The translations under genes were made by a program, and so were the position numbers. A DNA stretch of 64,000 nt, from positions 1 to 64,000 of the forward strand of contig NZ_JADCDB010000008.1 of assembly GCF_020252395.1 (NCBI RefSeq), read 5' to 3'. The DNA comes from Aestuariivirga sp. (GTDB lineage Bacteria; Pseudomonadota; Alphaproteobacteria; Rhizobiales; Aestuariivirgaceae). Positions 1 to 64,000 of this stretch are shown here, piece by piece (positions within the stretch are counted from its first letter, which is position 1; each line of letters starts with the position of its first letter). Under the pieces are notes generated by a model that was not told where the DNA came from, made no database searches, and worked only from the letters and a program-made list of their open reading frames with translations.

Positions 1-40
1 CGAGAAACAGACCGAACAGCAACGAAAACATCGAACGCAT
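1..40 (-). CDS. N-terminus of an exported or membrane protein (partial)
   Basis: Only the first 13 codons lie in the window: ATG at 40 reading left, giving MRSMFSLLFGLFL. A perfect AGGAGG (complement of 46-51) sits 5 nt before the ATG, so the start is well supported. The hydrophobic start suggests a signal peptide or membrane segment. The product cannot be named from this fragment. Confidence 0.55.
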   Translation of the reverse strand, partial: MRSMFSLLFGLFL

Positions 41-321
41 TGCAGCCTCCTCAGGTTGCGTTTCCCGGAGCATCACGCGGACAGGCCGCACGGCCTGCGC
101 CGCGAAACATGCCGCAGAGTCGAGAGCCGGCGCCGCTTTCCACCCTCACGGGCAGAAGCATAACAGAGCCCGTTGACCTATGGTTAAACCAGGGAGAGGA
201 ATTCTGTGAACCGAAAAATGCGAAAACTGCCATCACAAATTGACTGCGCTGGTGTTGTGCCCCCGCAACGTAGAGGGACCGCCTCATGCCGGCGGTTCCC
301 CGGTCTTCAATCCGCGACGGC
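41..321. other. Intergenic region, leader of the leftward partial gene
   Basis: No coding sequence is supported here. It holds the upstream region of the leftward gene at the window edge, and a GC-rich inverted repeat around 273-301 just past the end of the glycine-zipper gene. That repeat could help end its transcript, but it has no T-run. Confidence 0.4.
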
Positions 322-669
322 TCAGGAGCGCTTCTGGATGCAGCTGTTGTATTTCTTCCAGTAATGGTTATTCCAGCGCTGTGAGCCGCGGACGGCGCCG
401 CCGACGCCGCCGACGCCCGCGCCCACCGCCGCGCCGGTGCCCACGCCGCTGCCCTTGCCGCCGGTCACCAGGCCGCCGATGATGCCGCCCGCCACCGCGC
501 CGGCAATGGCGCCGCCCGCCGTGGTGCCCAGCGACTTTTCATCGGCGTATTTTTCGGCCTTGCGGCGGCAGTAGTTCTTGTCGCTCTGGGTCAGCCCCGC
601 GTACGAGGCGTCCACCATGAAGGCAGGCACAACGAGCAGGGTGAGGCAGAACAGGGCTGCTTTTTTCAT
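322..669 (-). CDS. Exported glycine-zipper protein
   Basis: A 115-aa protein. Residues 1-24 form a signal peptide (MKKAALF start, hydrophobic core, A-S-Y-A cleavage region) with no lipobox. About residues 50-95 are almost only Gly/Ala/Val with regular GxxxG spacing, a glycine-zipper segment expected to insert in or pack against a membrane. Two Cys remain in the mature protein (near residues 34 and 110). Such small proteins are usually periplasmic or outer-membrane associated with no enzymatic role; the exact function is unknown. GGAG lies shortly before the ATG. It is monocistronic, with the pfkB gene upstream in the same direction. Confidence 0.75.
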   Translation of the reverse strand: MKKAALFCLTLLVVPAFMVDASYAGLTQSDKNYCRRKAEKYADEKSLGTTAGGAIAGAVAGGIIGGLVTGGKGSGVGTGAAVGAGVGGVGGAVRGSQRWNNHYWKKYNSCIQKRS

Positions 670-822
670 CTTGCGATCTCCGCTTTGGCAATGGCGTCAA
701 TGTCTCACAGGGGACCGCGCCAGGCAAGCCCGCCGCCCGCCGCGCCCGCCGCCGGAACGGCGGGGAAACGCCCGATGTTCCGCGCCGCCGCCTGCCGCGG
801 CCCGGTGGCGGAGGACCATGAT

Positions 823-1758
823 TCATGCAGGCCGCCTGCCGCCCGCTGTCTCGAACAGATTGAACACATCCTCCCTCCGGCACAGCGAAGTGCCTGGGTT
901 GGCGGTGGCTGCAGCGCCTGCCGCGATGGCGAGCAGGAAGGCCTGCTCGATCTCCCAGCCCTGCGACAGCGCCAACACCATGGCGCCGAGGAAGCTGTCG
1001 CCCGCGCCCACGGCGGAGCGCACCTTGACCTTCATGGCAGGAAGCCGCAGCAGCCTGTCCGCCGTGGCCAGGACCGCGCCGTCTGCCCCAAGGGTCACCG
1101 CCACCATGCGCGCCTGGCCGCGGGCGATGATGGCCTTGGCAGCCGCCTCGATGCCCGCCGCGTCAAGCGCTTGCCCGGCATAGCTCTCGAGCTCGCTCTG
1201 GCTCGGCTTCACGAGGAAGATGCCGCCATGATCGAGGGCGGCCTTCAGCGCCGCGCCCGAGGTGTCGAGCACGAAGGGCAGGCCATTGCGCGCGGCTGCC
1301 CTGGCGAGCCTCGCATAGCTGTCAACCGGCGCGCCGCGCGGCAGGCTGCCGGAGGCGACGGCGAAGCCTTCCGTCTTGCGCATGATCGCATCGGCGCAGG
1401 CATCGATCTCGTGGCCGTGCACCTCGGGACCCTCTGGCAGGAAGCGGTATTCGAGCCCGGTCGACTGGTCATGCACCATCAGCGCCACGCGCGTTTCGCC
1501 TTCGATGGGGACAGGCTTCCAGGCGATGCCCTCGTCCTTCAGCAGGCGGCCGAGAAAGTCGCCCATCTCCCAGCCCGACAGCGCCAGCGCCTCGACCTCG
1601 CCGCCCAGCGTCGAGATCACGCGCGCCACGTTGATGCCGCCGCCACCCGGCTCGAAACTGGTGTCCGTCAGCCGCACCTTGTGGGTGGGCTGAACCCTGG
1701 CAGCCTCGCCGAAGACGTCAATGGTGGGGTTGAGGGTTATGGTCAGCACGGCGGCCAT
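823..1758 (-). CDS. pfkB: PfkB-family 6-phosphofructokinase / hexose-phosphate kinase
   Basis: 311 aa, the usual length of a ribokinase-fold PfkB kinase. It has the N-terminal sugar-phosphate motif PGGGGINVAR (residues 37-46) and the C-terminal GAGD signature with catalytic Asp254. The TLNPxID start and GGGGINVAR fit the 6-phosphofructokinase II / 1-phosphofructokinase / tagatose-6-phosphate kinase branch, which phosphorylates a sugar phosphate with ATP in the cytosol. The sequence alone does not settle whether the substrate is fructose-6-P or fructose-1-P. AGGA precedes the ATG. No fru-PTS or tagatose genes lie nearby, which favours PFK-2. A PPi-type PFK is encoded 2.7 kb away. Confidence 0.82.
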   Translation of the reverse strand: MAAVLTITLNPTIDVFGEAARVQPTHKVRLTDTSFEPGGGGINVARVISTLGGEVEALALSGWEMGDFLGRLLKDEGIAWKPVPIEGETRVALMVHDQSTGLEYRFLPEGPEVHGHEIDACADAIMRKTEGFAVASGSLPRGAPVDSYARLARAAARNGLPFVLDTSGAALKAALDHGGIFLVKPSQSELESYAGQALDAAGIEAAAKAIIARGQARMVAVTLGADGAVLATADRLLRLPAMKVKVRSAVGAGDSFLGAMVLALSQGWEIEQAFLLAIAAGAAATANPGTSLCRREDVFNLFETAGGRRPA

Positions 1759-1833
1759 GAAAGGGGTCCTTGTGGCACTGGATTTGGGGCGGCGTTTGTT
1801 CGATCATCGTCCTGTGACGAAAGAGCGAATCCC

Positions 1834-2175
1834 ATGGCAGACCTCAGCATCCGCATCGATTTCGGTCCAGACCTGAGAGTGGGGCCCGGCAAGATCTTAC
1901 TGCTGGAGCAGATCGCGGCGCTGGGCTCGATCTCGGCCGGGGGCCGCGCCATGGACATGTCCTACCGCCGCGCCTGGGAACTGATCGAGGAGCTGAACGG
2001 CATCTTCGGGAAGCCGGTGGTCCAATCCCGCAGCGGCGGCAAGAAGGGCGGCGGAGCGACCCTCACCCCGCTGGGCCTGAGCCTGATCTCGCGCTACCGC
2101 GCCATGGAGCGCGCTGCCGCGGCGGCCACCGAGCCGCACCTCAGGGCGCTCACTTCTGAAATAGCGAAATTTTAG
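1834..2175 (+). CDS. modE: ModE-like winged-helix regulator (DNA-binding domain only)
   Basis: 113 aa. The protein matches the LysR-type winged-helix N-terminal domain of ModE: MSYRRAWELIEELN in the recognition region, then a G/K-rich wing (SGGKKGGGA) and LTPLG. It has no C-terminal TOBE/Mop molybdate-binding domain, so any Mo sensing must use another mechanism. It faces modCB tail to tail with a gap of only 27 bp, which supports a link to molybdate uptake. A longer reading frame runs upstream, but the modE-like homology begins at this ATG (MADLSIRID). Confidence 0.8.
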   Translation: MADLSIRIDFGPDLRVGPGKILLLEQIAALGSISAGGRAMDMSYRRAWELIEELNGIFGKPVVQSRSGGKKGGGATLTPLGLSLISRYRAMERAAAAATEPHLRALTSEIAKF

Positions 2176-2202
2176 GCAGAATACAACGGATTCGCACGGC
2201 GG

Positions 2203-3294
2203 TCAGCGCGGGTCGGCGCCTGGGCCGCTCACCGACACAGCCTTCACCACGGCATAGGCGGGCGTTCCGGGGGCAAGCTTCAGCACGGCGGCCGAATGCC
2301 GTGTGATGCGCGCCATGACTGCCGCGCCGCCGCAGTCGAGCCTCACGTTCACCGACGCGGCATCGGCCGGCGCGATTGCGGCCACCGTGCCCCTGAGGAT
2401 ATTCAATGCACTGATGGCTCTCGGCTCCTCCAGCGCCAGCATCACGTCGCGCGCCCGGATGCGGACGCGGGCAGGCGTGCCCGCGGGGCCAAGGTGGCCT
2501 GGTACATAGACGTCGCCCGCGGATGAGGACAGGCGGGTGAGATCGAAGCCCGCATCATGTGCCGCAACCGTCATGTCGATGATGACCCCGCCTTCCTCGC
2601 GCTCTTCCGCCGGCACCAAGTCGAGGCGCTGGGCGATTTCCGCCGCGGGGCCGAAGGCCACGAGCTTGCCCTGCGAGAGAACCGCCACGCCGGAGGCGAG
2701 CCGCATCACCTCCGCCACGGAGTGGCTGACATAGACAATAGGAATTTTAACCTCATCGCGCAGGCGCTCGAGATAAGGCATGATTTCCGCCTTGCGCGCG
2801 GCATCGAGCGAGGCGAGGGGCTCGTCCATCAGGAGCAGGCGCGGCGAGGCGAGCAGCGCCCGGCCGATGGCCACGCGCTGCTTCTCGCCGCCCGAGAGTT
2901 CGCGCGGCCGGCGCTTCAGCAGGTGGCCGATGCCGAGCAGCTCGAGGATCGGCGCCTTCCTGGCGTAACGTTCCGACTTCGGCGCGAACCATTCGCCATA
3001 GGCGAGATTGGCCTCGACGCTCATATGGGGGAAGAGGCGGGCCTCCTGGAACACATAGCCGATCCGGCGCTTGCTGGGCGGCAGGAAGATGCCCTGCGCG
3101 GTGTCGACGAGCAGCGTGCCGCCGACGCTTATCCGCGCGAAGTCCGGGCGGATCAATCCCGCGATCACGTTGACCAGCGAAGTTTTGCCGCAGCCAGAGG
3201 CGCCGAAGATCGCGGTGATCCCGCCCGTGCTGGCGAAAGCGGCTTCGAGGGTCAGGCTGCCGAGCCTGTGGCGCACGTCGGCGTCGAGGCTCAT
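2203..3294 (-). CDS. modC: Molybdate ABC transporter ATP-binding protein ModC
   Basis: 363 aa. Walker A GASGCGKTS (31-39), ABC signature LSGGEKQ (133-139) and Walker B LLLMDEP (153-159) are all intact. About 130 further residues, including a region like the TOBE (Mop) domain typical of ModC, follow the nucleotide-binding domain. It energises import of molybdate through ModB. The ATG overlaps the modB stop in an ATGA, so the two are translationally coupled. Molybdate would feed molybdoenzymes such as MsrP, which is encoded later in this window. Confidence 0.92.
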   Translation of the reverse strand: MSLDADVRHRLGSLTLEAAFASTGGITAIFGASGCGKTSLVNVIAGLIRPDFARISVGGTLLVDTAQGIFLPPSKRRIGYVFQEARLFPHMSVEANLAYGEWFAPKSERYARKAPILELLGIGHLLKRRPRELSGGEKQRVAIGRALLASPRLLLMDEPLASLDAARKAEIMPYLERLRDEVKIPIVYVSHSVAEVMRLASGVAVLSQGKLVAFGPAAEIAQRLDLVPAEEREEGGVIIDMTVAAHDAGFDLTRLSSSAGDVYVPGHLGPAGTPARVRIRARDVMLALEEPRAISALNILRGTVAAIAPADAASVNVRLDCGGAAVMARITRHSAAVLKLAPGTPAYAVVKAVSVSGPGADPR

Positions 3295-3986
3295 GCGGCG
3301 ATCCGTTGCCCCGCGCGGCGGGCGAGGAACTCGGAGACGAGCAGCGCGCCGAGCGAGATCGCAATGGAAATGGCGGTGAGCTTGAGGGCGCCGGCGTCGC
3401 CGCCCGGCGCCTGCGTCAGCGTGTAGATGGCGGTGGGCAGCGTCTGCGTCTCGCCGGGAATGTTCGAGACGAAGGTGATGGTGGCCCCGAACTCGCCCAT
3501 GGCCTTGGCGAAGCACAGGATCATGCCGGCAATGATGCCGGGCAGCGTCAAGGGCAGCGTCACGGTGAGGAACACCCACAGCGCACTGGCGCCCAGCGTC
3601 GAGGACGCGGCCTCGAGCCTTGTGTCCACCGCCTCGATGGACAGCCGGATGGCCCGCACCATCAGTGGAAATCCCATCACCGCGCAGGCCAGCGCCGCAC
3701 CCGTCCAGCGGAAGGCGAACACGATACCGATCTCCGCCAGCCAGGCGCCGATGGGCCCTCTTGTGCCGAAGGTGAGGAGGAGGAGATAGCCCGTCACCAC
3801 CGGCGGCATCACGAGAGGCAGGTGCACGATGCCGTTCAGGAGCGATTTGCCCCAGAACTCCTTGCGCGCCAGCAGCCAGGCCACAGCGAGCGCCACGGGC
3901 AGACTGGCGATCATCGCCACCGTCGCGACCCTCAGGCTCAGGCGCACCGCCTGCCATTCCTCGGGAGTGAGCGAGAGGAGAGTCAT
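3291..3986 (-). CDS. modB: Molybdate ABC transporter permease ModB
   Basis: 231 aa inner-membrane permease with several hydrophobic segments. It carries the EAA-type cytoplasmic loop (EAASSTLGASALWVF, about residue 140) that contacts ModC. It starts the modBC transcript. A modA binding-protein gene would be expected just upstream but is absent: the next gene is an unrelated cytochrome. The leader includes a half palindrome (about 3992-4012) of the genome's intergenic repeat type and an AT-rich patch (ACTATAACATATG, ~4050-4062) that might hold the promoter or a ModE site. Confidence 0.9.
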   Translation of the reverse strand: MTLLSLTPEEWQAVRLSLRVATVAMIASLPVALAVAWLLARKEFWGKSLLNGIVHLPLVMPPVVTGYLLLLTFGTRGPIGAWLAEIGIVFAFRWTGAALACAVMGFPLMVRAIRLSIEAVDTRLEAASSTLGASALWVFLTVTLPLTLPGIIAGMILCFAKAMGEFGATITFVSNIPGETQTLPTAIYTLTQAPGGDAGALKLTAISIAISLGALLVSEFLARRAGQRIAA

Positions 3987-4082
3987 GCAGCGCTTTCGCC
4001 GGGGTGACGGTGCACTTGCAGCTTGAGAGGGGCAGGCGTCATTCCCGACGAACTATAACATATGCCCGTCACCGGCAACAGC

Positions 4083-4496
4083 TCACGGCGCCTGGACCGA
4101 CTGGACATATTTCACCAGACCGGCAATCCGCCGCGACGCGTCATCGGAGGCCTTCATGGCGTCCTCGACCCTCGTGCTCTTGCCCACCTCCTGGGTGACG
4201 AAGACATCGCCCCAGATCGGCATTTCGCGGGTGCCGTGGCCGTCCGGCATGTCGAGGCCGGCGATGGTCTCGAACACCTTCTGGCCGGGGAATGAACCAT
4301 ATCTCCGGGTAACCATGGTGAGGTCCGCCGGCTTCCTGGCGAGATGCGGGGCCTGCGGGCCGTCGCCCTTGCCGTCAATCCCATGGCAGGGGGCGCAGAG
4401 CTTGACGAAATCGGCCTTGCCCCGGCCGGGCTCCTCGTCCGCCGCGGCGGGTGCGGCGAACAGCGCAAGGCAGAGCAGGGCGGGGAAGCACCTCAT
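4083..4496 (-). CDS. Periplasmic class I cytochrome c
   Basis: 137 aa with a signal peptide (residues 1-19, ending A-A-A-D). A single heme c site CAPCH (34-38) is followed by a likely axial Met92 in EMPIWG. This is the layout of a small soluble electron carrier exported to the periplasm. The start was chosen because its ATG gives a clean signal peptide and overlaps the stop of the upstream pfp gene (ATGA at 4493-4496). The coupling to a glycolytic enzyme has no obvious biochemical reason. The partner oxidase or dehydrogenase is not in the window. Confidence 0.85.
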   Translation of the reverse strand: MRCFPALLCLALFAAPAAADEEPGRGKADFVKLCAPCHGIDGKGDGPQAPHLARKPADLTMVTRRYGSFPGQKVFETIAGLDMPDGHGTREMPIWGDVFVTQEVGKSTRVEDAMKASDDASRRIAGLVKYVQSVQAP

Positions 4497-5701
4497 GCGG
4501 TCTGGCCGATGTCCTTCAGCATCTCGGCGAACCATGGCGTGTGGACGTCGAAATGCTTGCCGCCCTTGATGCGCGGGAACTCGATGGCGCGGAGTTCGTC
4601 GTCTTTGTCCTCGTCATGGCCGATGACGCCCGAGACGCCGTCGAGCGCTGAGTCGACCGCCACATGCACCATGGCGCGGATCAAATCGAGGTCGGCCTGG
4701 TTGGCCGCGGCCGAGCGGCCGAAATAGCCGGACTTCTGGACGAGCGTCTTGTCCGCTCCGATCTTCCTGGCGAACTGCTTGCCGAACCAGTCGCCCACCT
4801 TCACGCTGTCGAGGCGCACATGGCCGAAGGCGTCGCGCTCCACAGGCTCGCCCTTGGCCTCGAGCTCGGCTACGATTTCCTGCACGCAGGCGCCTTCGGA
4901 GACGAAGATCGAGACCGAGTCGTACTGGTCCATCACCTTGCGCAGGCGGGCCGCCTCTTTCTCCATGTCGATCGTCATCTCGGGAACATATACCGCGTCG
5001 ATGTCCTTGTGCTTCCTGTCGAGGTTGAACTCAGGAAGAAATTCCAAATGATCCAGACGGCCGCGCCAGGCCCTGGCGGTGGCTGCGGTGAGCCAGCCGC
5101 AGTGGCGGCCCATCACCTCGTGGATCACCAGCTGGCGCGACGAGGTCGACTGCTCGTTGACAACATTCTCGAAGAACAGCGCGCCGTGCTCGGCGGCCGT
5201 CCAGGCGCCCAGCGTCTGGCGGATCGGGATCACGTCATTGTCGATGGTTTTCGGCAGGCCCACCACGGTGAGCTCGTAGCCATTGGCATGAAGATAGGCC
5301 GCGAGGTCGGCGGCGGTGGTGTTGGTGTCGTCGCCGCCGATGGTGTGGAGGATGGTGACGCCGTCCTTCACCAGCTGTTTCGCCGCCACCTTGAGCGGGT
5401 CCTCGCCATCCTTGACGAGGCCGCGCTTCACGCAGTCGGCGGCGTTGGTCAGCTTGACGCGGCTGTTACCCAGGGGCGAGCCGCCATGGCCGTGCAGCAC
5501 ATGAGCGCGGCGGCGCACCTCCGGCGTGACGGGAATGTATTTGCCCTGGAGCAGGCCCTTGTAGCCCGCAAGGTAGCCGATCATCGGCGCATCGGGGGCA
5601 ATCTCAGAGTAGCGCTCGATGAGCCCGCCCACCGCCGAGGAGAGGCAAGGGGCGAGGCCTCCCGCGGTCAGCATCGCGATTTTGTGGTGTGTGTGGGTCA
5701 T
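4493..5701 (-). CDS. pfp: Pyrophosphate-dependent 6-phosphofructokinase
   Basis: 402 aa. The phosphoryl-donor loop reads GGDDTN (122-127) and the substrate loop PKTIDND (150-156). An Asp after GGD, where ATP enzymes have Gly, is the known hallmark of PPi-dependent PFK. The enzyme interconverts fructose-6-P and fructose-1,6-bisP with PPi/Pi and so can run reversibly in glycolysis and gluconeogenesis. The stop overlaps the start of the cytochrome c gene by 4 bp. A PfkB-type kinase nearby gives the organism a second possible PFK. Confidence 0.9.
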   Translation of the reverse strand: MTHTHHKIAMLTAGGLAPCLSSAVGGLIERYSEIAPDAPMIGYLAGYKGLLQGKYIPVTPEVRRRAHVLHGHGGSPLGNSRVKLTNAADCVKRGLVKDGEDPLKVAAKQLVKDGVTILHTIGGDDTNTTAADLAAYLHANGYELTVVGLPKTIDNDVIPIRQTLGAWTAAEHGALFFENVVNEQSTSSRQLVIHEVMGRHCGWLTAATARAWRGRLDHLEFLPEFNLDRKHKDIDAVYVPEMTIDMEKEAARLRKVMDQYDSVSIFVSEGACVQEIVAELEAKGEPVERDAFGHVRLDSVKVGDWFGKQFARKIGADKTLVQKSGYFGRSAAANQADLDLIRAMVHVAVDSALDGVSGVIGHDEDKDDELRAIEFPRIKGGKHFDVHTPWFAEMLKDIGQTA

Positions 5702-5861
5702 CCTTACCTAACTCCCCGGTAAATCAGGACTTATGGATTTAGCACCCGGACGGGACTTGGGAAACCCGGCAAAATGGCGGAGGCTGCATTCCGATTTTCA
5801 TTGAAGGAGCGCGGTGGGGTTCCCATGTGCATGGCTGTCAACTTTGGAGAGAGGATCGGAG

Positions 5862-6338
5862 ATGACATATTCGGCTTCGGCTGGTTTGGAGCAGAACGGC
5901 GGCGCGCGTCGTGGCTGCGGCTCAATGGGCCGTTGGTCGCCGTGGGAGGTCGGTGCGGTTGTCGCGGCCTTCGTGGTGTTCTGGCCTTTGGGCTTGGTCG
6001 CCATGTTCCTGAAGTGGAAGAACGGCGAAATCTGGAAGGGCTCGGCCGCACAGTCCGCCCCGTGGAATGGCCTCAAGGCCGATTTCGCGAGCTGGAAATC
6101 CGGCTGGAAGAGCCAATCCTATGGCTTCGCGGGCGGGTTTTCGGGTTCTGGCAACGCCGCCTTCGACGACTACAAACGCGAGCAGCTCAAGCGGCTCGAC
6201 GATGAGCGCCGCAGGCTGGAGGATGAGCAGAAGGCCTTCCGCGATTTCGTGGAGCGCCTGCGCCGCGCCAAGGACCAAGACGAATTCGACCGCTTCATGG
6301 CCGAGCGCCGTTCGGCGCCGCCATCCGCCTACGCGTAA
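5862..6338 (+). CDS. DUF2852 membrane-anchored protein
   Basis: 158 aa. One transmembrane helix lies near residues 25-50 (WEVGAVVAAFVVFWPLGLVA), followed by WKNGEIW. A charged coiled-coil (about 105-145, KREQLKRLDDERRRLEDEQ) and an FMAERR tail finish the protein. This matches the alphaproteobacterial DUF2852 family of unknown function. The start at 5862 follows a GGAG-like site; an upstream in-frame ATG has no homology support. It is monocistronic and ends at a strong terminator. Confidence 0.78.
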   Translation: MTYSASAGLEQNGGARRGCGSMGRWSPWEVGAVVAAFVVFWPLGLVAMFLKWKNGEIWKGSAAQSAPWNGLKADFASWKSGWKSQSYGFAGGFSGSGNAAFDDYKREQLKRLDDERRRLEDEQKAFRDFVERLRRAKDQDEFDRFMAERRSAPPSAYA

Positions 6339-6360
6339 GTCGCGTCACCGAAAGAGCGGG

Positions 6361-6385
6361 AGCCCGGCCATTGGCCGGGCTTTTT
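6361..6385 (+). terminator. Rho-independent terminator after the DUF2852 gene
   Basis: AGCCCGGCC (6361-6369) pairs perfectly with GGCCGGGCT (6373-6381) across a 3-nt loop, followed by T4. It lies between convergent genes and its T-run serves the + strand. Confidence 0.88.
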
Positions 6386-6391
6386 CAGTTT

Positions 6392-6793
6392 TCAGAGTTC
6401 GCGTTCCCCGCGCCGCGGCTGCACCTTCTCGACGAAGGCGGGAGGCCGCGGCGCCAGCTTGGCCGTTCCAACGGCGGTTGCCGCGGGGAGCGGCGGGCTG
6501 TTTCCGGAGCCGGCCTGGTTGGACGGGGTGTGGAAGGGTCCGATGCCGCCCTCGATGACGAGGTCCTGCGGACCGCCGATGAGGATCAGGTGCTCGACAT
6601 TGTCGCGCCGCACCAGCACCAGGCGTCGGTCCCTGTCGACATTGTAGTATTCGCTGATGCCGAGGCGCTGGCCGCGCCGGCCCCCGGCGACGCGCGGACT
6701 GAAATTGCGCCAAACGGCGAGCAGGATGATCAGGATCATCAGGATTGCCGCCGCCAGGATGATATTGTGCGTGTTCTCGTTCAGGAAATTCAT
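6392..6793 (-). CDS. FliO-like flagellar biosynthesis protein
   Basis: 133 aa. A short N-terminus is followed by one membrane helix (about residues 11-28, IILAAAILMILIILLAV). Next comes a cytoplasmic part with the FliO-type core (VDRDRRLVLVRRDNVEHLILIGG, about 55-75). The C-terminus is proline rich. FliO helps assemble the flagellar export gate (FliP/Q/R). No other flagellar gene is in the window, so this may be a FliO-domain protein used elsewhere. It is divergent from cckA; the start at 6793 puts the helix close to the N-terminus. Confidence 0.65.
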   Translation of the reverse strand: MNFLNENTHNIILAAAILMILIILLAVWRNFSPRVAGGRRGQRLGISEYYNVDRDRRLVLVRRDNVEHLILIGGPQDLVIEGGIGPFHTPSNQAGSGNSPPLPAATAVGTAKLAPRPPAFVEKVQPRRGEREL

Positions 6794-6980
6794 CCGCGCT
6801 CCCACTCCGCAAAGGCGATACGGCAGTCTCGCCGGCTCGCGCTGGCGCGCCGTCCCTTGCCCCGGCCTTTGACTCTGGCGGGAGGCCGGAAATTTGTAAA
6901 GCGAAGATCGGGGCGCGGGGGGCGAACGATTCCGCAGGCACCCAATTGCCCTATACTGCTCATGATTCGGGGTTGGATTG

Positions 6981-9506
6981 ATGACGGACAGGAATGCACC
7001 GGTGACAGGCGGGATCGCGGCGCCGGAAGTCATTGGGTTTGGCGAAGCGGGCCGGCCCGCGCTTGCCCTGCTGCTGGCGCTTGCCGTTGCCGCCGCGGCC
7101 GTCTTCGGGCTGGGCCAGATTCACGGCGGCGCGCCGCGCGGGCTGCTGTGGGCCGGAGCGGCCCTGGCGGCGCTGGGCCTGGCGTCGCTCCTTGGGCTGG
7201 TGGCGGGGGTGCTGCGCATCGGCCGCGGCCGCAGCGACCGCGCGTTTTTTGACGCGCTCACCGCCGCAATCGGCCACCCGCTGGTGGTGACCGATGCGCA
7301 AGGCCGCGCCATCTATGCCAATGCCGCCTATGAAACGCTCAGCGCCAGGGCCGGCCGTCTTGTCGGCATGGACGTGCTCTTCGCGCCCTATGCCGAATTC
7401 TCCGCCCCCGTCTATCAGCTCGCCCAGGCCGTGGCCGAGGGCCGCAGCGAATTCCGCGAACTGCGCGTGGCGCAGGGAGCGGCCGCCCCTTGCGCCAGCG
7501 CCGGCCGCCCGGTCTGGGTGAAACTCTCCGCCACGCCCATCGCGGGCGGCGGGATGCCGCTGCGCCTCTGGCAGCTCGAAGACATCAGCGAGGACCGGGC
7601 GCAGCAGGAACAAGCCTTCTCGCGCCTCCAGTTCATAATCACCTATCTCGACAATGCGCCTGCCGGCTTTTTCTCGACGCTTGCCGGGGGCCAGGTGGAC
7701 TACATCAACGCCACGCTGGCGCAGTGGCTGGGGATCGACCTCCCGCAGGCGCAGACCTCCGGCATGAAGCTCGCCGACCTCGTGGGCGAGCAGGCCGCAC
7801 AGCTGGTTTCCGGTGTCGCGCCCAAGCCCGGCACGGCGGTGACCGAAAGCTTCGGCCTCGACCTGCGCAACACGGTCACCGGCAAGCTTATCCCGGTGCA
7901 GCTGATCCATCACATGGAGTTCGATGCCGAGGGCCAGCCCTCGCCATCGCGCACCATCGTGGTGCCCCGTCATCTTGCCGGCACCTCCGCCGCGGGCGGC
8001 GAGATCTCGGCGCCGCGGCTATCGCGCTTCATCAACAACGCGCCCATCGGCATCGCCGAGATCGGCAAGGACGGGATCGTGCGCATGGCCAACGGCGCAT
8101 TCCTCGAACTCTCGCCCAAGGCGCGGCGCGGCTCGGAACTCTCCGCCGCCATCGTGGCCGCCGAACGCGCCACATTGCTGCAGGCCCTTTCTGCCGCTCT
8201 CCGTGGCGAGGGCAGTCTCCACCAGATCGAGGCGAACGTCGAAGGCGCAATCCCGCGCAACGTTCTCTTCACATTCACCAGGCTCGCGCCCGAGGATGAC
8301 ACGGCGGTGGTCTTCGCGGTGGACAAGACCGAGAACAAGTCGCTCGAAGTGCAGCTCGCCCAAAGCCAGAAGCTGATGGCGGTGGGCCAGCTGGCCTCCG
8401 GCATCGCGCATGACTTCAACAACGTGCTGACCCCGATCATCGGCTTTGCCGACCTGCTGCTGGCGAAGATGCGGCCGACCGACCCCGCCTTCGCGGATGT
8501 CATGAACATCAAGCAGAACGCCAACCGCGCGGCCAACCTGGTGCGTCAGTTGCTCGCCTTCTCCCGCAAGCAGACGCTGCAGCCCAAGGTGCACGTGCTG
8601 ACCGAGGCGCTGTCCGACCTCGGCAATCTCCTGGGCCGCGTGCTGGGCGAAAAGGTATCGCTCAAGATCAACCACGACCGCGAACTGGGCCTCGTGATGG
8701 TCGACATCCACCAGTTCGAGCAGGTGATCATCAACCTCGCTGTCAATGCGCGCGACGCGATGCCGAATGGCGGCTCGCTTACCGTGCGCACCTATAATGT
8801 GGGGGTGGAGGAGTCGCGCTCCATCATGCCCTCGCTCTTACCGCCCGGCGAATATATCGCCTGCGAGGTGCAGGACACGGGTACCGGCATTCCGCCCGAA
8901 ATCCGGGACAAGATCTGGGAGCCTTTCTTCTCGACCAAAGACGTGGGCAAGGGCACGGGCCTCGGTCTTTCCACTGTCTATGGCATCGTAAAGCAGACGG
9001 GCGGCTTCATCTTCTGCGACAGCGAGGTGGGCAAGGGCACCACCTTCCGCATCTACCTGCCGCGCTACTACCCGAAGACGTCGGATGAAGCCCCCGCCGG
9101 GGAGAAGCCGGCGGAGGCGCCTAAGCGCGATTACACCGGCAAGGAGCGCATTCTGCTGGTCGAGGACGAGGACGCGGTGCGCGCGTTCGCGCTCCGCGCG
9201 CTCACCTCGCGCGGCTACACCGTGGTCGAGGCTGACTCGGGCGAAAGCGCCATCGAGAAGATCGACATGGACGGGAAGGGCTTCGACCTCATCATCTCCG
9301 ACGTCGTCATGCCGGAAATGGACGGCCCCACGCTGCTCCGTGAACTGAGGAAGCGCGGCATCGAAACCAAGTTCGTCTTCGTCTCGGGCTATCCCGGCGA
9401 GCAGTTCGAACAGGACCTCGAAGGCCACGCCGGATACAGCTTCATGCCCAAGCCCTTCTCGCTGAAGCAGCTGGTCGAGAAGGTGAAGGAGGCGATGGAG
9501 GGATAG
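6981..9506 (+). CDS. cckA: Hybrid sensor histidine kinase CckA
   Basis: 841 aa. Two membrane helices lie in the first ~80 residues, then two PAS-like domains. A HisKA domain carries the phospho-His477 (SGIAHDFNN), and a HATPase domain follows ([14 protein letters not shown]-box; [18 protein letters not shown]). A C-terminal receiver has phospho-acceptor Asp774 (ISDVVMP). This is the CckA layout; in alphaproteobacteria CckA sends phosphate through ChpT to CtrA and CpdR to control the cell cycle. ATG at 6981 was preferred over the TTG three bases upstream. CtrA-type boxes occur elsewhere in the window. Confidence 0.93.
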
Positions 9507-9582
9507 GGGCCACGAGTCCTTCATCGGCTTCGCCGGTCTTTGAATCATCCTAAGCCATACGTCACGTCCCGGGGATTTCACC

Positions 9583-10929
9583 ATGCCGACACTCGCCGAA
9601 CTCTCCCGCCAGCTGGCCGAACACGCTGTCACCTCCCGCCAACTCGTCGAGCAGTCCCTGGCCGCTATCGCCGATCCGGCAGGCGAGGGCGCGCGCACCT
9701 TTACCGCTGTCGATGCCGAGGGTGCGCTTGCGGCAGCCGATTTCGTCGACAGGCAGCGAAAGCGCGGCCGGGAGGTCTCAGCCCTCGCTGGCATTCCCTT
9801 TTCCGCGAAGGACATCTTCGACCTCGCGGGCGAGGTGACCACGGCGGGCTCCACGGTGCTGCGCGACGATCCGCCAGCATCTGCCGATGCCGTGGCCATC
9901 GCGCGGCTGAAACACAAGGGGATGATCGTCATCGGCCGCACCAACATGACCGAGTTCGCCTATTCCGGCGTCGGCCTCAACCCCCATTACGGCACGCCGC
10001 GTTCCCCTTTCGACCGGGCGGCGGGGCGCATCCCCGGCGGCTCGTCGTCCGGTGCTGCCGTCTCGGTGGCCGATGGCATGGTGGCGCTCGGCATCGGCAC
10101 CGACACCGGCGGTTCCTGCCGGGTGCCTGCCTCCTATTGCGGCATCGCCGGCTATAAATCGAGCCACGGCCGTGTGCCGCTCACCGGCTGCAATCCGCTT
10201 TCAGCAAGCTTCGACACCATCGGCCCGCTGGCCACCTCCGTTGCCTGCTGCGCCATGGCGGATGCGATCATGGCCGGCGACTGGGATGGCATCGTGCCGC
10301 AGCGCCAGGTGAAGAGCCTCCGCCTCGCCGTGCTGCAGGACGCCGTGCTCGACGGGCTCGGCCCGCAAGTGGAGCGCAATTTCGCCCAGGCACTGAAGAG
10401 TTTCGAGGCGGCCGGTGCGGTGCTCTCCGGCATGCGCTTCCCCGAGCTGCGCGAGATCCCGGCGATCAACAGCAAGGGCGGCATCGTCGCCGCGGAGGCG
10501 CTCTTCAATCACCGCGCCCGCATGGCTGCGCGCGGCGAGGAATATGACCCGCGCGTCCGCTTCCGCATCGCGGCGGCGGAGTCGATCTCGGCTGCCGATT
10601 ATCTTGGCTACGTGGCGCGCCGCCGCGAGATGATCGCACTCTTCGCCAGCCGCTTCACCGGCTATGACGCCGTGCTGTTGCCCACGACGCTCAACGTCGC
10701 GCCCGCCATTGCCGAACTGGCGGAGGACAGCGACTACTTCCGCTTCAACGCCATGAGTCTGCGCAATACCTATGTGGGCAACTTTCTCAACGGCTGCGCC
10801 ATCTCGCTTCCCATGCAGGCCGCGGGCGAGGCGCCCTGCGGGTTGATGGCCATGGCGCCGTGGGGGCATGACCGGGGCCTTTTCGGCGTTGCGGGGGCGC
10901 TGGAGCGGGTGCTGGCGGCACGCACATGA
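9583..10929 (+). CDS. Amidase signature family hydrolase
   Basis: 448 aa. It shows the amidase-signature catalytic layout: Lys in FSAKDIFD (about residue 70), the GGSSSGAA serine loop (about 150), and the nucleophile Ser region GTDTGGSCRVPAS (about 175). The family includes GatA and many amidases; the absence of gatB/gatC next door and the divergent C-terminus make a stand-alone amidase more likely. The amide substrate is not predictable. It follows cckA by 76 bp on the same strand and could be read through from it. Confidence 0.85.
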   Translation: MPTLAELSRQLAEHAVTSRQLVEQSLAAIADPAGEGARTFTAVDAEGALAAADFVDRQRKRGREVSALAGIPFSAKDIFDLAGEVTTAGSTVLRDDPPASADAVAIARLKHKGMIVIGRTNMTEFAYSGVGLNPHYGTPRSPFDRAAGRIPGGSSSGAAVSVADGMVALGIGTDTGGSCRVPASYCGIAGYKSSHGRVPLTGCNPLSASFDTIGPLATSVACCAMADAIMAGDWDGIVPQRQVKSLRLAVLQDAVLDGLGPQVERNFAQALKSFEAAGAVLSGMRFPELREIPAINSKGGIVAAEALFNHRARMAARGEEYDPRVRFRIAAAESISAADYLGYVARRREMIALFASRFTGYDAVLLPTTLNVAPAIAELAEDSDYFRFNAMSLRNTYVGNFLNGCAISLPMQAAGEAPCGLMAMAPWGHDRGLFGVAGALERVLAART

Positions 10930-10997
10930 TGCAGGCGGAAGCGCGAATAACCCGCAGTCTGACGGAATTATCCGTACACGTCCTGTCGTTCCGGTAT

Positions 10998-11012
10998 GTT
11001 CGATTTCCGTTC
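10998..11012 (+). promoter_or_regulatory. LexA (SOS) box 1 upstream of recA
   Basis: GTTC-N7-GTTC at 10998-11012 (spacer GATTTCC), the known alphaproteobacterial LexA operator. Another GTTC lies 6 nt upstream (10988-10991), so three GTTC half-sites sit in a row. Confidence 0.82.
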
Positions 11013-11069
11013 GGCGTGTTAATCATCAAATCAATCGCTTAGCCAAGTTCGATTTTTCTCTTGCGTGAT

Positions 11070-11095
11070 GAACAGAAATAGAACATAGTTCGAAC
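11070..11095 (+). promoter_or_regulatory. LexA (SOS) box 2, overlapping double site
   Basis: Three GAAC half-sites at 11070, 11081 and 11092 are each separated by exactly 7 nt. They form two overlapping GAAC-N7-GAAC operators ending 67 bp before the recA ATG. This is the inverted form of the GTTC-N7-GTTC box. Confidence 0.85.
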
Positions 11096-11162
11096 AACGG
11101 TGACGCGGCGGCGCTGGCACAGGCCCTCCGGTGGACCCATTGAACAGCAAGGAGTAAACCGA

Positions 11163-12236
11163 ATGGCACAGTCTTCAAATCTGCGGGTCGTCGAGAATTC
11201 CATGGACAAGAACAAGGCACTGGATGCCGCGCTGAGCCAGATCGAGCGCGCCTTCGGCAAGGGCTCCATCATGAAGCTCGGCGCCTCCACCGCGCTGGAG
11301 ATCGAGGCGATCTCCACCGGTTCGCTGGGCCTCGACATCGCGCTCGGCATCGGCGGCCTGCCCAAGGGCCGCGTCATTGAAATCTATGGTCCGGAATCCT
11401 CCGGCAAGACCACGCTGGCGCTGCAGACCATCGCGGAGGCCCAGAAGCGCGGCGGCATCTGCGCCTTCGTCGACGCCGAACATGCCTTGGACCCCGTCTA
11501 TGCCCGCAAGCTCGGCGTCAAGGTCGATGACCTGCTCATCTCCCAGCCCGACACCGGCGAGCAGGCGCTCGAAATTGCGGACACGCTGGTGCGCTCCGGC
11601 GCGGTCGAGGTGCTGGTGATCGACTCGGTCGCCGCCTTGACGCCGCGTGCCGAACTTGAGGGCGAGATGGGCGACCAGCTGCCGGGCCTCCAGGCCCGCC
11701 TGATGAGCCAGGCGCTCCGGAAGCTCACGGGCTCTATCTCCAAGACCAACTGCATGGTCATCTTCATCAACCAGATCCGCATGAAGATCGGCGTCATGTT
11801 CGGCTCGCCCGAAACCACGACCGGCGGCAATGCGCTGAAATTCTATGCCTCCGTCCGTCTCGACATCCGCCGCATCGGCGCCATCAAGGACCGTGACGAG
11901 GTGGTAGGCAACCAGACCCGCGTGAAAGTGGTCAAGAACAAGGTGGCGCCCCCCTTCAAGCAGGTCGAGTTCGACATCATGTATGGCGAGGGCATCTCCA
12001 AGGTCGGCGAGCTGATCGACCTTGGCGTTACTGCCGGCGTGGTGGAGAAGTCGGGTTCCTGGTTCTCGTATAATGGCGAGCGCATCGGGCAGGGGCGTGA
12101 GAACGCCAAGGCCTTCCTGCGCCAGAATCCGGACATGGCCAATGCCATCGAGGCGACCATTCGCGGCAATGCCGGCATTGTCGCCGCTGCGCTCAGCAAC
12201 GGCGCCGAAAAGGACGACTCCGGCTCGGAAGACTGA
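11163..12236 (+). CDS. recA: Recombinase RecA
   Basis: 357 aa, normal family length. Walker A is GPESSGKT (76-83); the DNA-binding and Mg regions ([27 protein letters not shown] region) are intact. RecA forms filaments on single-stranded DNA, drives strand exchange and activates LexA self-cleavage. The upstream start codons in frame lack homology; ATG 11163 begins MAQSSNLR after AAGGAG. Two sets of LexA boxes precede the gene, so SOS induction is expected. Confidence 0.98.
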
Positions 12237-12327
12237 TCGTCCCTTCCGTCATTCACTCAGAGAACCCGGACGCCAAGTCCAAGGGGCGTCCGGCTGCCCA
12301 CGGTGTTTGCCCCACACCGCCTGAGCC

Positions 12328-12357
12328 GGCGCCCTCCGTCACCCCACGGAGGGCGCC
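12328..12357 (+). terminator. Strong hairpin downstream of recA
   Basis: A perfect 12-bp stem GGCGCCCTCCGT / ACGGAGGGCGCC with a 6-nt loop, 91 bp after the recA stop. There is no good T-run (AAGACCACCCTTT follows), so it is probably a terminator or RNA-stabilising hairpin. Confidence 0.6.
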
Positions 12358-12466
12358 AAGACCACCCTTTCCTCTTGTTCCGGCGCCGGAAGCGGGGCTC
12401 CGGCTTTCGCCAGCGTGCCGGTCAAGGGGGCTGAACCGCCCTCATCACTCCCGCGTATAACGTTTC

Positions 12467-13186
12467 ATGACCACTATCATTATCGGCGCCACCGGCGGCA
12501 TCGGGTCCGCTCTTTGCCGCAGGCTTGCAACAGCGCGCCACACGATCCACGCCATCGGCCGCGACCCCGCGAAGCTTGGCGCACTCATCGCCGAAACCGG
12601 CGGCACCCATGCGGTCGCCGACGTCACTGACCGCGCGCAACTTGAAGCCGCCATCAAGGCCGCCGGTCCCACGGTCTCAGGCCTCGCCTATTGCGTGGGC
12701 TCCATCAACCTCAAGCCAGTCAGCCGCATCACGGACGAGGATGTCGAGCGCGACTTCCGCCTCAACGCGCTCGGCGCCCTCCACGCCGTGCAGTTCGCCT
12801 TGCCGGCGCTGAAGGCCAGCGGCAATGCCTCCGTCGTTCTCTTCTCCACCGTCGCCGTGGCGCAGGGGTTCGCGTCACATGCCTCGATCGGCATGGCCAA
12901 GGGCGCGGTCGAAGGCCTCATGCTGTCGCTCGCCGCCGAGTTGGCGCCGAAGATCCGGGTCAACTGCGTTGCTCCGTCGCTGACGAAAACCCCGCTCGCC
13001 GCAGCCCTCACCGGCAATGAGCAGATGGCCACCGCCATCGCGGCTCTTCATCCGCTGCAGCGCCTCGGCGAAGCCGATGATGTCGCCGCCGCTGCTGCCT
13101 TCCTGCTCTCGCCGGACGCGTCATGGATCACCGGCCAGGCGATCAACGTCGACGGCGGCCGATCCTCACTCCGCACCAAGGGCTGA
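12467..13186 (+). CDS. SDR-family protein with a replaced catalytic tyrosine
   Basis: 239 aa Rossmann-fold short-chain dehydrogenase/reductase with the cofactor motif GATGGIG (residues 7-13). The active-site Ser region is present ([11 protein letters not shown]). In the usual YxxxK motif the Tyr position reads Ile ([11 protein letters not shown]) while the Lys is kept. It may therefore be a non-classical reductase or a structural paralogue. It is the first gene of a compact operon with a DUF2256 protein (1 bp apart) and an FeS photolyase, so a role linked to flavin/antenna chemistry or DNA repair is possible but unproven. Confidence 0.75.
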
Positions 13187-13187
13187 C

Positions 13188-13340
13188 ATGCCCCGCATGC
13201 GGAAGAAGGCGGAGCTTCCGGGCAAGACCTGTGCTGTCTGTGGCCGCCCCTTCACCTGGCGCAAGAAGTGGGCGCGTGACTGGGAGAATGTGAAGACCTG
13301 CTCAGACCGCTGCCGAGCGCAACTCAAGAAGGCGAAATGA
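13188..13340 (+). CDS. DUF2256 zinc-ribbon-like small protein
   Basis: 50 aa. Two cysteine pairs, CAVC (CxxC) and CSDRC (CxxxC), flank a basic aromatic stretch ([11 protein letters not shown]), the DUF2256 pattern and a likely zinc site. The family commonly sits beside FeS-type cryptochrome/photolyase genes, as here: the stop overlaps the next gene's ATG (ATGA at 13337-13340). The function is unknown. Confidence 0.85.
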
Positions 13341-14839
13341 GCACGCTCCGCATCGTGCTCGGCGACCAGTTGACGCGTGGCCTTTCAAGCCTGCGCGGCT
13401 ACGTGCCGGGCGACACGGTGCTGATGATGGAGGTGGCGGAGGAAGCCACCTATGTGAAGCACCACAAGCAGAAACTCGTCTTCATCCTGTCCGCCATGCG
13501 CCACTTCGCGGGCGAACTCCGCCAGCATGGCTTCACCGTCGACTACATTCCCCTCGACGATCCCGCTAACAGCGGTTCCTTCACCGGCGAAGTCGAGCGT
13601 GCCGTTGCCCGTCACAAACCTTCGCGCATCGTCGTTACCGAACCTGGCGAATGGCGCGTCAAGGAGATGATGAAGGGCTGGGGCGCCGAGATCCTCTCCG
13701 ATGACCGCTTCTTCGCAACAACCGCCTCCTTCGCCGCCTGGGCCAACGGCCGCAAGCAGTTGCGCATGGAATTCTTCTACCGCGACATGCGCCGCCTGTC
13801 GGGGGTGCTCATGGAGGGCGAGAAGCCCGCTGGCGGCCAGTGGAACTTCGACCACGACAACAGGAAGTCACTGCCCAGGGACGTGACACCCCCGAAGCGC
13901 CGCCGCTTCGGACCCGATGCGGTCACGCGCGAGGTGATGGACCTTGTGGCGGCCCGTTTCCCCAGTCACTTCGGCGATCTCGAGCCCTTCGGCTGGGCGG
14001 TGACGCGCGCCGGTGCGCTTGAAGCGCTCGACCATTTTATCGCCTCCTGCCTGCCCAATTTCGGCGACTATCAGGACGCGATGAAGCAGGGCGACGCCTT
14101 CCTCTATCACGCCGTCATCTCGCCCTATCTCAACATCGGCCTGCTCACCCCGCGCGAAATCTGCGACCGCGCGCAAAAAGCGTGGAGCAGGGGAGACGCC
14201 CCGCTCAACGCCGTCGAGGGTTTTATCCGCCAGATCCTCGGCTGGCGCGAATATGTGCGTGGCCTCTACTGGCTCAAGATGCCGGACTATGCGGCCAGCA
14301 ACTTTCTCGACGCCCGCCGCCCGCTCCCCGCATTCTACTGGACGGCCGGGACCGAGATGAACTGCATGGCCCAGGCCATCGGCGACACCAAACGCCACGC
14401 CTATGCCCACCATATCCAGCGATTGATGGTCACGGGCAATTTCGCGCTGCTCGCCGGGCTCGATCCGCGCCAGGTCGAGCAATGGTATCTCCTCGTCTAT
14501 GCCGATGCCTTCGAGTGGGTGGAACTCCCCAACACCCACGGCATGGCGCTTTTCGCCGACGGCGGCGTGATGGCGTCGAAGCCCTACGCCGCATCGGGCG
14601 CCTACATCGACCGCATGTCGGACTATTGCAGCGGCTGCCGCTTCAAGCCTGAGGTGAAGCTGGGTCCCAAGGCCTGCCCCTTCAATTACCTCTACTGGGA
14701 CTTCCTCCTCCGCAATGAGGGAAAGCTCAAGGGGAACCCGCGCATGGCCATGCCCTACCGCACGCTCGCCAAGATGGAAGACGTGCGGAGGGCCGACATT
14801 ACCAGGCACGCTGCGACGTTCCTGGACGGGTTGAACTAG
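13337..14839 (+). CDS. phrB: Iron-sulfur bacterial cryptochrome/photolyase (PhrB/CryB type)
   Basis: 500 aa. It matches the deoxyribodipyrimidine photolyase-related (FeS-BCP) family, whose members repair (6-4) photoproducts using FAD, a lumazine antenna and a [4Fe-4S] cluster. Four cysteines at 343, 431, 434 and 447 have the same spacing (88-3-13) as the known cluster ligands of Agrobacterium PhrB. The FAD-binding helical domain includes [15 protein letters not shown]. Translation is coupled to DUF2256. No LexA box was seen before the operon. Confidence 0.92.
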
Positions 14840-14848
14840 CAGACAGGC

Positions 14849-14859
14849 CGGATGAGGGC
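14849..14859 (+). repeat. CGGATGAGGGC dispersed short repeat
   Basis: The same 11-mer recurs at 36184-36194 and 36669-36679, and inverted at 34650-34660 and 36226-36236. All lie in or next to intergenic DNA. It looks like part of a short interspersed repeat family. Confidence 0.5.
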
Positions 14860-14938
14860 TCTTTTCATGGGTGGAAGAACTCTCATCTTGAACTGTAATC
14901 AATCCAGCTACATATAAACCTCCCGAAAGCAAGGTTAT

Positions 14939-15079
14939 ATGGATATCGGCATCGACACCTTCGCGGACGTGGCCCTTGGTGGCTCGTACCCCAAGCGCCT
15001 GCGTGAGCTGGTGGAGAAGATGGAACTGGCCGGAGAGGCAGGCCCAGATGTCTTGGGCCTGGGCGGGCACGGCCCGTGA
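14939..15079 (+). pseudogene. Remnant of a luciferase-like flavin monooxygenase
   Basis: 46 codons from ATG 14939 to TGA 15077-15079 read MDIGIDTFADV and then RLRELVEKMELAGEAGPDVLGLG. This fits the N-terminus of LLM-class flavin-dependent oxidoreductases (typically M-x-x-G-I-x-T-F-x-D ... [26 protein letters not shown]). The reading frame ends where the family continues for about 300 more residues, and no later part is found before the next gene. It is a 5' stump left after deletion, not a functional gene. Confidence 0.6.
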
Positions 15080-15117
15080 CGGGACGGACTTCATTCCGCT
15101 ACCGGACAAAATAGGTC

Positions 15118-16029
15118 TCAGTTGCCGAGCAGGATGTCGCGTGCTTCGCCGGCTGCGATGTTGAAGGTGGCGGTCAAGAGCTCCGCGCCCACTTCGGCGC
15201 GCGCGGTGTAGGTGCCGGGGAGCAGGGTGACATTGGCATTGATGCCGCTGCGCGCCGCGATGGCCCCGCCCGACTCGTCTTCGATCTCCCAGCGCACGGC
15301 GGCATTGGGATCGCCGACGAAGGCGAGGCGCGCCAGGCCCGCCTTGTGCACGATCTTGACCGTGGCGACGCGGCCCGCCGCCACATGAACGTCGGCCACG
15401 GCTTTCACGTTGCCGGTCGAGACCTGGCTCTCGACGCGGTAGATGCCGCGCGGCAGGCGGATGATCTCGCCCGGCGTCACCGGGACGGCGGCCAGCTTGC
15501 GGCCATCCATCGAGAACACGCGCACGCGCGAGGCGGCGGGGGGCACGTCGATATTGCCCAGCATCGGCTCCACCTTGAGGCCGCCGGCATCGAGCAGCAG
15601 GCTCAGCTTCAGCCGCGTGGCGGGCGGAATGCTAACGAGTTTTTCGACCAGCGTTGCTCCATAGCTCGCGTCAACCACATAGTCGCCGGGGGCAAGCGAG
15701 ACGTCGGCCGTGCCGTCGGCGCCCGAATAAACGGTTTCGCCGCCGGACCCGCGGATCTTCCAGGAGATATTCTGCTGCAGCGGACCGCCATCGGCGGTGA
15801 GGCGGGCGGAAAGTTCAAGCCCTTCGCGGCCGGGCTGCACCAGTTGGATGGAAAGGCCATGCGCCGCATCGGCCAGGGCGGGGAGGGCGGAGCACATGAA
15901 AAACGCCACCGCGCAGGCGGCGAATGAGCCGCTCCGGCGGTGGCGCTGCTGCCGTGCACGTGTGCTGCAGTCGTGCAAAGCGTAGTTCCCTCTCTCCAAG
16001 CCGAATGAGCTTAACACCGGGCCGGCCAC
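15118..16029 (-). CDS. Exported beta-rich protein of unknown function
   Basis: 303 aa. A long basic N-terminus (about 30 residues) precedes a signal-peptide-like segment (AACAVAFFMCSALPALADA, about 37-55). The rest shows several repeated beta-sandwich-like units with the pattern (L)APGDYVVDASYG, LPRGIYRVESQ and LPGTYTARAEVG. These are typical of carnitine/carboxypeptidase-regulatory-like or Ig-like exported domains. The true start may be downstream, giving a shorter signal peptide. No catalytic motif is seen. A CtrA-type box lies between it and the divergent nitroreductase gene. Confidence 0.7.
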   Translation of the reverse strand: MAGPVLSSFGLERGNYALHDCSTRARQQRHRRSGSFAACAVAFFMCSALPALADAAHGLSIQLVQPGREGLELSARLTADGGPLQQNISWKIRGSGGETVYSGADGTADVSLAPGDYVVDASYGATLVEKLVSIPPATRLKLSLLLDAGGLKVEPMLGNIDVPPAASRVRVFSMDGRKLAAVPVTPGEIIRLPRGIYRVESQVSTGNVKAVADVHVAAGRVATVKIVHKAGLARLAFVGDPNAAVRWEIEDESGGAIAARSGINANVTLLPGTYTARAEVGAELLTATFNIAAGEARDILLGN

Positions 16030-16045
16030 ACCGGCAATTCACATC

Positions 16046-16061
16046 TTAATGAATGGTTAAC
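16046..16061 (+). promoter_or_regulatory. CtrA-type box (TTAA-N7-TTAAC)
   Basis: TTAA at 16046-16049 and TTAAC at 16057-16061 are separated by exactly 7 nt, the full CtrA consensus. It lies 17 bp before the leftward secreted-protein gene and 53 bp before the rightward nitroreductase gene. Confidence 0.65.
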
Positions 16062-16113
16062 GGGCGCGGCCGGGATTGCCTTTTCGGGGCGCCCGCGCGA
16101 CACTACGGAATCT

Positions 16114-16704
16114 ATGCAGCAGTTCAACGACACGTCTTCCATCCTCGCACTCCTCAGCACCCGCAAGTCCGCCTCCGCCAAGGCCATGGGCGAACCGGGA
16201 CCGGCGCCGGGGCAGCTTGCCGAAATCCTCCGCCTTGGCGTCCGGGTGCCGGACCATGGCAAGCTCGCGCCCTGGCGCTTCATCCTGTGGGAGGGGGATG
16301 CGCGCGCCCGCTTCGGCGATGTGATGAAGGCGCGTTGGGCAGAGCTCCACCCAGAGCATGGCGTCGAAAGCCTCAGCGCCGTCCACGGCCTGTTCCTGCG
16401 CGCCCCAACCGTGCTGGGCGTCGTATCCTCGGCGCAGGAACACCCGAAGATCCCGATGTGGGAGCAGCAGCTCTCCGCCGCCGCCGTCTGCATGAACATC
16501 CTCTATGCCGCGACCGCGATGGGTATCGGCTGCCAGTGGAACACCGGCTGGGTGGCCTATGATACCGGCATCGCCGCCGCCATGGGACTCAAGCCCCATG
16601 AGAAGCTCGCAGGCCTGATCTACTTCGGCACGCCCTCTGGCCCGCTGGAGGACCGCCCGCGCCCCGATCCCGCAACGCTGCTCACCCGCTGGCAGGCATC
16701 ATGA
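16114..16704 (+). CDS. Nitroreductase-family protein (YdjA-like)
   Basis: 196 aa, single-domain FMN nitroreductase fold. An N-terminal STRKSASAKAM and RVPDHGKLAPWRF place it near E. coli YdjA, the minimal nitroreductase. A C-terminal glycine-rich segment (GLIYFGTPSGP) completes the fold. It probably reduces nitro or quinone compounds with NAD(P)H. Its stop overlaps the HAD gene start (ATGA), so nitroreductase, HAD phosphatase and flavin reductase form one tight operon with a flavin theme. Confidence 0.85.
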   Translation: MQQFNDTSSILALLSTRKSASAKAMGEPGPAPGQLAEILRLGVRVPDHGKLAPWRFILWEGDARARFGDVMKARWAELHPEHGVESLSAVHGLFLRAPTVLGVVSSAQEHPKIPMWEQQLSAAAVCMNILYAATAMGIGCQWNTGWVAYDTGIAAAMGLKPHEKLAGLIYFGTPSGPLEDRPRPDPATLLTRWQAS

Positions 16705-17405
16705 AGATCGCGGGAGTCCTGTTCGACAAGGACGGCACGCTGATCGATGTCGACGCCACCTGGGTGCCGATCTACCGCGAAGCGCTGATTCAGCTGTTCC
16801 AGACCGATGACGCCGGCGCCGAGGCGATCATGGAGGCGGCGGGCTATGACCGCGCCAGGGGCAAGCTCAAGGCCGGTTCGCCTCTCGCAGGCGGCACCAA
16901 TCGCGAGATCGCCGCCATCTGGTGGCCGGACCTCAAGGGTGCGGCACTCGATGCCCATCTCGCAGTGCTGGAAGAGCGCTTCGCCGAGATGGTGCGCGAC
17001 AAGCTGGTTCCGCTCATGCCGCTTGAGCCGATCCTCAGCGATCTCCGCGCCATGGGCCTCAAGCTCGGGGTGGCCACCAACGACAGCCACTTCTCGGCGC
17101 GTGCGCACATGGCCGAGGCCGGCGTCATCGCGCATTTCGAGGACATCATCGCGGCTGACACCGTTCCCGTGCCCAAGCCCGCCGGCAACATGATCCGCAA
17201 GTTCGCGGCTTTGACCGGGCTTCCCGCCGCCGCGATCGCCATGGTCGGCGACAACCACCACGACATGGCGGAGGCGCGCAACGGCGGGGCAGGGCTTGCC
17301 ATAGCCGTGCTCTCCGGCAATGCGGGGCGCGAGGACATCGAGCACCTTGCCGACTTCACCATCGACAGCGTTGCCGATCTTCCGGCCCTTCTGCGGAGTC
17401 TCTGA
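16701..17405 (+). CDS. HAD-superfamily phosphatase (phosphoglycolate phosphatase-like)
   Basis: 234 aa. Motif I is DKDGTL (Asp9 nucleophile, Asp11), an alpha-helical cap follows, then motif II (GVATNDS), motif III Lys (KPAGNMI) and motif IV (GDNHHDM). This is the Gph-like branch of small-phosphate-ester hydrolases; the substrate is unknown, and an FMN- or sugar-phosphate is possible given the flavin neighbours. It overlaps both adjacent genes (4 bp upstream, 1 bp downstream). Confidence 0.85.
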   Translation: MKIAGVLFDKDGTLIDVDATWVPIYREALIQLFQTDDAGAEAIMEAAGYDRARGKLKAGSPLAGGTNREIAAIWWPDLKGAALDAHLAVLEERFAEMVRDKLVPLMPLEPILSDLRAMGLKLGVATNDSHFSARAHMAEAGVIAHFEDIIAADTVPVPKPAGNMIRKFAALTGLPAAAIAMVGDNHHDMAEARNGGAGLAIAVLSGNAGREDIEHLADFTIDSVADLPALLRSL

Positions 17406-17995
17406 TGTTCTATGACGCGGTGAAGAACGACCATGGCCTCCCCAACGATCCGTTCAAGGCCATCGTCGCGCCGCGCCCCATCGGCTGGGTGTCGACGCTG
17501 TCACCCCAAGGCAAGGCCAACCTCGCGCCCTATAGCTACTTCAACGCCTTCTCGCAGTCTCCGCACTATGTCGCCTTCGGCTCGGGCCCGCGCAAGGATT
17601 CCATGGCCAATATCGAGGCCACGGGCGAATTTGCCTTCAGCCTCGCCACCTATGGCCTGCGCGAGCAGATCAATGCCACCTCCGCCCATGTGGATGTTGA
17701 CGAGTTCGAACTCGCCGGCCTCACCAAGGCCCCATCCCGGATCGTGCGGCCGCCGCGCGTCGCCGAAAGCCCGGCGGCGCTCGAGTGCTGCCTGCACCGC
17801 ATCGTGCCTCTGCCGGACGACGACGGAAAGGCGGAGAACTTCCTGATCATCGGCCGGGTGCTCGGCATCCACATCGACGACCGCTTTATCCATGACGGCC
17901 GGGTAGACACCGCGGCCATGCGGCCCATCGCCAGGCTTGGTTACAGCGAATATGCAACCGTCACCGAAGCCTGGCGCATGCCCCGGCCGGATTGA
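17405..17995 (+). CDS. Flavin reductase-like domain protein
   Basis: 196 aa flavin reductase-like FMN-binding domain. Recognisable parts are PRPIGWVSTL near the N-terminus, the FMN phosphate region LAPYSYFNAFS, and GSGPRKDSM. Such proteins bind FMN and often supply reduced flavin or act as flavoprotein oxidoreductases. It is translationally coupled to the HAD gene and ends the operon. Confidence 0.83.
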   Translation: MFYDAVKNDHGLPNDPFKAIVAPRPIGWVSTLSPQGKANLAPYSYFNAFSQSPHYVAFGSGPRKDSMANIEATGEFAFSLATYGLREQINATSAHVDVDEFELAGLTKAPSRIVRPPRVAESPAALECCLHRIVPLPDDDGKAENFLIIGRVLGIHIDDRFIHDGRVDTAAMRPIARLGYSEYATVTEAWRMPRPD

Positions 17996-18110
17996 GGTCC
18001 GCGACTCAGGTCGGGTAATGTTTGTCCAGTGCGCGGCCGCCGCAATTCCGCCACTGTGCATTAACCTGTTCACAAGTCCAATTCGGCGGCTTCTTCAAGT
18101 GTTTACAGGT

Positions 18111-18130
18111 TGTGGAAAAACTGTGGAAAA
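18111..18130 (+). promoter_or_regulatory. Two DnaA-box-like direct repeats
   Basis: TGTGGAAAA at 18111-18119 and again at 18122-18130 are spaced 11 bp apart. Each differs by one base from the DnaA box TGTGGATAA (TTATCCACA complement). They sit just before a CtrA-type box. Confidence 0.45.
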
Positions 18131-18135
18131 TGCTG

Positions 18136-18150
18136 TTAACCCACCGTTAA
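18136..18150 (+). promoter_or_regulatory. CtrA-type box (TTAA-N7-TTAA)
   Basis: TTAA at 18136-18139 and 18147-18150 with a 7-nt spacer (CCCACCG), followed by CC. It matches the CtrA consensus and lies 78 bp before the degenerate receiver gene. Confidence 0.65.
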
Positions 18151-18227
18151 CCAGCCCGGCGCAGGTTTTTCGCGACGGACGGCAGGCAGTTGCGCCCCGC
18201 TCCGGCGAGCCGGAGAGGTTTGTGGAC

Positions 18228-18593
18228 ATGACAAGGTGTCTGCTCATTGATGAAGAGGGACGGGGCCGTCACCTGAGCGAGATGCTCTCCGGCCTCGGCC
18301 TCGACACGTCGCTCACCAGCGGGGCGGAGGAGGCCATGCGCTTCTGCAACGACAACTCCCCGGATGTTGTCATGCTCTCGGCCCGCGCCAATGGCGGGGC
18401 GCCGAAGGAGTTCGTCAAGCGCCTGCGCCTGTCGGGCCGCAGCAAGCCCCCGGTAGTGTTCCTCTTCGCCGACACGCCCGACACCGAGATGTTCGGCCAG
18501 TCCATTCTTGAGGGCGCGGCGGATGTGCTGATGATGCCGCTCGACCGCGACCTGTTGCACTTCAAGCTCCGCCAGGCCGGCATCGCCGTCTGA
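18228..18593 (+). CDS. Degenerate receiver-domain protein
   Basis: 121 aa, a single receiver (CheY-like) domain. The acidic pocket (IDEE, residues 7-10) is present. The phospho-acceptor Asp is replaced by Ser51 (PDVVMLSAR), and the conserved Lys of the KPL loop by Met103 (LMMPLD). It should not be phosphorylated in the usual way and may act as a pseudo-receiver or adaptor. ATG 18228 has GGAGAG about 10 nt upstream. The upstream 232-bp region holds DnaA-like and CtrA-type sites, hinting at cell-cycle control. Confidence 0.78.
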   Translation: MTRCLLIDEEGRGRHLSEMLSGLGLDTSLTSGAEEAMRFCNDNSPDVVMLSARANGGAPKEFVKRLRLSGRSKPPVVFLFADTPDTEMFGQSILEGAADVLMMPLDRDLLHFKLRQAGIAV

Positions 18594-18624
18594 TTTGTGT
18601 CGCATTGACCTGGGAGAGGGAGAC

Positions 18625-19842
18625 ATGAACAACGCCTCCCTCTGGGTGCTCCTCGCCAGCGTCGCCATGCTCTGCCTGGGCCATGGGCTCAACAGCTCGC
18701 TGGTGTCGATTTCGGCCGACCAGGCCGCCTTCTCCACCGCGACGACGGGCATCGTCATGGCCGGCTATTCCGCCGGCATGCTGCTCTCGAGCTTTGCCGC
18801 GCCCCGGCTGGTGAAGAGCGTGGGCTATGTGCGCGCCTTTGCGGGGCTCGCCTCCATCGTGTCCACCGTGGTGCTGCTGTTCCCGCTCTTTGTGAACCCG
18901 GTGTTCTGGTTCCTGCTGCGGGTTCTCACCGGCCTCTGCGTCTCGGGCATGTATATCGTGTGCGAGAGCTGGCTCAACGCCGCGTCCTCGAACCGCAACC
19001 GCGGCCAAATGCTTTCGCTCTACATGATCGTCACCTATGGCGCGCTGGGTGCGGGCCAGCTTCTGCTCAACATCGCGGATCCTTCGGGCTTCGTGCGCTT
19101 CATCGTCGTGTCCTGCCTGCTCTCCATGTCTCTGGTGCCGCTGATTCTGGCGCCTTCGGAGCAGCCCAGCGTGGAGGGGGCCAAAAGCGTGAGGATCGCC
19201 GATATTTGGCAGGCCTCGCCGCTCGCGGTCGTGGGCGTTATCGCCTGCGGGCTGGGGCAGAGCGCCTTTTTCGCCCTGGGCGTCATCTTCGGGCTCGCCA
19301 TGGGCCTGCCGCTGGTCTGGGTGTCGATCATGATGGCGCTGCCGCCTTTCGGCGTCATCCTCTCGCAATATCCCATCGGCTGGGTGTCGGACCGTATCGA
19401 CCGGCGCACCATCATCATGCTGCTGAGCCTCGCCGCGGCCATCGTTCCGGCCCTCATTCTGGCAGGTGGATATTATGTCAGCTGGTTTATGCTCATCGCG
19501 CTGATGACGCTGTTCGGCATCGTGTCGCTCCCGGTCTATTCCCTGGTCATCGCCCATGCCAACGACCACCTGCGCAAGGAGCAGGTGCTGGGCGCGTCGG
19601 CCAAGCTGGTGCTGCTCTATGGCGTAGGCTCCATCCTGGGGCCTATTCTCGCGGGTTCTCTGATGGGCGAGATCGGCCGCGCCGGCTTCCTGATCTTCAT
19701 GATCGGGGTCCACGGCGCCCTGGCGGGCTTCGCCTTCTGGCGCAACTGGCGCCACCCGGACCACGTCAGGGCCCATGGCCGTGACGTGATGTCGGTCAGC
19801 CCCATTTCGACGCCTGCAAATGCCCCGCTGCTGCAGGATTAA
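18625..19842 (+). CDS. MFS transporter (YcaD-like)
   Basis: 405 aa with about 12 hydrophobic segments. Typical MFS loop motif A appears as SDRIDRR (about residue 258) between helices 8 and 9, and an earlier motif ESWLNAAS is shared with the YcaD subgroup. It is an inner-membrane secondary transporter of unknown substrate. GGAGAGGGAGAC precedes ATG 18625. It lies 31 bp after the degenerate receiver gene, so co-transcription is likely. Another MFS protein of similar type (WLNAIV motif) is encoded at 61922-63055. Confidence 0.88.
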   Translation: MNNASLWVLLASVAMLCLGHGLNSSLVSISADQAAFSTATTGIVMAGYSAGMLLSSFAAPRLVKSVGYVRAFAGLASIVSTVVLLFPLFVNPVFWFLLRVLTGLCVSGMYIVCESWLNAASSNRNRGQMLSLYMIVTYGALGAGQLLLNIADPSGFVRFIVVSCLLSMSLVPLILAPSEQPSVEGAKSVRIADIWQASPLAVVGVIACGLGQSAFFALGVIFGLAMGLPLVWVSIMMALPPFGVILSQYPIGWVSDRIDRRTIIMLLSLAAAIVPALILAGGYYVSWFMLIALMTLFGIVSLPVYSLVIAHANDHLRKEQVLGASAKLVLLYGVGSILGPILAGSLMGEIGRAGFLIFMIGVHGALAGFAFWRNWRHPDHVRAHGRDVMSVSPISTPANAPLLQD

Positions 19843-19929
19843 CGAGGGGCATCCCGCCCTCCCCAACCGCGAAGCGGGGGGAGGCCCGGACGCGTTGCGC
19901 GATCAATACCCCCAGCCGCTCCGGAGGCT

Positions 19930-21159
19930 ATGGTGAACCAAATATTAAGTCCTCTGCCGCCATCATTGCTTCCGGAGACTCACCATATGCAGCATGACTC
20001 AAAGCAGGAACCTACATTCGGCCTCGACATCAACGTTCTCATGGCCGTCATCGTTTTCGGCAGCGCCGACTGCCGCGTTGCGCTTGCCCGGCAGCTCGCC
20101 TGTTTCCTCGCTGACCCGGAAACGCCCCCGGGCGAGCGCGAGCAGGTGCTGCCGGTTGTCCGCCGCCTTGCTGTCGATGCGGATCCAGACGTCCGCTACG
20201 CCCTGGCGGAGGCCCTCGTCAGCCATGAGACGCTCGATAACGATCTCTTCTTCACCATCGTCTCCGACGACGAAGACATAGCACTCCCATTCCTCAGCTG
20301 GACGCCCGCGCTCGACACGCTGCGCATGCTGGCCATCCTGCGTGCGGGGGACGAGGCGCGGCAGGCTGTCATCGCCATGCGCCCCGACGTCTCGGCGGAG
20401 GCAGCAGACGTCATCACCCGCGAGCTGCCGCTGGCCGTAAACGTGCTGCTCCTCGAAAACCCGGACGTCGGCCTGGATCCCAGCCACTTCCGCGCCCTCT
20501 ACCAGCGCTTCGCTGAGGACCAGGAGATGCTGAGCCGGCTGCTCGCCCGGCCGGACCTGCCGCTCATCCTGCGCATCGCCCAGGCGCGCCGCGCGGCGTC
20601 CAGCATCCATCAGTTGCTGACGGAGCGCGACTGGCTGTCGTCCACCGCCGCTGCCGAACTGGTGATCGAGGCAGAAGAGAATGCCGTGTTCGAAATTCTC
20701 GCCGAGGCCGGCCCGGATGACCTGCAGCAGGCCGTGGCCTTCCTCATCGACAACGGCATGCTCACGCCCGCGCTCGTCGTCCATGCAGCCTGCCAGGGCG
20801 CCATGCAGGTGGTGGCGGAGTGTCTCGCGGGACTTTCCGGCGTGCCGCTGCGCCGCGTTGAGGTGCTGATCCATGCGCGCGGCAAGGTCCGCGCGGTGTT
20901 TGTCCGCAGCGGACTGCCGCAAAGCTGCCACTGGATCCTTCAGGCGGCCTGCGACGTGGCCGCCGACGAACGCGAAGACGGTCTGCGCCTGACGCCTGAC
21001 GAATTCGGCGCCCGCATCATCCAGTCGCTGCTCACCCGTTACGAAGCCATGCCGCTCGACGAGCAGCCCCGCAACCTCGACGTTATCGGCCGCTACGCCG
21101 GCGGCCGGACGCGGCACCTGGCGAGCAGGCTCCGGGCGGACTTGCAGCGCGCCGCCTGA
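19930..21159 (+). CDS. DUF2336 protein
   Basis: 409 aa from ATG 19930 (CGGAGG upstream), or 390 aa from ATG 19987, which also has GGAG nearby. Predicted all-alpha with HEAT-like helical repeats (VRRLAVDADPDVRYALAEALV near the N-terminus), the DUF2336 pattern of alphaproteobacteria. No enzyme motif is seen. The function is unknown; helical-repeat proteins of this kind usually act as scaffolds. Confidence 0.75.
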   Translation: MVNQILSPLPPSLLPETHHMQHDSKQEPTFGLDINVLMAVIVFGSADCRVALARQLACFLADPETPPGEREQVLPVVRRLAVDADPDVRYALAEALVSHETLDNDLFFTIVSDDEDIALPFLSWTPALDTLRMLAILRAGDEARQAVIAMRPDVSAEAADVITRELPLAVNVLLLENPDVGLDPSHFRALYQRFAEDQEMLSRLLARPDLPLILRIAQARRAASSIHQLLTERDWLSSTAAAELVIEAEENAVFEILAEAGPDDLQQAVAFLIDNGMLTPALVVHAACQGAMQVVAECLAGLSGVPLRRVEVLIHARGKVRAVFVRSGLPQSCHWILQAACDVAADEREDGLRLTPDEFGARIIQSLLTRYEAMPLDEQPRNLDVIGRYAGGRTRHLASRLRADLQRAA

Positions 21160-21231
21160 CGCGCCGGACCGCCCTCGCCGGATGTGCCGTAGAGCCATCC
21201 TCCGGGGCGACGGTGAATGAGAGCGAATCCG

Positions 21232-21999
21232 TCAGAACCTGAACTGTTCCCGGAGCACGCGCTCCGCCAGGCTGTGGCCGGGGTCGAACAGAATGCGCGC
21301 GGCGTGGCTTGTGTCCTGCTCCACCTCCACCTGCCGCACATGGCGAACCTCCACATGGTCGGCCACCGCCGCCACCGGCCGTTTCCCGCCTTCGAGAATG
21401 CCGATCGTCACCTTGGCCGCCGAGGGCAGGATAGCGCCGCGCCAGCCCCGCGGGCGGAAGGCGCTGATCGGCGTGAGCGCCAGCAGGTCAGAGTTGATCG
21501 GTAAAATCGGTCCGTGGGCGGATAGATTATAGGCCGTGCTGCCCGCCGGTGTGGCCACCAGCACGCCGTCGCAGATCAGCTCCTCGAGCCTCGGCTTGTG
21601 GTCGATGGCGATTCTCAGCTTCGCCGCCTGATGGCGCTGGCGCAGCAGGGAAACTTCGTTGAAAGCGATCGCCCGGTGCGTCTTCCCCGTCTCGTCCACG
21701 GCGGCCATGGCCAGCGGGTGAATCATGGTGAGCTCCGCCGCCGCCAGCCGTTCAGGAAGCCCGTCCGCCGCATAGTCGTTCATCAGGAAACCGACCGTGC
21801 CGCGGTTCATGCCATAGATCGGAATGCCGGTGGACACGAAGCGGTGCAGCGCCTGCAGCATCAGTCCGTCGCCGCCCAGCGCCACAACGCAGTCGGCCTT
21901 TTCCGGGTCGGCATTGCCGTGGCGCGCGGTCAGCGTCGTCAAGGCCTCCCGGGCCTCGGGAGACTCCGACGCGAGGAAGGCGATCGAGCGGAATGTCAT
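21232..21999 (-). CDS. nadK: NAD kinase
   Basis: 255 aa. It has the GGDG motif (42-45), [11 protein letters not shown] (64-74), the NE/S substrate motif (AFNEVSLLR, 112-120) and the glycine-rich [13 protein letters not shown] loop. It makes NADP from NAD and ATP (or polyphosphate) in the cytosol. Alphaproteobacterial NadK proteins are short like this one. The start ATG 21999 gives [11 protein letters not shown]; a longer in-frame extension lacks homology. It is divergent from the DUF1636 gene. Confidence 0.93.
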
Positions 22000-22080
22000 G
22001 CCGTTTTCATCGCGTTGACAGGTTACCGGATTGCCTACATTGAAGCCCCGTCCCTTGGCAACCCTGAGAAAACCTCTCTG

Positions 22081-22452
22081 ATGCGCGACATCGTCATGTG
22101 CTCGACCTGCAAGTTCTCGGCAACCGATAAGCTGGCCCCCGACGGCCGCACCGGCGGCGAGACGCTGATTGCCCATGTCGCGGACGCGATCGCCGCCCGC
22201 GGGCTGGACCTGCCCGTAGTCACCCAGGCCTGCCTGTGGAACTGCACCAAGCACTGCAGCGTGGTGCTGCGCGACCATGACCGCTTCACCTATGTCACCG
22301 GCAACCATGAGCCGACGCGTCAGCAAGCCGAGGCCATCCTCGACTGGTTCGCGCTTCATGAGCAGTCGGAAACCGGGGAAGTGCCCTTCCGCCAGTGGCC
22401 GGACCCCATGCGCGGCCACTTCATCGTCCGCATCCCGAAGGTGCCCGCATGA
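22081..22452 (+). CDS. DUF1636 metal-binding protein of the cobalamin locus
   Basis: 123 aa. Cysteines CSTC (8-11) near the N-terminus, then CLWNCTKHC around residue 52, form a ferredoxin-like (thioredoxin-fold) metal site. DUF1636 proteins commonly sit in cobalamin gene clusters, as here, where the stop overlaps the cobU start (ATGA). A role in metal or redox support of B12 synthesis is inferred. No cobalamin riboswitch was seen in the leader. A TTGACA (22015-22020) upstream could be part of the promoter. Confidence 0.8.
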
Positions 22453-22952
22453 GCCGTATCACCCTCGTCCTCGGCGGCGCCCGCTCCGGCAAGAGCCGCT
22501 TCGCCGAAAGTCTCGCCCGCCAGCATGGCGGCCCCCGCACCTACATTGCCACGGCGGAGCCCTTCGATGGCGAGATGCGCCATCGCATCGAAAAACACCG
22601 CGAGCAGCGGGCAGGGGACGGCTGGCAGACGCTGGAGGCGCCCCTCGACCCTGCCGCCGTCCTGCCGCGCGGTGGTCTGGCGCTCCTCGACTGCGTCACT
22701 GTCTGGCTCGGCAACCTCATGCACCACGGCCGCGACCTGACAGCCGAGGTGAGTAAATTTTGTGCAGCTCTTGAGGCCTGCTCTGCGGAAGTCATCCTGG
22801 TCTCGAACGAGGTCGGCCTCTCCATCATCCCGGAGAATGCCATGGCCCGCCGCTTCCGCGACGAGCAGGGGCTTGCCAACCAGGCTCTGGCTGCGATTTC
22901 TGAGAACGTTTACTTTGTAGCCGCCGGGTTGCCCCTGAAGCTCAAGGGCTAG
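22449..22952 (+). CDS. cobU: Adenosylcobinamide kinase / guanylyltransferase
   Basis: 167 aa, full length for CobU/CobP. P-loop GGARSGKS (9-16), the nucleotidyl region [10 protein letters not shown] with the candidate guanylylated His, and [11 protein letters not shown]. The bifunctional enzyme phosphorylates adenosylcobinamide and transfers GMP to make GDP-cobinamide for nucleotide-loop assembly. Start overlaps the DUF1636 stop; its 3' end overlaps the convergent cobD gene by 4 bp. Confidence 0.93.
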
Positions 22953-23920
22953 GCAACGGCGGCAACGCAAAACGCAACAAACAGCAACATCAAGAACAAC
23001 ATCCACATGGCGTGTGACACCACGCGAAGACCACGCTTGATGTCATCGCGCATAATGCTGTCCCGGCCGTCGCCCATGTAGGGGAGATCGACTATCTCGC
23101 CATGATAGCTCCTCGGCCCCCCAAACCGCACCCCCAGTGCCGCCGCCATCGCAGCCTCGGGCCAGCCTGCATTGGGAGACTGGTGTTTCGGCGCATCCCG
23201 TTGCATTATCTCGATAATATCTCTGAATCGCGACGGCGCGGCCGCCGCGAAAAGGTAGCCGGTGAGGCGCGAGGCGGGCAGGTTCACAAGGTCGTCCAAC
23301 CGCGCCGCCGCCCAACCAAAGAATTGATATTTCTCGTTTTTATGGCCGATCATCGAGTCCGCGGTGTTGATCGCCTTGTACATCGCAATCCCCGGCAGCC
23401 CGAGCAGCGCATACCACAGCACCGGAGCAACGATGCCGTCCGAGGCATTTTCCGCCAGGCTTTCCAGCGCCGCCCTGACCACCCCGGACTCGTCGAGCTG
23501 TGAGGGGTCCCGCCCGACGATCAGGCTTACTTTCTGGCGGCCCTCGGCGAGCGAGCGGCCAAGCCCGTCATAGACAGCAAGTACATGATCTTTTAGTGAT
23601 TTCTGCGCAATCAGCGAGGTTGCCAGCAACGCCTCCGCCAGCCAGCCGAACGGCAAATGGGTGAGAAAACGCGCCACGTAGTATGTCGGGACGAAGGCCG
23701 CCGCCAGCAGGATTGCCACCGCCACGGCCCCGCGCAGGCGTCCCTCCTGCGGTGAAACACCCTGTATATTCAATTGCTTATCCAGCCAATCGATGAGCTT
23801 GCCGATCCACACCACGGGGTGGCTGATGCGGTCGAACACTGGCTGCGGGAAACCCGCGAAACGCTCGATCAGCAGCGCCCAGGCGGCGCGCCCGAACACC
23901 AGCACTGGCCAGTCCATCAT
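22949..23920 (-). CDS. cobD: Adenosylcobinamide-phosphate synthase (CobD/CbiB)
   Basis: 323 aa integral membrane protein with several hydrophobic segments. CbiB family sequences are clear: SLAENASDGIVAPVLWYALLG, YKAINTADSMIGHKN and RLTGYLFA. It attaches the aminopropanol (or its phosphate) arm to adenosylcobyric acid. The start overlaps the cobQ stop by 4 bp in the leftward operon cobA-cobB-cobQ-cobD. Confidence 0.94.
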   Translation of the reverse strand: MMDWPVLVFGRAAWALLIERFAGFPQPVFDRISHPVVWIGKLIDWLDKQLNIQGVSPQEGRLRGAVAVAILLAAAFVPTYYVARFLTHLPFGWLAEALLATSLIAQKSLKDHVLAVYDGLGRSLAEGRQKVSLIVGRDPSQLDESGVVRAALESLAENASDGIVAPVLWYALLGLPGIAMYKAINTADSMIGHKNEKYQFFGWAAARLDDLVNLPASRLTGYLFAAAAPSRFRDIIEIMQRDAPKHQSPNAGWPEAAMAAALGVRFGGPRSYHGEIVDLPYMGDGRDSIMRDDIKRGLRVVSHAMWMLFLMLLFVAFCVAAVA

Positions 23921-25377
23921 AGTTCCCTCGCCAGCGAGAGGATCAGGTCGAGGTCGAGATGCGCCTCAAGATGCGCTGCGAGCTCATCCAGCGTCCGCTC
24001 CACCGTCTCCTCGAAGCGCAGCTCACTTGCCTGAAAACCAAGCGATTGCAGAAACTTGCGGCGGAATTCATCATTCCCGAAGCAACCGTGCAGATAGCTT
24101 CCCATCACCTGGCCCGTGGCGCTGATCGCCCCGTCCGGACGCCCCTCCAGCAGCGCGAAGGGCCGGGCGCAATCCGCCCCCTCCGTCCTGCCAAGATGGA
24201 TCTCATAACCCTCGAGCGCCGCGCCCGTTGGCACATGGGTGCCGCCGATGCGGGTGAGCGTCTTTTCCGGGAGGAGGGCGGTCTCCACGTCCAGCAGCCC
24301 AAGCCCCGCCACGTGGCCCGGTGCACCCTCCAGCCCTAGTGGATCGCTGATGGTTCTGCCCAGCATCTGGTAGCCACCGCAGATGCCAAGCACCAGCCCA
24401 CCGCGCCGCACATGGGCCAGGAGGTCGATGTCCCAGCCCTCCTTACGCAGCGCCGCAAGGTCACAAATCGTTGATTTGGAACCGGGAATGATTACCAGGC
24501 GGCTCTCCGCCGGGATCGGCTCTCCGGGTTGCACGAAGGTTAGCTTCACGCCGGCTTCCAGGCGTAAGGGATCGAGGTCATCGAAATTGGCGATGCGCGG
24601 CAGGCGAAGAACAGAGATTCTCATGCCTTTTCGCGCTATTGTGAACTCTTCTTCTAACGCCACTGCATCTTCGGCCGGGAGCCGCCGTGCCCCTTCGAAG
24701 TGTGACACGATTCCCACACAGGGGGTTCCCGTGCGTTGTTCGAGGAAGGTACGGCCTTCCGAAAACAGGTCCGGATCGCCATGGAACTTATTGATTAGGA
24801 AAGCTTTCAGTCGCGCGCGATCATCCGGCGGCAGGATGTCGAAGGTCCCGGCGATGGAGGCGATGACGCCACCCCGGTGAATGTCGCCGATCAGCACAGC
24901 GGGCAGGTCGGCCGCTTCGGCGAACCCCATATTGGCCAGGTCGCCGTCGCGAAGATTGATCTCGCCTGGGCTTCCCGCTCCTTCCACCAGCACCACGTCG
25001 GCATGAGTCAACACCTTATAAAAACTCTCAAGACATGTGCCCATGTAATTCATCCGACTGCGAAAATACTCCCGCGCCGTCATTGAGGCCTGGCGCTGCC
25101 CCTGCACGACCACCTGGGCCCCCGTGGTGGTTTCGGGCTTCAGCAGGATGGGGTTCATGTGCACGGAGGATGGTACCCGAGCGGCGCGGGCCTGAAGCGC
25201 CTGGGCCCGGCCGATCTCGCCGCCATCGGCCGTCACTGCCGCGTTGTTGGACATGTTCTGCGGCTTGAAGGGCTGGACGCGTAAGCCCCTGTTTGCAAGG
25301 GCCCTTGCCAACCCCGCAACGATCAGCGACTTGCCGACGTCAGAGCCAGTGCCCATGAACATGATGGCCCTGGTCAC
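23917..25377 (-). CDS. cobQ: Cobyric acid synthase CobQ
   Basis: 486 aa. N-terminal ATP domain with GTGSDVGKS (9-17) and KPQNMSNNA; C-terminal class-I glutamine amidotransferase domain with nucleophile Cys333 (GICGGYQMLG) and catalytic His in GSYLHGCF. It amidates four carboxylates (b, d, e, g) of adenosylcobyrinic diamide using glutamine. Overlaps both neighbours by 4 bp, showing tight translational coupling. Confidence 0.96.
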   Translation of the reverse strand: MTRAIMFMGTGSDVGKSLIVAGLARALANRGLRVQPFKPQNMSNNAAVTADGGEIGRAQALQARAARVPSSVHMNPILLKPETTTGAQVVVQGQRQASMTAREYFRSRMNYMGTCLESFYKVLTHADVVLVEGAGSPGEINLRDGDLANMGFAEAADLPAVLIGDIHRGGVIASIAGTFDILPPDDRARLKAFLINKFHGDPDLFSEGRTFLEQRTGTPCVGIVSHFEGARRLPAEDAVALEEEFTIARKGMRISVLRLPRIANFDDLDPLRLEAGVKLTFVQPGEPIPAESRLVIIPGSKSTICDLAALRKEGWDIDLLAHVRRGGLVLGICGGYQMLGRTISDPLGLEGAPGHVAGLGLLDVETALLPEKTLTRIGGTHVPTGAALEGYEIHLGRTEGADCARPFALLEGRPDGAISATGQVMGSYLHGCFGNDEFRRKFLQSLGFQASELRFEETVERTLDELAAHLEAHLDLDLILSLAREL

Positions 25378-26648
25378 GCCGCCCCCGCGATCACATGGGC
25401 ATAGCTGCCCATCACGCGTACACGCCGCAAGCCCATGTTCTCCAGAGGGTTTCCCGCTGCGTCCCGGGCGGCGAACAACCGGTCCGCAGCGCCCTCGCTC
25501 ACCAGCGTCGAATAGTGGAACTCATGCGCCATCAGCTTGGCCGTCCATGGTCCGTCCGTTAGCGGCTCCAACTGCCGGTAGCCGAGGTGCAGCTTGCGCT
25601 TCTCGAAACTCGTGACCAGCGGCAGGACCCCCGCCATGCCATGCGCCATGCCCTTGGAATCAATCAGGCTTTCGCCCAACACCATGTAGCCGCCGCACTC
25701 GCCATAGACGATCCCCCGGTGGCTGCGAAGGCCATCGAGGAAACGCAGATTGCCTGCGATCCGCCCGGCATGCAGCTCCGGATAGCCGCCGGGCAGGAAC
25801 ACCGCCTCCGCTGTCGCTTCCGGCGCTTCGTCAGCCAGCGGCGAGAAGAAGCTGAGGGACGCCCCCTGCCGCCGCCAGCCATCCAGCAAGTGCCTATAGC
25901 AAAAAGAAAAAGCATCGTCCCGTGCAACGGCCACGGACTGCGCCAGGGGCGGCAACAACCGCGCGCCTTCACCACCGTGAAGTGGCCGCGCCAGGTCGAG
26001 AATCCGCTCCAGCGCCGCCCGGTGGTTCACCCGCAGCGCGGCCGCTTCGATGAAAGCGTCTAAGTCCTTGTTTTCCTCTGCCTGCACCAGCCCGAGATGG
26101 CGCGACGGCCAGGCCAGCGTGTCGTCGTTGCGCAGCGCTATCAGCACCTGATCGCCCAGTGCTTCGCGCAGCAACAGCTCGTGGCGCTCGCTGGCGGTGC
26201 GGTTCAGGATCGCGCCCGCCAGGTCCAAGTCCTTGCGATAGCTAGCGAAACCATGCACGAGAGCGGCCGCCGACTGCGCTTGGCGCCGACAGTCGAGGGC
26301 GAAGATCACTGGCAGCCCCAGCATCACGGCGAGATCGGCAGTCGAGCCCTTCGCGCCCTGGGGCCCGTCGAACAGACCCATGACGCCCTCGATGATCACG
26401 AGGTCCGCATCGCGTGCCAACTCCTCCGCCAAGCCCTTGATTTGGCTTGGCGACATCGCCCAGGGGTCGAGGTTGTAGCAGGCCCTCCCGGTGGCGGCCT
26501 CGTGGAAGCGCGGGTCGATGTAGTCCGGCCCCACCTTGGCCGCAGTCACGCGCAGGCCCGCGTTGCGGAAGGCCCGCAGAAGTCCCAGCGTTATCAATGT
26601 CTTGCCGCTGCCGGAGGCGGGTGCGGCGACGACGATGGCCTTAGCCAA
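25374..26648 (-). CDS. cobB: Cobyrinic acid a,c-diamide synthase
   Basis: 424 aa from a TTG start at 26648. P-loop APASGSGKT (9-17), GVMGLFDG, and a C-terminal amidotransferase domain with nucleophile Cys in YGECGGYMVLG. It amidates the a and c carboxylates of (hydrogeno)cobyrinic acid. The TTG is chosen because GGGAG lies 7 nt before it, homology starts right there (AKAIVVAAPASGSGKT), and no ATG or GTG is available; longer starts would run into cobA. It overlaps cobA by 8 bp. Confidence 0.92.
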   Translation of the reverse strand: MAKAIVVAAPASGSGKTLITLGLLRAFRNAGLRVTAAKVGPDYIDPRFHEAATGRACYNLDPWAMSPSQIKGLAEELARDADLVIIEGVMGLFDGPQGAKGSTADLAVMLGLPVIFALDCRRQAQSAAALVHGFASYRKDLDLAGAILNRTASERHELLLREALGDQVLIALRNDDTLAWPSRHLGLVQAEENKDLDAFIEAAALRVNHRAALERILDLARPLHGGEGARLLPPLAQSVAVARDDAFSFCYRHLLDGWRRQGASLSFFSPLADEAPEATAEAVFLPGGYPELHAGRIAGNLRFLDGLRSHRGIVYGECGGYMVLGESLIDSKGMAHGMAGVLPLVTSFEKRKLHLGYRQLEPLTDGPWTAKLMAHEFHYSTLVSEGAADRLFAARDAAGNPLENMGLRRVRVMGSYAHVIAGAA

Positions 26649-27510
26649 CCGGGTTCTCCCGCAAGGGGCCCTTGTACCAGTCGAGCAGACTCCGCCAGTC
26701 GGCGGCGCGGCCCACCACCACGATGGCCGGTGTCGGCGGTTCATTGGCCTTTACGAAGGCGCCAGCCCCGCCCAGCGTGGTCGAAACCACCTCCTGGTGC
26801 GGCATGGAGGCGTTGGACACGATGGTCACCGGGTCATCGGAGGCGCGCCCGCCCGCCATCAGCGCCGTTGCAATCTCGCCCAAGTGCTTCACCGCCATGT
26901 ACATGACGATGACCGGGGAGGCCAGGGCGATGGCCTGCCAGTTCACGTTTGCGGGCATATTTCCCGTCGCATCGTGACCGGTGAGGAAAATGACGGAATG
27001 GTTGGTATCACGGTGGGTTGCGGGCATTCCGGCATAAGCCAGTCCACCAATGCCGGCGGTAATTCCGGGCACGATGCGGAAGGGGATTCTTCTGGTTGCC
27101 AGGTGCTGGCACTCCTCGCCGCCGCGCCCGAACATGAAGGGGTCACCGCCCTTCAGCCGCAACACGCGCTTGCCCGCCTGGGCGAGTTCGATGAGGCGCA
27201 GGGTTATATCCTTCTGGATGGGCGAAGGCTTGCCGCCGCGCTTGCCCGCATATTCAAGTTCGGCCCCCACCTTCACCCACCGCAGGATGTCCGGGTTCAC
27301 CAGCGCGTCATAGATCACGACGTCGCAATTCTGGAGCGCGTGGAAGCACATAAGCGACATGAGGCCGGGTGCTCCGGGGCCCGCACCCACCAGCCACACC
27401 CATCCGGGTTCGAAGTTCGGGAAGGTTTCGGCATCGAGCCGGGCAAAGCCCGTCGGTTGCTCTGGCGAGCTCACCCAGTCACCGATCCTTTTCGTTGGTC
27501 CAAGTCCCAT
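26641..27510 (-). CDS. cobA: Uroporphyrinogen-III C-methyltransferase (SUMT)
   Basis: 289 aa. VGAGPGAPGL (41-50) is the SAM-binding start of the tetrapyrrole methylase fold; KRGGKPSPIQ, RLKGGDPFMFGRGGEE and PGITAGIGGLAYAGMPATHR are SUMT signatures. It methylates uroporphyrinogen III at C2 and C7 to precorrin-2, the entry to B12 and siroheme. It has an N-terminal extension of about 30 residues. Its ATG shares two bases with the divergent cbiD start, so there is no intergenic space. Confidence 0.93.
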   Translation of the reverse strand: MGLGPTKRIGDWVSSPEQPTGFARLDAETFPNFEPGWVWLVGAGPGAPGLMSLMCFHALQNCDVVIYDALVNPDILRWVKVGAELEYAGKRGGKPSPIQKDITLRLIELAQAGKRVLRLKGGDPFMFGRGGEECQHLATRRIPFRIVPGITAGIGGLAYAGMPATHRDTNHSVIFLTGHDATGNMPANVNWQAIALASPVIVMYMAVKHLGEIATALMAGGRASDDPVTIVSNASMPHQEVVSTTLGGAGAFVKANEPPTPAIVVVGRAADWRSLLDWYKGPLRENPVG

Positions 27511-28579
27511 GGCCGCCTTATACAATGGTCTGATGCGAGGAGAGAAGCCCGAAGGCGAGTTAAGGCGCGGCTGGACGACGGGCGCATGCGCAACGGCGGC
27601 AGTGAAGGCGGCATTTGCAGCATTGCGGACGGGAGAATTCCCCGATCCCGTGTCGATCACGCTACCCAAGGGCGAAACGCCAGCCTTTCCATTGGCTTTG
27701 GAGGAGAAGGGCGAGGGCTGGGCACGCGCCGGAATCATCAAGGACGCGGGCGACGACCCGGACGTGACCCACGGCTGCATGGTGGTGGCCACGGTGCGCG
27801 AGGGCGGCGAGGGCGTCCGCTTCCGGGCCGGGCCGGGCGTCGGCATGGTCACCAAAGGCGGCCTGCCGATCCCGCCGGGCGAGCCCGCAATCAACCCCGT
27901 GCCGCGCCAGATGATGCGGGATGTCATCGCCGAACTGGGCGGAACCGGCGTCGAAATCGAAATCTCCATCCCCGGCGGCGAGGTGCTGGCGCTCAAGACC
28001 TGGAATCCGCGGCTCGGCATCGCCGGTGGCCTGTCGATCCTCGGCACAACGGGGATTGTGAATCCCTTCTCTTGCGCGGCCTGGATCGCCTCCATCCACC
28101 GCGGCATCGACGTGGCGCGTGCCATGGGCCTTCGCCATGTGGCGGGCTGCACGGGGTCCACCTCCGAGGATGCCGTCCGCAACCGTTACAAACTGCCGCT
28201 GGAGGCCATGCTGGACATGGGGGACTTCGCCGGGGGGCTGCTCAAGTATCTCCGCACCCATCCGGTGGCACGCGTCACCATCGGCGGCGGCTTCGGCAAG
28301 ATCAGCAAACTGGGGCAGGGCGCGCTGGATCTCCATTCCGGCCGCTCGCAGGTCGATCTCGACTGGCTGGCAGACCAATGTCCCGAACTGCCGCGCACCA
28401 AGGTTCTCGCCGCCAACACAGCGCAAGAAGTGCTTGAAATGGCGGGTGGAATCGATCTCGCGCAGCGCGTTGCGGCAGCCGGGCTGGCCACGGTGCGTGA
28501 TGTTCTGAAAGGTGCACCGGTGGTCGCTGACGTAATCATCGTGTCGCGCCAGGGCGATATCATTGCCCATGCCGCGTGA
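27509..28579 (+). CDS. cbiD: Cobalt-precorrin-5B C1-methyltransferase CbiD
   Basis: 356 aa from ATG 27509; ATG 27533 (348 aa) is an equally possible start and would leave a small gap to cobA. It has the CbiD start RRGWTTGACATAAVKAAF, TLPKG, and the GTTGIVNPFS and GGGFGKISK segments. CbiD methylates C1 during corrin ring building and is known mainly from the anaerobic (early cobalt) route, yet here it pairs with CobK and CobB/CobQ. Its 3' end overlaps cobK by 11 bp. Confidence 0.92.
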   Translation: MAALYNGLMRGEKPEGELRRGWTTGACATAAVKAAFAALRTGEFPDPVSITLPKGETPAFPLALEEKGEGWARAGIIKDAGDDPDVTHGCMVVATVREGGEGVRFRAGPGVGMVTKGGLPIPPGEPAINPVPRQMMRDVIAELGGTGVEIEISIPGGEVLALKTWNPRLGIAGGLSILGTTGIVNPFSCAAWIASIHRGIDVARAMGLRHVAGCTGSTSEDAVRNRYKLPLEAMLDMGDFAGGLLKYLRTHPVARVTIGGGFGKISKLGQGALDLHSGRSQVDLDWLADQCPELPRTKVLAANTAQEVLEMAGGIDLAQRVAAAGLATVRDVLKGAPVVADVIIVSRQGDIIAHAA

Positions 28580-29312
28580 CCGCATCCTCATCCTTGGCGG
28601 CACGCGCGATGCGCGCGAGATCGCCAATGCGCTGGTCGAATCCGGCCGCACTGTCGTCACCTCGATCGCGGGAGTAACGGCGCAGCCGCTGCTACCAGCG
28701 GGCGAGGTGCGCATCGGCGGTTTCGGGGGTGTTTCCGGATTGAAATCCTATATTGAGTCCAGTCAGATAGCGCTTGTTATTGATGCGACACATCCATTTG
28801 CCGCGCGCATGTCCGCGCAGGCTTTCGAGGCGTGCCGTGACTGCGGCGTTCTGCTGCTGCGCTTCTCGCGCGCGCCGTGGCTGGCGGGCGAGGGCGATCG
28901 CTGGACGGTCGCCGCCTTTGCGGCCGAGGCTGCCTCCATCCTCCCGCCTGGCGCGCGCGTATTGCTCACCAGCGGCCGCAAGGACCTCGACCCTTTTTTT
29001 GCGCGGACCGATGTTTGGGGCCTTGCCAGAATGATCGAAGAACCACCTTTAAGTCCACCGTGTAATTGGACGATTTTACGAGAGCGGCCGCCTTTCACGA
29101 TCCTGGGCGAAAGGGCGCTCATGTCAAGAAATGCCATCACTCATCTGGTCACCAAGAATGCCGGCGGCAGCGCAACGGAGGCCAAGCTGCAGGCGGCACG
29201 TGAACTCGGGATTCCGGTGGTGATGATCGCCCGTCCAGCCAAGCCGGAGGTGGCAAGCTTCGGCACCTTGGATACGCTCATGGTGGTTGTGGAAGGGGTG
29301 CTTTCTCCTTGA
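28569..29312 (+). CDS. cobK: Precorrin-6A reductase CobK/CbiJ
   Basis: 247 aa. N-terminal dinucleotide motif LILGGTRDAREIA, the family segment VIDATHPFAARMSAQAFEAC, then LLTSGRKDLDPF and LVTKNAGGSATEAKLQAAREL. It reduces precorrin-6A (or its cobalt form) with NADPH. ATG 28569 lies inside the end of cbiD; a TTG six bases upstream is less likely. No further cob genes follow, so the remaining ring-methylation genes must lie elsewhere. Confidence 0.93.
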   Translation: MPRDRILILGGTRDAREIANALVESGRTVVTSIAGVTAQPLLPAGEVRIGGFGGVSGLKSYIESSQIALVIDATHPFAARMSAQAFEACRDCGVLLLRFSRAPWLAGEGDRWTVAAFAAEAASILPPGARVLLTSGRKDLDPFFARTDVWGLARMIEEPPLSPPCNWTILRERPPFTILGERALMSRNAITHLVTKNAGGSATEAKLQAARELGIPVVMIARPAKPEVASFGTLDTLMVVVEGVLSP

Positions 29313-29432
29313 CCTGCTATCCGTTTTCCGATTGTTTTATCCTCTGACCGGGGAACTGATTTGGACCTTGGAAAGACATTCGCCGCGTGGATGGCGCATC
29401 CTGTGCCGCACAGGCCAGAAAGAGGAATCACG

Positions 29433-30479
29433 ATGAAGAACAAGCTCATAGCCCTCATGCTCGGCGCGGCCACAAGTGCGGCGATCGCCGGAACTGCAAG
29501 TGCCGGCACGCTGGACGACGTGCGCCAGCATGGCTTCGTGCAGTGCGGTGTGAGCCAGGGGCTGATGGGCTTTTCGGTGCCCGACGCGCAAAACAACTGG
29601 ACCGGCATGGATGTCGATTTCTGCCGCGCCATTGCCGCCGCGGTGCTGGGCGACGCCACCAAGGTGAAGTTCACGCCGCTCACCGCCAAGGAGCGGTTCA
29701 CCGCGTTGCAATCGGGTGAAATCGACGTTCTGTCGCGCAACACCACCTGGACGATGAGCCGCGACACCTCGCTCGGCCTCAAGTTTGCCGGCATCATGTA
29801 TTATGATGGTCAAGGTTTTATCGTAAATTCCAAGAAGCATCCGAATGTGAAGTCGGTGAAGGATCTTGCGGGCGCCACGATCTGCACTCAGTCCGGCACC
29901 ACGACGGAGCTCAACATCGCGGATTACTTCAAGTCCAACAAGCTCGACTACAAGCTCCTGACCTTCGAGAAGAACGACGAGGCGATTGCCGCTTATCAGG
30001 ACGGGCGCTGCGACAGCTATTCGACCGACCAATCTGGCCTCTATGCCCAGAAGCTCAAGATGATGGCGCCGGACGACAACCTTGTTTTGCCGGAAATCAT
30101 TTCAAAAGAACCACTTGGACCCGTCGTGCGGCAGGGTGACGATGCCTGGTTCAACGTCGTGAAATGGGTCTATTTCGCACTGGTGAATGCCGAGGAACTC
30201 GGCATCACCTCCAAGAATGTCGAAGACCTGAAGAAGACCTCGCCCAACCCGGAAGTGCAGCGCCTGCTGGGCGTTGCCTCGGCTGACGGCAAGGCGGCGG
30301 GCTTCGGCATCGGCATGGGCCTCGACGAGGGCTGGGCCGAGGCCGCGATCAAGCAGGTGGGCAATTATGGCGAGGTCTTCGACCGCAACGTCGGAAAGGA
30401 CTCGCCGCTCAAGATCGAGCGCGGCAAGAACGCGCTGTGGAAGGATGGCGGCCTGCAATATGCGCCGCCGGTTCGCTGA
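29433..30479 (+). CDS. aapJ: General L-amino acid ABC transporter, binding protein AapJ
   Basis: 348 aa. Signal peptide 1-24 (MKNKLIALML core, ending TASA-G). The mature part is a type-II periplasmic binding protein of the AapJ/BztA class: TLDDVRQHGFVQCGVSQGLMGFS, DVDFCRAIAAAVLGD and LSRNTTWTMSRD. It captures polar L-amino acids for the AapQMP permease. AGAGGAA precedes ATG 29433. A terminator-like hairpin separates it from aapQ, which would let the binding protein be made in excess. Confidence 0.93.
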   Translation: MKNKLIALMLGAATSAAIAGTASAGTLDDVRQHGFVQCGVSQGLMGFSVPDAQNNWTGMDVDFCRAIAAAVLGDATKVKFTPLTAKERFTALQSGEIDVLSRNTTWTMSRDTSLGLKFAGIMYYDGQGFIVNSKKHPNVKSVKDLAGATICTQSGTTTELNIADYFKSNKLDYKLLTFEKNDEAIAAYQDGRCDSYSTDQSGLYAQKLKMMAPDDNLVLPEIISKEPLGPVVRQGDDAWFNVVKWVYFALVNAEELGITSKNVEDLKKTSPNPEVQRLLGVASADGKAAGFGIGMGLDEGWAEAAIKQVGNYGEVFDRNVGKDSPLKIERGKNALWKDGGLQYAPPVR

Positions 30480-30498
30480 ACTATTCCAATAGGTTAGG

Positions 30499-30532
30499 AA
30501 ACCCGGGGCAAGGCTCCGGGTTTCGTGTTTTT
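30499..30532 (+). terminator. Partial terminator / attenuator between aapJ and aapQ
   Basis: AAACCCGG (30499-30506) pairs with CCGGGTTT (30516-30523), followed by CGTG and T5. It lies inside the operon, 22 bp before the aapQ start, so it probably acts as a leaky terminator that sets the ratio of binding protein to permease. Confidence 0.75.
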
Positions 30533-30553
30533 GTGATCTGAGGTTCTTGTCCC

Positions 30554-31732
30554 ATGAGCCTTGAAGTGCCCGTGCGCCGTCCTTACCGGTCCTGGAGGAA
30601 CAGCGGGCGGCTGCGCGGGATCGTGCTGCAGGCGCTGCTGTTGTTGGGGCTTGCGGCACTTTTCTACGATCTTGCTTCAAATACCGCCGCCAACATGGCG
30701 AGCCGGCAAATCGTGTCCGGCTTCGATTTCCTGTGGCGCCGGGCGGGCTTCGAGGTCTCGTTCGCGCTCATCCCCTACAGCGGCGAGGACACCTACTTCC
30801 GCGCCCTGATGGTGGGGTTTTTCAATACGTTAGCTGTATCTGCCCTGGGCATCGTGCTGGCCACGGTGCTGGGCCTCGCCGTCGGCCTGATGCGGCTGTC
30901 GCGCAACTGGCTCGCCTTGCGCATGGCCATGGGCTACATTGAGATCGTCCGCAACGTTCCGCTGCTGCTGCAGCTGTTCATCTGGTACCGCCTGGTGCTG
31001 ACGCCGCTGCCGCCGGCGTCGGACGCGATCATGCTCGGATCGGCGTCGCTGTCGAACAAGGGCCTGACCTTGCCCGCGCCGTTGTTCGGTGATGGTGCAT
31101 GGTGGTTTTGGGTTGGTTTTGGTGTTGCTGTTGTTGCAATTTGGTTGTTGTCCGGTTGGTCCAGGAAGCAACAGGATGCAACCGGCAAAAGCATGCCGAT
31201 CTGGTTGCTGTCGGTGTTGCTGCTGGTTGCTCTTCCGGTGCTGGCGCTGCTCGCGGCGGGCTGGCCGCTGACCTTTGACTATCCGGTGAAAGGCAATTTC
31301 GGCTTTACGGGCGGAATGACGCTGGTGCCTGAATTTATGGCACTGCTGCTGGCTCTGTCTATTTACACGGCAGCCTTCATCGCGGAAGCGGTGCGGGCGG
31401 GGATCATGGCCGTCTCGAAGGGGCAGGGCGAGGCGGCGGCGGCGCTGGGCCTCCGGCCCAACTTCGCCATGCGGCTGGTGGTGCTGCCGCAGGCGCTGCG
31501 CGTGATCATCCCGCCGCTCACCAGCCAATACCTGAACCTGACCAAGAATTCCTCCCTCGCGGTGGCGATCGGCTACCCGGACTTGGTGTCGACCGGCGGA
31601 ACGATCCTTGGCCAGACCGGGCAGGCGATCGAGGTGGTGACGATCTGGATGGCTGTCTACCTGACGTTGAGCCTGCTCACCTCCGCCTTCATGAACTGGT
31701 TCAACGCCCGCCACCGGCTGGTGGGGAGGTGA
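30554..31732 (+). CDS. aapQ: Amino acid ABC transporter permease AapQ
   Basis: 392 aa, the large HisM-type permease of Aap/Bzt systems, with an extended periplasmic insert before the permease core. The core has GLAVGLMRLSRNWL and the EAA loop (EAVRAGIMAVSKGQGEAAAALGL) that contacts AapP, then LPQALRVIIPPLTSQYLNLTKNSSLA. Around 31090-31160 the coding strand is almost only G and T, coding a Trp/Val/Gly-rich helix. aapM follows after 4 bp. Confidence 0.93.
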   Translation: MSLEVPVRRPYRSWRNSGRLRGIVLQALLLLGLAALFYDLASNTAANMASRQIVSGFDFLWRRAGFEVSFALIPYSGEDTYFRALMVGFFNTLAVSALGIVLATVLGLAVGLMRLSRNWLALRMAMGYIEIVRNVPLLLQLFIWYRLVLTPLPPASDAIMLGSASLSNKGLTLPAPLFGDGAWWFWVGFGVAVVAIWLLSGWSRKQQDATGKSMPIWLLSVLLLVALPVLALLAAGWPLTFDYPVKGNFGFTGGMTLVPEFMALLLALSIYTAAFIAEAVRAGIMAVSKGQGEAAAALGLRPNFAMRLVVLPQALRVIIPPLTSQYLNLTKNSSLAVAIGYPDLVSTGGTILGQTGQAIEVVTIWMAVYLTLSLLTSAFMNWFNARHRLVGR

Positions 31733-31736
31733 GGCG

Positions 31737-32858
31737 GTGAGCATCTCCTATGTCCGTGACCGCGACGCCCCGCTCCGGCCACCGCCGGCCGGAACGGCGG
31801 GCCCCATCGGATGGCTGCGCGAGAATCTGTTCTCAAGCCCCGGCAACAGCCTGCTGACGGCGATCCTCGCCGTGGCGCTCGGCTACCTTGCGTGGACGAT
31901 CCTCGACTGGGCCATCCTGCGCGCGGTGTGGACGGGCGTGGACCGCGAGGCTTGCGCCATCGCGAATGCCGGGGCCTGCTGGCCATTCGCCGCCGAGAAG
32001 TTCCCGCAATGGCTCTTCGGTTTCTACCCGATCGCGGAGCGCTGGCGGCCGATGCTGGCCTTCCTGATCGGGGCCGCGGCGCTTGTGCCGATGCTGATGC
32101 CGTGGGTGGGGGGCAAGACGCTGAATGCGCTGTTCTTGCTGTTCATCTATCCCGTCATCGCCTTCGAGCTGCTGGCGGGCGGGCTGCTTGGGCTCACCCC
32201 GGTCGAAACCTCGAACTGGGGCGGGCTGATGGTGACGCTGGTGGTGGCCGTCACCGGCATCGTGTTCTCGCTGCCGCTGGGCATCCTTTTGGCGCTGGGG
32301 CGGCGTTCGGAACTCCCCGTCATCCGCGCGGCCTCCATCGCCTTCATCGAGCTGTGGCGCGGCGTGCCGCTGGTGACCGTGCTGTTCATGGCGAGCGTGA
32401 TGCTGCCGCTCATCCTGCCGGGCGGCGTGACGCCGGACAAGCTGCTGCGGGCGATCGCCGGCCTCTCGCTCTTCGCATCGGCCTATATGGCGGAGGCTGT
32501 GCGGGGAGGTTTGCAGGCGGTCGGCAAGGGTCAGACCGAGGCGGGGCTTGCGCTGGGCCTCAGCCGGGGCCAAGTGACGCGCAAGATCGTGCTGCCGCAG
32601 GCGCTGCGCATCTCGATCCCCAACATCGTCGGCATCTTCATCGGATTGTTCAAGGACACGACGCTCGTGCTGGTGGTCTCGATCTATGATTTCCTCGGCA
32701 TCGTCAATGCCGGGATGCAGGACGCGAAATGGGCCGCGCCGCAGACGGCCAACACCGGCTATTTCGCCGCGGCGATCGTTTACTTCGTCTTCTGCTTCGC
32801 CATGTCGCGCTATGCGCTGTTCACCGAAAGACGCCTCGCGCAGGCGGGGAGGCGCTGA
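31737..32858 (+). CDS. aapM: Amino acid ABC transporter permease AapM
   Basis: 373 aa from a GTG start (GAGGCG just upstream, 4 bp after the aapQ stop). Large N-terminal insert with several helices, then the permease core with [23 protein letters not shown] and the following [26 protein letters not shown]. It forms the membrane channel with AapQ. The stop overlaps the aapP ATG (TGATG). Confidence 0.93.
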
Positions 32859-33595
32859 TGGCGGAGACGGCCGTCCGGTTCATCGGCGTCAACAAGTGGT
32901 TCGGCCAGTTCCACGTGCTGCGCGACATCAACCTGGAGGTCGCCCAGGGCGAGCGCATCGTGATCTGCGGGCCCTCGGGCTCCGGCAAGTCGACGCTGAT
33001 CCGCTGCATCAACCGGCTGGAGGTGCACCAGGAAGGCCGCATCATCGTCGATGGCGCCGAGATCGATGACGGCGTGAAAGCCATCGAGGAGGTGCGGCGC
33101 GACGTCGGCATGGTGTTCCAGCATTTCAACCTGTTCCCGCATCTGACGGTGCTGGAGAACTGCACGCTGGCCCCGATCTGGGTGAGGAACAGCCCCAAGC
33201 GCGAGGCGGAAGAACTCGCCATGCAGTTCCTCGAGCGGGTGCGGATCCCAGAGCAGGCGAAGAAATATCCGGGCCAGCTCTCCGGCGGCCAGCAGCAGCG
33301 CGTGGCGATCGCGCGGGCGCTCTGCATGAGGCCCAGGATCATGCTGTTCGACGAGCCGACCTCGGCCTTGGACCCCGAAATGGTGAAAGAGGTTCTCGAC
33401 ACCATGGTGGCGCTGGCCAGCGAAGGCATGACCATGCTGGTCGTCACCCATGAGATGGGATTTGCCCGCCAGGTGGCCGACCGGGTGATCTTCATGGACC
33501 AGGGCCAGATCGTGGAAGTCAATGCGCCGGAGGCATTTTTCGGCAATCCGCGGAACGAGCGCACCCGGCTGTTCCTCGGCCAGATCCTGCGCTAG
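32858..33595 (+). CDS. aapP: Amino acid ABC transporter ATP-binding protein AapP
   Basis: 245 aa ABC ATPase. Walker [10 protein letters not shown] (about 39), Q-loop [12 protein letters not shown], signature [15 protein letters not shown], Walker [16 protein letters not shown]. Typical of polar amino acid importers (GlnQ/HisP class). Coupled to aapM by a 1-bp overlap. Confidence 0.95.
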
Positions 33596-33621
33596 GTTCC
33601 GCCCAGCTTGGAGGAATCGGA

Positions 33622-34629
33622 ATGAGAGCTCTTTTCGCCGCGGCAGCGCTGCTGATCGGGATCGCAGGCGCGGCACAGGCCGCCACGCTCGACGACGTCA
33701 AGGCGCGCGGCAGCCTCAACTGCGGTGTGAACCCCAATCTGCAGGGCTTCGGCGCCAGGGATGCCGAGGGTAACTATGCCGGCTTCGACGCCGACTTCTG
33801 CCGCGCGGTCGCCACCGCGGTGCTGGGCGGCCCGGCCAAGGTCACCTTTGTGCCGCTGTCCCTGAAGGAGCGTTTCGATGCGCTGAAGTCCGGCAAGGTC
33901 GACGTGCTGGCCCGCAACACAACCTGGACCATGGACCGCGAGACGGCGATGCCGCTGCGCTTTGCCGGCGTTTCCTATTATGATGGGCAGGGCTTCATCG
34001 TGAAGAAGCTTCTGGGGGTCACCTCCGCGCTGCAGCTGTCGGGCGCCGCGATCTGTTTCCAGACCGGCGCCACGACGGAAGCCAATGTCGAGGACTTCTT
34101 CCGCGAGAAGAACATGACCTTCGTGCCGGTGCGCTTCGAGACGCTCGACGACCTGGTGAAGGCCTTCGACGAGGGCAAATGCGATACCTTCACCACCGAC
34201 GTGTCCGGCCTCTATGCGGTGCGTCTGCGGCTCAAGAACCCCGACGAGGCCATGGTGCTGCAGGACGTGATCTCGAAGGAGCCGCTAGGCCCCGCGGTGC
34301 GCCAGGGCGACGAGCAATGGCTGAACATCGTGCGCTGGACGCTCTATGCGCTGATCACGGCCGAGGAACTGGGCATCACCTCGGTCAATGTCGACGAGCA
34401 GAAGGCCACGTCCAACAACGCCGCCGTGCGCCGCCTGCTGGGCGTCAACGGCCCCGGCGGCGCGAGCATGGGTCTCGATGCCGATTGGGCGGCGCGCACC
34501 ATCAAGGCCGTGGGCAATTACGGCGAAATCTTCGACCGCAACCTTGGCCCCTCGACGCCGCTCGCCATCAACCGCGGCATCAACGCGCTGTGGAACGCAG
34601 GCGGGCTGCTCTACGCGCCGCCGATGTGA
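33622..34629 (+). CDS. Second amino acid binding protein (AapJ-like)
   Basis: 335 aa. Signal peptide (MRALFAAAALLIGIAGAAQA) and a type-II binding protein clearly paralogous to the upstream AapJ: shared TLDDVKARGSLNCGVN, LARNTTWTMDRET, SYYDGQGFIVKK and VISKEPLGP. It lies 26 bp after aapP and has a GGAGGAAT start site, so one permease probably serves two binding proteins with different affinity or specificity. Sequence divergence suggests an old duplication. Confidence 0.9.
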   Translation: MRALFAAAALLIGIAGAAQAATLDDVKARGSLNCGVNPNLQGFGARDAEGNYAGFDADFCRAVATAVLGGPAKVTFVPLSLKERFDALKSGKVDVLARNTTWTMDRETAMPLRFAGVSYYDGQGFIVKKLLGVTSALQLSGAAICFQTGATTEANVEDFFREKNMTFVPVRFETLDDLVKAFDEGKCDTFTTDVSGLYAVRLRLKNPDEAMVLQDVISKEPLGPAVRQGDEQWLNIVRWTLYALITAEELGITSVNVDEQKATSNNAAVRRLLGVNGPGGASMGLDADWAARTIKAVGNYGEIFDRNLGPSTPLAINRGINALWNAGGLLYAPPM

Positions 34630-34799
34630 GGCTGGACCCGCGGCAGCAAGCCCTCATCCGCCCCCGGGGCGCCGTCCTGGATGATGGAATTCCCGGATGA
34701 TTGAAGTCTGCCATTCCCGGTGAGCCGGGACGGGCGGCCTGCGCATCGATGTGGACCAGCCCGCCGCGGCGGAGCGGCCGCATGAGAAAGAAAGGCCCC

Positions 34800-35228
34800 A
34801 TGTTGCATCACGTCGAAATCCATGTCTCGAACCTCGCGGCCAGCAAGGCCTTCTGGCGCAACCTGCTGCGGCGGGTGGGTTACCGCCAGACCAGCTCCTG
34901 GGGGCAGGGCTTCAACCTGTCAGACGGCGCGGATGCCTATCTCACCTTCGTGCAGGTGGAGGCCAGGCACGCCGCGCGGCCCTATCACCGCTGCGGCGTG
35001 GGCCTCAACCACCTCGCCTTCCGCCTGCCCAGCCGCGCCGCCGTCGACGCCCTGCGCGCCTGGCGCCGCAGGAAGAAACTCCCGCTGCTCTATGACGACC
35101 GCTACCCCTTCGCCACCGGCGGCACGGATTACTACGCCCTGTTCGTGGAAGACCCGACAGGATCAAGGTGGAGTTTGTGGCGGGGTGAGATTGCGCGCAT
35201 CGGGGCACGCAACGGCCGCCCGCAATAG
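34800..35228 (+). CDS. VOC/glyoxalase-family protein
   Basis: 142 aa, one vicinal-oxygen-chelate domain (paired beta-alpha-beta modules). It starts MLHHVEIHVSNLAASKAFW, contains HLAFRLPSRAAVDAL and ends FVEDPTGSRWSLW. A metal-binding His (HHVEIH) and Glu (VEDP) are present as in glyoxalase or dioxygenase-type members. The substrate is unknown. The start at 34800 is set by homology; the in-frame region before it is not conserved. Confidence 0.8.
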   Translation: MLHHVEIHVSNLAASKAFWRNLLRRVGYRQTSSWGQGFNLSDGADAYLTFVQVEARHAARPYHRCGVGLNHLAFRLPSRAAVDALRAWRRRKKLPLLYDDRYPFATGGTDYYALFVEDPTGSRWSLWRGEIARIGARNGRPQ

Positions 35229-35538
35229 AAATGCGTTTCCCTCCCCCGTGTGGGGAGGGATTAAGGGTGGGGGTCCCCGGGCTCCAGCCTGCGCCGGGGT
35301 GACGGGCAGAGGGGGTGGGCCGCCGCTTGCCACCACAAGTTCCTTTTCCCATCCTGCGGACGGGAGAAGGGAACCGGGGGACGCACCTCCCTCTCGCCAT
35401 GACTGGACGTGATCCGGGCATCCTCTCCGGCGGCGGCAAAAGGATGCCCGGCTCGGAGACCGGGCATGATGAGGAGGGGGCGGGGCGACCAGACGCGGCA
35501 TGGCTTGACTTGCCATACTTTGTCCATACACTCCTGCC
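35229..35538. repeat. Intergenic DNA with palindrome half-element and repeat A copy 1
   Basis: No gene is supported here. About 35268-35304 resembles one arm of the repeat B palindrome (GGTCCCCGGGCTCC ... GCCGGGGTGACGG). 35348-35476 is copy 1 of repeat A, which recurs at 36257-36385 with the same 129-bp length and roughly 90% identity by eye. Confidence 0.7.
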
Positions 35539-35841
35539 ATGGTCAAATCCATCAGGTGGAACGAGGAGAAGGGACGGGCGCTGACGGAAGATGAGGCGCG
35601 TGGTCGCGTTGGCTTCGAGGAGTGCGTCGCGGCCATCGCCGCCGGGCGCATTGTGGATGTTGTCGCGAACCCCAGCCTCAATCACCCGTCACAGCGCATG
35701 TTCATTCTCGCCATCCGGAATGATGCCTATTGCGTGCCGTTTGTCGAAAGCGATGCCGAAATCTTTCTCAAGACGGTTTTTCCCAGCCGCACATTCACTG
35801 CCATTTATCTGCCGGAGCAAGACAATGACGAGCAAGGCTAA
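35539..35841 (+). CDS. BrnT-like (DUF497-type) toxin candidate
   Basis: 100 aa. It follows the small toxin pattern: N-terminal IRWNEEKGRAL, then VGFEECVAAIAAGRIVD, NPSLNHPSQRMFIL, VPFVESDAEIFLKTVFPSR and YLPEQ. This is the compact fold of BrnT/RelE-like mRNA interferases. The next gene, overlapping by 17 bp, encodes a ribbon-helix-helix protein, making a toxin-antitoxin pair. Toxin-first order with overlap is typical of brnTA. It sits between two copies of repeat A, in the accessory patch. Confidence 0.75.
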   Translation: MVKSIRWNEEKGRALTEDEARGRVGFEECVAAIAAGRIVDVVANPSLNHPSQRMFILAIRNDAYCVPFVESDAEIFLKTVFPSRTFTAIYLPEQDNDEQG

Positions 35842-36112
35842 GCCGCCGAAGATTGCCGGTTTCCGCGACGCGGAGGAAAAGGCGCTGGTCAAGGCCATCG
35901 AAGCACCAGGCTACGCGCCGCGGAGCGAACTGACCCCGGCTGGCAAGAAGGCCTACGCCGCCGCTGCCCGTGCGGCGATGAATGAAGCACGGGTGAAGAT
36001 CTCGCTCCGCATCTCGGAATCCGACCTGCTGCGCCTCAAGGCCAAGGCCCTGCGGGAAGGCATGCCCTACCAGACGCTGATCGGCTCGATCCTTCACAAG
36101 GCGGTGAGTTAG
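35825..36112 (+). CDS. CopG/BrnA-like antitoxin
   Basis: 95 aa. A disordered basic N-terminus is followed by the ribbon-helix-helix core RVKISLRISESDLLRLKAKALREGMPYQTLIGSILHKAVS (described here in parts: KISLRIS, DLLRLKAKAL, GMPYQTLIGSILHK). Such antitoxins bind the toxin and repress their own promoter. It overlaps the toxin gene by 17 bp, so the two are co-translated. Confidence 0.8.
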   Translation: MTSKAKPPKIAGFRDAEEKALVKAIEAPGYAPRSELTPAGKKAYAAAARAAMNEARVKISLRISESDLLRLKAKALREGMPYQTLIGSILHKAVS

Positions 36113-36504
36113 AGGGGCGACACGGCCGTGTTTGGCTGTTCCCTTCTCCCGTTGCAAAGCAATGGGAGAAGGTGCCCGAAGGGCGGATGAGGGCCTCTTT
36201 CAACGGGCGGGACTCGCGGACAGAGGCCCTCATCCGGCTTGGTCGCGCCACCTTCTCCCATCCTGCGGACAGGAGAAGGGAGCCGGGGGACGCGCCTCCC
36301 TCTCACCATGCTCGGACGTGATCCGGGCATTCTCTCCGGCGGCGGCAAAAGGATGCCCCGCGCGGAGGCCCGGCATGGTGAGGAGTGGGATGGCCTCACG
36401 CCCGCCACGGCGTCACTCTGGCGAAGGCCGGGGCCCCGCTTTGGTTCAGCAGGGGTGGTGAGACAGCGGGGTCCCGGCCTCCGCCGGGGTGACGGACGCG
36501 AGGG
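36113..36504. repeat. Repeat-rich intergenic DNA: hairpins, repeat A copy 2, repeat B copy 1
   Basis: No conventional gene. It holds a hairpin at 36142-36172 (CCTTCTCCCGTTGC / GCAATGGGAGAAGG) and an inverted repeat of 15 bp (CGGATGAGGGCCTCT 36184-36198 with its complement at 36222-36236). Repeat A copy 2 is at 36257-36385 and the start of repeat B copy 1 at 36411. Confidence 0.75.
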
Positions 36505-36522
36505 ATGTTCCACGCCCTGTGG
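36411..36522 (+). repeat. Repeat B copy 1 (imperfect palindrome)
   Basis: 112 bp, nearly identical in length and sequence to 36952-37063. Its first ~84 bp are an imperfect palindrome with arms of about 30 bp (CGTCACTCTGGCGAAGGCCG ... GGCCTCCGCCGGGGTGACG). Its right end supplies the ATG and first six codons of the small ORF at 36505. Confidence 0.85.
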
Positions 36523-36675
36523 GACATGGTGCAGTTCCTCGGCGGCCTCTGGCAGGCCGACTTCGGCCAGCTGATCCTCATCGGCATCATCGTCAAACCG
36601 GTGATGGGCGCGGGGCTGTGGTGGTTCGTGGTGCGGAAGCGGAAGGGGTGGGGGGGTGGCCGACAGGCCGGATGA
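36505..36675 (+). CDS. Small hydrophobic protein candidate, 56 aa
   Basis: From ATG 36505: MFHALWDMVQF, then a hydrophobic stretch LILIGIIVKPVMGAGLWWFVV and a basic tail RKRKG. One membrane helix is likely. GAGGG touches the ATG, so the ribosome site is poorly spaced. The start codon and first six codons lie inside repeat B. The stop TGA lies in the dispersed CGGATGAGGGC motif. It may be a real small membrane protein or chance coding. Confidence 0.35.
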   Translation: MFHALWDMVQFLGGLWQADFGQLILIGIIVKPVMGAGLWWFVVRKRKGWGGGRQAG

Positions 36676-37120
36676 GGGCGCTGTCCACGCGTGGCAATCG
36701 TGATGCCCTCTCGCGTCGCCCGCAGTCGCTTTTGGATGCATTTTATGTTGCAAAAGCGTTGCCGCCGTAGCACCGCGGATGCCCCAAGTCGATGCAACCG
36801 GATCATGTTGCCGCAGGTGCAGTCCGGATGCTGTCGCAAACCATTTCAAACACAGCCTGCAAAACCTGCACATCGCTCCGAAAACAAAATTGACAGCGCG
36901 CGCTGTCAGACCGGCATGGCAGATCTTCGATCCGCCCCCACCCCCTCAAGCCGTCACCCCGGCGCAGGCCGGGGCCCCGCTTTGGTTCAGCATGGGTGGT
37001 GAGACGGCGGGGTCCCGGCTTTCGCCGGGATGACGGACGCGAGGGATGTTCCACGCCCTGTGGTGGAGTGGCTCGCCCCAATTCAAATCGGTTAAGTGCT
37101 GAGCAATTTGGTGCTAGTAG
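36676..37120. repeat. Intergenic DNA with repeat B copy 2
   Basis: No gene was recognised in this 445 bp. Repeat B copy 2 is at 36952-37063. Composition drops in GC just after it, where the three-gene cassette begins. Confidence 0.65.
36952..37063 (+). repeat. Repeat B copy 2 (imperfect palindrome)
   Basis: Same 112-bp unit as 36411-36522 with scattered changes (for example GGCGCAGGCC against GGCGAAGGCC). It ends 58 bp before the cassette's first start codon and so marks the left edge of the AT-richer segment. Confidence 0.85.
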
Positions 37121-37948
37121 ATGCATAATTTGACTGGCACGCAGAGAACCGAAATGTTTGAAACCCTTTATCCTGAGCACGCTATCGAGAGATGCACGGT
37201 AAGTCTCTCTTTTGATGCTCCCGTACCTGCAAAGGCGCGTGAAAAGGCCCTTTCAGCTCTAAGATCAGATCTGCAGGGGGCCGGGTTCGGAGAAGGTAAG
37301 TCGATGGGCTTTAGGTTTGGAAACATTTCTGGACAACTTAAAGTTGAGTTGGACGATGCTCCGGTAAAGTTCGAGCTGCCGTCGGGAGGTATTGAAATTG
37401 TAATTTTCCCGGATGCACTAATATACACAACGCAAAAATATGTTCGATGGCGTCCGTTCTTTGGCCAATTTCGCGAAAGCCTTTCCGGCTACATGAAGAC
37501 CGTTACTGAGATTTTATCGATGCGGGCACTGCGCCTCGAATACGTAGATCGGTTTATCTGGACCGGGAGTTGGGACGATATTGATTATGGGTCCCTTTTG
37601 AGAGCGGACTCCAACCTAATTGCGCCGCTATTCACTCAGGCGAAAAAACAATGGCACTCCCACGCCGGCTTGTTTGAGTTTCCGCGATCGGCTGAACGCC
37701 GTCTCATGCAAGTGAATGTTGACGCAACGGATGCCTTGTCGCAGAGTGGATCGCAACCTTCTATAGGTATTTTGACGTTGATCCAGGACGAGTTCATCGG
37801 CGCCAACAATTCTGAGAATCGCTTCAAAGAATTTGAAGGCTGTATGGACGCGGTCGAAGAACTACATGTTTCCAGCAAGGACTTGTTCTCCAGAGTGATA
37901 GTGGCCGATATGGCTGCGCGCATAAATTTGAATAGTAGGGGAAGTTGA
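37121..37948 (+). CDS. TIGR04255-like protein, first gene of an accessory cassette
   Basis: 275 aa (or 264 aa from ATG 37154, which has GAGA upstream). It resembles the sporadically distributed TIGR04255 family: N-terminal YPEHAIERCTVSLSF, a beta-rich central part, the hallmark LRLEYVDRF (137-145), and a C-terminal QDEFIGANNSENRFKEF region. No catalytic motif is visible and the function is unknown. GC content is clearly lower than in the flanking genes. The stop overlaps the next gene's ATG (TGATG), so it is co-translated with gene 2. Confidence 0.65.
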   Translation: MHNLTGTQRTEMFETLYPEHAIERCTVSLSFDAPVPAKAREKALSALRSDLQGAGFGEGKSMGFRFGNISGQLKVELDDAPVKFELPSGGIEIVIFPDALIYTTQKYVRWRPFFGQFRESLSGYMKTVTEILSMRALRLEYVDRFIWTGSWDDIDYGSLLRADSNLIAPLFTQAKKQWHSHAGLFEFPRSAERRLMQVNVDATDALSQSGSQPSIGILTLIQDEFIGANNSENRFKEFEGCMDAVEELHVSSKDLFSRVIVADMAARINLNSRGS

Positions 37949-38496
37949 TGAGCCACTCCCTAAGAGTCGAACGGGGTACCTCCATCCGAGGATGGGTGGA
38001 CTTGGGAGATTTTTCCGAACGCAACACCATCGCTGTTCAGCCATGGTCGTTCTTTGAGGAAGGCTTTGCTGCTTGGGAGAAGCAGAAATCGGTAAAGCCT
38101 GCGGCGACCTTGGAGGGACAGGTTGTTGAACGCTCAGCTCCTGTGGACATCTGGTTGAAGAAGTGTTTGCGCCTATTAGCCGATTATCGGAAGTTCAAGG
38201 ACGATTGGAATGGCGAAGGTGCGCCTTCTCCCTTGCCCGGTTCGCTAGATACAATCGAATGGCTGGTAAGTCTGATAGCCACACTGCCAAGCAAATTTCG
38301 TCCACAGCTAAGTCTGGACCCTCTTGGCCGCCCAAGCCTTGTTGCTCGAGACGCTAGCCGATATCTCCACTTGACTGTCGAAGAGCCGGGTAAAATTACT
38401 TGGTATTCTTGTCTGGCAGATGATGAAGATTTTGAGGATGAGTTTCCATTTGATGGAAGTACACTACCCAGAAAGCTCCGCACTTTCTTGAAGTAA
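37948..38496 (+). CDS. Unknown protein with a W-N/D-G-x-G-A motif, cassette gene 2
   Basis: 182 aa. The N-terminal half is charged with little pattern. The second half has FKDDWNGEGAPSP (WNGEGAPSP at 87-95), then TIEWLVSLIATLP, DPLGRPSLVARDASRYLHLTVEEPGKITWYS. This motif order (W-D/N-G-x-G-A, a helix ending in LP, P-x-G, then two beta strands) resembles a widespread unnamed family I recall from genomes; this is memory, not a search. No signal peptide or membrane segment. Coupled to gene 1 by overlap, 9 bp before gene 3. Confidence 0.6.
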   Translation: MSHSLRVERGTSIRGWVDLGDFSERNTIAVQPWSFFEEGFAAWEKQKSVKPAATLEGQVVERSAPVDIWLKKCLRLLADYRKFKDDWNGEGAPSPLPGSLDTIEWLVSLIATLPSKFRPQLSLDPLGRPSLVARDASRYLHLTVEEPGKITWYSCLADDEDFEDEFPFDGSTLPRKLRTFLK

Positions 38497-38505
38497 GTAG
38501 CTGCC

Positions 38506-39099
38506 ATGTGTCAAACATGCCAAGAAGCGTTCTCTGTTAAGCGTGAACACAGAGCGTCAGCAGTCCATCTAGTAAGCGGATCAGAATGTAGATGTGAGAG
38601 CCAGCAGATTTTTGAGGGTTCCCCAGGACGCGTTTCTGATGACGAATATCTCTGTATTATTATTTCAGATCCGCAATATCTGCTCCCAAATGGCAATGGT
38701 TTAGACCCTAATGCTGTTATTCAAATCGACAAAGGTGGACTAAGCACTTTGCGTTCGCAGGCCAGTATCGGTGAATTCCAGCAAACTCTAGAGGAACTCC
38801 AGCGTAGATCTAAAGAGGCTGGTAAGGAACGGTATCTACACGGAGTTTGCGTGGTTCAAGTGTCGGACGTTCGTTATGAAAACAACACGCGCTTCCTCTG
38901 TGTTTACGACACGCCCCTTGCAGGAAAACCTTATCATGCAGACATCATGGGCCCGTTGATCGCTGGTGACTCAAAGTCGCAAGTTAAGAGGAACAAATAT
39001 GAGCGATACAAGAAGCTCATAGAAGTTATCGAGAGTACGCTGACGGCTCCGGACCAGTTTAAGAATGGTGCCCTGAGTCCATTTGCAAGGCTTGGATAG
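38506..39099 (+). CDS. Unknown cysteine-starting protein, cassette gene 3
   Basis: 197 aa. It starts MCQTCQ and carries further Cys at 28, 30 and 50. Core segments are RVSDDEYLCIIISDPQYL, GGLSTLRS and KPYHADIMGP (HADI at 144-147), followed by a basic helix. The order (acidic D-E-x-L, an L-S motif, then H-A-x-I) again resembles an unnamed family often encoded after WDGxGA proteins, by recollection only. It completes a three-gene unit ending 17 bp before the uvrB stop, read convergently with it. Confidence 0.6.
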   Translation: MCQTCQEAFSVKREHRASAVHLVSGSECRCESQQIFEGSPGRVSDDEYLCIIISDPQYLLPNGNGLDPNAVIQIDKGGLSTLRSQASIGEFQQTLEELQRRSKEAGKERYLHGVCVVQVSDVRYENNTRFLCVYDTPLAGKPYHADIMGPLIAGDSKSQVKRNKYERYKKLIEVIESTLTAPDQFKNGALSPFARLG

Positions 39100-39116
39100 G
39101 ACTCCAAAGGATCTCC

Positions 39117-41405
39117 CTACCTCTTCGGCCCCCGATACGCCCTCGTCCCCGGCTTGCCCGCCTTCGAGCTCGCCTTGCGGTCGCCCGGTTTTGGCTGCGG
39201 CCAGCTGGCGGTGGCGTCCTTGATGTTGGACTGGCGCACCGTGGGGTCGTCGATGATGGCCATTTCGACGGCCTTCAGGCGCTTCACCTCGTCGCGCAGT
39301 CTGGCGGCTTCCTCGAATTCCAGGTTGGCGGCGGCTTCGCGCATTTTCTTTTCGAGCTCGGCCAGGACCTTCACGAGGTTGTGGCCGATGAGGGGGCCGT
39401 CGTCTTCCAGGAGGCCTGCATCGGCGCGGACGTGGTCGCGTTCGTAAACGCTCTTCAGGATGTCGCCGATGTTCTTCTTGATCGACAGCGGCGTGATGTT
39501 GTTGGCGGTGTTGTAGGCCACCTGCTTTTCGCGGCGGCGGTCGGTCTCGGCGATGGCGCGCTCCATCGAGCCAGTGATCTTGTCGGCATAGAGGATGACG
39601 CGGCCATCGACGTTGCGCGCGGCGCGGCCGATGGTCTGCACCAGCGAGGTTTCAGAGCGCAGGAAGCCTTCCTTGTCGGCATCCAGAATGGCCACGAGGG
39701 CGCATTCCGGAATGTCGAGGCCCTCGCGCAGCAGGTTGATGCCGATCAGCACGTCGAAGGCGCCGAGCCTCAAGTCGCGGATGATTTCGATGCGCTCCAG
39801 CGTGTCGATGTCGGAATGCATGTAGCGGACACGGATGCCCTGTTCATGCATATATTCCGTCAGGTCCTCCGCCATGCGCTTGGTGAGCGTGGTGACCAGA
39901 ACGCGGTAGCCCTTCAGTGCCACCTCGCGGCATTCGGCGACGAGGTCGTCCACCTGGTCCTTGACCGGGCGGATGAAGACGGGCGGATCGATGAGGCCGG
40001 TGGGCCGGATGACCTGTTCGGCGAAGACGCCGCCGGTCTGATTCATTTCCCATTTGCCGGGCGTGGCCGAGACGCAGACGGTCTGCGGGCGCATCGCGTC
40101 CCACTCCTCGAAGCGCAAAGGCCGGTTGTCGATGCAGGAGGGCAGGCGGAAGCCATATTCGGCGAGCGTCGCCTTGCGGTTGAAGTCGCCCCTAAACATG
40201 CCGCCGATCTGCGGGATGGTGACATGGCTTTCGTCGACGAAAACCAGCGCATTGTCCGGCAGGTATTCGAACAAAGTGGGCGGCGGCTCGCCCGGCTTGC
40301 GGCCCGTGAGATAGCGCGAATAATTCTCGATGCCCGCGCAGGAGCCGGTGGCCATCATCATCTCGATATCGAACATGGTGCGCTGTTCGAGGCGCTGGGC
40401 CTCGAGCAGGCGGCCTGCGGCGTTGAACTCGTTGAGCCTGATGCGCAGGTCGTTCTTGATGCGGCTCACCGCCTGCTCCAGCGTCGGCTTGGGCGTCACG
40501 TAATGCGAGTTGGAGTAGACCTTGATCTGGTCGAGCTCCGCCATCTTCTGGCCGGTGAGCGGATCGAATTCGGAGATCGCCTCGATCTCGTCGCCGAACA
40601 GGGAGAGCCGCCAGGCGCGGTCCTCGAAATGGGAGGGGAAGAGCTCGATCGTGTCGCCGCGCACCCTAAAGGCGCCGCGCACGAAATTCTGGTCATTGCG
40701 CTTGTAGTGAAGGGCCACGAGGTCGGCCAGCAGCTGGCGCTGCGGCGTGCGATCGCCCTTCTTCAGCTGGAAGGCCATGGCGGAATAGGTTTCGACGTCG
40801 CCAATGCCATAGATGCAGGAGACGGAGGCCACCACGATCACGTCGTCGCGCTCCAGGAGCGAGCGCGTGGCCGAGTGGCGCATGCGGTCGATCTGTTCGT
40901 TGATGGCCGATTCCTTTTCGATGTAGGTGTCGCTGCGCGGCACATAGGCTTCGGGCGTGTAGTAGTCGTAGTAGGAGACGAAATATTCGACCGCGTTTTC
41001 GGGGAAGAAGCTCTGGAACTCGCCATAGAGCTGGGCGGCCAGCGTCTTGTTGGGGGCGAGAATCAGGGCCGGGCGCTGCGTCTCCTCGATCACCTTGGCC
41101 ATGGTGAAGGTCTTGCCGGAGCCGGTGACGCCCAAGAGCACCTGGTCGCGCTCCATCTGGCGGACGCCGGCGGCGAGTTCCGAAATGGCCTGGGGCTGGT
41201 CGCCGCGCGGTTCGAAATCGGAGACGATCCTCAGCCGTTTGCCCGGCGCCTTGGGCGGCTTCGGCGGCTTAACGGGGGTGAAGCCGGGCAGCGGCACGAA
41301 GTCCGGCCGCAGCGGCCCGAGGCCTCCGGCGATCGATTCGGCGGAGTCGAAATCGAGCGGCTGCGGCGCTTCCGCAAAGCCGCCGTCCTGGCGTGAATGT
41401 CCCAT
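39117..41405 (-). CDS. uvrB: Excinuclease ABC subunit UvrB
   Basis: 762 aa. Walker A GVTGSGKT (helicase motif I), beta-hairpin region [22 protein letters not shown] (motif II), [14 protein letters not shown] (motif V), QTIGRAARN (VI), and a C-terminal UVR motif ([23 protein letters not shown]) that binds UvrC. UvrB verifies DNA damage handed over by UvrA. It carries an N-terminal extension of about 65 residues and a basic tail. No LexA box was seen upstream, unlike recA. Confidence 0.97.
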
Positions 41406-41542
41406 GATGGCGGCAATATAGGGCGGGCGAGGGGAGTCGGGAAGGGCGCCAATAGCCAAGGGCGGGCGGTTCTGGCATGAGTGCGGCGCATGATCCGCGC
41501 CTTGCTTACCGTGCCCGCCCTGGCCTTTTGCGTGCTCCGCGC

Positions 41543-42391
41543 ATGAACTACCGCCATGCCTATCATGCCGGGAACCACGCCGACGTGCTGAAGCACGTCG
41601 TGCTGGCCCGCGTGATCGCGCACATGAAGAAGAAGGATAAGCCGTTCCGGGTGATCGATGCGCATGCGGGTGCTGGCGTCTACGATCTCGCGGGCATCGA
41701 GGCCGGCAAGACCGGCGAATGGGAAGGCGGCATCGGCAAGCTGGCCGAGCCTTTTTCCGCGGAGGCCGAGGACCTGCTCAAGCCCTATCGCCACGTGATC
41801 GCGGCGCTTAATCCCGGTGGCGGCCTTCGCTACTATCCCGGCTCGCCCGAACTTGCCTTGCGCCTGATGCGCCCGCAGGACCGGCTTCTCGCCAACGAGC
41901 TTCACCCGCAGGATGCGGTGGCGCTGGAGCGGCAGTATCTCCACGACCCGCGTTGCGATGTCACTGCGATGGATGCCGAGACCTGCCTCAAGGCCAGGCT
42001 GCCGCCGCCCGAGCGGCGCGGCGTGATCCTGATCGATCCGCCCTATGAGGCGAAGAACGAGGCGGAGAAGGCCTTGCGCATGCTGGCCCATGGGCTGAGG
42101 CGCTTTGCGCAGGGCGTGTTCCTGCTGTGGTATCCGCTGAAGGCGGACTGCACGGCGGAGACGATCCTCGCCGCGGTGGCGGAGATGGGCGTGCCCGCAA
42201 CGCTGAAGGCCGAGCTGCGGGTGCGCGAGGCCTTCGCGGCCGGCGGGCTGGCGGGCTCCGGCCTCGCCATCCTCAATGCGCCATGGAAGCTCGACGAGGA
42301 GTTGCGCCTGCTGGCGCCCGCGCTGGCGGAGCGGCTGGGGCTGGGCGATTGGGGCCGGGCAACGGTGGCGTGGCTGGTGGAGCCGAGGTGA
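41543..42391 (+). CDS. rlmJ: 23S rRNA (adenine-2030-N6)-methyltransferase RlmJ
   Basis: 282 aa. The RlmJ start [19 protein letters not shown] is unmistakable, followed by [15 protein letters not shown] (SAM site) and the catalytic LIDPPYE (DPPY motif). It methylates A2030 of 23S rRNA. ATG 41543 was chosen by this conserved start. The gene is divergent from uvrB. Confidence 0.95.
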
Positions 42392-42402
42392 CGGTCTGAA
42401 GG

Positions 42403-42429
42403 CCTCTCCCGCCTCACGGGCGGGAGAGG
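42403..42429. terminator. Bidirectional hairpin between rlmJ and the TPR gene
   Basis: A perfect 11-bp stem CCTCTCCCGCC / GGCGGGAGAGG with a 5-nt loop fills the gap between two convergent genes. No T-run on either side, so termination by it is likely but not certain. Confidence 0.6.
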
Positions 42430-42442
42430 GGGCAGGGGCAGA

Positions 42443-42973
42443 TCAGTTGGCCGCTGCGATGGCGGCGGAGAGGTCCTTGTATTCCTCGCAGGCTGTGCCG
42501 CAGCTCTTCTCGATGGCGGCAAGTTCGGCCATGGCGAGATCGACGCGGCCGGCGGCGATGTAGCCTTCGCCCAGATATTCGCGCGCCAGGTTGAAATTGG
42601 GATCGATGGCGAGGGCCTGGCGGTAATAGGTGATGCCGGTTTCGAGGCGGCCCGCCTTGCGGTTGGAATAGCCGAGATAATTGAGGACTCGCGGATCTTC
42701 CTGGTTCTGGATCGTGGCGAGCACCTGGATGGCCCAGTCATACTGCGCCTCCTTGGCCAGCGCCCGGCCTTGCTGATAAAGCTCCTCATCGGGCAAAATG
42801 CCGGATTGGGTGGCGACGCATTTCTTGGTCTTGGCGTTCCACACCTGGCCCTTCTTGCAGCCGTGGTTGGTGGGCGAAGAGCTGCCGCCGCCACTGCTGC
42901 CGCCGCCAGCGGCGAAGGCAGGTGCTGCAACCGCGATCAGAAAAGCCAGAGCAACTGGAACAATGCGAGACAT
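42443..42973 (-). CDS. Exported TPR protein
   Basis: 176 aa. Signal peptide (MSRIVPVALAFLIAVAAPAFA-A), a Gly/Ser linker, a CKKGQVWNAKTKKC segment (Cys pair, likely disulfide, KCVA), then about three TPR-like helix pairs (LNYLGYSNRKAGRLETGITYYRQALAIDP; AREYLGEGYIAAGRVDLAMAEL). It is a periplasmic scaffold type, partner unknown. AGGAGG-like sequence precedes the ATG. Confidence 0.82.
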   Translation of the reverse strand: MSRIVPVALAFLIAVAAPAFAAGGGSSGGGSSSPTNHGCKKGQVWNAKTKKCVATQSGILPDEELYQQGRALAKEAQYDWAIQVLATIQNQEDPRVLNYLGYSNRKAGRLETGITYYRQALAIDPNFNLAREYLGEGYIAAGRVDLAMAELAAIEKSCGTACEEYKDLSAAIAAAN

Positions 42974-43045
42974 GGTGTCCTCCTTGAAAGAGATACCGGC
43001 TACTGTACGCAGCAGGCTGCCGGCCCATTCTACACGATTTGGTGA

Positions 43046-44227
43046 TCAGCCGGGACCGTGCGGCGTCCAGCAGTAGATCCATTCGAGCCTGCCCAGCGCA
43101 TAGGCAGGGCCTGACAGCCGGAGGGTCAGGTTCCGCGCCGACGCCAGGACGCCGGAGGCGTGGTAGATGCGGCCCATGTTGCGCGACTGCTGCTGGATCC
43201 TGGCAGTGCGGGCGCGGCGCTCCTGCGAATAGGCGCCGAAGGCCGTGGCAACGTCTGGATACTGCCCAATCGCTCCTGACAGGACCACCGCATCCTCAAG
43301 CGCCATAACGGCGCCCTGGGCGAGGAAGGGGAGCGCGGCATGGGCGGCATCGCCCAGCAGCGTCAGGCGGCCCTTCGTCCACTGTGGCAGCGGAGGCAGG
43401 TCGGCGCCGGGCCAGCGCATCCAGCCCGCAGGCGCCGCGAGCAGCAGGCCAAGCGCTTCGCAGGCGTCAGGCAGGCGCTGTTCAACCTCGCCGGTGTGGG
43501 CAGGCGTCTTCCAGCCATCATCCGGAAGCGTGCCGTCCACCGCCACCACGACGTTGAAGTTGCGCCAGTTGGAGACGGGGTAATGCACCACATGTGCGCC
43601 GGGGCAGAGCCACAGCGTCACGCAGTCCGCTTCGATGCCTGGCGGCACGCGATCGAGCGGCATCAGGCACCGATAGAGGATGACGCCGCGCGGCGTGGCC
43701 GGCGCCGTGCCGGCGACAGCTGCCCGCAGCGCCGAGCGGACGCCGTCGGCCGCCACCACGGCAGCCCCCTTGGCGGAACTGCCATCGGCGAAACCGAGGC
43801 GGGCAGTCTCGCCCAGGTCTTCCATGGCGGTGGCGCGCTTTCCGGTGTTGATCTCGATGGCGAAGTTGCGTTTGGCGGCGGTGACAAGGCTTGCCAGCAG
43901 GTCGGCCCGGTGGCAGACGCGGTAGGGGGCGCCAAAGCGATCCTCGAAGGGCTTGCCCAGCCGGATGCGCTGCAGGAGCGCGCCGGACAGCCCGTCGCGC
44001 ACATGGATCTCGGAGGGGATGACGCAGGCGGGCTCCACTGCGTCCCAGGCGCCCAGCGCCTTGAGCGCTCTGACGCCATTGGGCGACATCTGGAGGCCGG
44101 CGCCGATCTCTTCGAAGGTTTGCGCCTGCTCGAACAGCCGCACCGGGCGGCCCTGCCGGGCGAGACCCAGGGCTGCCGCCAGCCCGCCGATGCCGCCGCC
44201 GGCGATGAGGAAGGAATGCGCATCCAT
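43046..44227 (-). CDS. FAD-dependent aromatic monooxygenase-like protein
   Basis: 393 aa class-A flavoprotein hydroxylase. GxGxxG FAD motif (AGGGIGGLAAALGLA, about 9), DG motif VAADGVRSALR, and GD motif LLGDAAHAALPFLAQGAVMALEDA. Closest in pattern to salicylate 1-hydroxylase / 3-hydroxybenzoate 6-hydroxylase relatives. NAD(P)H-driven hydroxylation of an aromatic acid is likely, but the substrate is unknown; a BenE-like benzoate carrier is encoded 15 kb away. No ring-cleavage genes adjoin it. Confidence 0.83.
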   Translation of the reverse strand: MDAHSFLIAGGGIGGLAAALGLARQGRPVRLFEQAQTFEEIGAGLQMSPNGVRALKALGAWDAVEPACVIPSEIHVRDGLSGALLQRIRLGKPFEDRFGAPYRVCHRADLLASLVTAAKRNFAIEINTGKRATAMEDLGETARLGFADGSSAKGAAVVAADGVRSALRAAVAGTAPATPRGVILYRCLMPLDRVPPGIEADCVTLWLCPGAHVVHYPVSNWRNFNVVVAVDGTLPDDGWKTPAHTGEVEQRLPDACEALGLLLAAPAGWMRWPGADLPPLPQWTKGRLTLLGDAAHAALPFLAQGAVMALEDAVVLSGAIGQYPDVATAFGAYSQERRARTARIQQQSRNMGRIYHASGVLASARNLTLRLSGPAYALGRLEWIYCWTPHGPG

Positions 44228-44240
44228 GGCGGCCTTTTAG

Positions 44241-45536
<1,296 letters not shown>

Positions 45537-45551
45537 ATGAGAGAAACAACC

Positions 45552-46055
45552 ATGAACATGTATGATGCGTCCGTTCCTGTCTTTGCCCATTTCCTGCGCT
45601 CACTCTCGGCGATCCTCAAGAAGGCCGAGATGCATTGCGCGGCGCGGAAGATCGAACCCAGCGTGATCCTCGCCGCCAGGCTGTTCCCCGACATGTTTGC
45701 CTTCACGCGCCAGGTGCAGATCGCTTCGGATGCCGCGAAGGGGGCGGGCGCAAGGCTTGCCGGCGTGGCCGTGCCAAGCTGGCCAGACGAGGAAAAGACC
45801 TTCGATGAGCTGCAGACGCGAATCGGCAAAACCCTGGAGTTTCTGGCCGCGCTCAAGCCGGAACAGTTCGCCGGCGCGGAGGACCGCGATATCCACCTCA
45901 AGGCCGGCGGACGCGAGTTGGAGTTCAGGGGTTTCGCCTATCTCGAAACCTGGGCCAAGCCCAACTTCTTCTTCCACCTCACCACCGCCTATGCCATCCT
46001 CCGGCACAATGGAATCGAGTTGGGCAAGCCGGATTTCCTGGCTGGCGGTCAGTAA
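45552..46055 (+). CDS. DUF1993 protein
   Basis: 167 aa from ATG 45552 (ATGs at 45537 and 45558 are alternatives). Pattern MYDASVPVFAHFLRSLSAILKKAE, LAARLFPDMFAFTRQVQIA and PNFFFHLTTAYAILRHNGIELGKPDF is that of DUF1993, a DinB-like helical-bundle family of unknown role. It follows aatA after 15 bp and may be co-transcribed. Confidence 0.85.
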   Translation: MNMYDASVPVFAHFLRSLSAILKKAEMHCAARKIEPSVILAARLFPDMFAFTRQVQIASDAAKGAGARLAGVAVPSWPDEEKTFDELQTRIGKTLEFLAALKPEQFAGAEDRDIHLKAGGRELEFRGFAYLETWAKPNFFFHLTTAYAILRHNGIELGKPDFLAGGQ

Positions 46056-46092
46056 GACAGCGTCTCCTGGACTACATCAGAAGGATGGTGTC

Positions 46093-46554
46093 ATGATGAA
46101 GAGATTTGCCGCCTCTCTGCTGGCCCTTGGGCTGCTTGCGCTGCCCGCGCATGCCGATGGCGGCGTAAAGCTGGGCATGCTGGTGTGCGATGTGTCGGGC
46201 TCGATCGGCCTGATCCTCGGCGGCTCGGAATCCGCGTCCTGCACGTTCCAGGGCCCCAATGGCGTCGAATACTACAAGGGCCGCATCACCCAGGTCGGCC
46301 TCGACATCGGCGTATCCTCCGGCGCCATCATGAGCTGGGCGGTGTTCGCGCCGGGCCAGGTGGGCGTGGGCGCGCTGGCGGGCGACTATGCCGGCGCAAC
46401 TGCCGATGCCGCCTTTGCCGTGGGCCTCGGCGCCAATGTGCTGGTCGGCGGTTCGCAGCAGTCGATCGCGCTGCAGCCCGTCAGCATCGAGGGCCAGACC
46501 GGCGTCAACGTCGCGGCAGGCCTTGCCAACTTCCGCCTCGAATATGTTCCGTAA
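46093..46554 (+). CDS. DUF992 exported protein, copy 1
   Basis: 153 aa. Signal peptide (MMKRFAASLLALGLLALPAHA), then the DUF992 pattern: KLGMLVCDVSGSIGLILGGSESASCTF, ITQVGLDIGVSSGAIMSWAVFAPG, YAGATADAAFAVGLGANVLVGG, LQPVSIEGQTGVNVAAG. Two Cys may form a disulfide. A small periplasmic/outer-membrane-associated protein of unknown role. A paralogue follows 130 bp downstream. Confidence 0.88.
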   Translation: MMKRFAASLLALGLLALPAHADGGVKLGMLVCDVSGSIGLILGGSESASCTFQGPNGVEYYKGRITQVGLDIGVSSGAIMSWAVFAPGQVGVGALAGDYAGATADAAFAVGLGANVLVGGSQQSIALQPVSIEGQTGVNVAAGLANFRLEYVP

Positions 46555-46684
46555 CAACCCGCCGGGGAGGAAGAGGGTTAACCCTGCGGATTAACTGCCA
46601 TTCCGCCCCGGAATACCGGTCTTGTCCAAATCCTGACATAATGAAAGCCTCTAGCCTTTACCGTCCAATAGGAGACATCGACAC

Positions 46685-47155
46685 ATGAAGAAACTGGCCA
46701 TTGCGGCTCTACTCACCCTGGGCCTCGCGGCCTCCCCGGCCTTCGCCAAGACGAGCGGCGTCAAGATCGGCGTCCTCAACTGCAACGTCTCGGCCAGCGT
46801 CGGCATGATCGTTGCGTCCTCCCGGACGCTGAAGTGCAAGTTCGACCGCGCCGTCGGCGGCACCGAAAATTACACCGGCACCATCGAGCGCCTCGGCCTC
46901 GACGTCGGCTTCACCGGCAAGGGCGTGATGTCGTGGGTGGTGTTCGCCCCCGGCCAGATCGCCAAGGGCGCCCTCAAGGGCAAGTATGCCGGTGCGTCGG
47001 CGGAAGCCTCGGTGGCCGTTGGCCTCGGTGCCAACGTGCTGGTCGGAGGCGGCAGCAAGTCGATCACGTTGCAGCCCCTCAGCGTCCAGGCCCAGACCGG
47101 CCTGAACCTCGCCGCCGGCGTCGCTGCGATGACGCTTAAGCCCTCCAAGAAGTAA
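46685..47155 (+). CDS. DUF992 exported protein, copy 2
   Basis: 156 aa. Signal peptide MKKLAIAALLTLGLAASPAFA, then the same fold as copy 1 (VKIGVLNCNVSASVGMIV, LDVGFTGKGVMSWVVFAPG, GLGANVLVGGGSKSITLQPLSVQAQTG). A tandem duplicate of copy 1 with about half the residues shared by eye. It has its own upstream region with GGTTAACC and ATTAAC elements (46576-46597) and its own terminator, so it is likely transcribed separately. Confidence 0.88.
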   Translation: MKKLAIAALLTLGLAASPAFAKTSGVKIGVLNCNVSASVGMIVASSRTLKCKFDRAVGGTENYTGTIERLGLDVGFTGKGVMSWVVFAPGQIAKGALKGKYAGASAEASVAVGLGANVLVGGGSKSITLQPLSVQAQTGLNLAAGVAAMTLKPSKK

Positions 47156-47179
47156 GCCTTCCCGGGATTGCTGCGAACG

Positions 47180-47205
47180 GGCCTGGCGAAAGCGCCGGGC
47201 CTTTT
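47180..47205 (+). terminator. Rho-independent terminator after DUF992 copy 2
   Basis: GGCCTGGCG (47180-47188) and CGCCGGGCC (47193-47201) form a stem with an AAAG loop, followed by T4 and a further T-rich stretch. Confidence 0.88.
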
Positions 47206-48808
47206 CGTTTTGTGAATTCGCTTGCGGGCCGTTCTGAACGGAGTCAGTCTTTGACCCGTGGAACCGCCCCGGCGTGGTGACACGGGTAGAGATGGGCGGT
47301 CCTTCGCTGCAACGAGTGTCAGCAGTTAAAGGAGCATTGTCCATGGATACCCAAACCGGCAGTAGGCCACAGGGCTCGCGGTGCGTCGCACTGGTGGGCC
47401 CCTATCTCAGCGGCAAGACCACACTCCTCGAAGCCATCCTGTTCCACACCGGCGCCATTGCGCGCCAGGGCAGGGTGTCCGGCAAGTCCTCGGTCGGCGA
47501 TGCGGCGCCGGAAGCGCGCGCCCATGGCATGTCGATCGAACTCAACGCCGCCAGCACGACCTATCTGGGTGACAGCTACACATTTCTCGATTGCCCCGGC
47601 TCGGTGGAATTCGCGCAGGACCAGCGCGCGGCGCTGAGCGGCGCCGATGTCGCCATCGTCGTCTGCGAGGCGGATGACAAGAAGGCGCCGGCGCTGCAAC
47701 TGATCCTCAAGCAGCTCGATGAAATCAACCTGCCCCGCATCCTGTTCATCAACAAGGTAGACAAGTCAGATTCTTCCCCGCGCGACGTGCTCGAGTGGCT
47801 GCAGCCCGCCTCCTCGAAGCCGCTCATCCTGCGCCAGCTGCCGATCATGAAGGGCTCGATCGTGACGGGCTTCGTCGACCTCGCGCTGGAGCGCGCCTTC
47901 GTCTACCAGGAGCATCTCGAAAGCAAGCTCATCGACATGCCCGCCGACATGGCGGAGCTCGAGAAGTCGCAGCGCTTCGCCATGCTCGAGCGCCTGGCCG
48001 ACCATGACGATGAGCTGATGGAACAACTGCTCTCCGATATGGAACCGCCGAAGGACCGCGTCTTCGGCGATCTCGCCAGCGAGCTGGCCAATGGCTTTAT
48101 CACGCCCGTTCTCTTCGCTCCGCCGAGCATGGCGCCGGCATCGAGCGCCTGCTGAAGGCCTTGCGCCACGAGGCGCCGGGCATTGCCGGGACGGCGAAGC
48201 GGCTGGGCCTCAGGGCCAACGGCACGACGGTGCAGGTGCTCAAGACCTTCCACACCGCGCATGGCGGCAAGCTGTCGCTGTCGCGCGTGTTCTTGGGCGA
48301 GGTGGCCGATGGCGCCGTGCTTTATGGCGCGGAAGGCCAGGACAGCCGCGTGGCGGGCGTCTTCACGCTGATGGGCTCGACGCCGTCCAAGGTGCTGAAG
48401 GGCGTTGCGGGCGACACGGTGGCGCTGGGCCGGCTCGAGGGAGCCCATACCGGCGAGACGCTGTCCACCACCAAGGGCAGCACGCCGCAACTGGTGAAGC
48501 TCCAAACCGCGCCGGGTGTCTATGGTTTCGCCATTTCGGTGGCCGACCGCAAGGACGAGGTGAAGCTCACAAGCGCCATCGCCAAGCTTGTCGAGGAAGA
48601 CCCCTCGCTGTCGCTCGCGCACAATCACGGCACTCATGAGATGGTGCTGTGGGGGCAGGGCGAGATGCACCTGCGCGTGGCGCTGGAGAAACTGCAGGGC
48701 AAGTTCGGCGTGCATGCCCATACCAAGCCGCGGCGCATCTCCTACCAAGCGGTGATGACCAGAGAGCCTGAACAGGGGTGTGAACAGGCCAAGGATTAAG
48801 GACTGAGA

Positions 48809-49048
48809 ATGAGCTACGCTATGCTGACCGTTCCTGTTTTCGTACGGTCCTATGACCGGGATTGTTTGGACTTGCAGGATGATCCTATTGAGTATATTAC
48901 CCATTTGGAGACAGAGATTAGTGGCCAGTACCCTGACTTCGTCTTCTACGACAGCAACGGTAACCGTGTGTGGCCTGTCACCCTGCTAAAGGGCCACTTC
49001 GGTATCACAGGAGAGCCTCTATGGCCGGAGATACCCGCAGCTACATGA
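48809..49048 (+). CDS. Small phage-like protein of unknown function
   Basis: 79 aa: MSYAMLTVPVFVRSYDR, then DPIEYITHLETEI and FVFYDSNGNRVWPV. Not recognised. Acidic, with no membrane segment. Its 3' end overlaps the next gene by 28 bp, a phage-like packing. Base composition differs from the host genes. Confidence 0.5.
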   Translation: MSYAMLTVPVFVRSYDRDCLDLQDDPIEYITHLETEISGQYPDFVFYDSNGNRVWPVTLLKGHFGITGEPLWPEIPAAT

Positions 49049-49371
49049 AAGCCATCCTTCCCATCGAACTGGTGCGGAAGATAGACCCTAGCGACAGCCT
49101 CAGTGCATCTACGGTGCTGATGCTGTTGTACGTCATGCAGTACCCTGACAGTACCATCAAGAAGCTGGAACAGGTGACTGAGCTACGACGTTCGTCTGCC
49201 TCGCGTCACATCCTGATACTCACAGAGCGTGGAGACAGGGCAAGGGCGAGGCCGGGGCTGGGTTTGGTCACCACCTATGAGGATGCACAGGACAGCCGTG
49301 TGAAGCGTGTGAAGCTGACCGCTAAGGGCCAGCGTCTTGCCAATGACATAGCCAAGATCATGGAGACCTGA
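49021..49371 (+). CDS. Winged-helix (MarR-like) small regulator, phage-like
   Basis: 116 aa from ATG 49021 (MAGDTRSYMK). Helices SASTVLMLLYVMQYPDSTIKKLEQVTELRRSSASRHILIL (in parts: STIKKLEQVTEL, RRSSASRHILIL) form a helix-turn-helix, followed by a wing and VKRVKLTAKGQRLANDIAKIM, as in MarR-type winged helices. It lies directly before an integrase start, the usual place for a small phage regulator. Confidence 0.6.
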   Translation: MAGDTRSYMKAILPIELVRKIDPSDSLSASTVLMLLYVMQYPDSTIKKLEQVTELRRSSASRHILILTERGDRARARPGLGLVTTYEDAQDSRVKRVKLTAKGQRLANDIAKIMET

Positions 49372-49519
49372 ATGAAGCTGAGTAAACTCTACAACGAACT
49401 AATCAACAACGAGTGGAAGGACAACAAGGACCTAAAGGGATCCAAGCGCCGCGCCGATGACATTCTCAACTATTTCGGGGATGACACGGACATTCGCACC
49501 ATCGACTACCAGAAGGTGA
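49372..49519 (+). pseudogene. Integrase N-terminal stump (tyrosine recombinase core-binding domain)
   Basis: Starts immediately after the winged-helix stop: MKLSKLYNELINNEWKDNK, then KRRADDILNYFGDDTDIRTIDYQKV. This resembles the SAM-like core-binding domain of phage tyrosine recombinases (short helices, then FG...I..ID). It is cut after about 49 residues where EF-G sequence resumes in another frame; the catalytic domain is missing. The frame runs on by chance to 49788. Confidence 0.55.
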
Positions 49520-50294
49520 AAGGAGACGATCCGCAAGCCGGTGCAGATCCGCGGCCGGCACAAGAAGCAGTCGGGCGGGCATGGCCAGTATGGCGACGTG
49601 GTGCTGGAGATCGCACCGCTGCCGCGCGGCTCCGGCTTCCAGTTCACCGACACGATCGCCGGCGGCGTGGTGCCGAAACAATATATCCCCGCTGTGGAGC
49701 AGGGCGTGCGGGAGTGGATGGGGCACGGGCCCTTGGGCTTCCCCGTCACCGACTTCAGCGTCAACCTCTCCGACGGGTCCTATCATGACGTCGACTCGTC
49801 CGAAATGGCGTTCAAGACGGCAGCGCGCATCGCCATGACCGATGGCATGCCGCAATGCGCGCCGGTGCTGCTCGAACCCATCGTGCTGGTCGAGATCCAT
49901 AGCCCAAGCGAAGCGACCGCGCGCATTAACCAGATCGTGACCGGCCATCGCGGGCAGTTGCTCGGCTATGATGGGCGCGACGGCTGGCCGGGCTGGGACA
50001 CGGTGAAGGCCCACATGCCGGAGTCCGAAATGGCGTCCCTCATCATCGAGCTGCGTTCGGCCACGGCAGGCGTGGGCACCTTCACCTTCGCGCTCGACCA
50101 CATGGCGGAACTCACCGGCCGCGCGGCGGAGCAGGTGGTGGCGGGCCGGAAAGCGGAGGCGGCGTAACAGCCTCCTTCTTCTTCCCCGAAGGGCAAGAGG
50201 GAGAGTGTTCCCTTCCCTCGAAAGTGATCGGGGCTTGATTGGCCAGCGTTATGGATAGAGCACTATGGTGCTGTCCTCACAGGAGACTTTACAG

Positions 50295-51257
50295 ATGTTG
50301 ATCAAGCGCAATCGGGGCTGGGAAATTCCGGAGGCGCGCGTCACCCCGGAGCATGTGTTCTTCAACCGCCGCAGCTTCATGGCGGCAGGCGCCGGGGCTA
50401 TAGCCCTCATGGCAGTAAAGCCGGCGCGGGCGGAGACGGACCCTTCGGCCGCTCTTTATCCGGCCAAGCGCAACCCGGCCTATGGTGATGCCGGGCGGCT
50501 GGTGACGGATGAGGCGGACAATATCAACTTCAACAACTACTACGAGTTCGGCACCTCGAAGCAGATTGCCGATGCCGCCAAGGCGCTGCCCATCCGGCCG
50601 TGGTCCATCGTTATCGACGGCGAGGTGGAGAAGCCCACCACCCTCGCCATCGACGATCTGTTCAGCCAAGTGACCTTCGAGGAGCGCATCTACCGTCACC
50701 GCTGTGTCGAGGCCTGGTCCATGGTGGCGCCGTGGACAGGCTTCCCGCTGAAGCGGCTGGTGGAGATCGCGAAGCCCAATTCGAACGCCAAGTACTTGCG
50801 CTTCGAGACCTTCAACAAGCCGGACGTGGCGGTGGGCCAGAAGGACGGCCTCTTCACCTCCTTCCCCTGGCCCTATGTCGAGGGCGTCACCATGGCCGAG
50901 GCGATGAACGAGCTGCCGCTTATGGTGACGGGCGCTTATGGCAAGCCGCTGCCCAACTCCATGGGCGCACCGCTGCGCCTGCACCTACCCTGGAAATACG
51001 GCTTCAAGTCGATCAAAGGCATCGTGAAGGTGAGCTTCGTGGCGGAGCGGCCGGTAAGCTTCTGGGAGCAGCTGGGGCCGCGGGAGTATGGCTTCTGGGC
51101 CAACGTCAACCCGGAAGTGGCGCATCCGCGCTGGAGCCAGGCGAGCGAGGAGGTGCTGGGCACGGGCGAGCGCATCCCCACCGTGCTCTACAACGGCTAT
51201 GGCGCGCAGGTGGCGGAGCTCTACAAGGGCCTCGAGAACGAGAAGCTCTACATGTAA
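50295..51257 (+). CDS. msrP: Protein-methionine-sulfoxide reductase catalytic subunit MsrP
   Basis: 320 aa molybdoenzyme. Tat signal around R25-R26 (FFNRRSFMAAGAGAIALM), Mo-pterin ligand Cys137 (YRHRCVEAWSMVAPWTG), and the MsrP end VLYNGYGAQVAELYKGLENEKLYM. It repairs methionine sulfoxide in periplasmic proteins. ATG 50295 follows CAGGAG. The partner heme membrane subunit gene msrQ is not next to it here; a LysR gene in the opposite direction follows. Confidence 0.95.
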   Translation: MLIKRNRGWEIPEARVTPEHVFFNRRSFMAAGAGAIALMAVKPARAETDPSAALYPAKRNPAYGDAGRLVTDEADNINFNNYYEFGTSKQIADAAKALPIRPWSIVIDGEVEKPTTLAIDDLFSQVTFEERIYRHRCVEAWSMVAPWTGFPLKRLVEIAKPNSNAKYLRFETFNKPDVAVGQKDGLFTSFPWPYVEGVTMAEAMNELPLMVTGAYGKPLPNSMGAPLRLHLPWKYGFKSIKGIVKVSFVAERPVSFWEQLGPREYGFWANVNPEVAHPRWSQASEEVLGTGERIPTVLYNGYGAQVAELYKGLENEKLYM

Positions 51258-51262
51258 AGAAA

Positions 51263-51286
51263 AAGGCCAGTCACGCGACTGGCCTT
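51263..51286 (-). terminator. Terminator serving the leftward trxB-lysR transcript
   Basis: A perfect 10-bp stem AAGGCCAGTC / GACTGGCCTT with a 4-nt loop, just after msrP. On the minus strand it is followed by T3-C-T3, so it best ends leftward transcription; it may also end msrP weakly. Confidence 0.7.
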
Positions 51287-51532
51287 GAAGTTACCCGTTC
51301 CCCCTCGTCGCCGAGGGTTTGGTCCCGTCCGCCCGGTGGGGGATGAGGAGACCCATTGGCCACTCCGCAAGGGGAGACAGTGAAGCGGCGAATCCCGCGC
51401 CGGAATGCGCGGCGACCAAAGGTGTGACTTTCTCGGCGGCAATCAGCAAGCAGCGCGCGGTCATGGGAGCCATGCCAGGAGGGAATGCGCCGGGTCGTCT
51501 TCTCCCGCTCCTTCGGCGGGAGAGGGCGCAAC
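51287..51532. other. Intergenic region between msrP and lysR
   Basis: About 250 bp with no supported gene. Short GC-rich inverted stretches of the genome's repeat type occur (for example CCCCTCGTCGCCGAGGG near 51301). Confidence 0.35.
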
Positions 51533-52427
51533 TCAGAAGCTCCACTCCTTCGCCTTCGCCACGAGGAAGTCGCGGAAGACGGTGACACGCTTGGTGTCCT
51601 TCAATTCTTCCGGATACACGAAGTAGGTGTCGAACTCCGGCGTCTCCACCGGCACGTCGATCTGCACCAGTCCTGAGTCCTCCGGCACGATATAGTCGGC
51701 GAGCGAGGCAAGCCCCATCCCGGCCTGGACGGCGCGGCGAAGCCCATAGGCATTGTTGACGCGCAGCGCCACGGGGCGCGGGTCGCCCTCCGGGCGGCCC
51801 ACGAATTCGAGCCAGTTCACCGGAGTGAGATAGTTGGGCGCCTGGCCGTGGGTGAGAATCTTGTGCTTGTCGAGGTCCTCCAGCGACTTCGGAATGCCAT
51901 GCTTCTTAAGGTAATCGGCGGAGGCGTAAAGATGGTGATGCACGGTGAAGAGCTTGCGTTGAATGAGGTCGGGCTGCGTCGGCCTTCTCAGCCGCACGGC
52001 GACATCCGCCTCGCGCATTGACAAGTCGAGCTCGCGGTCGTCCAGCAGCAGCGTCACCGCGATATCCGGATAGATCTCGGAAAACTCCTTGAGGCGCGGC
52101 GTGAGCCACACGCTCCCCAGGCCCACGGTGGTGGTGATGCGGAGTTCACCTGAGGGCTTCTCCTTCGAGTCCATCAGGCGCGTCTGCGCCGCGGTGAGCT
52201 TGGTGAACACCTCATGCGCCGTGCGATAGAGCATCTCGCCCTGCTCGGTGAGGATGAGACCGCGCGCGTGGCGGTGGAAGAGGGGCACGTTCAGCGCGTC
52301 TTCCAGCGCGGAGATCTGGCGGCTGACGGCGGACTGCGACAGCCCCAGTTCATGGCCGGCATGGGTGAAGCTGCCTGCATCCGCCACGGCGTGGAAGATG
52401 CGCAGCTTGTCCCAGTCCATCACCGAA

Positions 52428-52441
<14 letters not shown>
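51533..52441 (-). CDS. LysR-family transcriptional regulator
   Basis: 302 aa. N-terminal winged helix (MDWDKLRIFHAVADAGSFTHAGHELGLSQSAVSRQISALEDAL, seen in parts) and a LysR substrate domain. GGAG lies 7 nt before ATG 52441, favouring it over ATG 52420. It overlaps the end of trxB by 14 bp, so it is co-translated with thioredoxin reductase; a redox- or trxB-linked role is possible. The inducer is unknown. Confidence 0.9.
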
Positions 52442-53390
<949 letters not shown>

Positions 53391-53621
53391 TGGGTGCTCC
53401 AGTTGCTATGAGAAAACAGCATAGCTGAATTGGGCGCAACGGCAAGGCCGCTACAAGCTGTTGTGAACAGGGGCCACACCCGAATTTTGCTTGAAGCGCC
53501 TCAAGCGAAATTTGCCCGTCTCTTCCGGAGGCTGCGCCGCGGTTCTATGCTGCCCTTCGGAAACGGCAATGCGGCATTGCACCATCCAAGCAATGCAGAA
53601 TTGAGGGCGGTGCCGGCCCCT
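53391..53621. other. trxB upstream region
   Basis: 231 bp without a supported gene between the leftward trxB start and the end of the cupin gene. It must hold the trxB promoter. No clear regulator box was recognised. Confidence 0.35.
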
Positions 53622-53987
53622 CTAGCGGATCATGTAGACCTTGCGGATCGTCTCATGCACGCGGCAGGCGCCCTTCCAGTCCCGCGGAAAGAAGGCCACG
53701 GTCCCCGGCATGATCTCGATCACTTCGCCCGACTCATGCGTGTAGGTGCAGCGGCCCAGCAGGAAGTGGCAGAACTCGTCGCGCGTGACGTGGCAGTTCC
53801 AGAAGCCCGGCGTGCAGATCCAGATGCCCGTCTCGCTTTCGCCATTGGGTCCTTTGTGCAGCACGAGACCGGAAGTGTGCGAGGCCCCCTCGATCATGGT
53901 GGAGATCACGCCCCAGTCCTTGAAAGGCCCCGGATAGGTCTCCGGAGCGCTGAGGTGGGGGGCGGAGGATTCGAGTTTCAGGGTCAT
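53622..53987 (-). CDS. Cupin-domain protein, copy 1
   Basis: 121 aa single cupin (DUF861-like). Segments TPGFWNCHVTRDEFCHFLLGRCTYTHESGEVIEIMPGTVAFFPRDWKG (in parts: DEFCHFLLGR, GTVAFFP) show the beta-barrel and one metal-type His/Glu set. Ends FWKGACRVHETIRKVYMIR-like. Similar to small cupins next to amine or ureide metabolism genes. It lies 3 bp after its paralogue and ends the pot-type operon. Confidence 0.85.
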   Translation of the reverse strand: MTLKLESSAPHLSAPETYPGPFKDWGVISTMIEGASHTSGLVLHKGPNGESETGIWICTPGFWNCHVTRDEFCHFLLGRCTYTHESGEVIEIMPGTVAFFPRDWKGACRVHETIRKVYMIR

Positions 53988-53990
53988 GTG

Positions 53991-54356
53991 TCAGCTCAGC
54001 ATGTAGACGTTGCGCATGGTCTCGTGGACGGTGCAGGTGCCAATCCAGCCGGCCGGGAACAGCACCACCGTGCCCGGAACGATCTCGATCACCTCACCCG
54101 ACTCATGGGTATAGGTGGCACGGCCCGAGACGAAATGACAGAGCTCGTCCCGCGGGATTTCGAGCGGCCAGGCGCCCGGCGTGCATTGCCACAGGCCCAC
54201 TTCCGGCTGGCCACCCGGCCCCTTGTGCAGCAGCACGCCGTCGCTCTTCGAATGGCCCGCGATGGGATTGGGCTGGTGGCCCCAGTCCTTGAGCGGCCCG
54301 GCATAGCCGGCCGGGCCTTCGAGATGGGGGGCGGAGGAAGAGAGGTTGGTGGGCAT
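53991..54356 (-). CDS. Cupin-domain protein, copy 2
   Basis: 121 aa, the same length as copy 1 and clearly its paralogue: APHL..PxxYxGPxKDWG, DELCHFVSGRATYTHESGEVIEIVPGTVVLFP, TVHETMRNVYM. A tandem duplication. ATG 54356 overlaps the glycosyltransferase stop by one base (TGATG), so the two are co-translated. Confidence 0.87.
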   Translation of the reverse strand: MPTNLSSSAPHLEGPAGYAGPLKDWGHQPNPIAGHSKSDGVLLHKGPGGQPEVGLWQCTPGAWPLEIPRDELCHFVSGRATYTHESGEVIEIVPGTVVLFPAGWIGTCTVHETMRNVYMLS

Positions 54357-55756
54357 CAGGCGAGTTTCCGGCGGGTGAGCGCGTCGATCACCTTGGCGGC
54401 CTTGGTGGGCCCGTGCTTCGAACGCATCTGGCGCGAGGTCTTCTTCAGCCGCGCCTTCATCTTCTTGTCGGTCAGCATCGCCATGATCTTCTGCTGCATC
54501 TCTTCTTCCGTCCACCGGTAACGGTCGAGCTTGAAGCCGTGGCCGGTTTCCTGCACGCGCGTCGCATTGTCATGGCCGTCCCAGACATAGGGCATGATGA
54601 TCGCGGGCTTGCCGAAATAGAGGCACTCGGTGAAGGAGTTGTTGCCGCCGTGGTGAATCACCGCATCGACCTGCGGGATGACCGAGGGCTGCGGGAACCA
54701 GCTGTCGATGATGACATTGGGCGGAATGTCCGCATACTGGTCCTTGTAGTCGCCGACATTGACCAGCGCCCGCACCGGCATGTTGCCGAGCGCCGCGATG
54801 AGCCGCTTCAAAAGGTCCACATCGCCCGAGCCCAGCGAGCCGAAGCTCACATAGAGCAGCGGCTTGCCGTTGTTGGCCTTGAAGCGCGGCACGCCGTAGG
54901 GCTTGTCCTTCCTGACACAGCCCTCGAGATACTGGAACTGGCGCGCCGGCAGCTTGTGGCGGCGCTTGAACTTCACCGCACTCGGATAAAGCAGGATGTT
55001 CATGTGCGGGCTCGCCTCGAAGAACTGGCCCAGCGGGTACTTCCGCTCGCCCACCGAGGCGAGGAAACGGTTGAATTCCTCGTGGATCGGCTTGATCACC
55101 GCGTTGAAGTGCTTGCGATAGGCGGCATGGGCCTTCTTGTCCTTGGCGCCGGCGCCCGACAGGTGAGGCGGAATGTCCGGATCCTCGATCTCGTTTTCCG
55201 AGCAGGAGATGATGCGCACCCAGGGCTTCTTGTTCTTCTTGGCGTAACGCTTGATCGCCGGGAACAGTATGACGTTATCGACGCAGACCACATCGGGTTT
55301 CACCTGGTCGAGCACGCCCGGCAGGTCCTTCTCGGCCCATTTGGCGGTCTCGACGATCATGCTCCAGCAGTCCTTCACGTAAGTGTCGATCTGCTCATAG
55401 GGCGTCTTCCGGAAGTTGGGGATGTGGCCGTTGATGAAGTCAACCCAGAACTTCGCCATCTGCTCCGGCGGCAAGGGCTCCGACAGGTTCACAGCATGGG
55501 CCTCGAAGCCATAGCCCTTGTAGACGTCGAGGAAGCCGGGGTCGGAGAGGAACACCACCTTGTGGCCTATCTTTTCCAGCGCCTGGGCGATGCCCACTGA
55601 ATTGAGCGCCGGGCCGAAGGCCGCCTCGGGGAAAAGTGCGATGACCTTCTTTGCCTTCTTGCGCGGCGTGGGCTTTTTCGCCCTCTTTTTTGCTGGGGCT
55701 GCTGCCCTGCGCGCCGCAGGCTTCTTCGCTGCCTTTTTCACTGCCGTCTTCGCCAT
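54356..55756 (-). CDS. UGT/MGT-type glycosyltransferase with a basic N-terminal tail
   Basis: 466 aa. Residues 38-460 form a GT-B glycosyltransferase of the macrolide/UDP-glucuronosyl type: VIALFPEAAFGP start, LLYVSFGSLGSGDVDLL, and the donor-binding HHGGNNSFTECLYFGKPAIIMPYVWDGHDNA. Residues 1-37 are a Lys/Ala/Pro tail with 17 Lys or Arg, like histone H1 or alphaproteobacterial KAAKK proteins; the C-terminus is also basic. Such a tail might bind nucleic acid or acidic lipid. Placed after polyamine-type permeases and before two cupins; the acceptor is unknown. Confidence 0.85.
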   Translation of the reverse strand: MAKTAVKKAAKKPAARRAAAPAKKRAKKPTPRKKAKKVIALFPEAAFGPALNSVGIAQALEKIGHKVVFLSDPGFLDVYKGYGFEAHAVNLSEPLPPEQMAKFWVDFINGHIPNFRKTPYEQIDTYVKDCWSMIVETAKWAEKDLPGVLDQVKPDVVCVDNVILFPAIKRYAKKNKKPWVRIISCSENEIEDPDIPPHLSGAGAKDKKAHAAYRKHFNAVIKPIHEEFNRFLASVGERKYPLGQFFEASPHMNILLYPSAVKFKRRHKLPARQFQYLEGCVRKDKPYGVPRFKANNGKPLLYVSFGSLGSGDVDLLKRLIAALGNMPVRALVNVGDYKDQYADIPPNVIIDSWFPQPSVIPQVDAVIHHGGNNSFTECLYFGKPAIIMPYVWDGHDNATRVQETGHGFKLDRYRWTEEEMQQKIMAMLTDKKMKARLKKTSRQMRSKHGPTKAAKVIDALTRRKLA

Positions 55757-55787
55757 TCGCTTGCTCCCTGTTGTTCTGGCTGCTACG

Positions 55788-56564
55788 TCACGTTCCCGGC
55801 AGCCGGCCCCGGTTGAGGCGCTGGGCGGCGAGGATCATGACGAAGCTTAAGCCCATGACCACGGTGGCCATGGCATTGATTTCCGGCGTTACGCCGAAAC
55901 GGATCATGGCATAGATCTGCATCGGCAGCGTGGTGGAGGACTGGCCCGCGCCCGCGGTGAAATAGGCGATGATGAATTCATCGATCGACAGCGTGAAGGC
56001 GAGAAGCCCTCCTGCCAGCACCGAAGGGCCGATAAGCGGCAGTGTGATGCGGAAGAAAGTGGCAGCGGCGGAAGCGCCCAAATCGCGCGAGGCCTCATTC
56101 AGCGACCAGTCATAGGATTTGAGCCTCGCGCGCACCACGGCGCAGACGAAGGCCAGATTGAACACAACATGCGCCATGACGATCGAACGCAGGCCCAGCG
56201 TGAACTTGATGAGCGTGAAGAAGGAAAGGAGTGCGATCGCCAGCACGATGTCCGGAATGATCATCGGGGCGAAAAGCAGCGCCTCGCGCGCAGCCGAGCG
56301 TCTTGCCCGCTCCACCCCCAGCGCCAGCAGCGTGCCGAGCACGGTGGAAATCGCGGTGGCCCAGATCGCCACGACGAGGGAATTCCAGGCGGCGCCGATG
56401 ATCTTCGGGTTCTGCGCCAGCTTGCCATACCATTCGAGCGAGAAGCCGCCCCAGGCGGTGGGCATGCCAGAGCGGTTGAAGCTCAGCACCATCAGCACCG
56501 CGATGGGGAGATAGAGGAAGCCATAGACGGCGATGAGCCAGCCATTAAGCGCGCGCATGCTCAC
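55788..56564 (-). CDS. Polyamine-type ABC transporter permease (PotC/PotI-like)
   Basis: 258 aa with about six membrane helices. MSMRALNGWLIAVYGFLYLPIAVLMVLSFN start and the EAA loop (EASRDLGASAAATFFRITLPLIGP) are typical of PotC. It overlaps the preceding permease gene by 20 bp. No ATPase gene (potA) is present in this operon. Confidence 0.9.
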   Translation of the reverse strand: MSMRALNGWLIAVYGFLYLPIAVLMVLSFNRSGMPTAWGGFSLEWYGKLAQNPKIIGAAWNSLVVAIWATAISTVLGTLLALGVERARRSAAREALLFAPMIIPDIVLAIALLSFFTLIKFTLGLRSIVMAHVVFNLAFVCAVVRARLKSYDWSLNEASRDLGASAAATFFRITLPLIGPSVLAGGLLAFTLSIDEFIIAYFTAGAGQSSTTLPMQIYAMIRFGVTPEINAMATVVMGLSFVMILAAQRLNRGRLPGT

Positions 56565-57408
56565 CCCTTGCCCGAAGCGTTGCGATGGCCTGCGCGAAGA
56601 GCAGCAGCAGCATGAGGCCGATGAGCAGCGCGGAGAGGGCCGCCCCGAAGGGCCAGTCGCGTGCCGAGAGGAACTGGTCGTAGATGAGGTTGCCCACCAT
56701 CTGGAACTTGCCGCCGCCCAGCAGGTCTGGCGTCACGAAATTGCCGACCGACAACACGAAGACGAAGACCGCACCCGCCGCCACGCCGGGCGCCGTCAAG
56801 GGCAGCGTGATGCGCAGGAAGGTCTGGGCTGCACCGGCGCCGAGGTCGCGCGAGGCTTCGGCATAGGAGGGGTCGAGCCGCTGCAGCGCGGAATAGATCG
56901 CGAGGATGACGAAGGGCGTGTAGCTGTAGACCAGCCCCAGCACCACGGCGGGCTTGGTATAGAGAAGCGTCAGCGGCTCGCTGCGCAGTCCCAGCCAGAT
57001 AAGCAACGAGTTGATAAGCCCCGCCGGATTGAGCAGCACGATCCAGGCATAGGTGCGGATCAGGTAATTGGTCCAGAAGGGCAGGATCGCGAGGAAGAGG
57101 AGGGCCGTCTGCCGCGACGGCGGCGCCTTCACGATGGCATAGGCCGCCGGATAGCCGATGAGCAGCGCCGCAAGAGTCGAGACCGCGGCGATGACGGCGC
57201 TATCGAGGAAGATCGAGAGATAGAGCGGGTCGAAGACGCGGGTGACGTTCTCGAGCGTCGGTGCTCCCCAGTCGATGCCGCCATAGATGCCGCGCTCGAA
57301 GAAGATCAGCACGAAGATCAGGAGGCAGGGCACGACCATCAGCAGGCCAAGCCACAACAGGCCTGGCAGCATCAGGAGCCACGTGGCGGAGCGTGAGATC
57401 ATGCGCAT
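56545..57408 (-). CDS. Polyamine-type ABC transporter permease (PotB/PotH-like)
   Basis: 287 aa membrane protein. PPSRQTALLFLAILPFWTNYLIRTYAWIVLL and the EAA loop (EASRDLGAGAAQTFLRITLPLTAPG) match PotB. It pairs with the following PotC-like permease to form the channel for a polyamine or related cation. Confidence 0.9.
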   Translation of the reverse strand: MRMISRSATWLLMLPGLLWLGLLMVVPCLLIFVLIFFERGIYGGIDWGAPTLENVTRVFDPLYLSIFLDSAVIAAVSTLAALLIGYPAAYAIVKAPPSRQTALLFLAILPFWTNYLIRTYAWIVLLNPAGLINSLLIWLGLRSEPLTLLYTKPAVVLGLVYSYTPFVILAIYSALQRLDPSYAEASRDLGAGAAQTFLRITLPLTAPGVAAGAVFVFVLSVGNFVTPDLLGGGKFQMVGNLIYDQFLSARDWPFGAALSALLIGLMLLLLFAQAIATLRARGEHARA

Positions 57409-57451
57409 GATCGCGGCTCCCCCGGCGAGGCCGGGAGAGCCGTTCTCGGGC

Positions 57452-58501
57452 TTACTTGGCAGCCATCACTTCGGACACGGTCTTGGAGAAGGCCTTCATG
57501 CCATTGCCCAGGTCGCGCAGCTGCTCGTATTTCAGGAGCTCCGCCGGGGTGATCGCCATGTTGGGGTATTTCTCGAACAGCGCCTTGTCCACCGTTTCCA
57601 TGCCGGCCTTGTTGGGCGACTTGTACATGATGTTCTCGACCACCCACTTGCCGTTCTCGGCATTCATCACGAAGTCGATGAACTTGGCCGCGGCCTCCGG
57701 GTTCTTGGAAGCCTTGGCGATCACCATGGTGTCGACCCACAGGTCGGAGCCTTCCTTGGGGATCACGTATTTGATCTCGGGCTTATCCGTGATGCCGTAA
57801 TTGCACCAGCCGTCCCAGGCCTGCACCATGAGGGCTTCGCCCGAGACGAGCTTCGAATAGAAGGTGGTGTCGTCATAGGCCAGCAGGTTGCGTTTGGCGG
57901 CGATCAGCTGGTCGCGCACCTTGTCGAGGCTTGCCTGGTCTGTGGTGTTGACGGAGAGCCCGTTGGCCAGGAAGCCCGCAGCCATCAGCCAGCGGTCCGT
58001 CGACAGCATGGTGATCTTGCCCTTGAGGTCGTCCGTTGGCGTCAGCAGGCCGTTCCAACTGGTGGGCGCCGCCTTGACGAGGTCGGAGCGATAGCACAGC
58101 CCCGTGGTGCCCCAGGTATAAGGCACGGAGAAGGTGTTGCCTGGATCATGCTTCAGCTCGTTCGCCTCCGGATAGAGGTTGGCGAGGTTGGGGATCTTGG
58201 AATGGTCGATGGGGGCGAGCAGCCCCAGATTGTTCAGCGCTTCGGCAAAGGGCGATGACACGAAGAGCACGTCATAGCCCTCGCCGCCCGAGGCGGTGAC
58301 CTTGCCCATGATCTCCTCATTGGTGGCGTGCACGGCAATCTCAAGGTCGATGCCAGTGGCGGCCTTGAACTTCTCCGCCATGTCCTTGGGCATGTAGCCA
58401 TCCCAGTTGGAGATGACGAGCTTCTCGGCGAAGGCCGCGGTGGACCCCGCGGCAAGCATCAGCGCGCCGGCGGCAAGCGAAAGCAAGGTCTTGAATGTCA
58501 T
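57452..58501 (-). CDS. Polyamine-type periplasmic binding protein (PotD/PotF-like)
   Basis: 349 aa. Signal peptide (MTFKTLLSLAAGALMLAAGSTAAFA), then KLVISNWDGYMPKDMAEKFKAATGIDLEIAVHATNEEIMGKV, a typical PotD/PotF start, and VPYTWGTTGLCYRSD. It should bind spermidine, putrescine or a similar cation. First gene of the operon binding protein - PotB - PotC - glycosyltransferase - cupin - cupin. Divergent from an Lrp-type regulator that may control it. Confidence 0.9.
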   Translation of the reverse strand: MTFKTLLSLAAGALMLAAGSTAAFAEKLVISNWDGYMPKDMAEKFKAATGIDLEIAVHATNEEIMGKVTASGGEGYDVLFVSSPFAEALNNLGLLAPIDHSKIPNLANLYPEANELKHDPGNTFSVPYTWGTTGLCYRSDLVKAAPTSWNGLLTPTDDLKGKITMLSTDRWLMAAGFLANGLSVNTTDQASLDKVRDQLIAAKRNLLAYDDTTFYSKLVSGEALMVQAWDGWCNYGITDKPEIKYVIPKEGSDLWVDTMVIAKASKNPEAAAKFIDFVMNAENGKWVVENIMYKSPNKAGMETVDKALFEKYPNMAITPAELLKYEQLRDLGNGMKAFSKTVSEVMAAK

Positions 58502-58638
58502 GTCGTTCCCTCCACTTTTTTCTCGTGCTTTTGCACTCCCGGCGAGTGTAAGGGGATTTCGCAGAGGCTGTCGAGACCCGGCCGGCTGCCGTTGGGTCCG
58601 GTCTGGCCGCGCGAGCCCGGATGCGATAGAGCGACAGC

Positions 58639-59115
58639 ATGGACCTCGATGCCACCGACTGGAAGATCCTGCGCGAATTGCAGCGCCTTCATTCGCCGCA
58701 GGAAGGCCGCTTGACCAATGTCGAGCTGGCGAGCCGCGTCAGCCTGTCGCCGCGCCCTTGCCTCAGGCGGGTGCAGGCGCTGGAGAAGGCGGGCGTGATC
58801 GCCGGCTATCGCGCGCTGCCCGATGCTGCGGCGCTGGGCTTCACGGTAACGCTCTTCGCCTTCGCCGGGCTCAAGAGCCAGGCCGAAGCGGAGCTCCGTG
58901 CCGTCACGGCCCTCGTGGCGCAATGGCCCTGGGTGCGCGAGGCCTATGCGATTTCGGGCGAGGCGGATTTCCGCTTGAAGCTGGTGGCCCGCGGCCTGCC
59001 GTCGTTACAAAACGACATTATCCGTGACTTGACCTCCGCACCCAATGTGGAAAACGTCACGACCACGCTCATGCTGCGCGTGGCGAAATACGAGCCTGGA
59101 GTTCCCATTCCGTGA
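58639..59115 (+). CDS. Lrp/AsnC-family regulator
   Basis: 158 aa. N-terminal helix-turn-helix (TDWKILRELQRL, NVELASRVSLSPRPCLRRVQALEKAGVIAGYRA) and C-terminal RAM domain with WPWVREAYAISGEADFRLKLVA. Typical amino-acid-responsive regulator. The stop overlaps the GTG start of the benE-like gene (GTGA); the pot-like operon lies divergently, so both are candidate targets. Confidence 0.92.
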   Translation: MDLDATDWKILRELQRLHSPQEGRLTNVELASRVSLSPRPCLRRVQALEKAGVIAGYRALPDAAALGFTVTLFAFAGLKSQAEAELRAVTALVAQWPWVREAYAISGEADFRLKLVARGLPSLQNDIIRDLTSAPNVENVTTTLMLRVAKYEPGVPIP

Positions 59116-60296
59116 CCGAGACGGCCCTGAAGCGCGACCATTCCGGCTGGTTCAGCATTTTTTCCTCAACCCTCACCGCGGTTGTGGTGGGCTTCGCCTC
59201 GACCATCCTCGTCATCATGGAGGCCGCGCGCGCCGTGGGCGCCACGCCGACGCAGCAGGCCTCATGGGCCGCGGCGCTGTGCTTTGGCATGGCGGCCACC
59301 TCCTTCATCCTCTCCTGGCGCTACCGGATGCCGATGATCACCGCATGGTCGACGCCGGGCGCCGTGCTGATCGCCACGAGCGGCGGCGGGGTCACCTATT
59401 CCAATGCGCTTGGCGCCTTCGTCGTCGCCGGGGTGCTGATGGTGGTGGCGGGCCTCATCAAGCCCCTTGAAAAGGCGATCGAGAAAATCCCCGCACCCGT
59501 CGCCGCCGCCATGCTGGCGGGCGTGCTGCTGCGCTACACGCTGGGCGTTCCCGGCGCCGCCATGGCCATGCCCTGGGCGGTGCTGCCGCTGATCGTTGTG
59601 TTCTTTGGCTTGAGGCTTTCTTATCCGCTTTATGCCGTGCCGGTGGTCGTGGTGCTGGGCGTGGCGCTTGCCGCTTTTGGTGGTGGACTTACGGGCGATT
59701 GCTGCAGCTTCGGGATTACCGCGCTCGAATGGACGACGCCCAGCTTCGACTGGCAGATGATCCTGTCCATCGGCGTGCCGCTGTTCCTGGTCACCATGGC
59801 GTCCCAGAACCTGCCGGGCTTCGCGGTGCTGCGGGCGTCGGGCTATCAGCCGCCGGTGCAGCCCGCGCTCCTCGTCACCGGCATCGGCTCCACGATGATG
59901 GCGCCCTTCGGCAGCCATGCGATCAACATGGCGGCCATCACCGCCTCCATCGTGACGGGCCCCGACTGCCACCCGGACCCGAAGAAGCGCTGGCTCGTCG
60001 CCTATCCTTATTTCGTGCTCTACGGCCTGATCGGTCTCATGGCGGCGAGCTTCGTCCATGTGCTGGGCGCGCTGCCGAAGGACCTCATCACGGCGATTGC
60101 CGGGCTTGCGCTGTTCTCGCCCCTCATGGGCGGCATCACCGCCATGATGAAGGAGCCCCGGGACATCGAAAGCGCGCTCGTCACCTTCCTTGTCACCGCC
60201 AGCGGCCTTACCATCCTAGGGGTCGGCTCGGCCTTCTGGGGGCTGGTGGCGGGGCTTGTGCTGTTCGGCGCGCGGCACCTGATCCAGCGCGGCTGA
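59112..60296 (+). CDS. benE: BenE-family benzoate/H+ symporter-like transporter
   Basis: 394 aa, about 12 membrane helices, GTG start overlapping the Lrp gene. BenE features: AWSTPGAVLIATSGGGVTYSNALGAF, MASQNLPGFAVLRASGYQPP and LLVTGIGSTMMAPFGSHAINMAAITASIVTG. The family imports benzoate with protons, though an Lrp partner may point to another organic anion. No ben catabolic genes are nearby. Confidence 0.88.
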   Translation: MTETALKRDHSGWFSIFSSTLTAVVVGFASTILVIMEAARAVGATPTQQASWAAALCFGMAATSFILSWRYRMPMITAWSTPGAVLIATSGGGVTYSNALGAFVVAGVLMVVAGLIKPLEKAIEKIPAPVAAAMLAGVLLRYTLGVPGAAMAMPWAVLPLIVVFFGLRLSYPLYAVPVVVVLGVALAAFGGGLTGDCCSFGITALEWTTPSFDWQMILSIGVPLFLVTMASQNLPGFAVLRASGYQPPVQPALLVTGIGSTMMAPFGSHAINMAAITASIVTGPDCHPDPKKRWLVAYPYFVLYGLIGLMAASFVHVLGALPKDLITAIAGLALFSPLMGGITAMMKEPRDIESALVTFLVTASGLTILGVGSAFWGLVAGLVLFGARHLIQRG

Positions 60297-60327
60297 TCCG
60301 GCGGGTTCTTGCGCACGTTCAAGGCGC

Positions 60328-60873
60328 ATGAGACACCTCATCCTCACTCTCTGTGCCCTTTTCTTTGCGAGCACCGCCGCCATGGCCGAGACGACCGCCT
60401 ATGACTTCACCCTGACAGGCATCGACGGCAAGCCCATGCCGCTTTCGCAGTTCAAGGGCCACCCGATGCTGATCGTCAACACGGCGTCCGAATGCGGCTA
60501 CACACCCCAGTACGAGGATCTCGAGAAGCTGTGGCTGGCCTACAAGGACAAGGGGCTCATCATCATCGGCGTGCCGTCCAATGACTTCGGCCAGCAGGAG
60601 CCGGGCACGGCAAAAGAGATCGCGACCTTCTGCAAGGTAAACTACGGCGTTAGCTTCCCATTGGCCGACAAGGCGGTGGTGAAGGGCGACAATGCGATCC
60701 CGTTCTACAAGTGGGCGGGCGAGAAAGCCGGCATGATGGGCCGGCCGAAGTGGAACTTCCATAAATACTTGATCGGCGCTGATGGCCGCTTGATCGACTG
60801 GTTCTCGACGCCGACGAAGCCGATGAGCCCGAAGATCACCGCCGCCGTCGATAAAGCGCTGGCCGGACGCTGA
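60328..60873 (+). CDS. Exported glutathione peroxidase (Cys type)
   Basis: 181 aa. Signal peptide (MRHLILTLCALFFASTAAMA), peroxidatic Cys56 in NTASECGYTPQYEDLEKLW (Cys, not selenocysteine), the Gln/Trp partners in NDFGQQEPG and KWNFHKYLIG. It would reduce peroxides in the periplasm, probably with thioredoxin-like donors. Confidence 0.92.
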   Translation: MRHLILTLCALFFASTAAMAETTAYDFTLTGIDGKPMPLSQFKGHPMLIVNTASECGYTPQYEDLEKLWLAYKDKGLIIIGVPSNDFGQQEPGTAKEIATFCKVNYGVSFPLADKAVVKGDNAIPFYKWAGEKAGMMGRPKWNFHKYLIGADGRLIDWFSTPTKPMSPKITAAVDKALAGR

Positions 60874-60894
60874 CCCGCGCCGCGGTCACGCGGC

Positions 60895-60924
60895 TTGACA
60901 CGATTACATGCATTCGTCATGCAT
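60895..60924 (+). promoter_or_regulatory. marR promoter with 17-bp operator
   Basis: TTGACA at 60895-60900 serves as -35 element. The operator ATGCAT-N5-ATGCAT at 60908-60924 fills the spacer and the -10 position. The same operator type lies in the MFS promoter at 63070-63086. Confidence 0.65.
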
Positions 60925-60942
60925 CTCGACGGAGGCGTCGTC

Positions 60943-61482
60943 ATGAGTGAAAAGGTCTTGCCCGCACGCCATGCGGCCAATGTCATCGGCGCGTTGGCGC
61001 TCGGCCTCGCGGACCGGATGGTGGCGGAAACCGAGGCGCTGGTGGGGGCAGGGGCCAATGCCTCCGCCGCGCTCATCCTCATCGGCAACCGGCCGGACCT
61101 TACGATCGACGCGCTCCGGCACGGCCTGCACCTCACCCATTCCGCCACGGTGCGGACGGTGACGCGGCTTAAGAATGCGGGGCTCGTCGAGAAGCGCTCC
61201 GGCAAGGATGCTCGTTCCGTCTACCTCCGCCTCAGCGCCAGTGGCAAGCGCGAGATGGCGCGTGCCCTTGCCCAGCGTGAGAAGATCTTGGCGGAGGCGC
61301 TGGCTGACCTTTCGGTGGAGGAGCGCGTGGCCATGGGCGCGCTGGCCGCCCGCGTGCTGCCGTGCCTCGCCCCCGATGCCGCGCGGGCAGAGGCCGTCTG
61401 CCGCCTGTGTGACGGCGGTCAGTGCCCCGATGACTTGTGTCCGCTCACGCCGGAGCGGCAGGTGGCGCACGGCGCTCAGTAA
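60943..61482 (+). CDS. MarR-family regulator with a cysteine-rich tail
   Basis: 179 aa. Winged helix (LTIDALRHGLHLTHSATVRTVTRLKNAGLVEKR; DARSVYLRLSASGKREM). After residue 150 comes a four-Cys motif, C153-x2-C156-x4-C161-x4-C166 (CRLCDGGQCPDDLC), which could bind a metal or act as a thiol sensor. GGAGG precedes ATG 60943. It overlaps the convergent GNAT gene by 7 bp; an operator match in the MFS promoter suggests it controls both itself and that transporter. Confidence 0.88.
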   Translation: MSEKVLPARHAANVIGALALGLADRMVAETEALVGAGANASAALILIGNRPDLTIDALRHGLHLTHSATVRTVTRLKNAGLVEKRSGKDARSVYLRLSASGKREMARALAQREKILAEALADLSVEERVAMGALAARVLPCLAPDAARAEAVCRLCDGGQCPDDLCPLTPERQVAHGAQ

Positions 61483-61925
61483 TAGATCATGAAGCTGCGC
61501 CAGGGAGCCTCGTCCGCGAGGAGCTCGCAGAGGGCGGCCGTCTCGGCATCGGCCTCCGGCACCAGGCAGCGCAGATGCGTCCAGTCCTCCGCCTCGCCAT
61601 GGCGGATGATGGTGTTGAGCAGGATGTAGGCGAGGCCGTGGTGGCGGGCATGGGGCGCCACGTAAACACCATCGAGCAGGCCATAGCAGCGGCCGGACAT
61701 AACCTCAAGCAGTTCCGCCACCACTGCGAAGCCCACCAGCTCGCCATTGACGAAACCGCCCCAGCACAGCACGTCGCGTTGTGCCAGCAGGGCCGGGGCG
61801 AAGCCGCCGTGGACCTGCTCGTCCTCGCTGTCGAGGATTTCCGCGGCATAGGCCCGGCGCAGCCTTTCCAGGCCCGGGCCATCCTCAAGCGCCAGACGCC
61901 GGATGACGCGGTTCACGAGCCTCAC
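61476..61925 (-). CDS. GNAT-family acetyltransferase
   Basis: 149 aa from GTG 61925, which overlaps the MFS stop (GTGA). GNAT core: LVGFAVVAELLEVMSGRCYGLLDGVYVAP, acetyl-CoA loop RHHGLAYILLNTII. The substrate is unknown. Co-translated with the MFS gene, it may modify the compound that the MFS protein exports, a common resistance pairing. Confidence 0.83.
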   Translation of the reverse strand: MRLVNRVIRRLALEDGPGLERLRRAYAAEILDSEDEQVHGGFAPALLAQRDVLCWGGFVNGELVGFAVVAELLEVMSGRCYGLLDGVYVAPHARHHGLAYILLNTIIRHGEAEDWTHLRCLVPEADAETAALCELLADEAPWRSFMIYY

Positions 61926-63055
61926 GATGTCGCTTCCTCCCGCCTGCGGTGCAACACGCCCAGTGCATGAAGCCCGATCGCCGCGACGCCGAGCAGCGGC
62001 AGGCCCGCAGCACCCGCGGCCTCGACGCTGGCGCCGCCCATCACGCCGCCGAAGGTGCTGCCCAGCGCATAGGCCATGGAATAGCAGGCGGCGACCGAGG
62101 CCAGCGCGCCCTGGGCATAGCGCGCCCCGAGGATCACCAGCGACACGCTGTACATGCCGATGATGGCGCCGCCCGCGACGAAGCATGCGGCAAGTGCGGT
62201 GGCATGGGAGCGCGTTCCCGCCAGCAGCAGCAGCATGCTGGCGAACGCTCCGGTGGATACCAGTCGCAACAGACGCGGGCGATCGAAGCGGTCGCTGGCG
62301 AGGCCCAGCGGCAGGGCCAGCGATATGGCGCCGAGCGACAGCGCGATCAACAGCGACAACGCACCTTTCTCCCCGAAGCCCGCCTTCTGCCCGAAGATCG
62401 GCAGCATGGTGTAAAGGGCAGTCTCGACGAGGCCGGTGACGAAGGCCACTGAGATCAGCGGCAGCGCCTTCCGCGCCACGCCAAGGTCGAGGCGGCCGGC
62501 CTCGGCGCTGGCCTGCGGCTGCGGCAGGAAAAGCGTGGCGATGCCGCCCGCCAGCGCCATCAGCACCATAACGCCGATCGGCAGCGGCCCGGCAAAGCCC
62601 AGCGCGATGACGAGTCCGGGACCGGTCATGAAGCCGATGGAATAACAGAACTGGAACGTCGCATTGGCGCGGCCGCGGGCGTCGTCCGGCACGATGGCGT
62701 TGAGCCAGGCCTCGGTGAGAATCCACAGGCTGCCCAGCGCCACGCCCAGCACCAGCCGCGACAGGCACCAGCCGACGAAGCCCGGCCCGGTGGCCAGCGC
62801 GCCGATTGCCAGCGCCGCCATGGCGAAGCACAGGACGGTGTAGTTGCGATAGCCCGCCCGCGCGATCAACCATGGCACGAAGGGCCCGATGAGGAAAACG
62901 CCCAGCCCGCCGAGCGTGGCGTTGAGGCCGATCAGGCTGTCGCTCATCCCCATCTGCTGCAGGTTCAGCGCATAGATGGGGTGGCTGAGGCCAAACACCA
63001 TCGCCTCGAGAAGGCCAATGGCGGAAAGCAGGGCCATGCGCAGGGGCAGCGGCAT
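61922..63055 (-). CDS. MFS transporter of the MarR module
   Basis: 377 aa, about 12 helices (ATG 63055; ATG 63037 is possible). YcaD-like features: GLNATLGGLGVFLIGPFVPWL, TEAWLNAIVPDDARGRANA, and loop ASDRFDRPR. Exporter-like. The ATG is only 9 nt after a TATAAT box, so the transcript is probably leaderless or nearly so. Together with the GNAT and MarR genes it forms an efflux-type module under one operator. Confidence 0.88.
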   Translation of the reverse strand: MPLPLRMALLSAIGLLEAMVFGLSHPIYALNLQQMGMSDSLIGLNATLGGLGVFLIGPFVPWLIARAGYRNYTVLCFAMAALAIGALATGPGFVGWCLSRLVLGVALGSLWILTEAWLNAIVPDDARGRANATFQFCYSIGFMTGPGLVIALGFAGPLPIGVMVLMALAGGIATLFLPQPQASAEAGRLDLGVARKALPLISVAFVTGLVETALYTMLPIFGQKAGFGEKGALSLLIALSLGAISLALPLGLASDRFDRPRLLRLVSTGAFASMLLLLAGTRSHATALAACFVAGGAIIGMYSVSLVILGARYAQGALASVAACYSMAYALGSTFGGVMGGASVEAAGAAGLPLLGVAAIGLHALGVLHRRREEATS

Positions 63056-63064
63056 GCTGGTTTA

Positions 63065-63091
63065 ATTATATGTATGCTGCATGCATGTCAA
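63065..63091 (-). promoter_or_regulatory. MFS promoter with MarR-type operator
   Basis: On the minus strand TTGACA (complement of 63086-63091) and TATAAT (complement of 63065-63070) are spaced 15 bp. The 17-bp element ATGTAT-N5-ATGCAT (63070-63086) fills the spacer. It matches the marR operator at 60908-60924. Confidence 0.7.
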
Positions 63092-63188
63092 TGACCTTTG
63101 CTCAAGGTTAGCGCGAAGGAGTTATCCGCGCTTCACGCGGCTGGGCTGGGGGTCAGGGGAGAAAAGGAAGAGGGAGGTGAAGCGCGCC

Positions 63189-63662
63189 TCAGCGCCACGC
63201 CACCTTGGCGATTTCGTAGGACTTGCCGCCGCCGGGCGTGTTGACCTCGACCGAGTCGCCCTTCTTCTTGCCGATAATGGCGCGCGCGATGGGCGAGGAG
63301 ACGGAGATCTTGCCCTTCTTCACGTCGGCCTCGAACTCACCGACGATCTGGTAGGCGGTCTTTTCGTCGGTTTCCTCGTCGATCAGCGTCACCTTGGCGC
63401 CGAACATGACGGTGTCGCCGGAGAGCTTGGAGATATCGATGATCTCGGCGCGCGACAGCTTGTCCTCCAGCTCCGCAACGCGGGCTTCGGTCCAGCCCTG
63501 CTGTTCCTTAGCGGCATGGTATTCGGCATTTTCGGAGAGATCGCCGTGCGAACGGGCTTCCTCGATGGCCTTGATGATGCGCGGGCGCTCCACGGTCTTG
63601 AGGTGCTTCACCTCATCCATCATGGCGGCGTGGCCTTCGGCGGTCATTGGCACTTTGTCCAT
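63189..63662 (-). CDS. greA: Transcription elongation factor GreA
   Basis: 157 aa, standard length. N-terminal coiled coil with the acidic tip ([20 protein letters not shown]) that enters the RNA polymerase channel to rescue arrested complexes, and a C-terminal domain ([25 protein letters not shown]). ATG 63662 ([14 protein letters not shown]) chosen by homology. It has a long leader with a terminator-like hairpin. Confidence 0.96.
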
Positions 63663-63736
63663 CGGTCTCGTCCAATCTTGTCCAGTTTCTTCACGCCCCG
63701 GGATGGCCCGGAGGTAAAGTTCCATCCGTGTCTGGG

Positions 63737-63781
63737 AAAAACGACACCCGGCAATATGGGGCAATCCCATATCCTGCCGGG
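63737..63781 (-). terminator. Terminator-like hairpin in the greA leader
   Basis: 63747-63753 (CCCGGCA) pairs with 63775-63781 (TGCCGGG) and 63754-63760 (ATATGGG) with 63766-63772, leaving a CC bulge and a 5-nt loop. On the minus strand a T5 run (63741-63737) follows five bases later. The hairpin ends 84 bp before the greA start codon. Confidence 0.65.
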
Positions 63782-63859
63782 CGAAAGTCAAACATGGCTC
63801 AACTCGGCCCGGAATTCAAGGGGAGCGGGTGAGCGGCGCTTAACCCATTGTTTTATCTG

Positions 63860-63889
63860 CCGTCACTACGGCGAAAGCCGGGATGACGG
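63860..63889. repeat. Solitary short palindrome of the intergenic repeat family
   Basis: CCGTCA ... GGCGAAAGCCGGGATGACGG, a small imperfect palindrome of the same family as the arms of repeat B. It lies between greA and the gene at the right edge. Confidence 0.7.
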
Positions 63890-63917
63890 TTGCGGGAGAA
63901 GATGATAGCCTTTCGCC

Positions 63918-64000
63918 ATGCGCAGAGTCCTCAAAGCTTTCGCGGGCCTTGTTGCCGTCATCTTCATCGCCGTTCCTGCTGCCTTCTTAATTCTGGGGCC
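63918..64000 (+). CDS. N-terminus of an exported or membrane protein (partial)
   Basis: ATG 63918 gives MRRVLKAFAGLVAVIFIAVP, continuing hydrophobic to the window end. A basic start and hydrophobic core indicate a signal peptide or membrane anchor. The product is not recognisable. Confidence 0.5.
   Translation, partial: MRRVLKAFAGLVAVIFIAVPAAFLILG

What the first reader, a model, noticed from the sequence alone, without database searches (positions are those of the whole stretch)
37121..39099. AT-richer three-gene cassette (TIGR04255-like + WNGEGA protein + HADI protein)
Seen: three same-strand genes, tightly coupled (TGATG overlap, then 9 bp), with clearly lower GC and different codon use from all neighbours. 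They lie directly after a duplicated palindromic repeat and end 17 bp before uvrB. Known: TIGR04255 proteins are patchily spread and uncharacterised. Inferred: a mobile accessory module, possibly a defence or stress system; no nuclease, protease or kinase motif was recognised, so the mechanism would be new. Genes 2 and 3 carry ordered motifs (W-N-G-x-G-A...; D-E-x-L / L-S / H-A-D-I) that I recall as recurring partners.
Basis: partly seen in the sequence, partly recalled or inferred. Interest (0 to 1): 0.75.

Follow-up and report, generated by a model that had tools for sequence, protein, structure and literature searches.

The report
Unnamed mobile three-gene bacterial module
Three small genes inserted next to a DNA-repair gene turn out to be a recurring set that travels together through many different bacteria and some phage-like elements; none of the proteins has a known function, and the set is probably a defence or toxin-type system still to be described.

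Summary
Gene 1 is a TIGR04255 protein (36.4 bits, cut-off 30); genes 2 and 3 match nothing in Pfam, NCBIfam, PADLOC or PHROGs. Searching with gene 3 alone gave 20 further genomes: a gene-2 relative lies directly before gene 3 in 19 of 20 by profile, and a TIGR04255-type gene before that in 18 of 20. Anchored on TIGR04255 instead, 7 of 11 loci hold the set; 3 have the same layout with a third gene not shown to be related, and 1 has other followers. Presence is sporadic (14 of 397 genomes of the order, own included). Here the set fills a slot between a 112-bp repeat and uvrB that holds other AT-rich genes in relatives. Gene 3 is confidently predicted (pLDDT 88) without PDB match; E47, S80, R83, R123 and H144 are identical in 28 of 28. 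Best reading: a mobile conflict module, gene 3 the effector, genes 2 and 1 partner and sensor. The module is shown; the function is inferred, at about even odds.

The parts
37121..37948 (+). Gene 1, TIGR04255 family protein, 275 aa (possible later start at 37154)
   Evidence: NCBIfam TIGR04255 36.4 bits over cut-off 30. AF2 pLDDT 85.1, pTM 0.84. Y107, W110, D143, F145, H179, G183, H249 identical in 23 of 23 aligned gene 1 proteins
37948..38496 (+). Gene 2, unnamed family with WDGxGA-type and DGxxxLxW-type motifs, 182 aa
   Evidence: No family hit. Relatives directly before gene 3 in 19 of 20 other genomes by profile. G127 invariant, W87 and P119 at 90% or more in 27 aligned
38506..39099 (+). 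Gene 3, unnamed family ('HAD' protein), 197 aa, predicted alpha/beta fold with no PDB match; candidate effector
   Evidence: AF2 pLDDT 88.4, pTM 0.85. Foldseek PDB best E 0.79. E47, S80, R83, R123, H144 in 28 of 28, D135 in 27 of 28
37064..39116 (.). Variable segment holding the cassette: DNA on both sides is shared with two same-genus genomes that carry other AT-rich ORFs here
   Evidence: blastn: window 36411-37063 and the uvrB end (from 39117/39123) align to G1017 (L126) and G1013 (L129), no window match between; in G1013 only 198 bp of uvrB are on that contig
36411..36522 (+). Left copy of the 112-bp repeat with inverted symmetry
   Evidence: 92.9% identical to 36952-37063
36952..37063 (+). 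Right copy of the repeat; its end is the left edge of the variable segment
39117..41459 (-). uvrB, the conserved right neighbour whose 3' end borders the slot

Best explanation
The three genes are one mobile accessory module in which a TIGR04255 protein, a WDG-motif protein and a protein of a fold not found in the PDB work together. Shown: they recur as a unit in fixed order and tight spacing, co-diverge, are sporadic, and sit in an accessory slot here and on phage-like contigs elsewhere. Inferred: the proteins form a complex; gene 3 is the effector, an enzyme-like protein whose invariant Glu, Ser, two Arg and His, with a nearly invariant Asp, would form its active site, possibly on a phosphate-bearing substrate; gene 2, its immediate upstream partner, holds or scaffolds it; gene 1 is a sensor or specificity subunit that some versions lack. 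The likeliest purpose is conflict: phage defence by abortive infection, superinfection exclusion by a resident prophage, or toxin-antitoxin-like addiction.
For: Gene-3-anchored genomes other than the own one, 20 in all. Gene-2 relative directly upstream in 19 of 20 by profile; in 12 of the 13 not used to build the profile applied to them (miss L007, weakest hit E 0.001). TIGR04255-type gene upstream of it in 18 of 20; in 12 of the 14 not used to build the gene 1 profile (misses L030, L031). TIGR04255-anchored: 11 of 150 genomes; 6 have the window-type set, 1 (G070) the set with gene 2 and gene 3 relatives supported by profile. Gene-2-anchored: 9 of 150 genomes, but 7 of these were in the profile; the 2 new ones (G070, G330) have a third gene of this kind, firm in G070, weak in G330. 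Pairwise distances of the three genes correlate in 23 loci (r 0.58-0.65, 0 of 2000 permutations as high). Invariant polar residues and a confident model for gene 3. Slot and integrase contexts. One cargo of the same slot in a relative has a weak SEFIR match (21.1 bits, below cut-off 23).
Against: No defence-island signal: among 110 neighbour proteins PADLOC gave single or double hits, mostly broad models such as methyltransferases, in the 25 of 189 families shown, and no background set was run. No toxicity, immunity or complex was tested. In 3 of 11 TIGR04255 loci (G702, G715, G695) the third gene is not recognised as a gene 3 relative (hhalign E 0.09-0.1 singly) and the second only moderately (E 5.9e-7 for the three together); in G655 the followers differ. 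TIGR04255 has other followers on a Crinalium and a Vibrio plasmid. G330's first gene is not TIGR04255 by NCBIfam. Two-gene versions (L030, L031) sit among what look like housekeeping genes. The distance correlation would also arise from plain joint inheritance of any operon. Phage-likeness of the IMG/VR contigs is that collection's call, not tested here.
Confidence: 0.5

Rival explanations
1. Toxin-antitoxin-like addiction module: gene 3 toxin, gene 2 antitoxin, gene 1 a regulator or chaperone, kept because loss is costly rather than because it stops phages.
For: Genes 2 and 3 are the minimal pair: L030 and L031 have only these two, and no TIGR04255 was found in those two genomes. By mechanical ORF starts, genes 2 and 3 overlap or lie within 36 bp in the loci. 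On a Vibrio plasmid TIGR04255 is followed by a hypothetical protein and an annotated zeta toxin family protein.
Against: Three genes in 18 of 20; no toxin or antitoxin family among the Pfam and NCBIfam hits of the 78 module proteins at E up to 0.1. The zeta case is one record with a 107-bp gap and no gene 2 or gene 3 profile hit. One search had no positive control ringing, and one of its two genomes is 77% complete.
Confidence: 0.2
2. Phage-beneficial cargo: a prophage gene set serving the phage (anti-defence, lysogeny control or virion accessory) that was left behind in chromosomes.
For: Nine IMG/VR contigs carry gene 3 (two of them nearly identical there); a tyrosine integrase gene is directly convergent in L059, L060 (contigs) and L043 (genome), a weak one in L058.
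Against: Only 3 of 110 nearest neighbour proteins match Phage_integrase in Pfam; other phage genes were not tallied by locus. No match in 50,697 deposited phage records for gene 1 of the window or of L065, or gene 3 of L057 (the window's gene 3 was not tried there). The window site is a repeat-uvrB slot.
Confidence: 0.15
3. A small metabolic or stress-response operon unrelated to conflict.
For: Two-gene versions lie beside what look by eye like housekeeping genes (L031 between a folP-like and a phosphoglucomutase-like gene, L030 beside an ftsK-like gene; each of these Pfam families matches one neighbour). Gene 3 looks enzymatic.
Against: Sporadic presence, foreign composition, variable slot, low identity (19-27% to the window's gene 3 for 24 of 27 relatives, 35-45% for three), phage-like contexts.
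Confidence: 0.12

Closest known systems
NCBIfam TIGR04255 (sporadTIGR04255)
   Same: Gene 1 matches it full length over the curated cut-off. Of 78 module proteins scanned (23 of them gene 1), 22 match it at E up to 0.1.
   Different: The model carries no function in its description. Gene 1 belongs to a subgroup with invariant H179 and with H181 in 21 of 23 (WHxH in most); no WHxH string occurs in the 7 divergent members of A23.
Candidate multi-gene phage-defence modules (as in PADLOC-DB)
   Same: Small, same-strand, tightly coupled, sporadic, in an accessory slot.
   Different: None of the three proteins matches any of 5027 PADLOC models at E up to 1; no known effector domain; no protection test.
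Type II toxin-antitoxin pairs
   Same: Coupled genes 2 and 3; two-gene versions exist.
   Different: Usually three genes, no known toxin or antitoxin family, toxicity untested.
Phosphagen (guanidino) kinases, fold of gene 1
   Same: Best Foldseek matches of the gene 1 model, E 1.7e-3, probability 0.97.
   Different: TM-score 0.36, 9% identity. The seven positions identical in 23 of 23 gene 1 proteins include no Arg, Glu or Cys, whereas kinase catalysis uses such residues (recalled, no call).

Membership tests
TIGR04255 | Whole-protein score over the curated cut-off of 30 bits | tested here: met
   36.4 bits, E 4.9e-9
TIGR04255 | Full-length alignment to the 252-position model | tested here: met
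   profile 2-251, protein 17-268
TIGR04255 | Sporadic distribution | tested here: met
   11 of 150 genomes of the order (own included) at E up to 0.001, 10 over the cut-off; 0 of 14 control genomes
Known anti-phage defence system (PADLOC) | Match of any component to a described defence model | tested here: not met
   0 families for 3 proteins at E up to 1
Known anti-phage defence system (PADLOC) | Neighbourhood rich in defence genes | tested here: inconclusive
   Scattered hits among 110 neighbours (of 346 ORFs kept around 32 loci), no control set
Known anti-phage defence system (PADLOC) | Protection against phage | not testable with these tools
   needs an infection assay
Toxin-antitoxin system | Toxic gene neutralised by its partner | not testable with these tools
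   needs expression in a laboratory strain
Toxin-antitoxin system | Known toxin or antitoxin domain | tested here: not met
   No toxin or antitoxin family among the Pfam and NCBIfam hits at E up to 0.1 for 28 gene 3 and 27 gene 2 proteins
Phosphagen kinase (fold of gene 1) | Same fold | tested here: inconclusive
   Foldseek E 1.7e-3, TM 0.36
Phosphagen kinase (fold of gene 1) | Catalytic Arg, Glu and Cys residues (recalled) | tested here: inconclusive
   None of these letters among the 7 positions identical in 23 of 23 gene 1 proteins, but no structure-based residue mapping was done

The most novel reading that the evidence does not exclude
A so far undescribed three-protein conflict system, widespread in subtypes: TIGR04255 proteins are sensors paired with a WDG-motif adaptor and an enzyme of a new fold and new active site (E/S/R/R/D/H), carried by prophages and accessory slots, and the adaptor-enzyme pair can act without the sensor.
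Probability: 0.36. Interest if true: 0.82.

Novelty: categorically new. Interest (0 to 1): 0.62.

Why it matters
It gives a named but functionless protein family (TIGR04255) recurring partners, and it defines two families that no library used here holds, one with a confidently predicted fold without PDB match and an enzyme-like set of invariant residues. If it is a conflict system, it adds an effector of unknown chemistry and a small (2 kb) construct to test. If it is not, it is still a recurring mobile operon with no assigned role.

Tried and rejected
Family libraries for the window proteins: only TIGR04255, plus one chance-level Pfam hit for gene 1, E 0.14. PDB by sequence profile: nothing useful (best E 0.4 and 0.85, judged chance). 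PDB by fold: gene 3 nothing, gene 1 weak phosphagen kinases, not accepted as membership. BFVD by fold for gene 3: one weak unnamed viral protein, A0A9E7QQI2, E 7.7e-3, not followed. tblastn without a match: window gene 1 in plasmids and phages, window gene 2 in plasmids, window gene 3 in plasmids, gene 3 of L057 in plasmids and phages, gene 3 of L030 in plasmids, gene 1 of L065 in phages. A divergent TIGR04255 (L103) found 2 plasmids. IMG/VR pattern scans gave hits without a gene 3: 2 of 10 stretches, 11 of 20, 5 of 5. The idea that gene 1 is needed everywhere was rejected by L030 and L031. The idea that TIGR04255 is always followed by these two families was rejected by L104, L136 and L137. 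Papers: 'TIGR04255' in 0 held papers; two wider searches listed nothing on this module by title and abstract start; no paper was opened. Preprints and most subscription journals are not held, so absence from print is not claimed beyond these searches.

Full report
Observation. The three ORFs, their spacing and their odd composition are as described. GC3 values of 0.51, 0.50 and 0.43 are the three lowest of 61 ORFs kept across the window. A 112-bp repeat lies at 36411-36522 and again at 36952-37063.

Identity of the parts. Gene 1 is a full-length TIGR04255 protein. Genes 2 and 3 match no model in Pfam, NCBIfam, PADLOC or PHROGs at E up to 1. Of 78 module proteins scanned against NCBIfam and Pfam (28 gene 3, 27 gene 2, 23 gene 1), 22 matched TIGR04255 at E up to 0.1; every other family appeared once, at E 0.018 or weaker.

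Do they belong together? I searched with gene 3 alone. Hits besides the own genome: 3 in a class sample of 289, 5 in a phylum sample of 398, 13 in an order sample of 397, 11 of them new, and 2 in 185 genomes of another class, 1 new: 20 genomes. In 19 of 20 a profile of gene 2 hits the ORF directly upstream; in the last (L007) an unrecognised 241-aa ORF sits there. Seven of these loci had been used to make the gene 2 profile; of the 13 others, 12 match, the weakest at E 0.001 (L041), and L007 misses. A TIGR04255-type protein precedes gene 2 in 18 of 20: 15 by profile (six of these loci made that profile), L041 and L043 by NCBIfam, L135 by a profile of divergent members. The two without it, L030 and L031, showed no TIGR04255 elsewhere in their genomes (no positive control rang, one genome is 77% complete).

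The other anchors. TIGR04255 hit 11 of 150 genomes, own included. Six have the window-type set. G070 has a supported gene 2 (hhalign E 2.8e-9) and third gene (E 4.9e-6). G702, G715 and G695 have second and third genes of the same layout, but no window-type profile of gene 2 or 3 found them; tested together their second genes are related (E 5.9e-7), their third genes are not shown to be (E 0.09-0.1 singly, 0.023 together). G655 has different followers. Reversed sequences gave E 0.12 or weaker. So the full set holds in 7 of 11. Comparing whole mixed sets gave E 6e-9 for gene 1, 5e-10 for gene 2 and 3.5e-4 for gene 3, but the gene 2 value is carried by L100 and L101. Gene 2 hit 9 of 150 genomes; seven of those were in the profile, so only G070 and G330 are new. 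G330 has a supported gene 2, a weakly supported third gene (E 6.6e-4) and a first gene that is not TIGR04255 by NCBIfam. The locus in G1039 (L135), found with the window-type gene 3 profile, joins a window-type third gene to a gene 1 recognised by the divergent profile. These samples overlap and are not independent.

Distances among the three genes correlate in 23 loci, r 0.575, 0.652 and 0.599, with 0 of 2000 label permutations reaching them; dropping the window's own clade changes little. The 23 include L007 with its unrecognised second gene, and L058 with genes 2 and 3 taken from the nearly identical L056.

Mobility. None of the 12 other same-genus genomes listed has gene 3. A uvrB probe matched 16 of 21 genomes of the genus, own included; I read seven stretches from six others. 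In G1017 the window's flank 36411-37063 and uvrB are both present, with a 425-aa ORF of GC 0.457 between. In G1013 the flank and the last 198 bp of uvrB (to the contig edge) are present, with a 370-aa ORF of GC 0.469 between. Both also hold a second 192-bp copy of the uvrB 3' end. G713 and G871 have other AT-rich ORFs beside uvrB (GC 0.486 and 0.43). G774 and G946 showed none of note, and the second G1013 stretch ends at a contig edge inside uvrB. So the cassette fills a variable slot, 37064-39116. The G1017 ORF has a sub-threshold SEFIR match and the G871 ORF an MtlR match over the cut-off.

Phage-like contexts. In IMG/VR, nine contigs carry gene 3, two of them nearly identical there; seven hold all three genes, and in two gene 1 could not be seen because the module reaches the start of the stretch. 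A tyrosine integrase gene lies directly convergent to gene 3 in L059 and L060 (contigs) and L043 (a genome), and a weak, sub-threshold one in L058. Others lie beside unrelated genes: a DNA ligase in L062, a LysR regulator in L061. Of the 110 nearest neighbour proteins of 32 loci, 3 match Phage_integrase. PADLOC shows no clear clustering of defence genes in them, though no background was computed.

Structure. Gene 3 was predicted from ten sequences with pLDDT 88.4 and pTM 0.85; no PDB chain matches (best E 0.79, probability 0.04). E47, S80, R83, R123 and H144 are identical in 28 of 28, D135 in 27, with T, D or E at 136. C28 and C30 are both present in 16 of 28. Such a set of polar residues is what an active site leaves; coordinates were not at hand to check that they cluster. 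Gene 1 was predicted with pLDDT 85.1; the best PDB matches are phosphagen kinases at TM 0.36, too weak for a claim. Gene 2 was not predicted (two jobs were allowed).

Mechanism. The minimal unit is genes 2 and 3; gene 1 is usual but not universal. I read gene 3 as effector, gene 2 as its holder or scaffold, gene 1 as sensor. The context (sporadic, foreign, slot, integrase, variable neighbours) is that of conflict systems. I put the conflict reading at about one half and keep addiction, phage-beneficial cargo and a plain enzyme operon as rivals. 'Categorically new' means that no family, fold or system tested here covers genes 2 and 3 or the set; it does not mean that a function is shown.

Taxon.

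Noticed in passing
L126 4388-4579 and L129 3684-3875: A second copy of the last 192 bp of uvrB lies about 0.6 kb beyond the true uvrB end in two same-genus genomes, as if elements insert at this gene end and bring a copy.
   Followed up: partly
L129 3884-4368 (by eye also in L126, L127, L128): A small ParE-like toxin ORF (23.3 bits, just below cut-off 24.4) and a short antitoxin-like ORF (by eye) sit beside uvrB in related genomes.
   Followed up: partly
L104 7357-8333; L136 4247-5319; L137 991-2105: TIGR04255 genes with other two-gene followers (a protein with LSNSCDI, two unknowns on a cyanobacterial plasmid, an annotated zeta toxin family gene on a Vibrio plasmid): the family may be a common front end of several modules.
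   Followed up: partly
L102, L103, L105 (G702, G715, G695): Third genes of the same place and size that share an S-x-x-W-x-E-like and a late H string by eye but are not recognised as gene 3 relatives; possibly a second effector family.
   Followed up: partly
L065 60-734: The ORF before the module on IMG/VR contig 2855927618_000003 looks by eye like the end of a phage tail tape-measure protein; Pfam gave no match.
   Followed up: no
window 35342-35480 and 36251-36389: A further 139-bp direct repeat (89%) upstream of the palindromic repeats.
   Followed up: no
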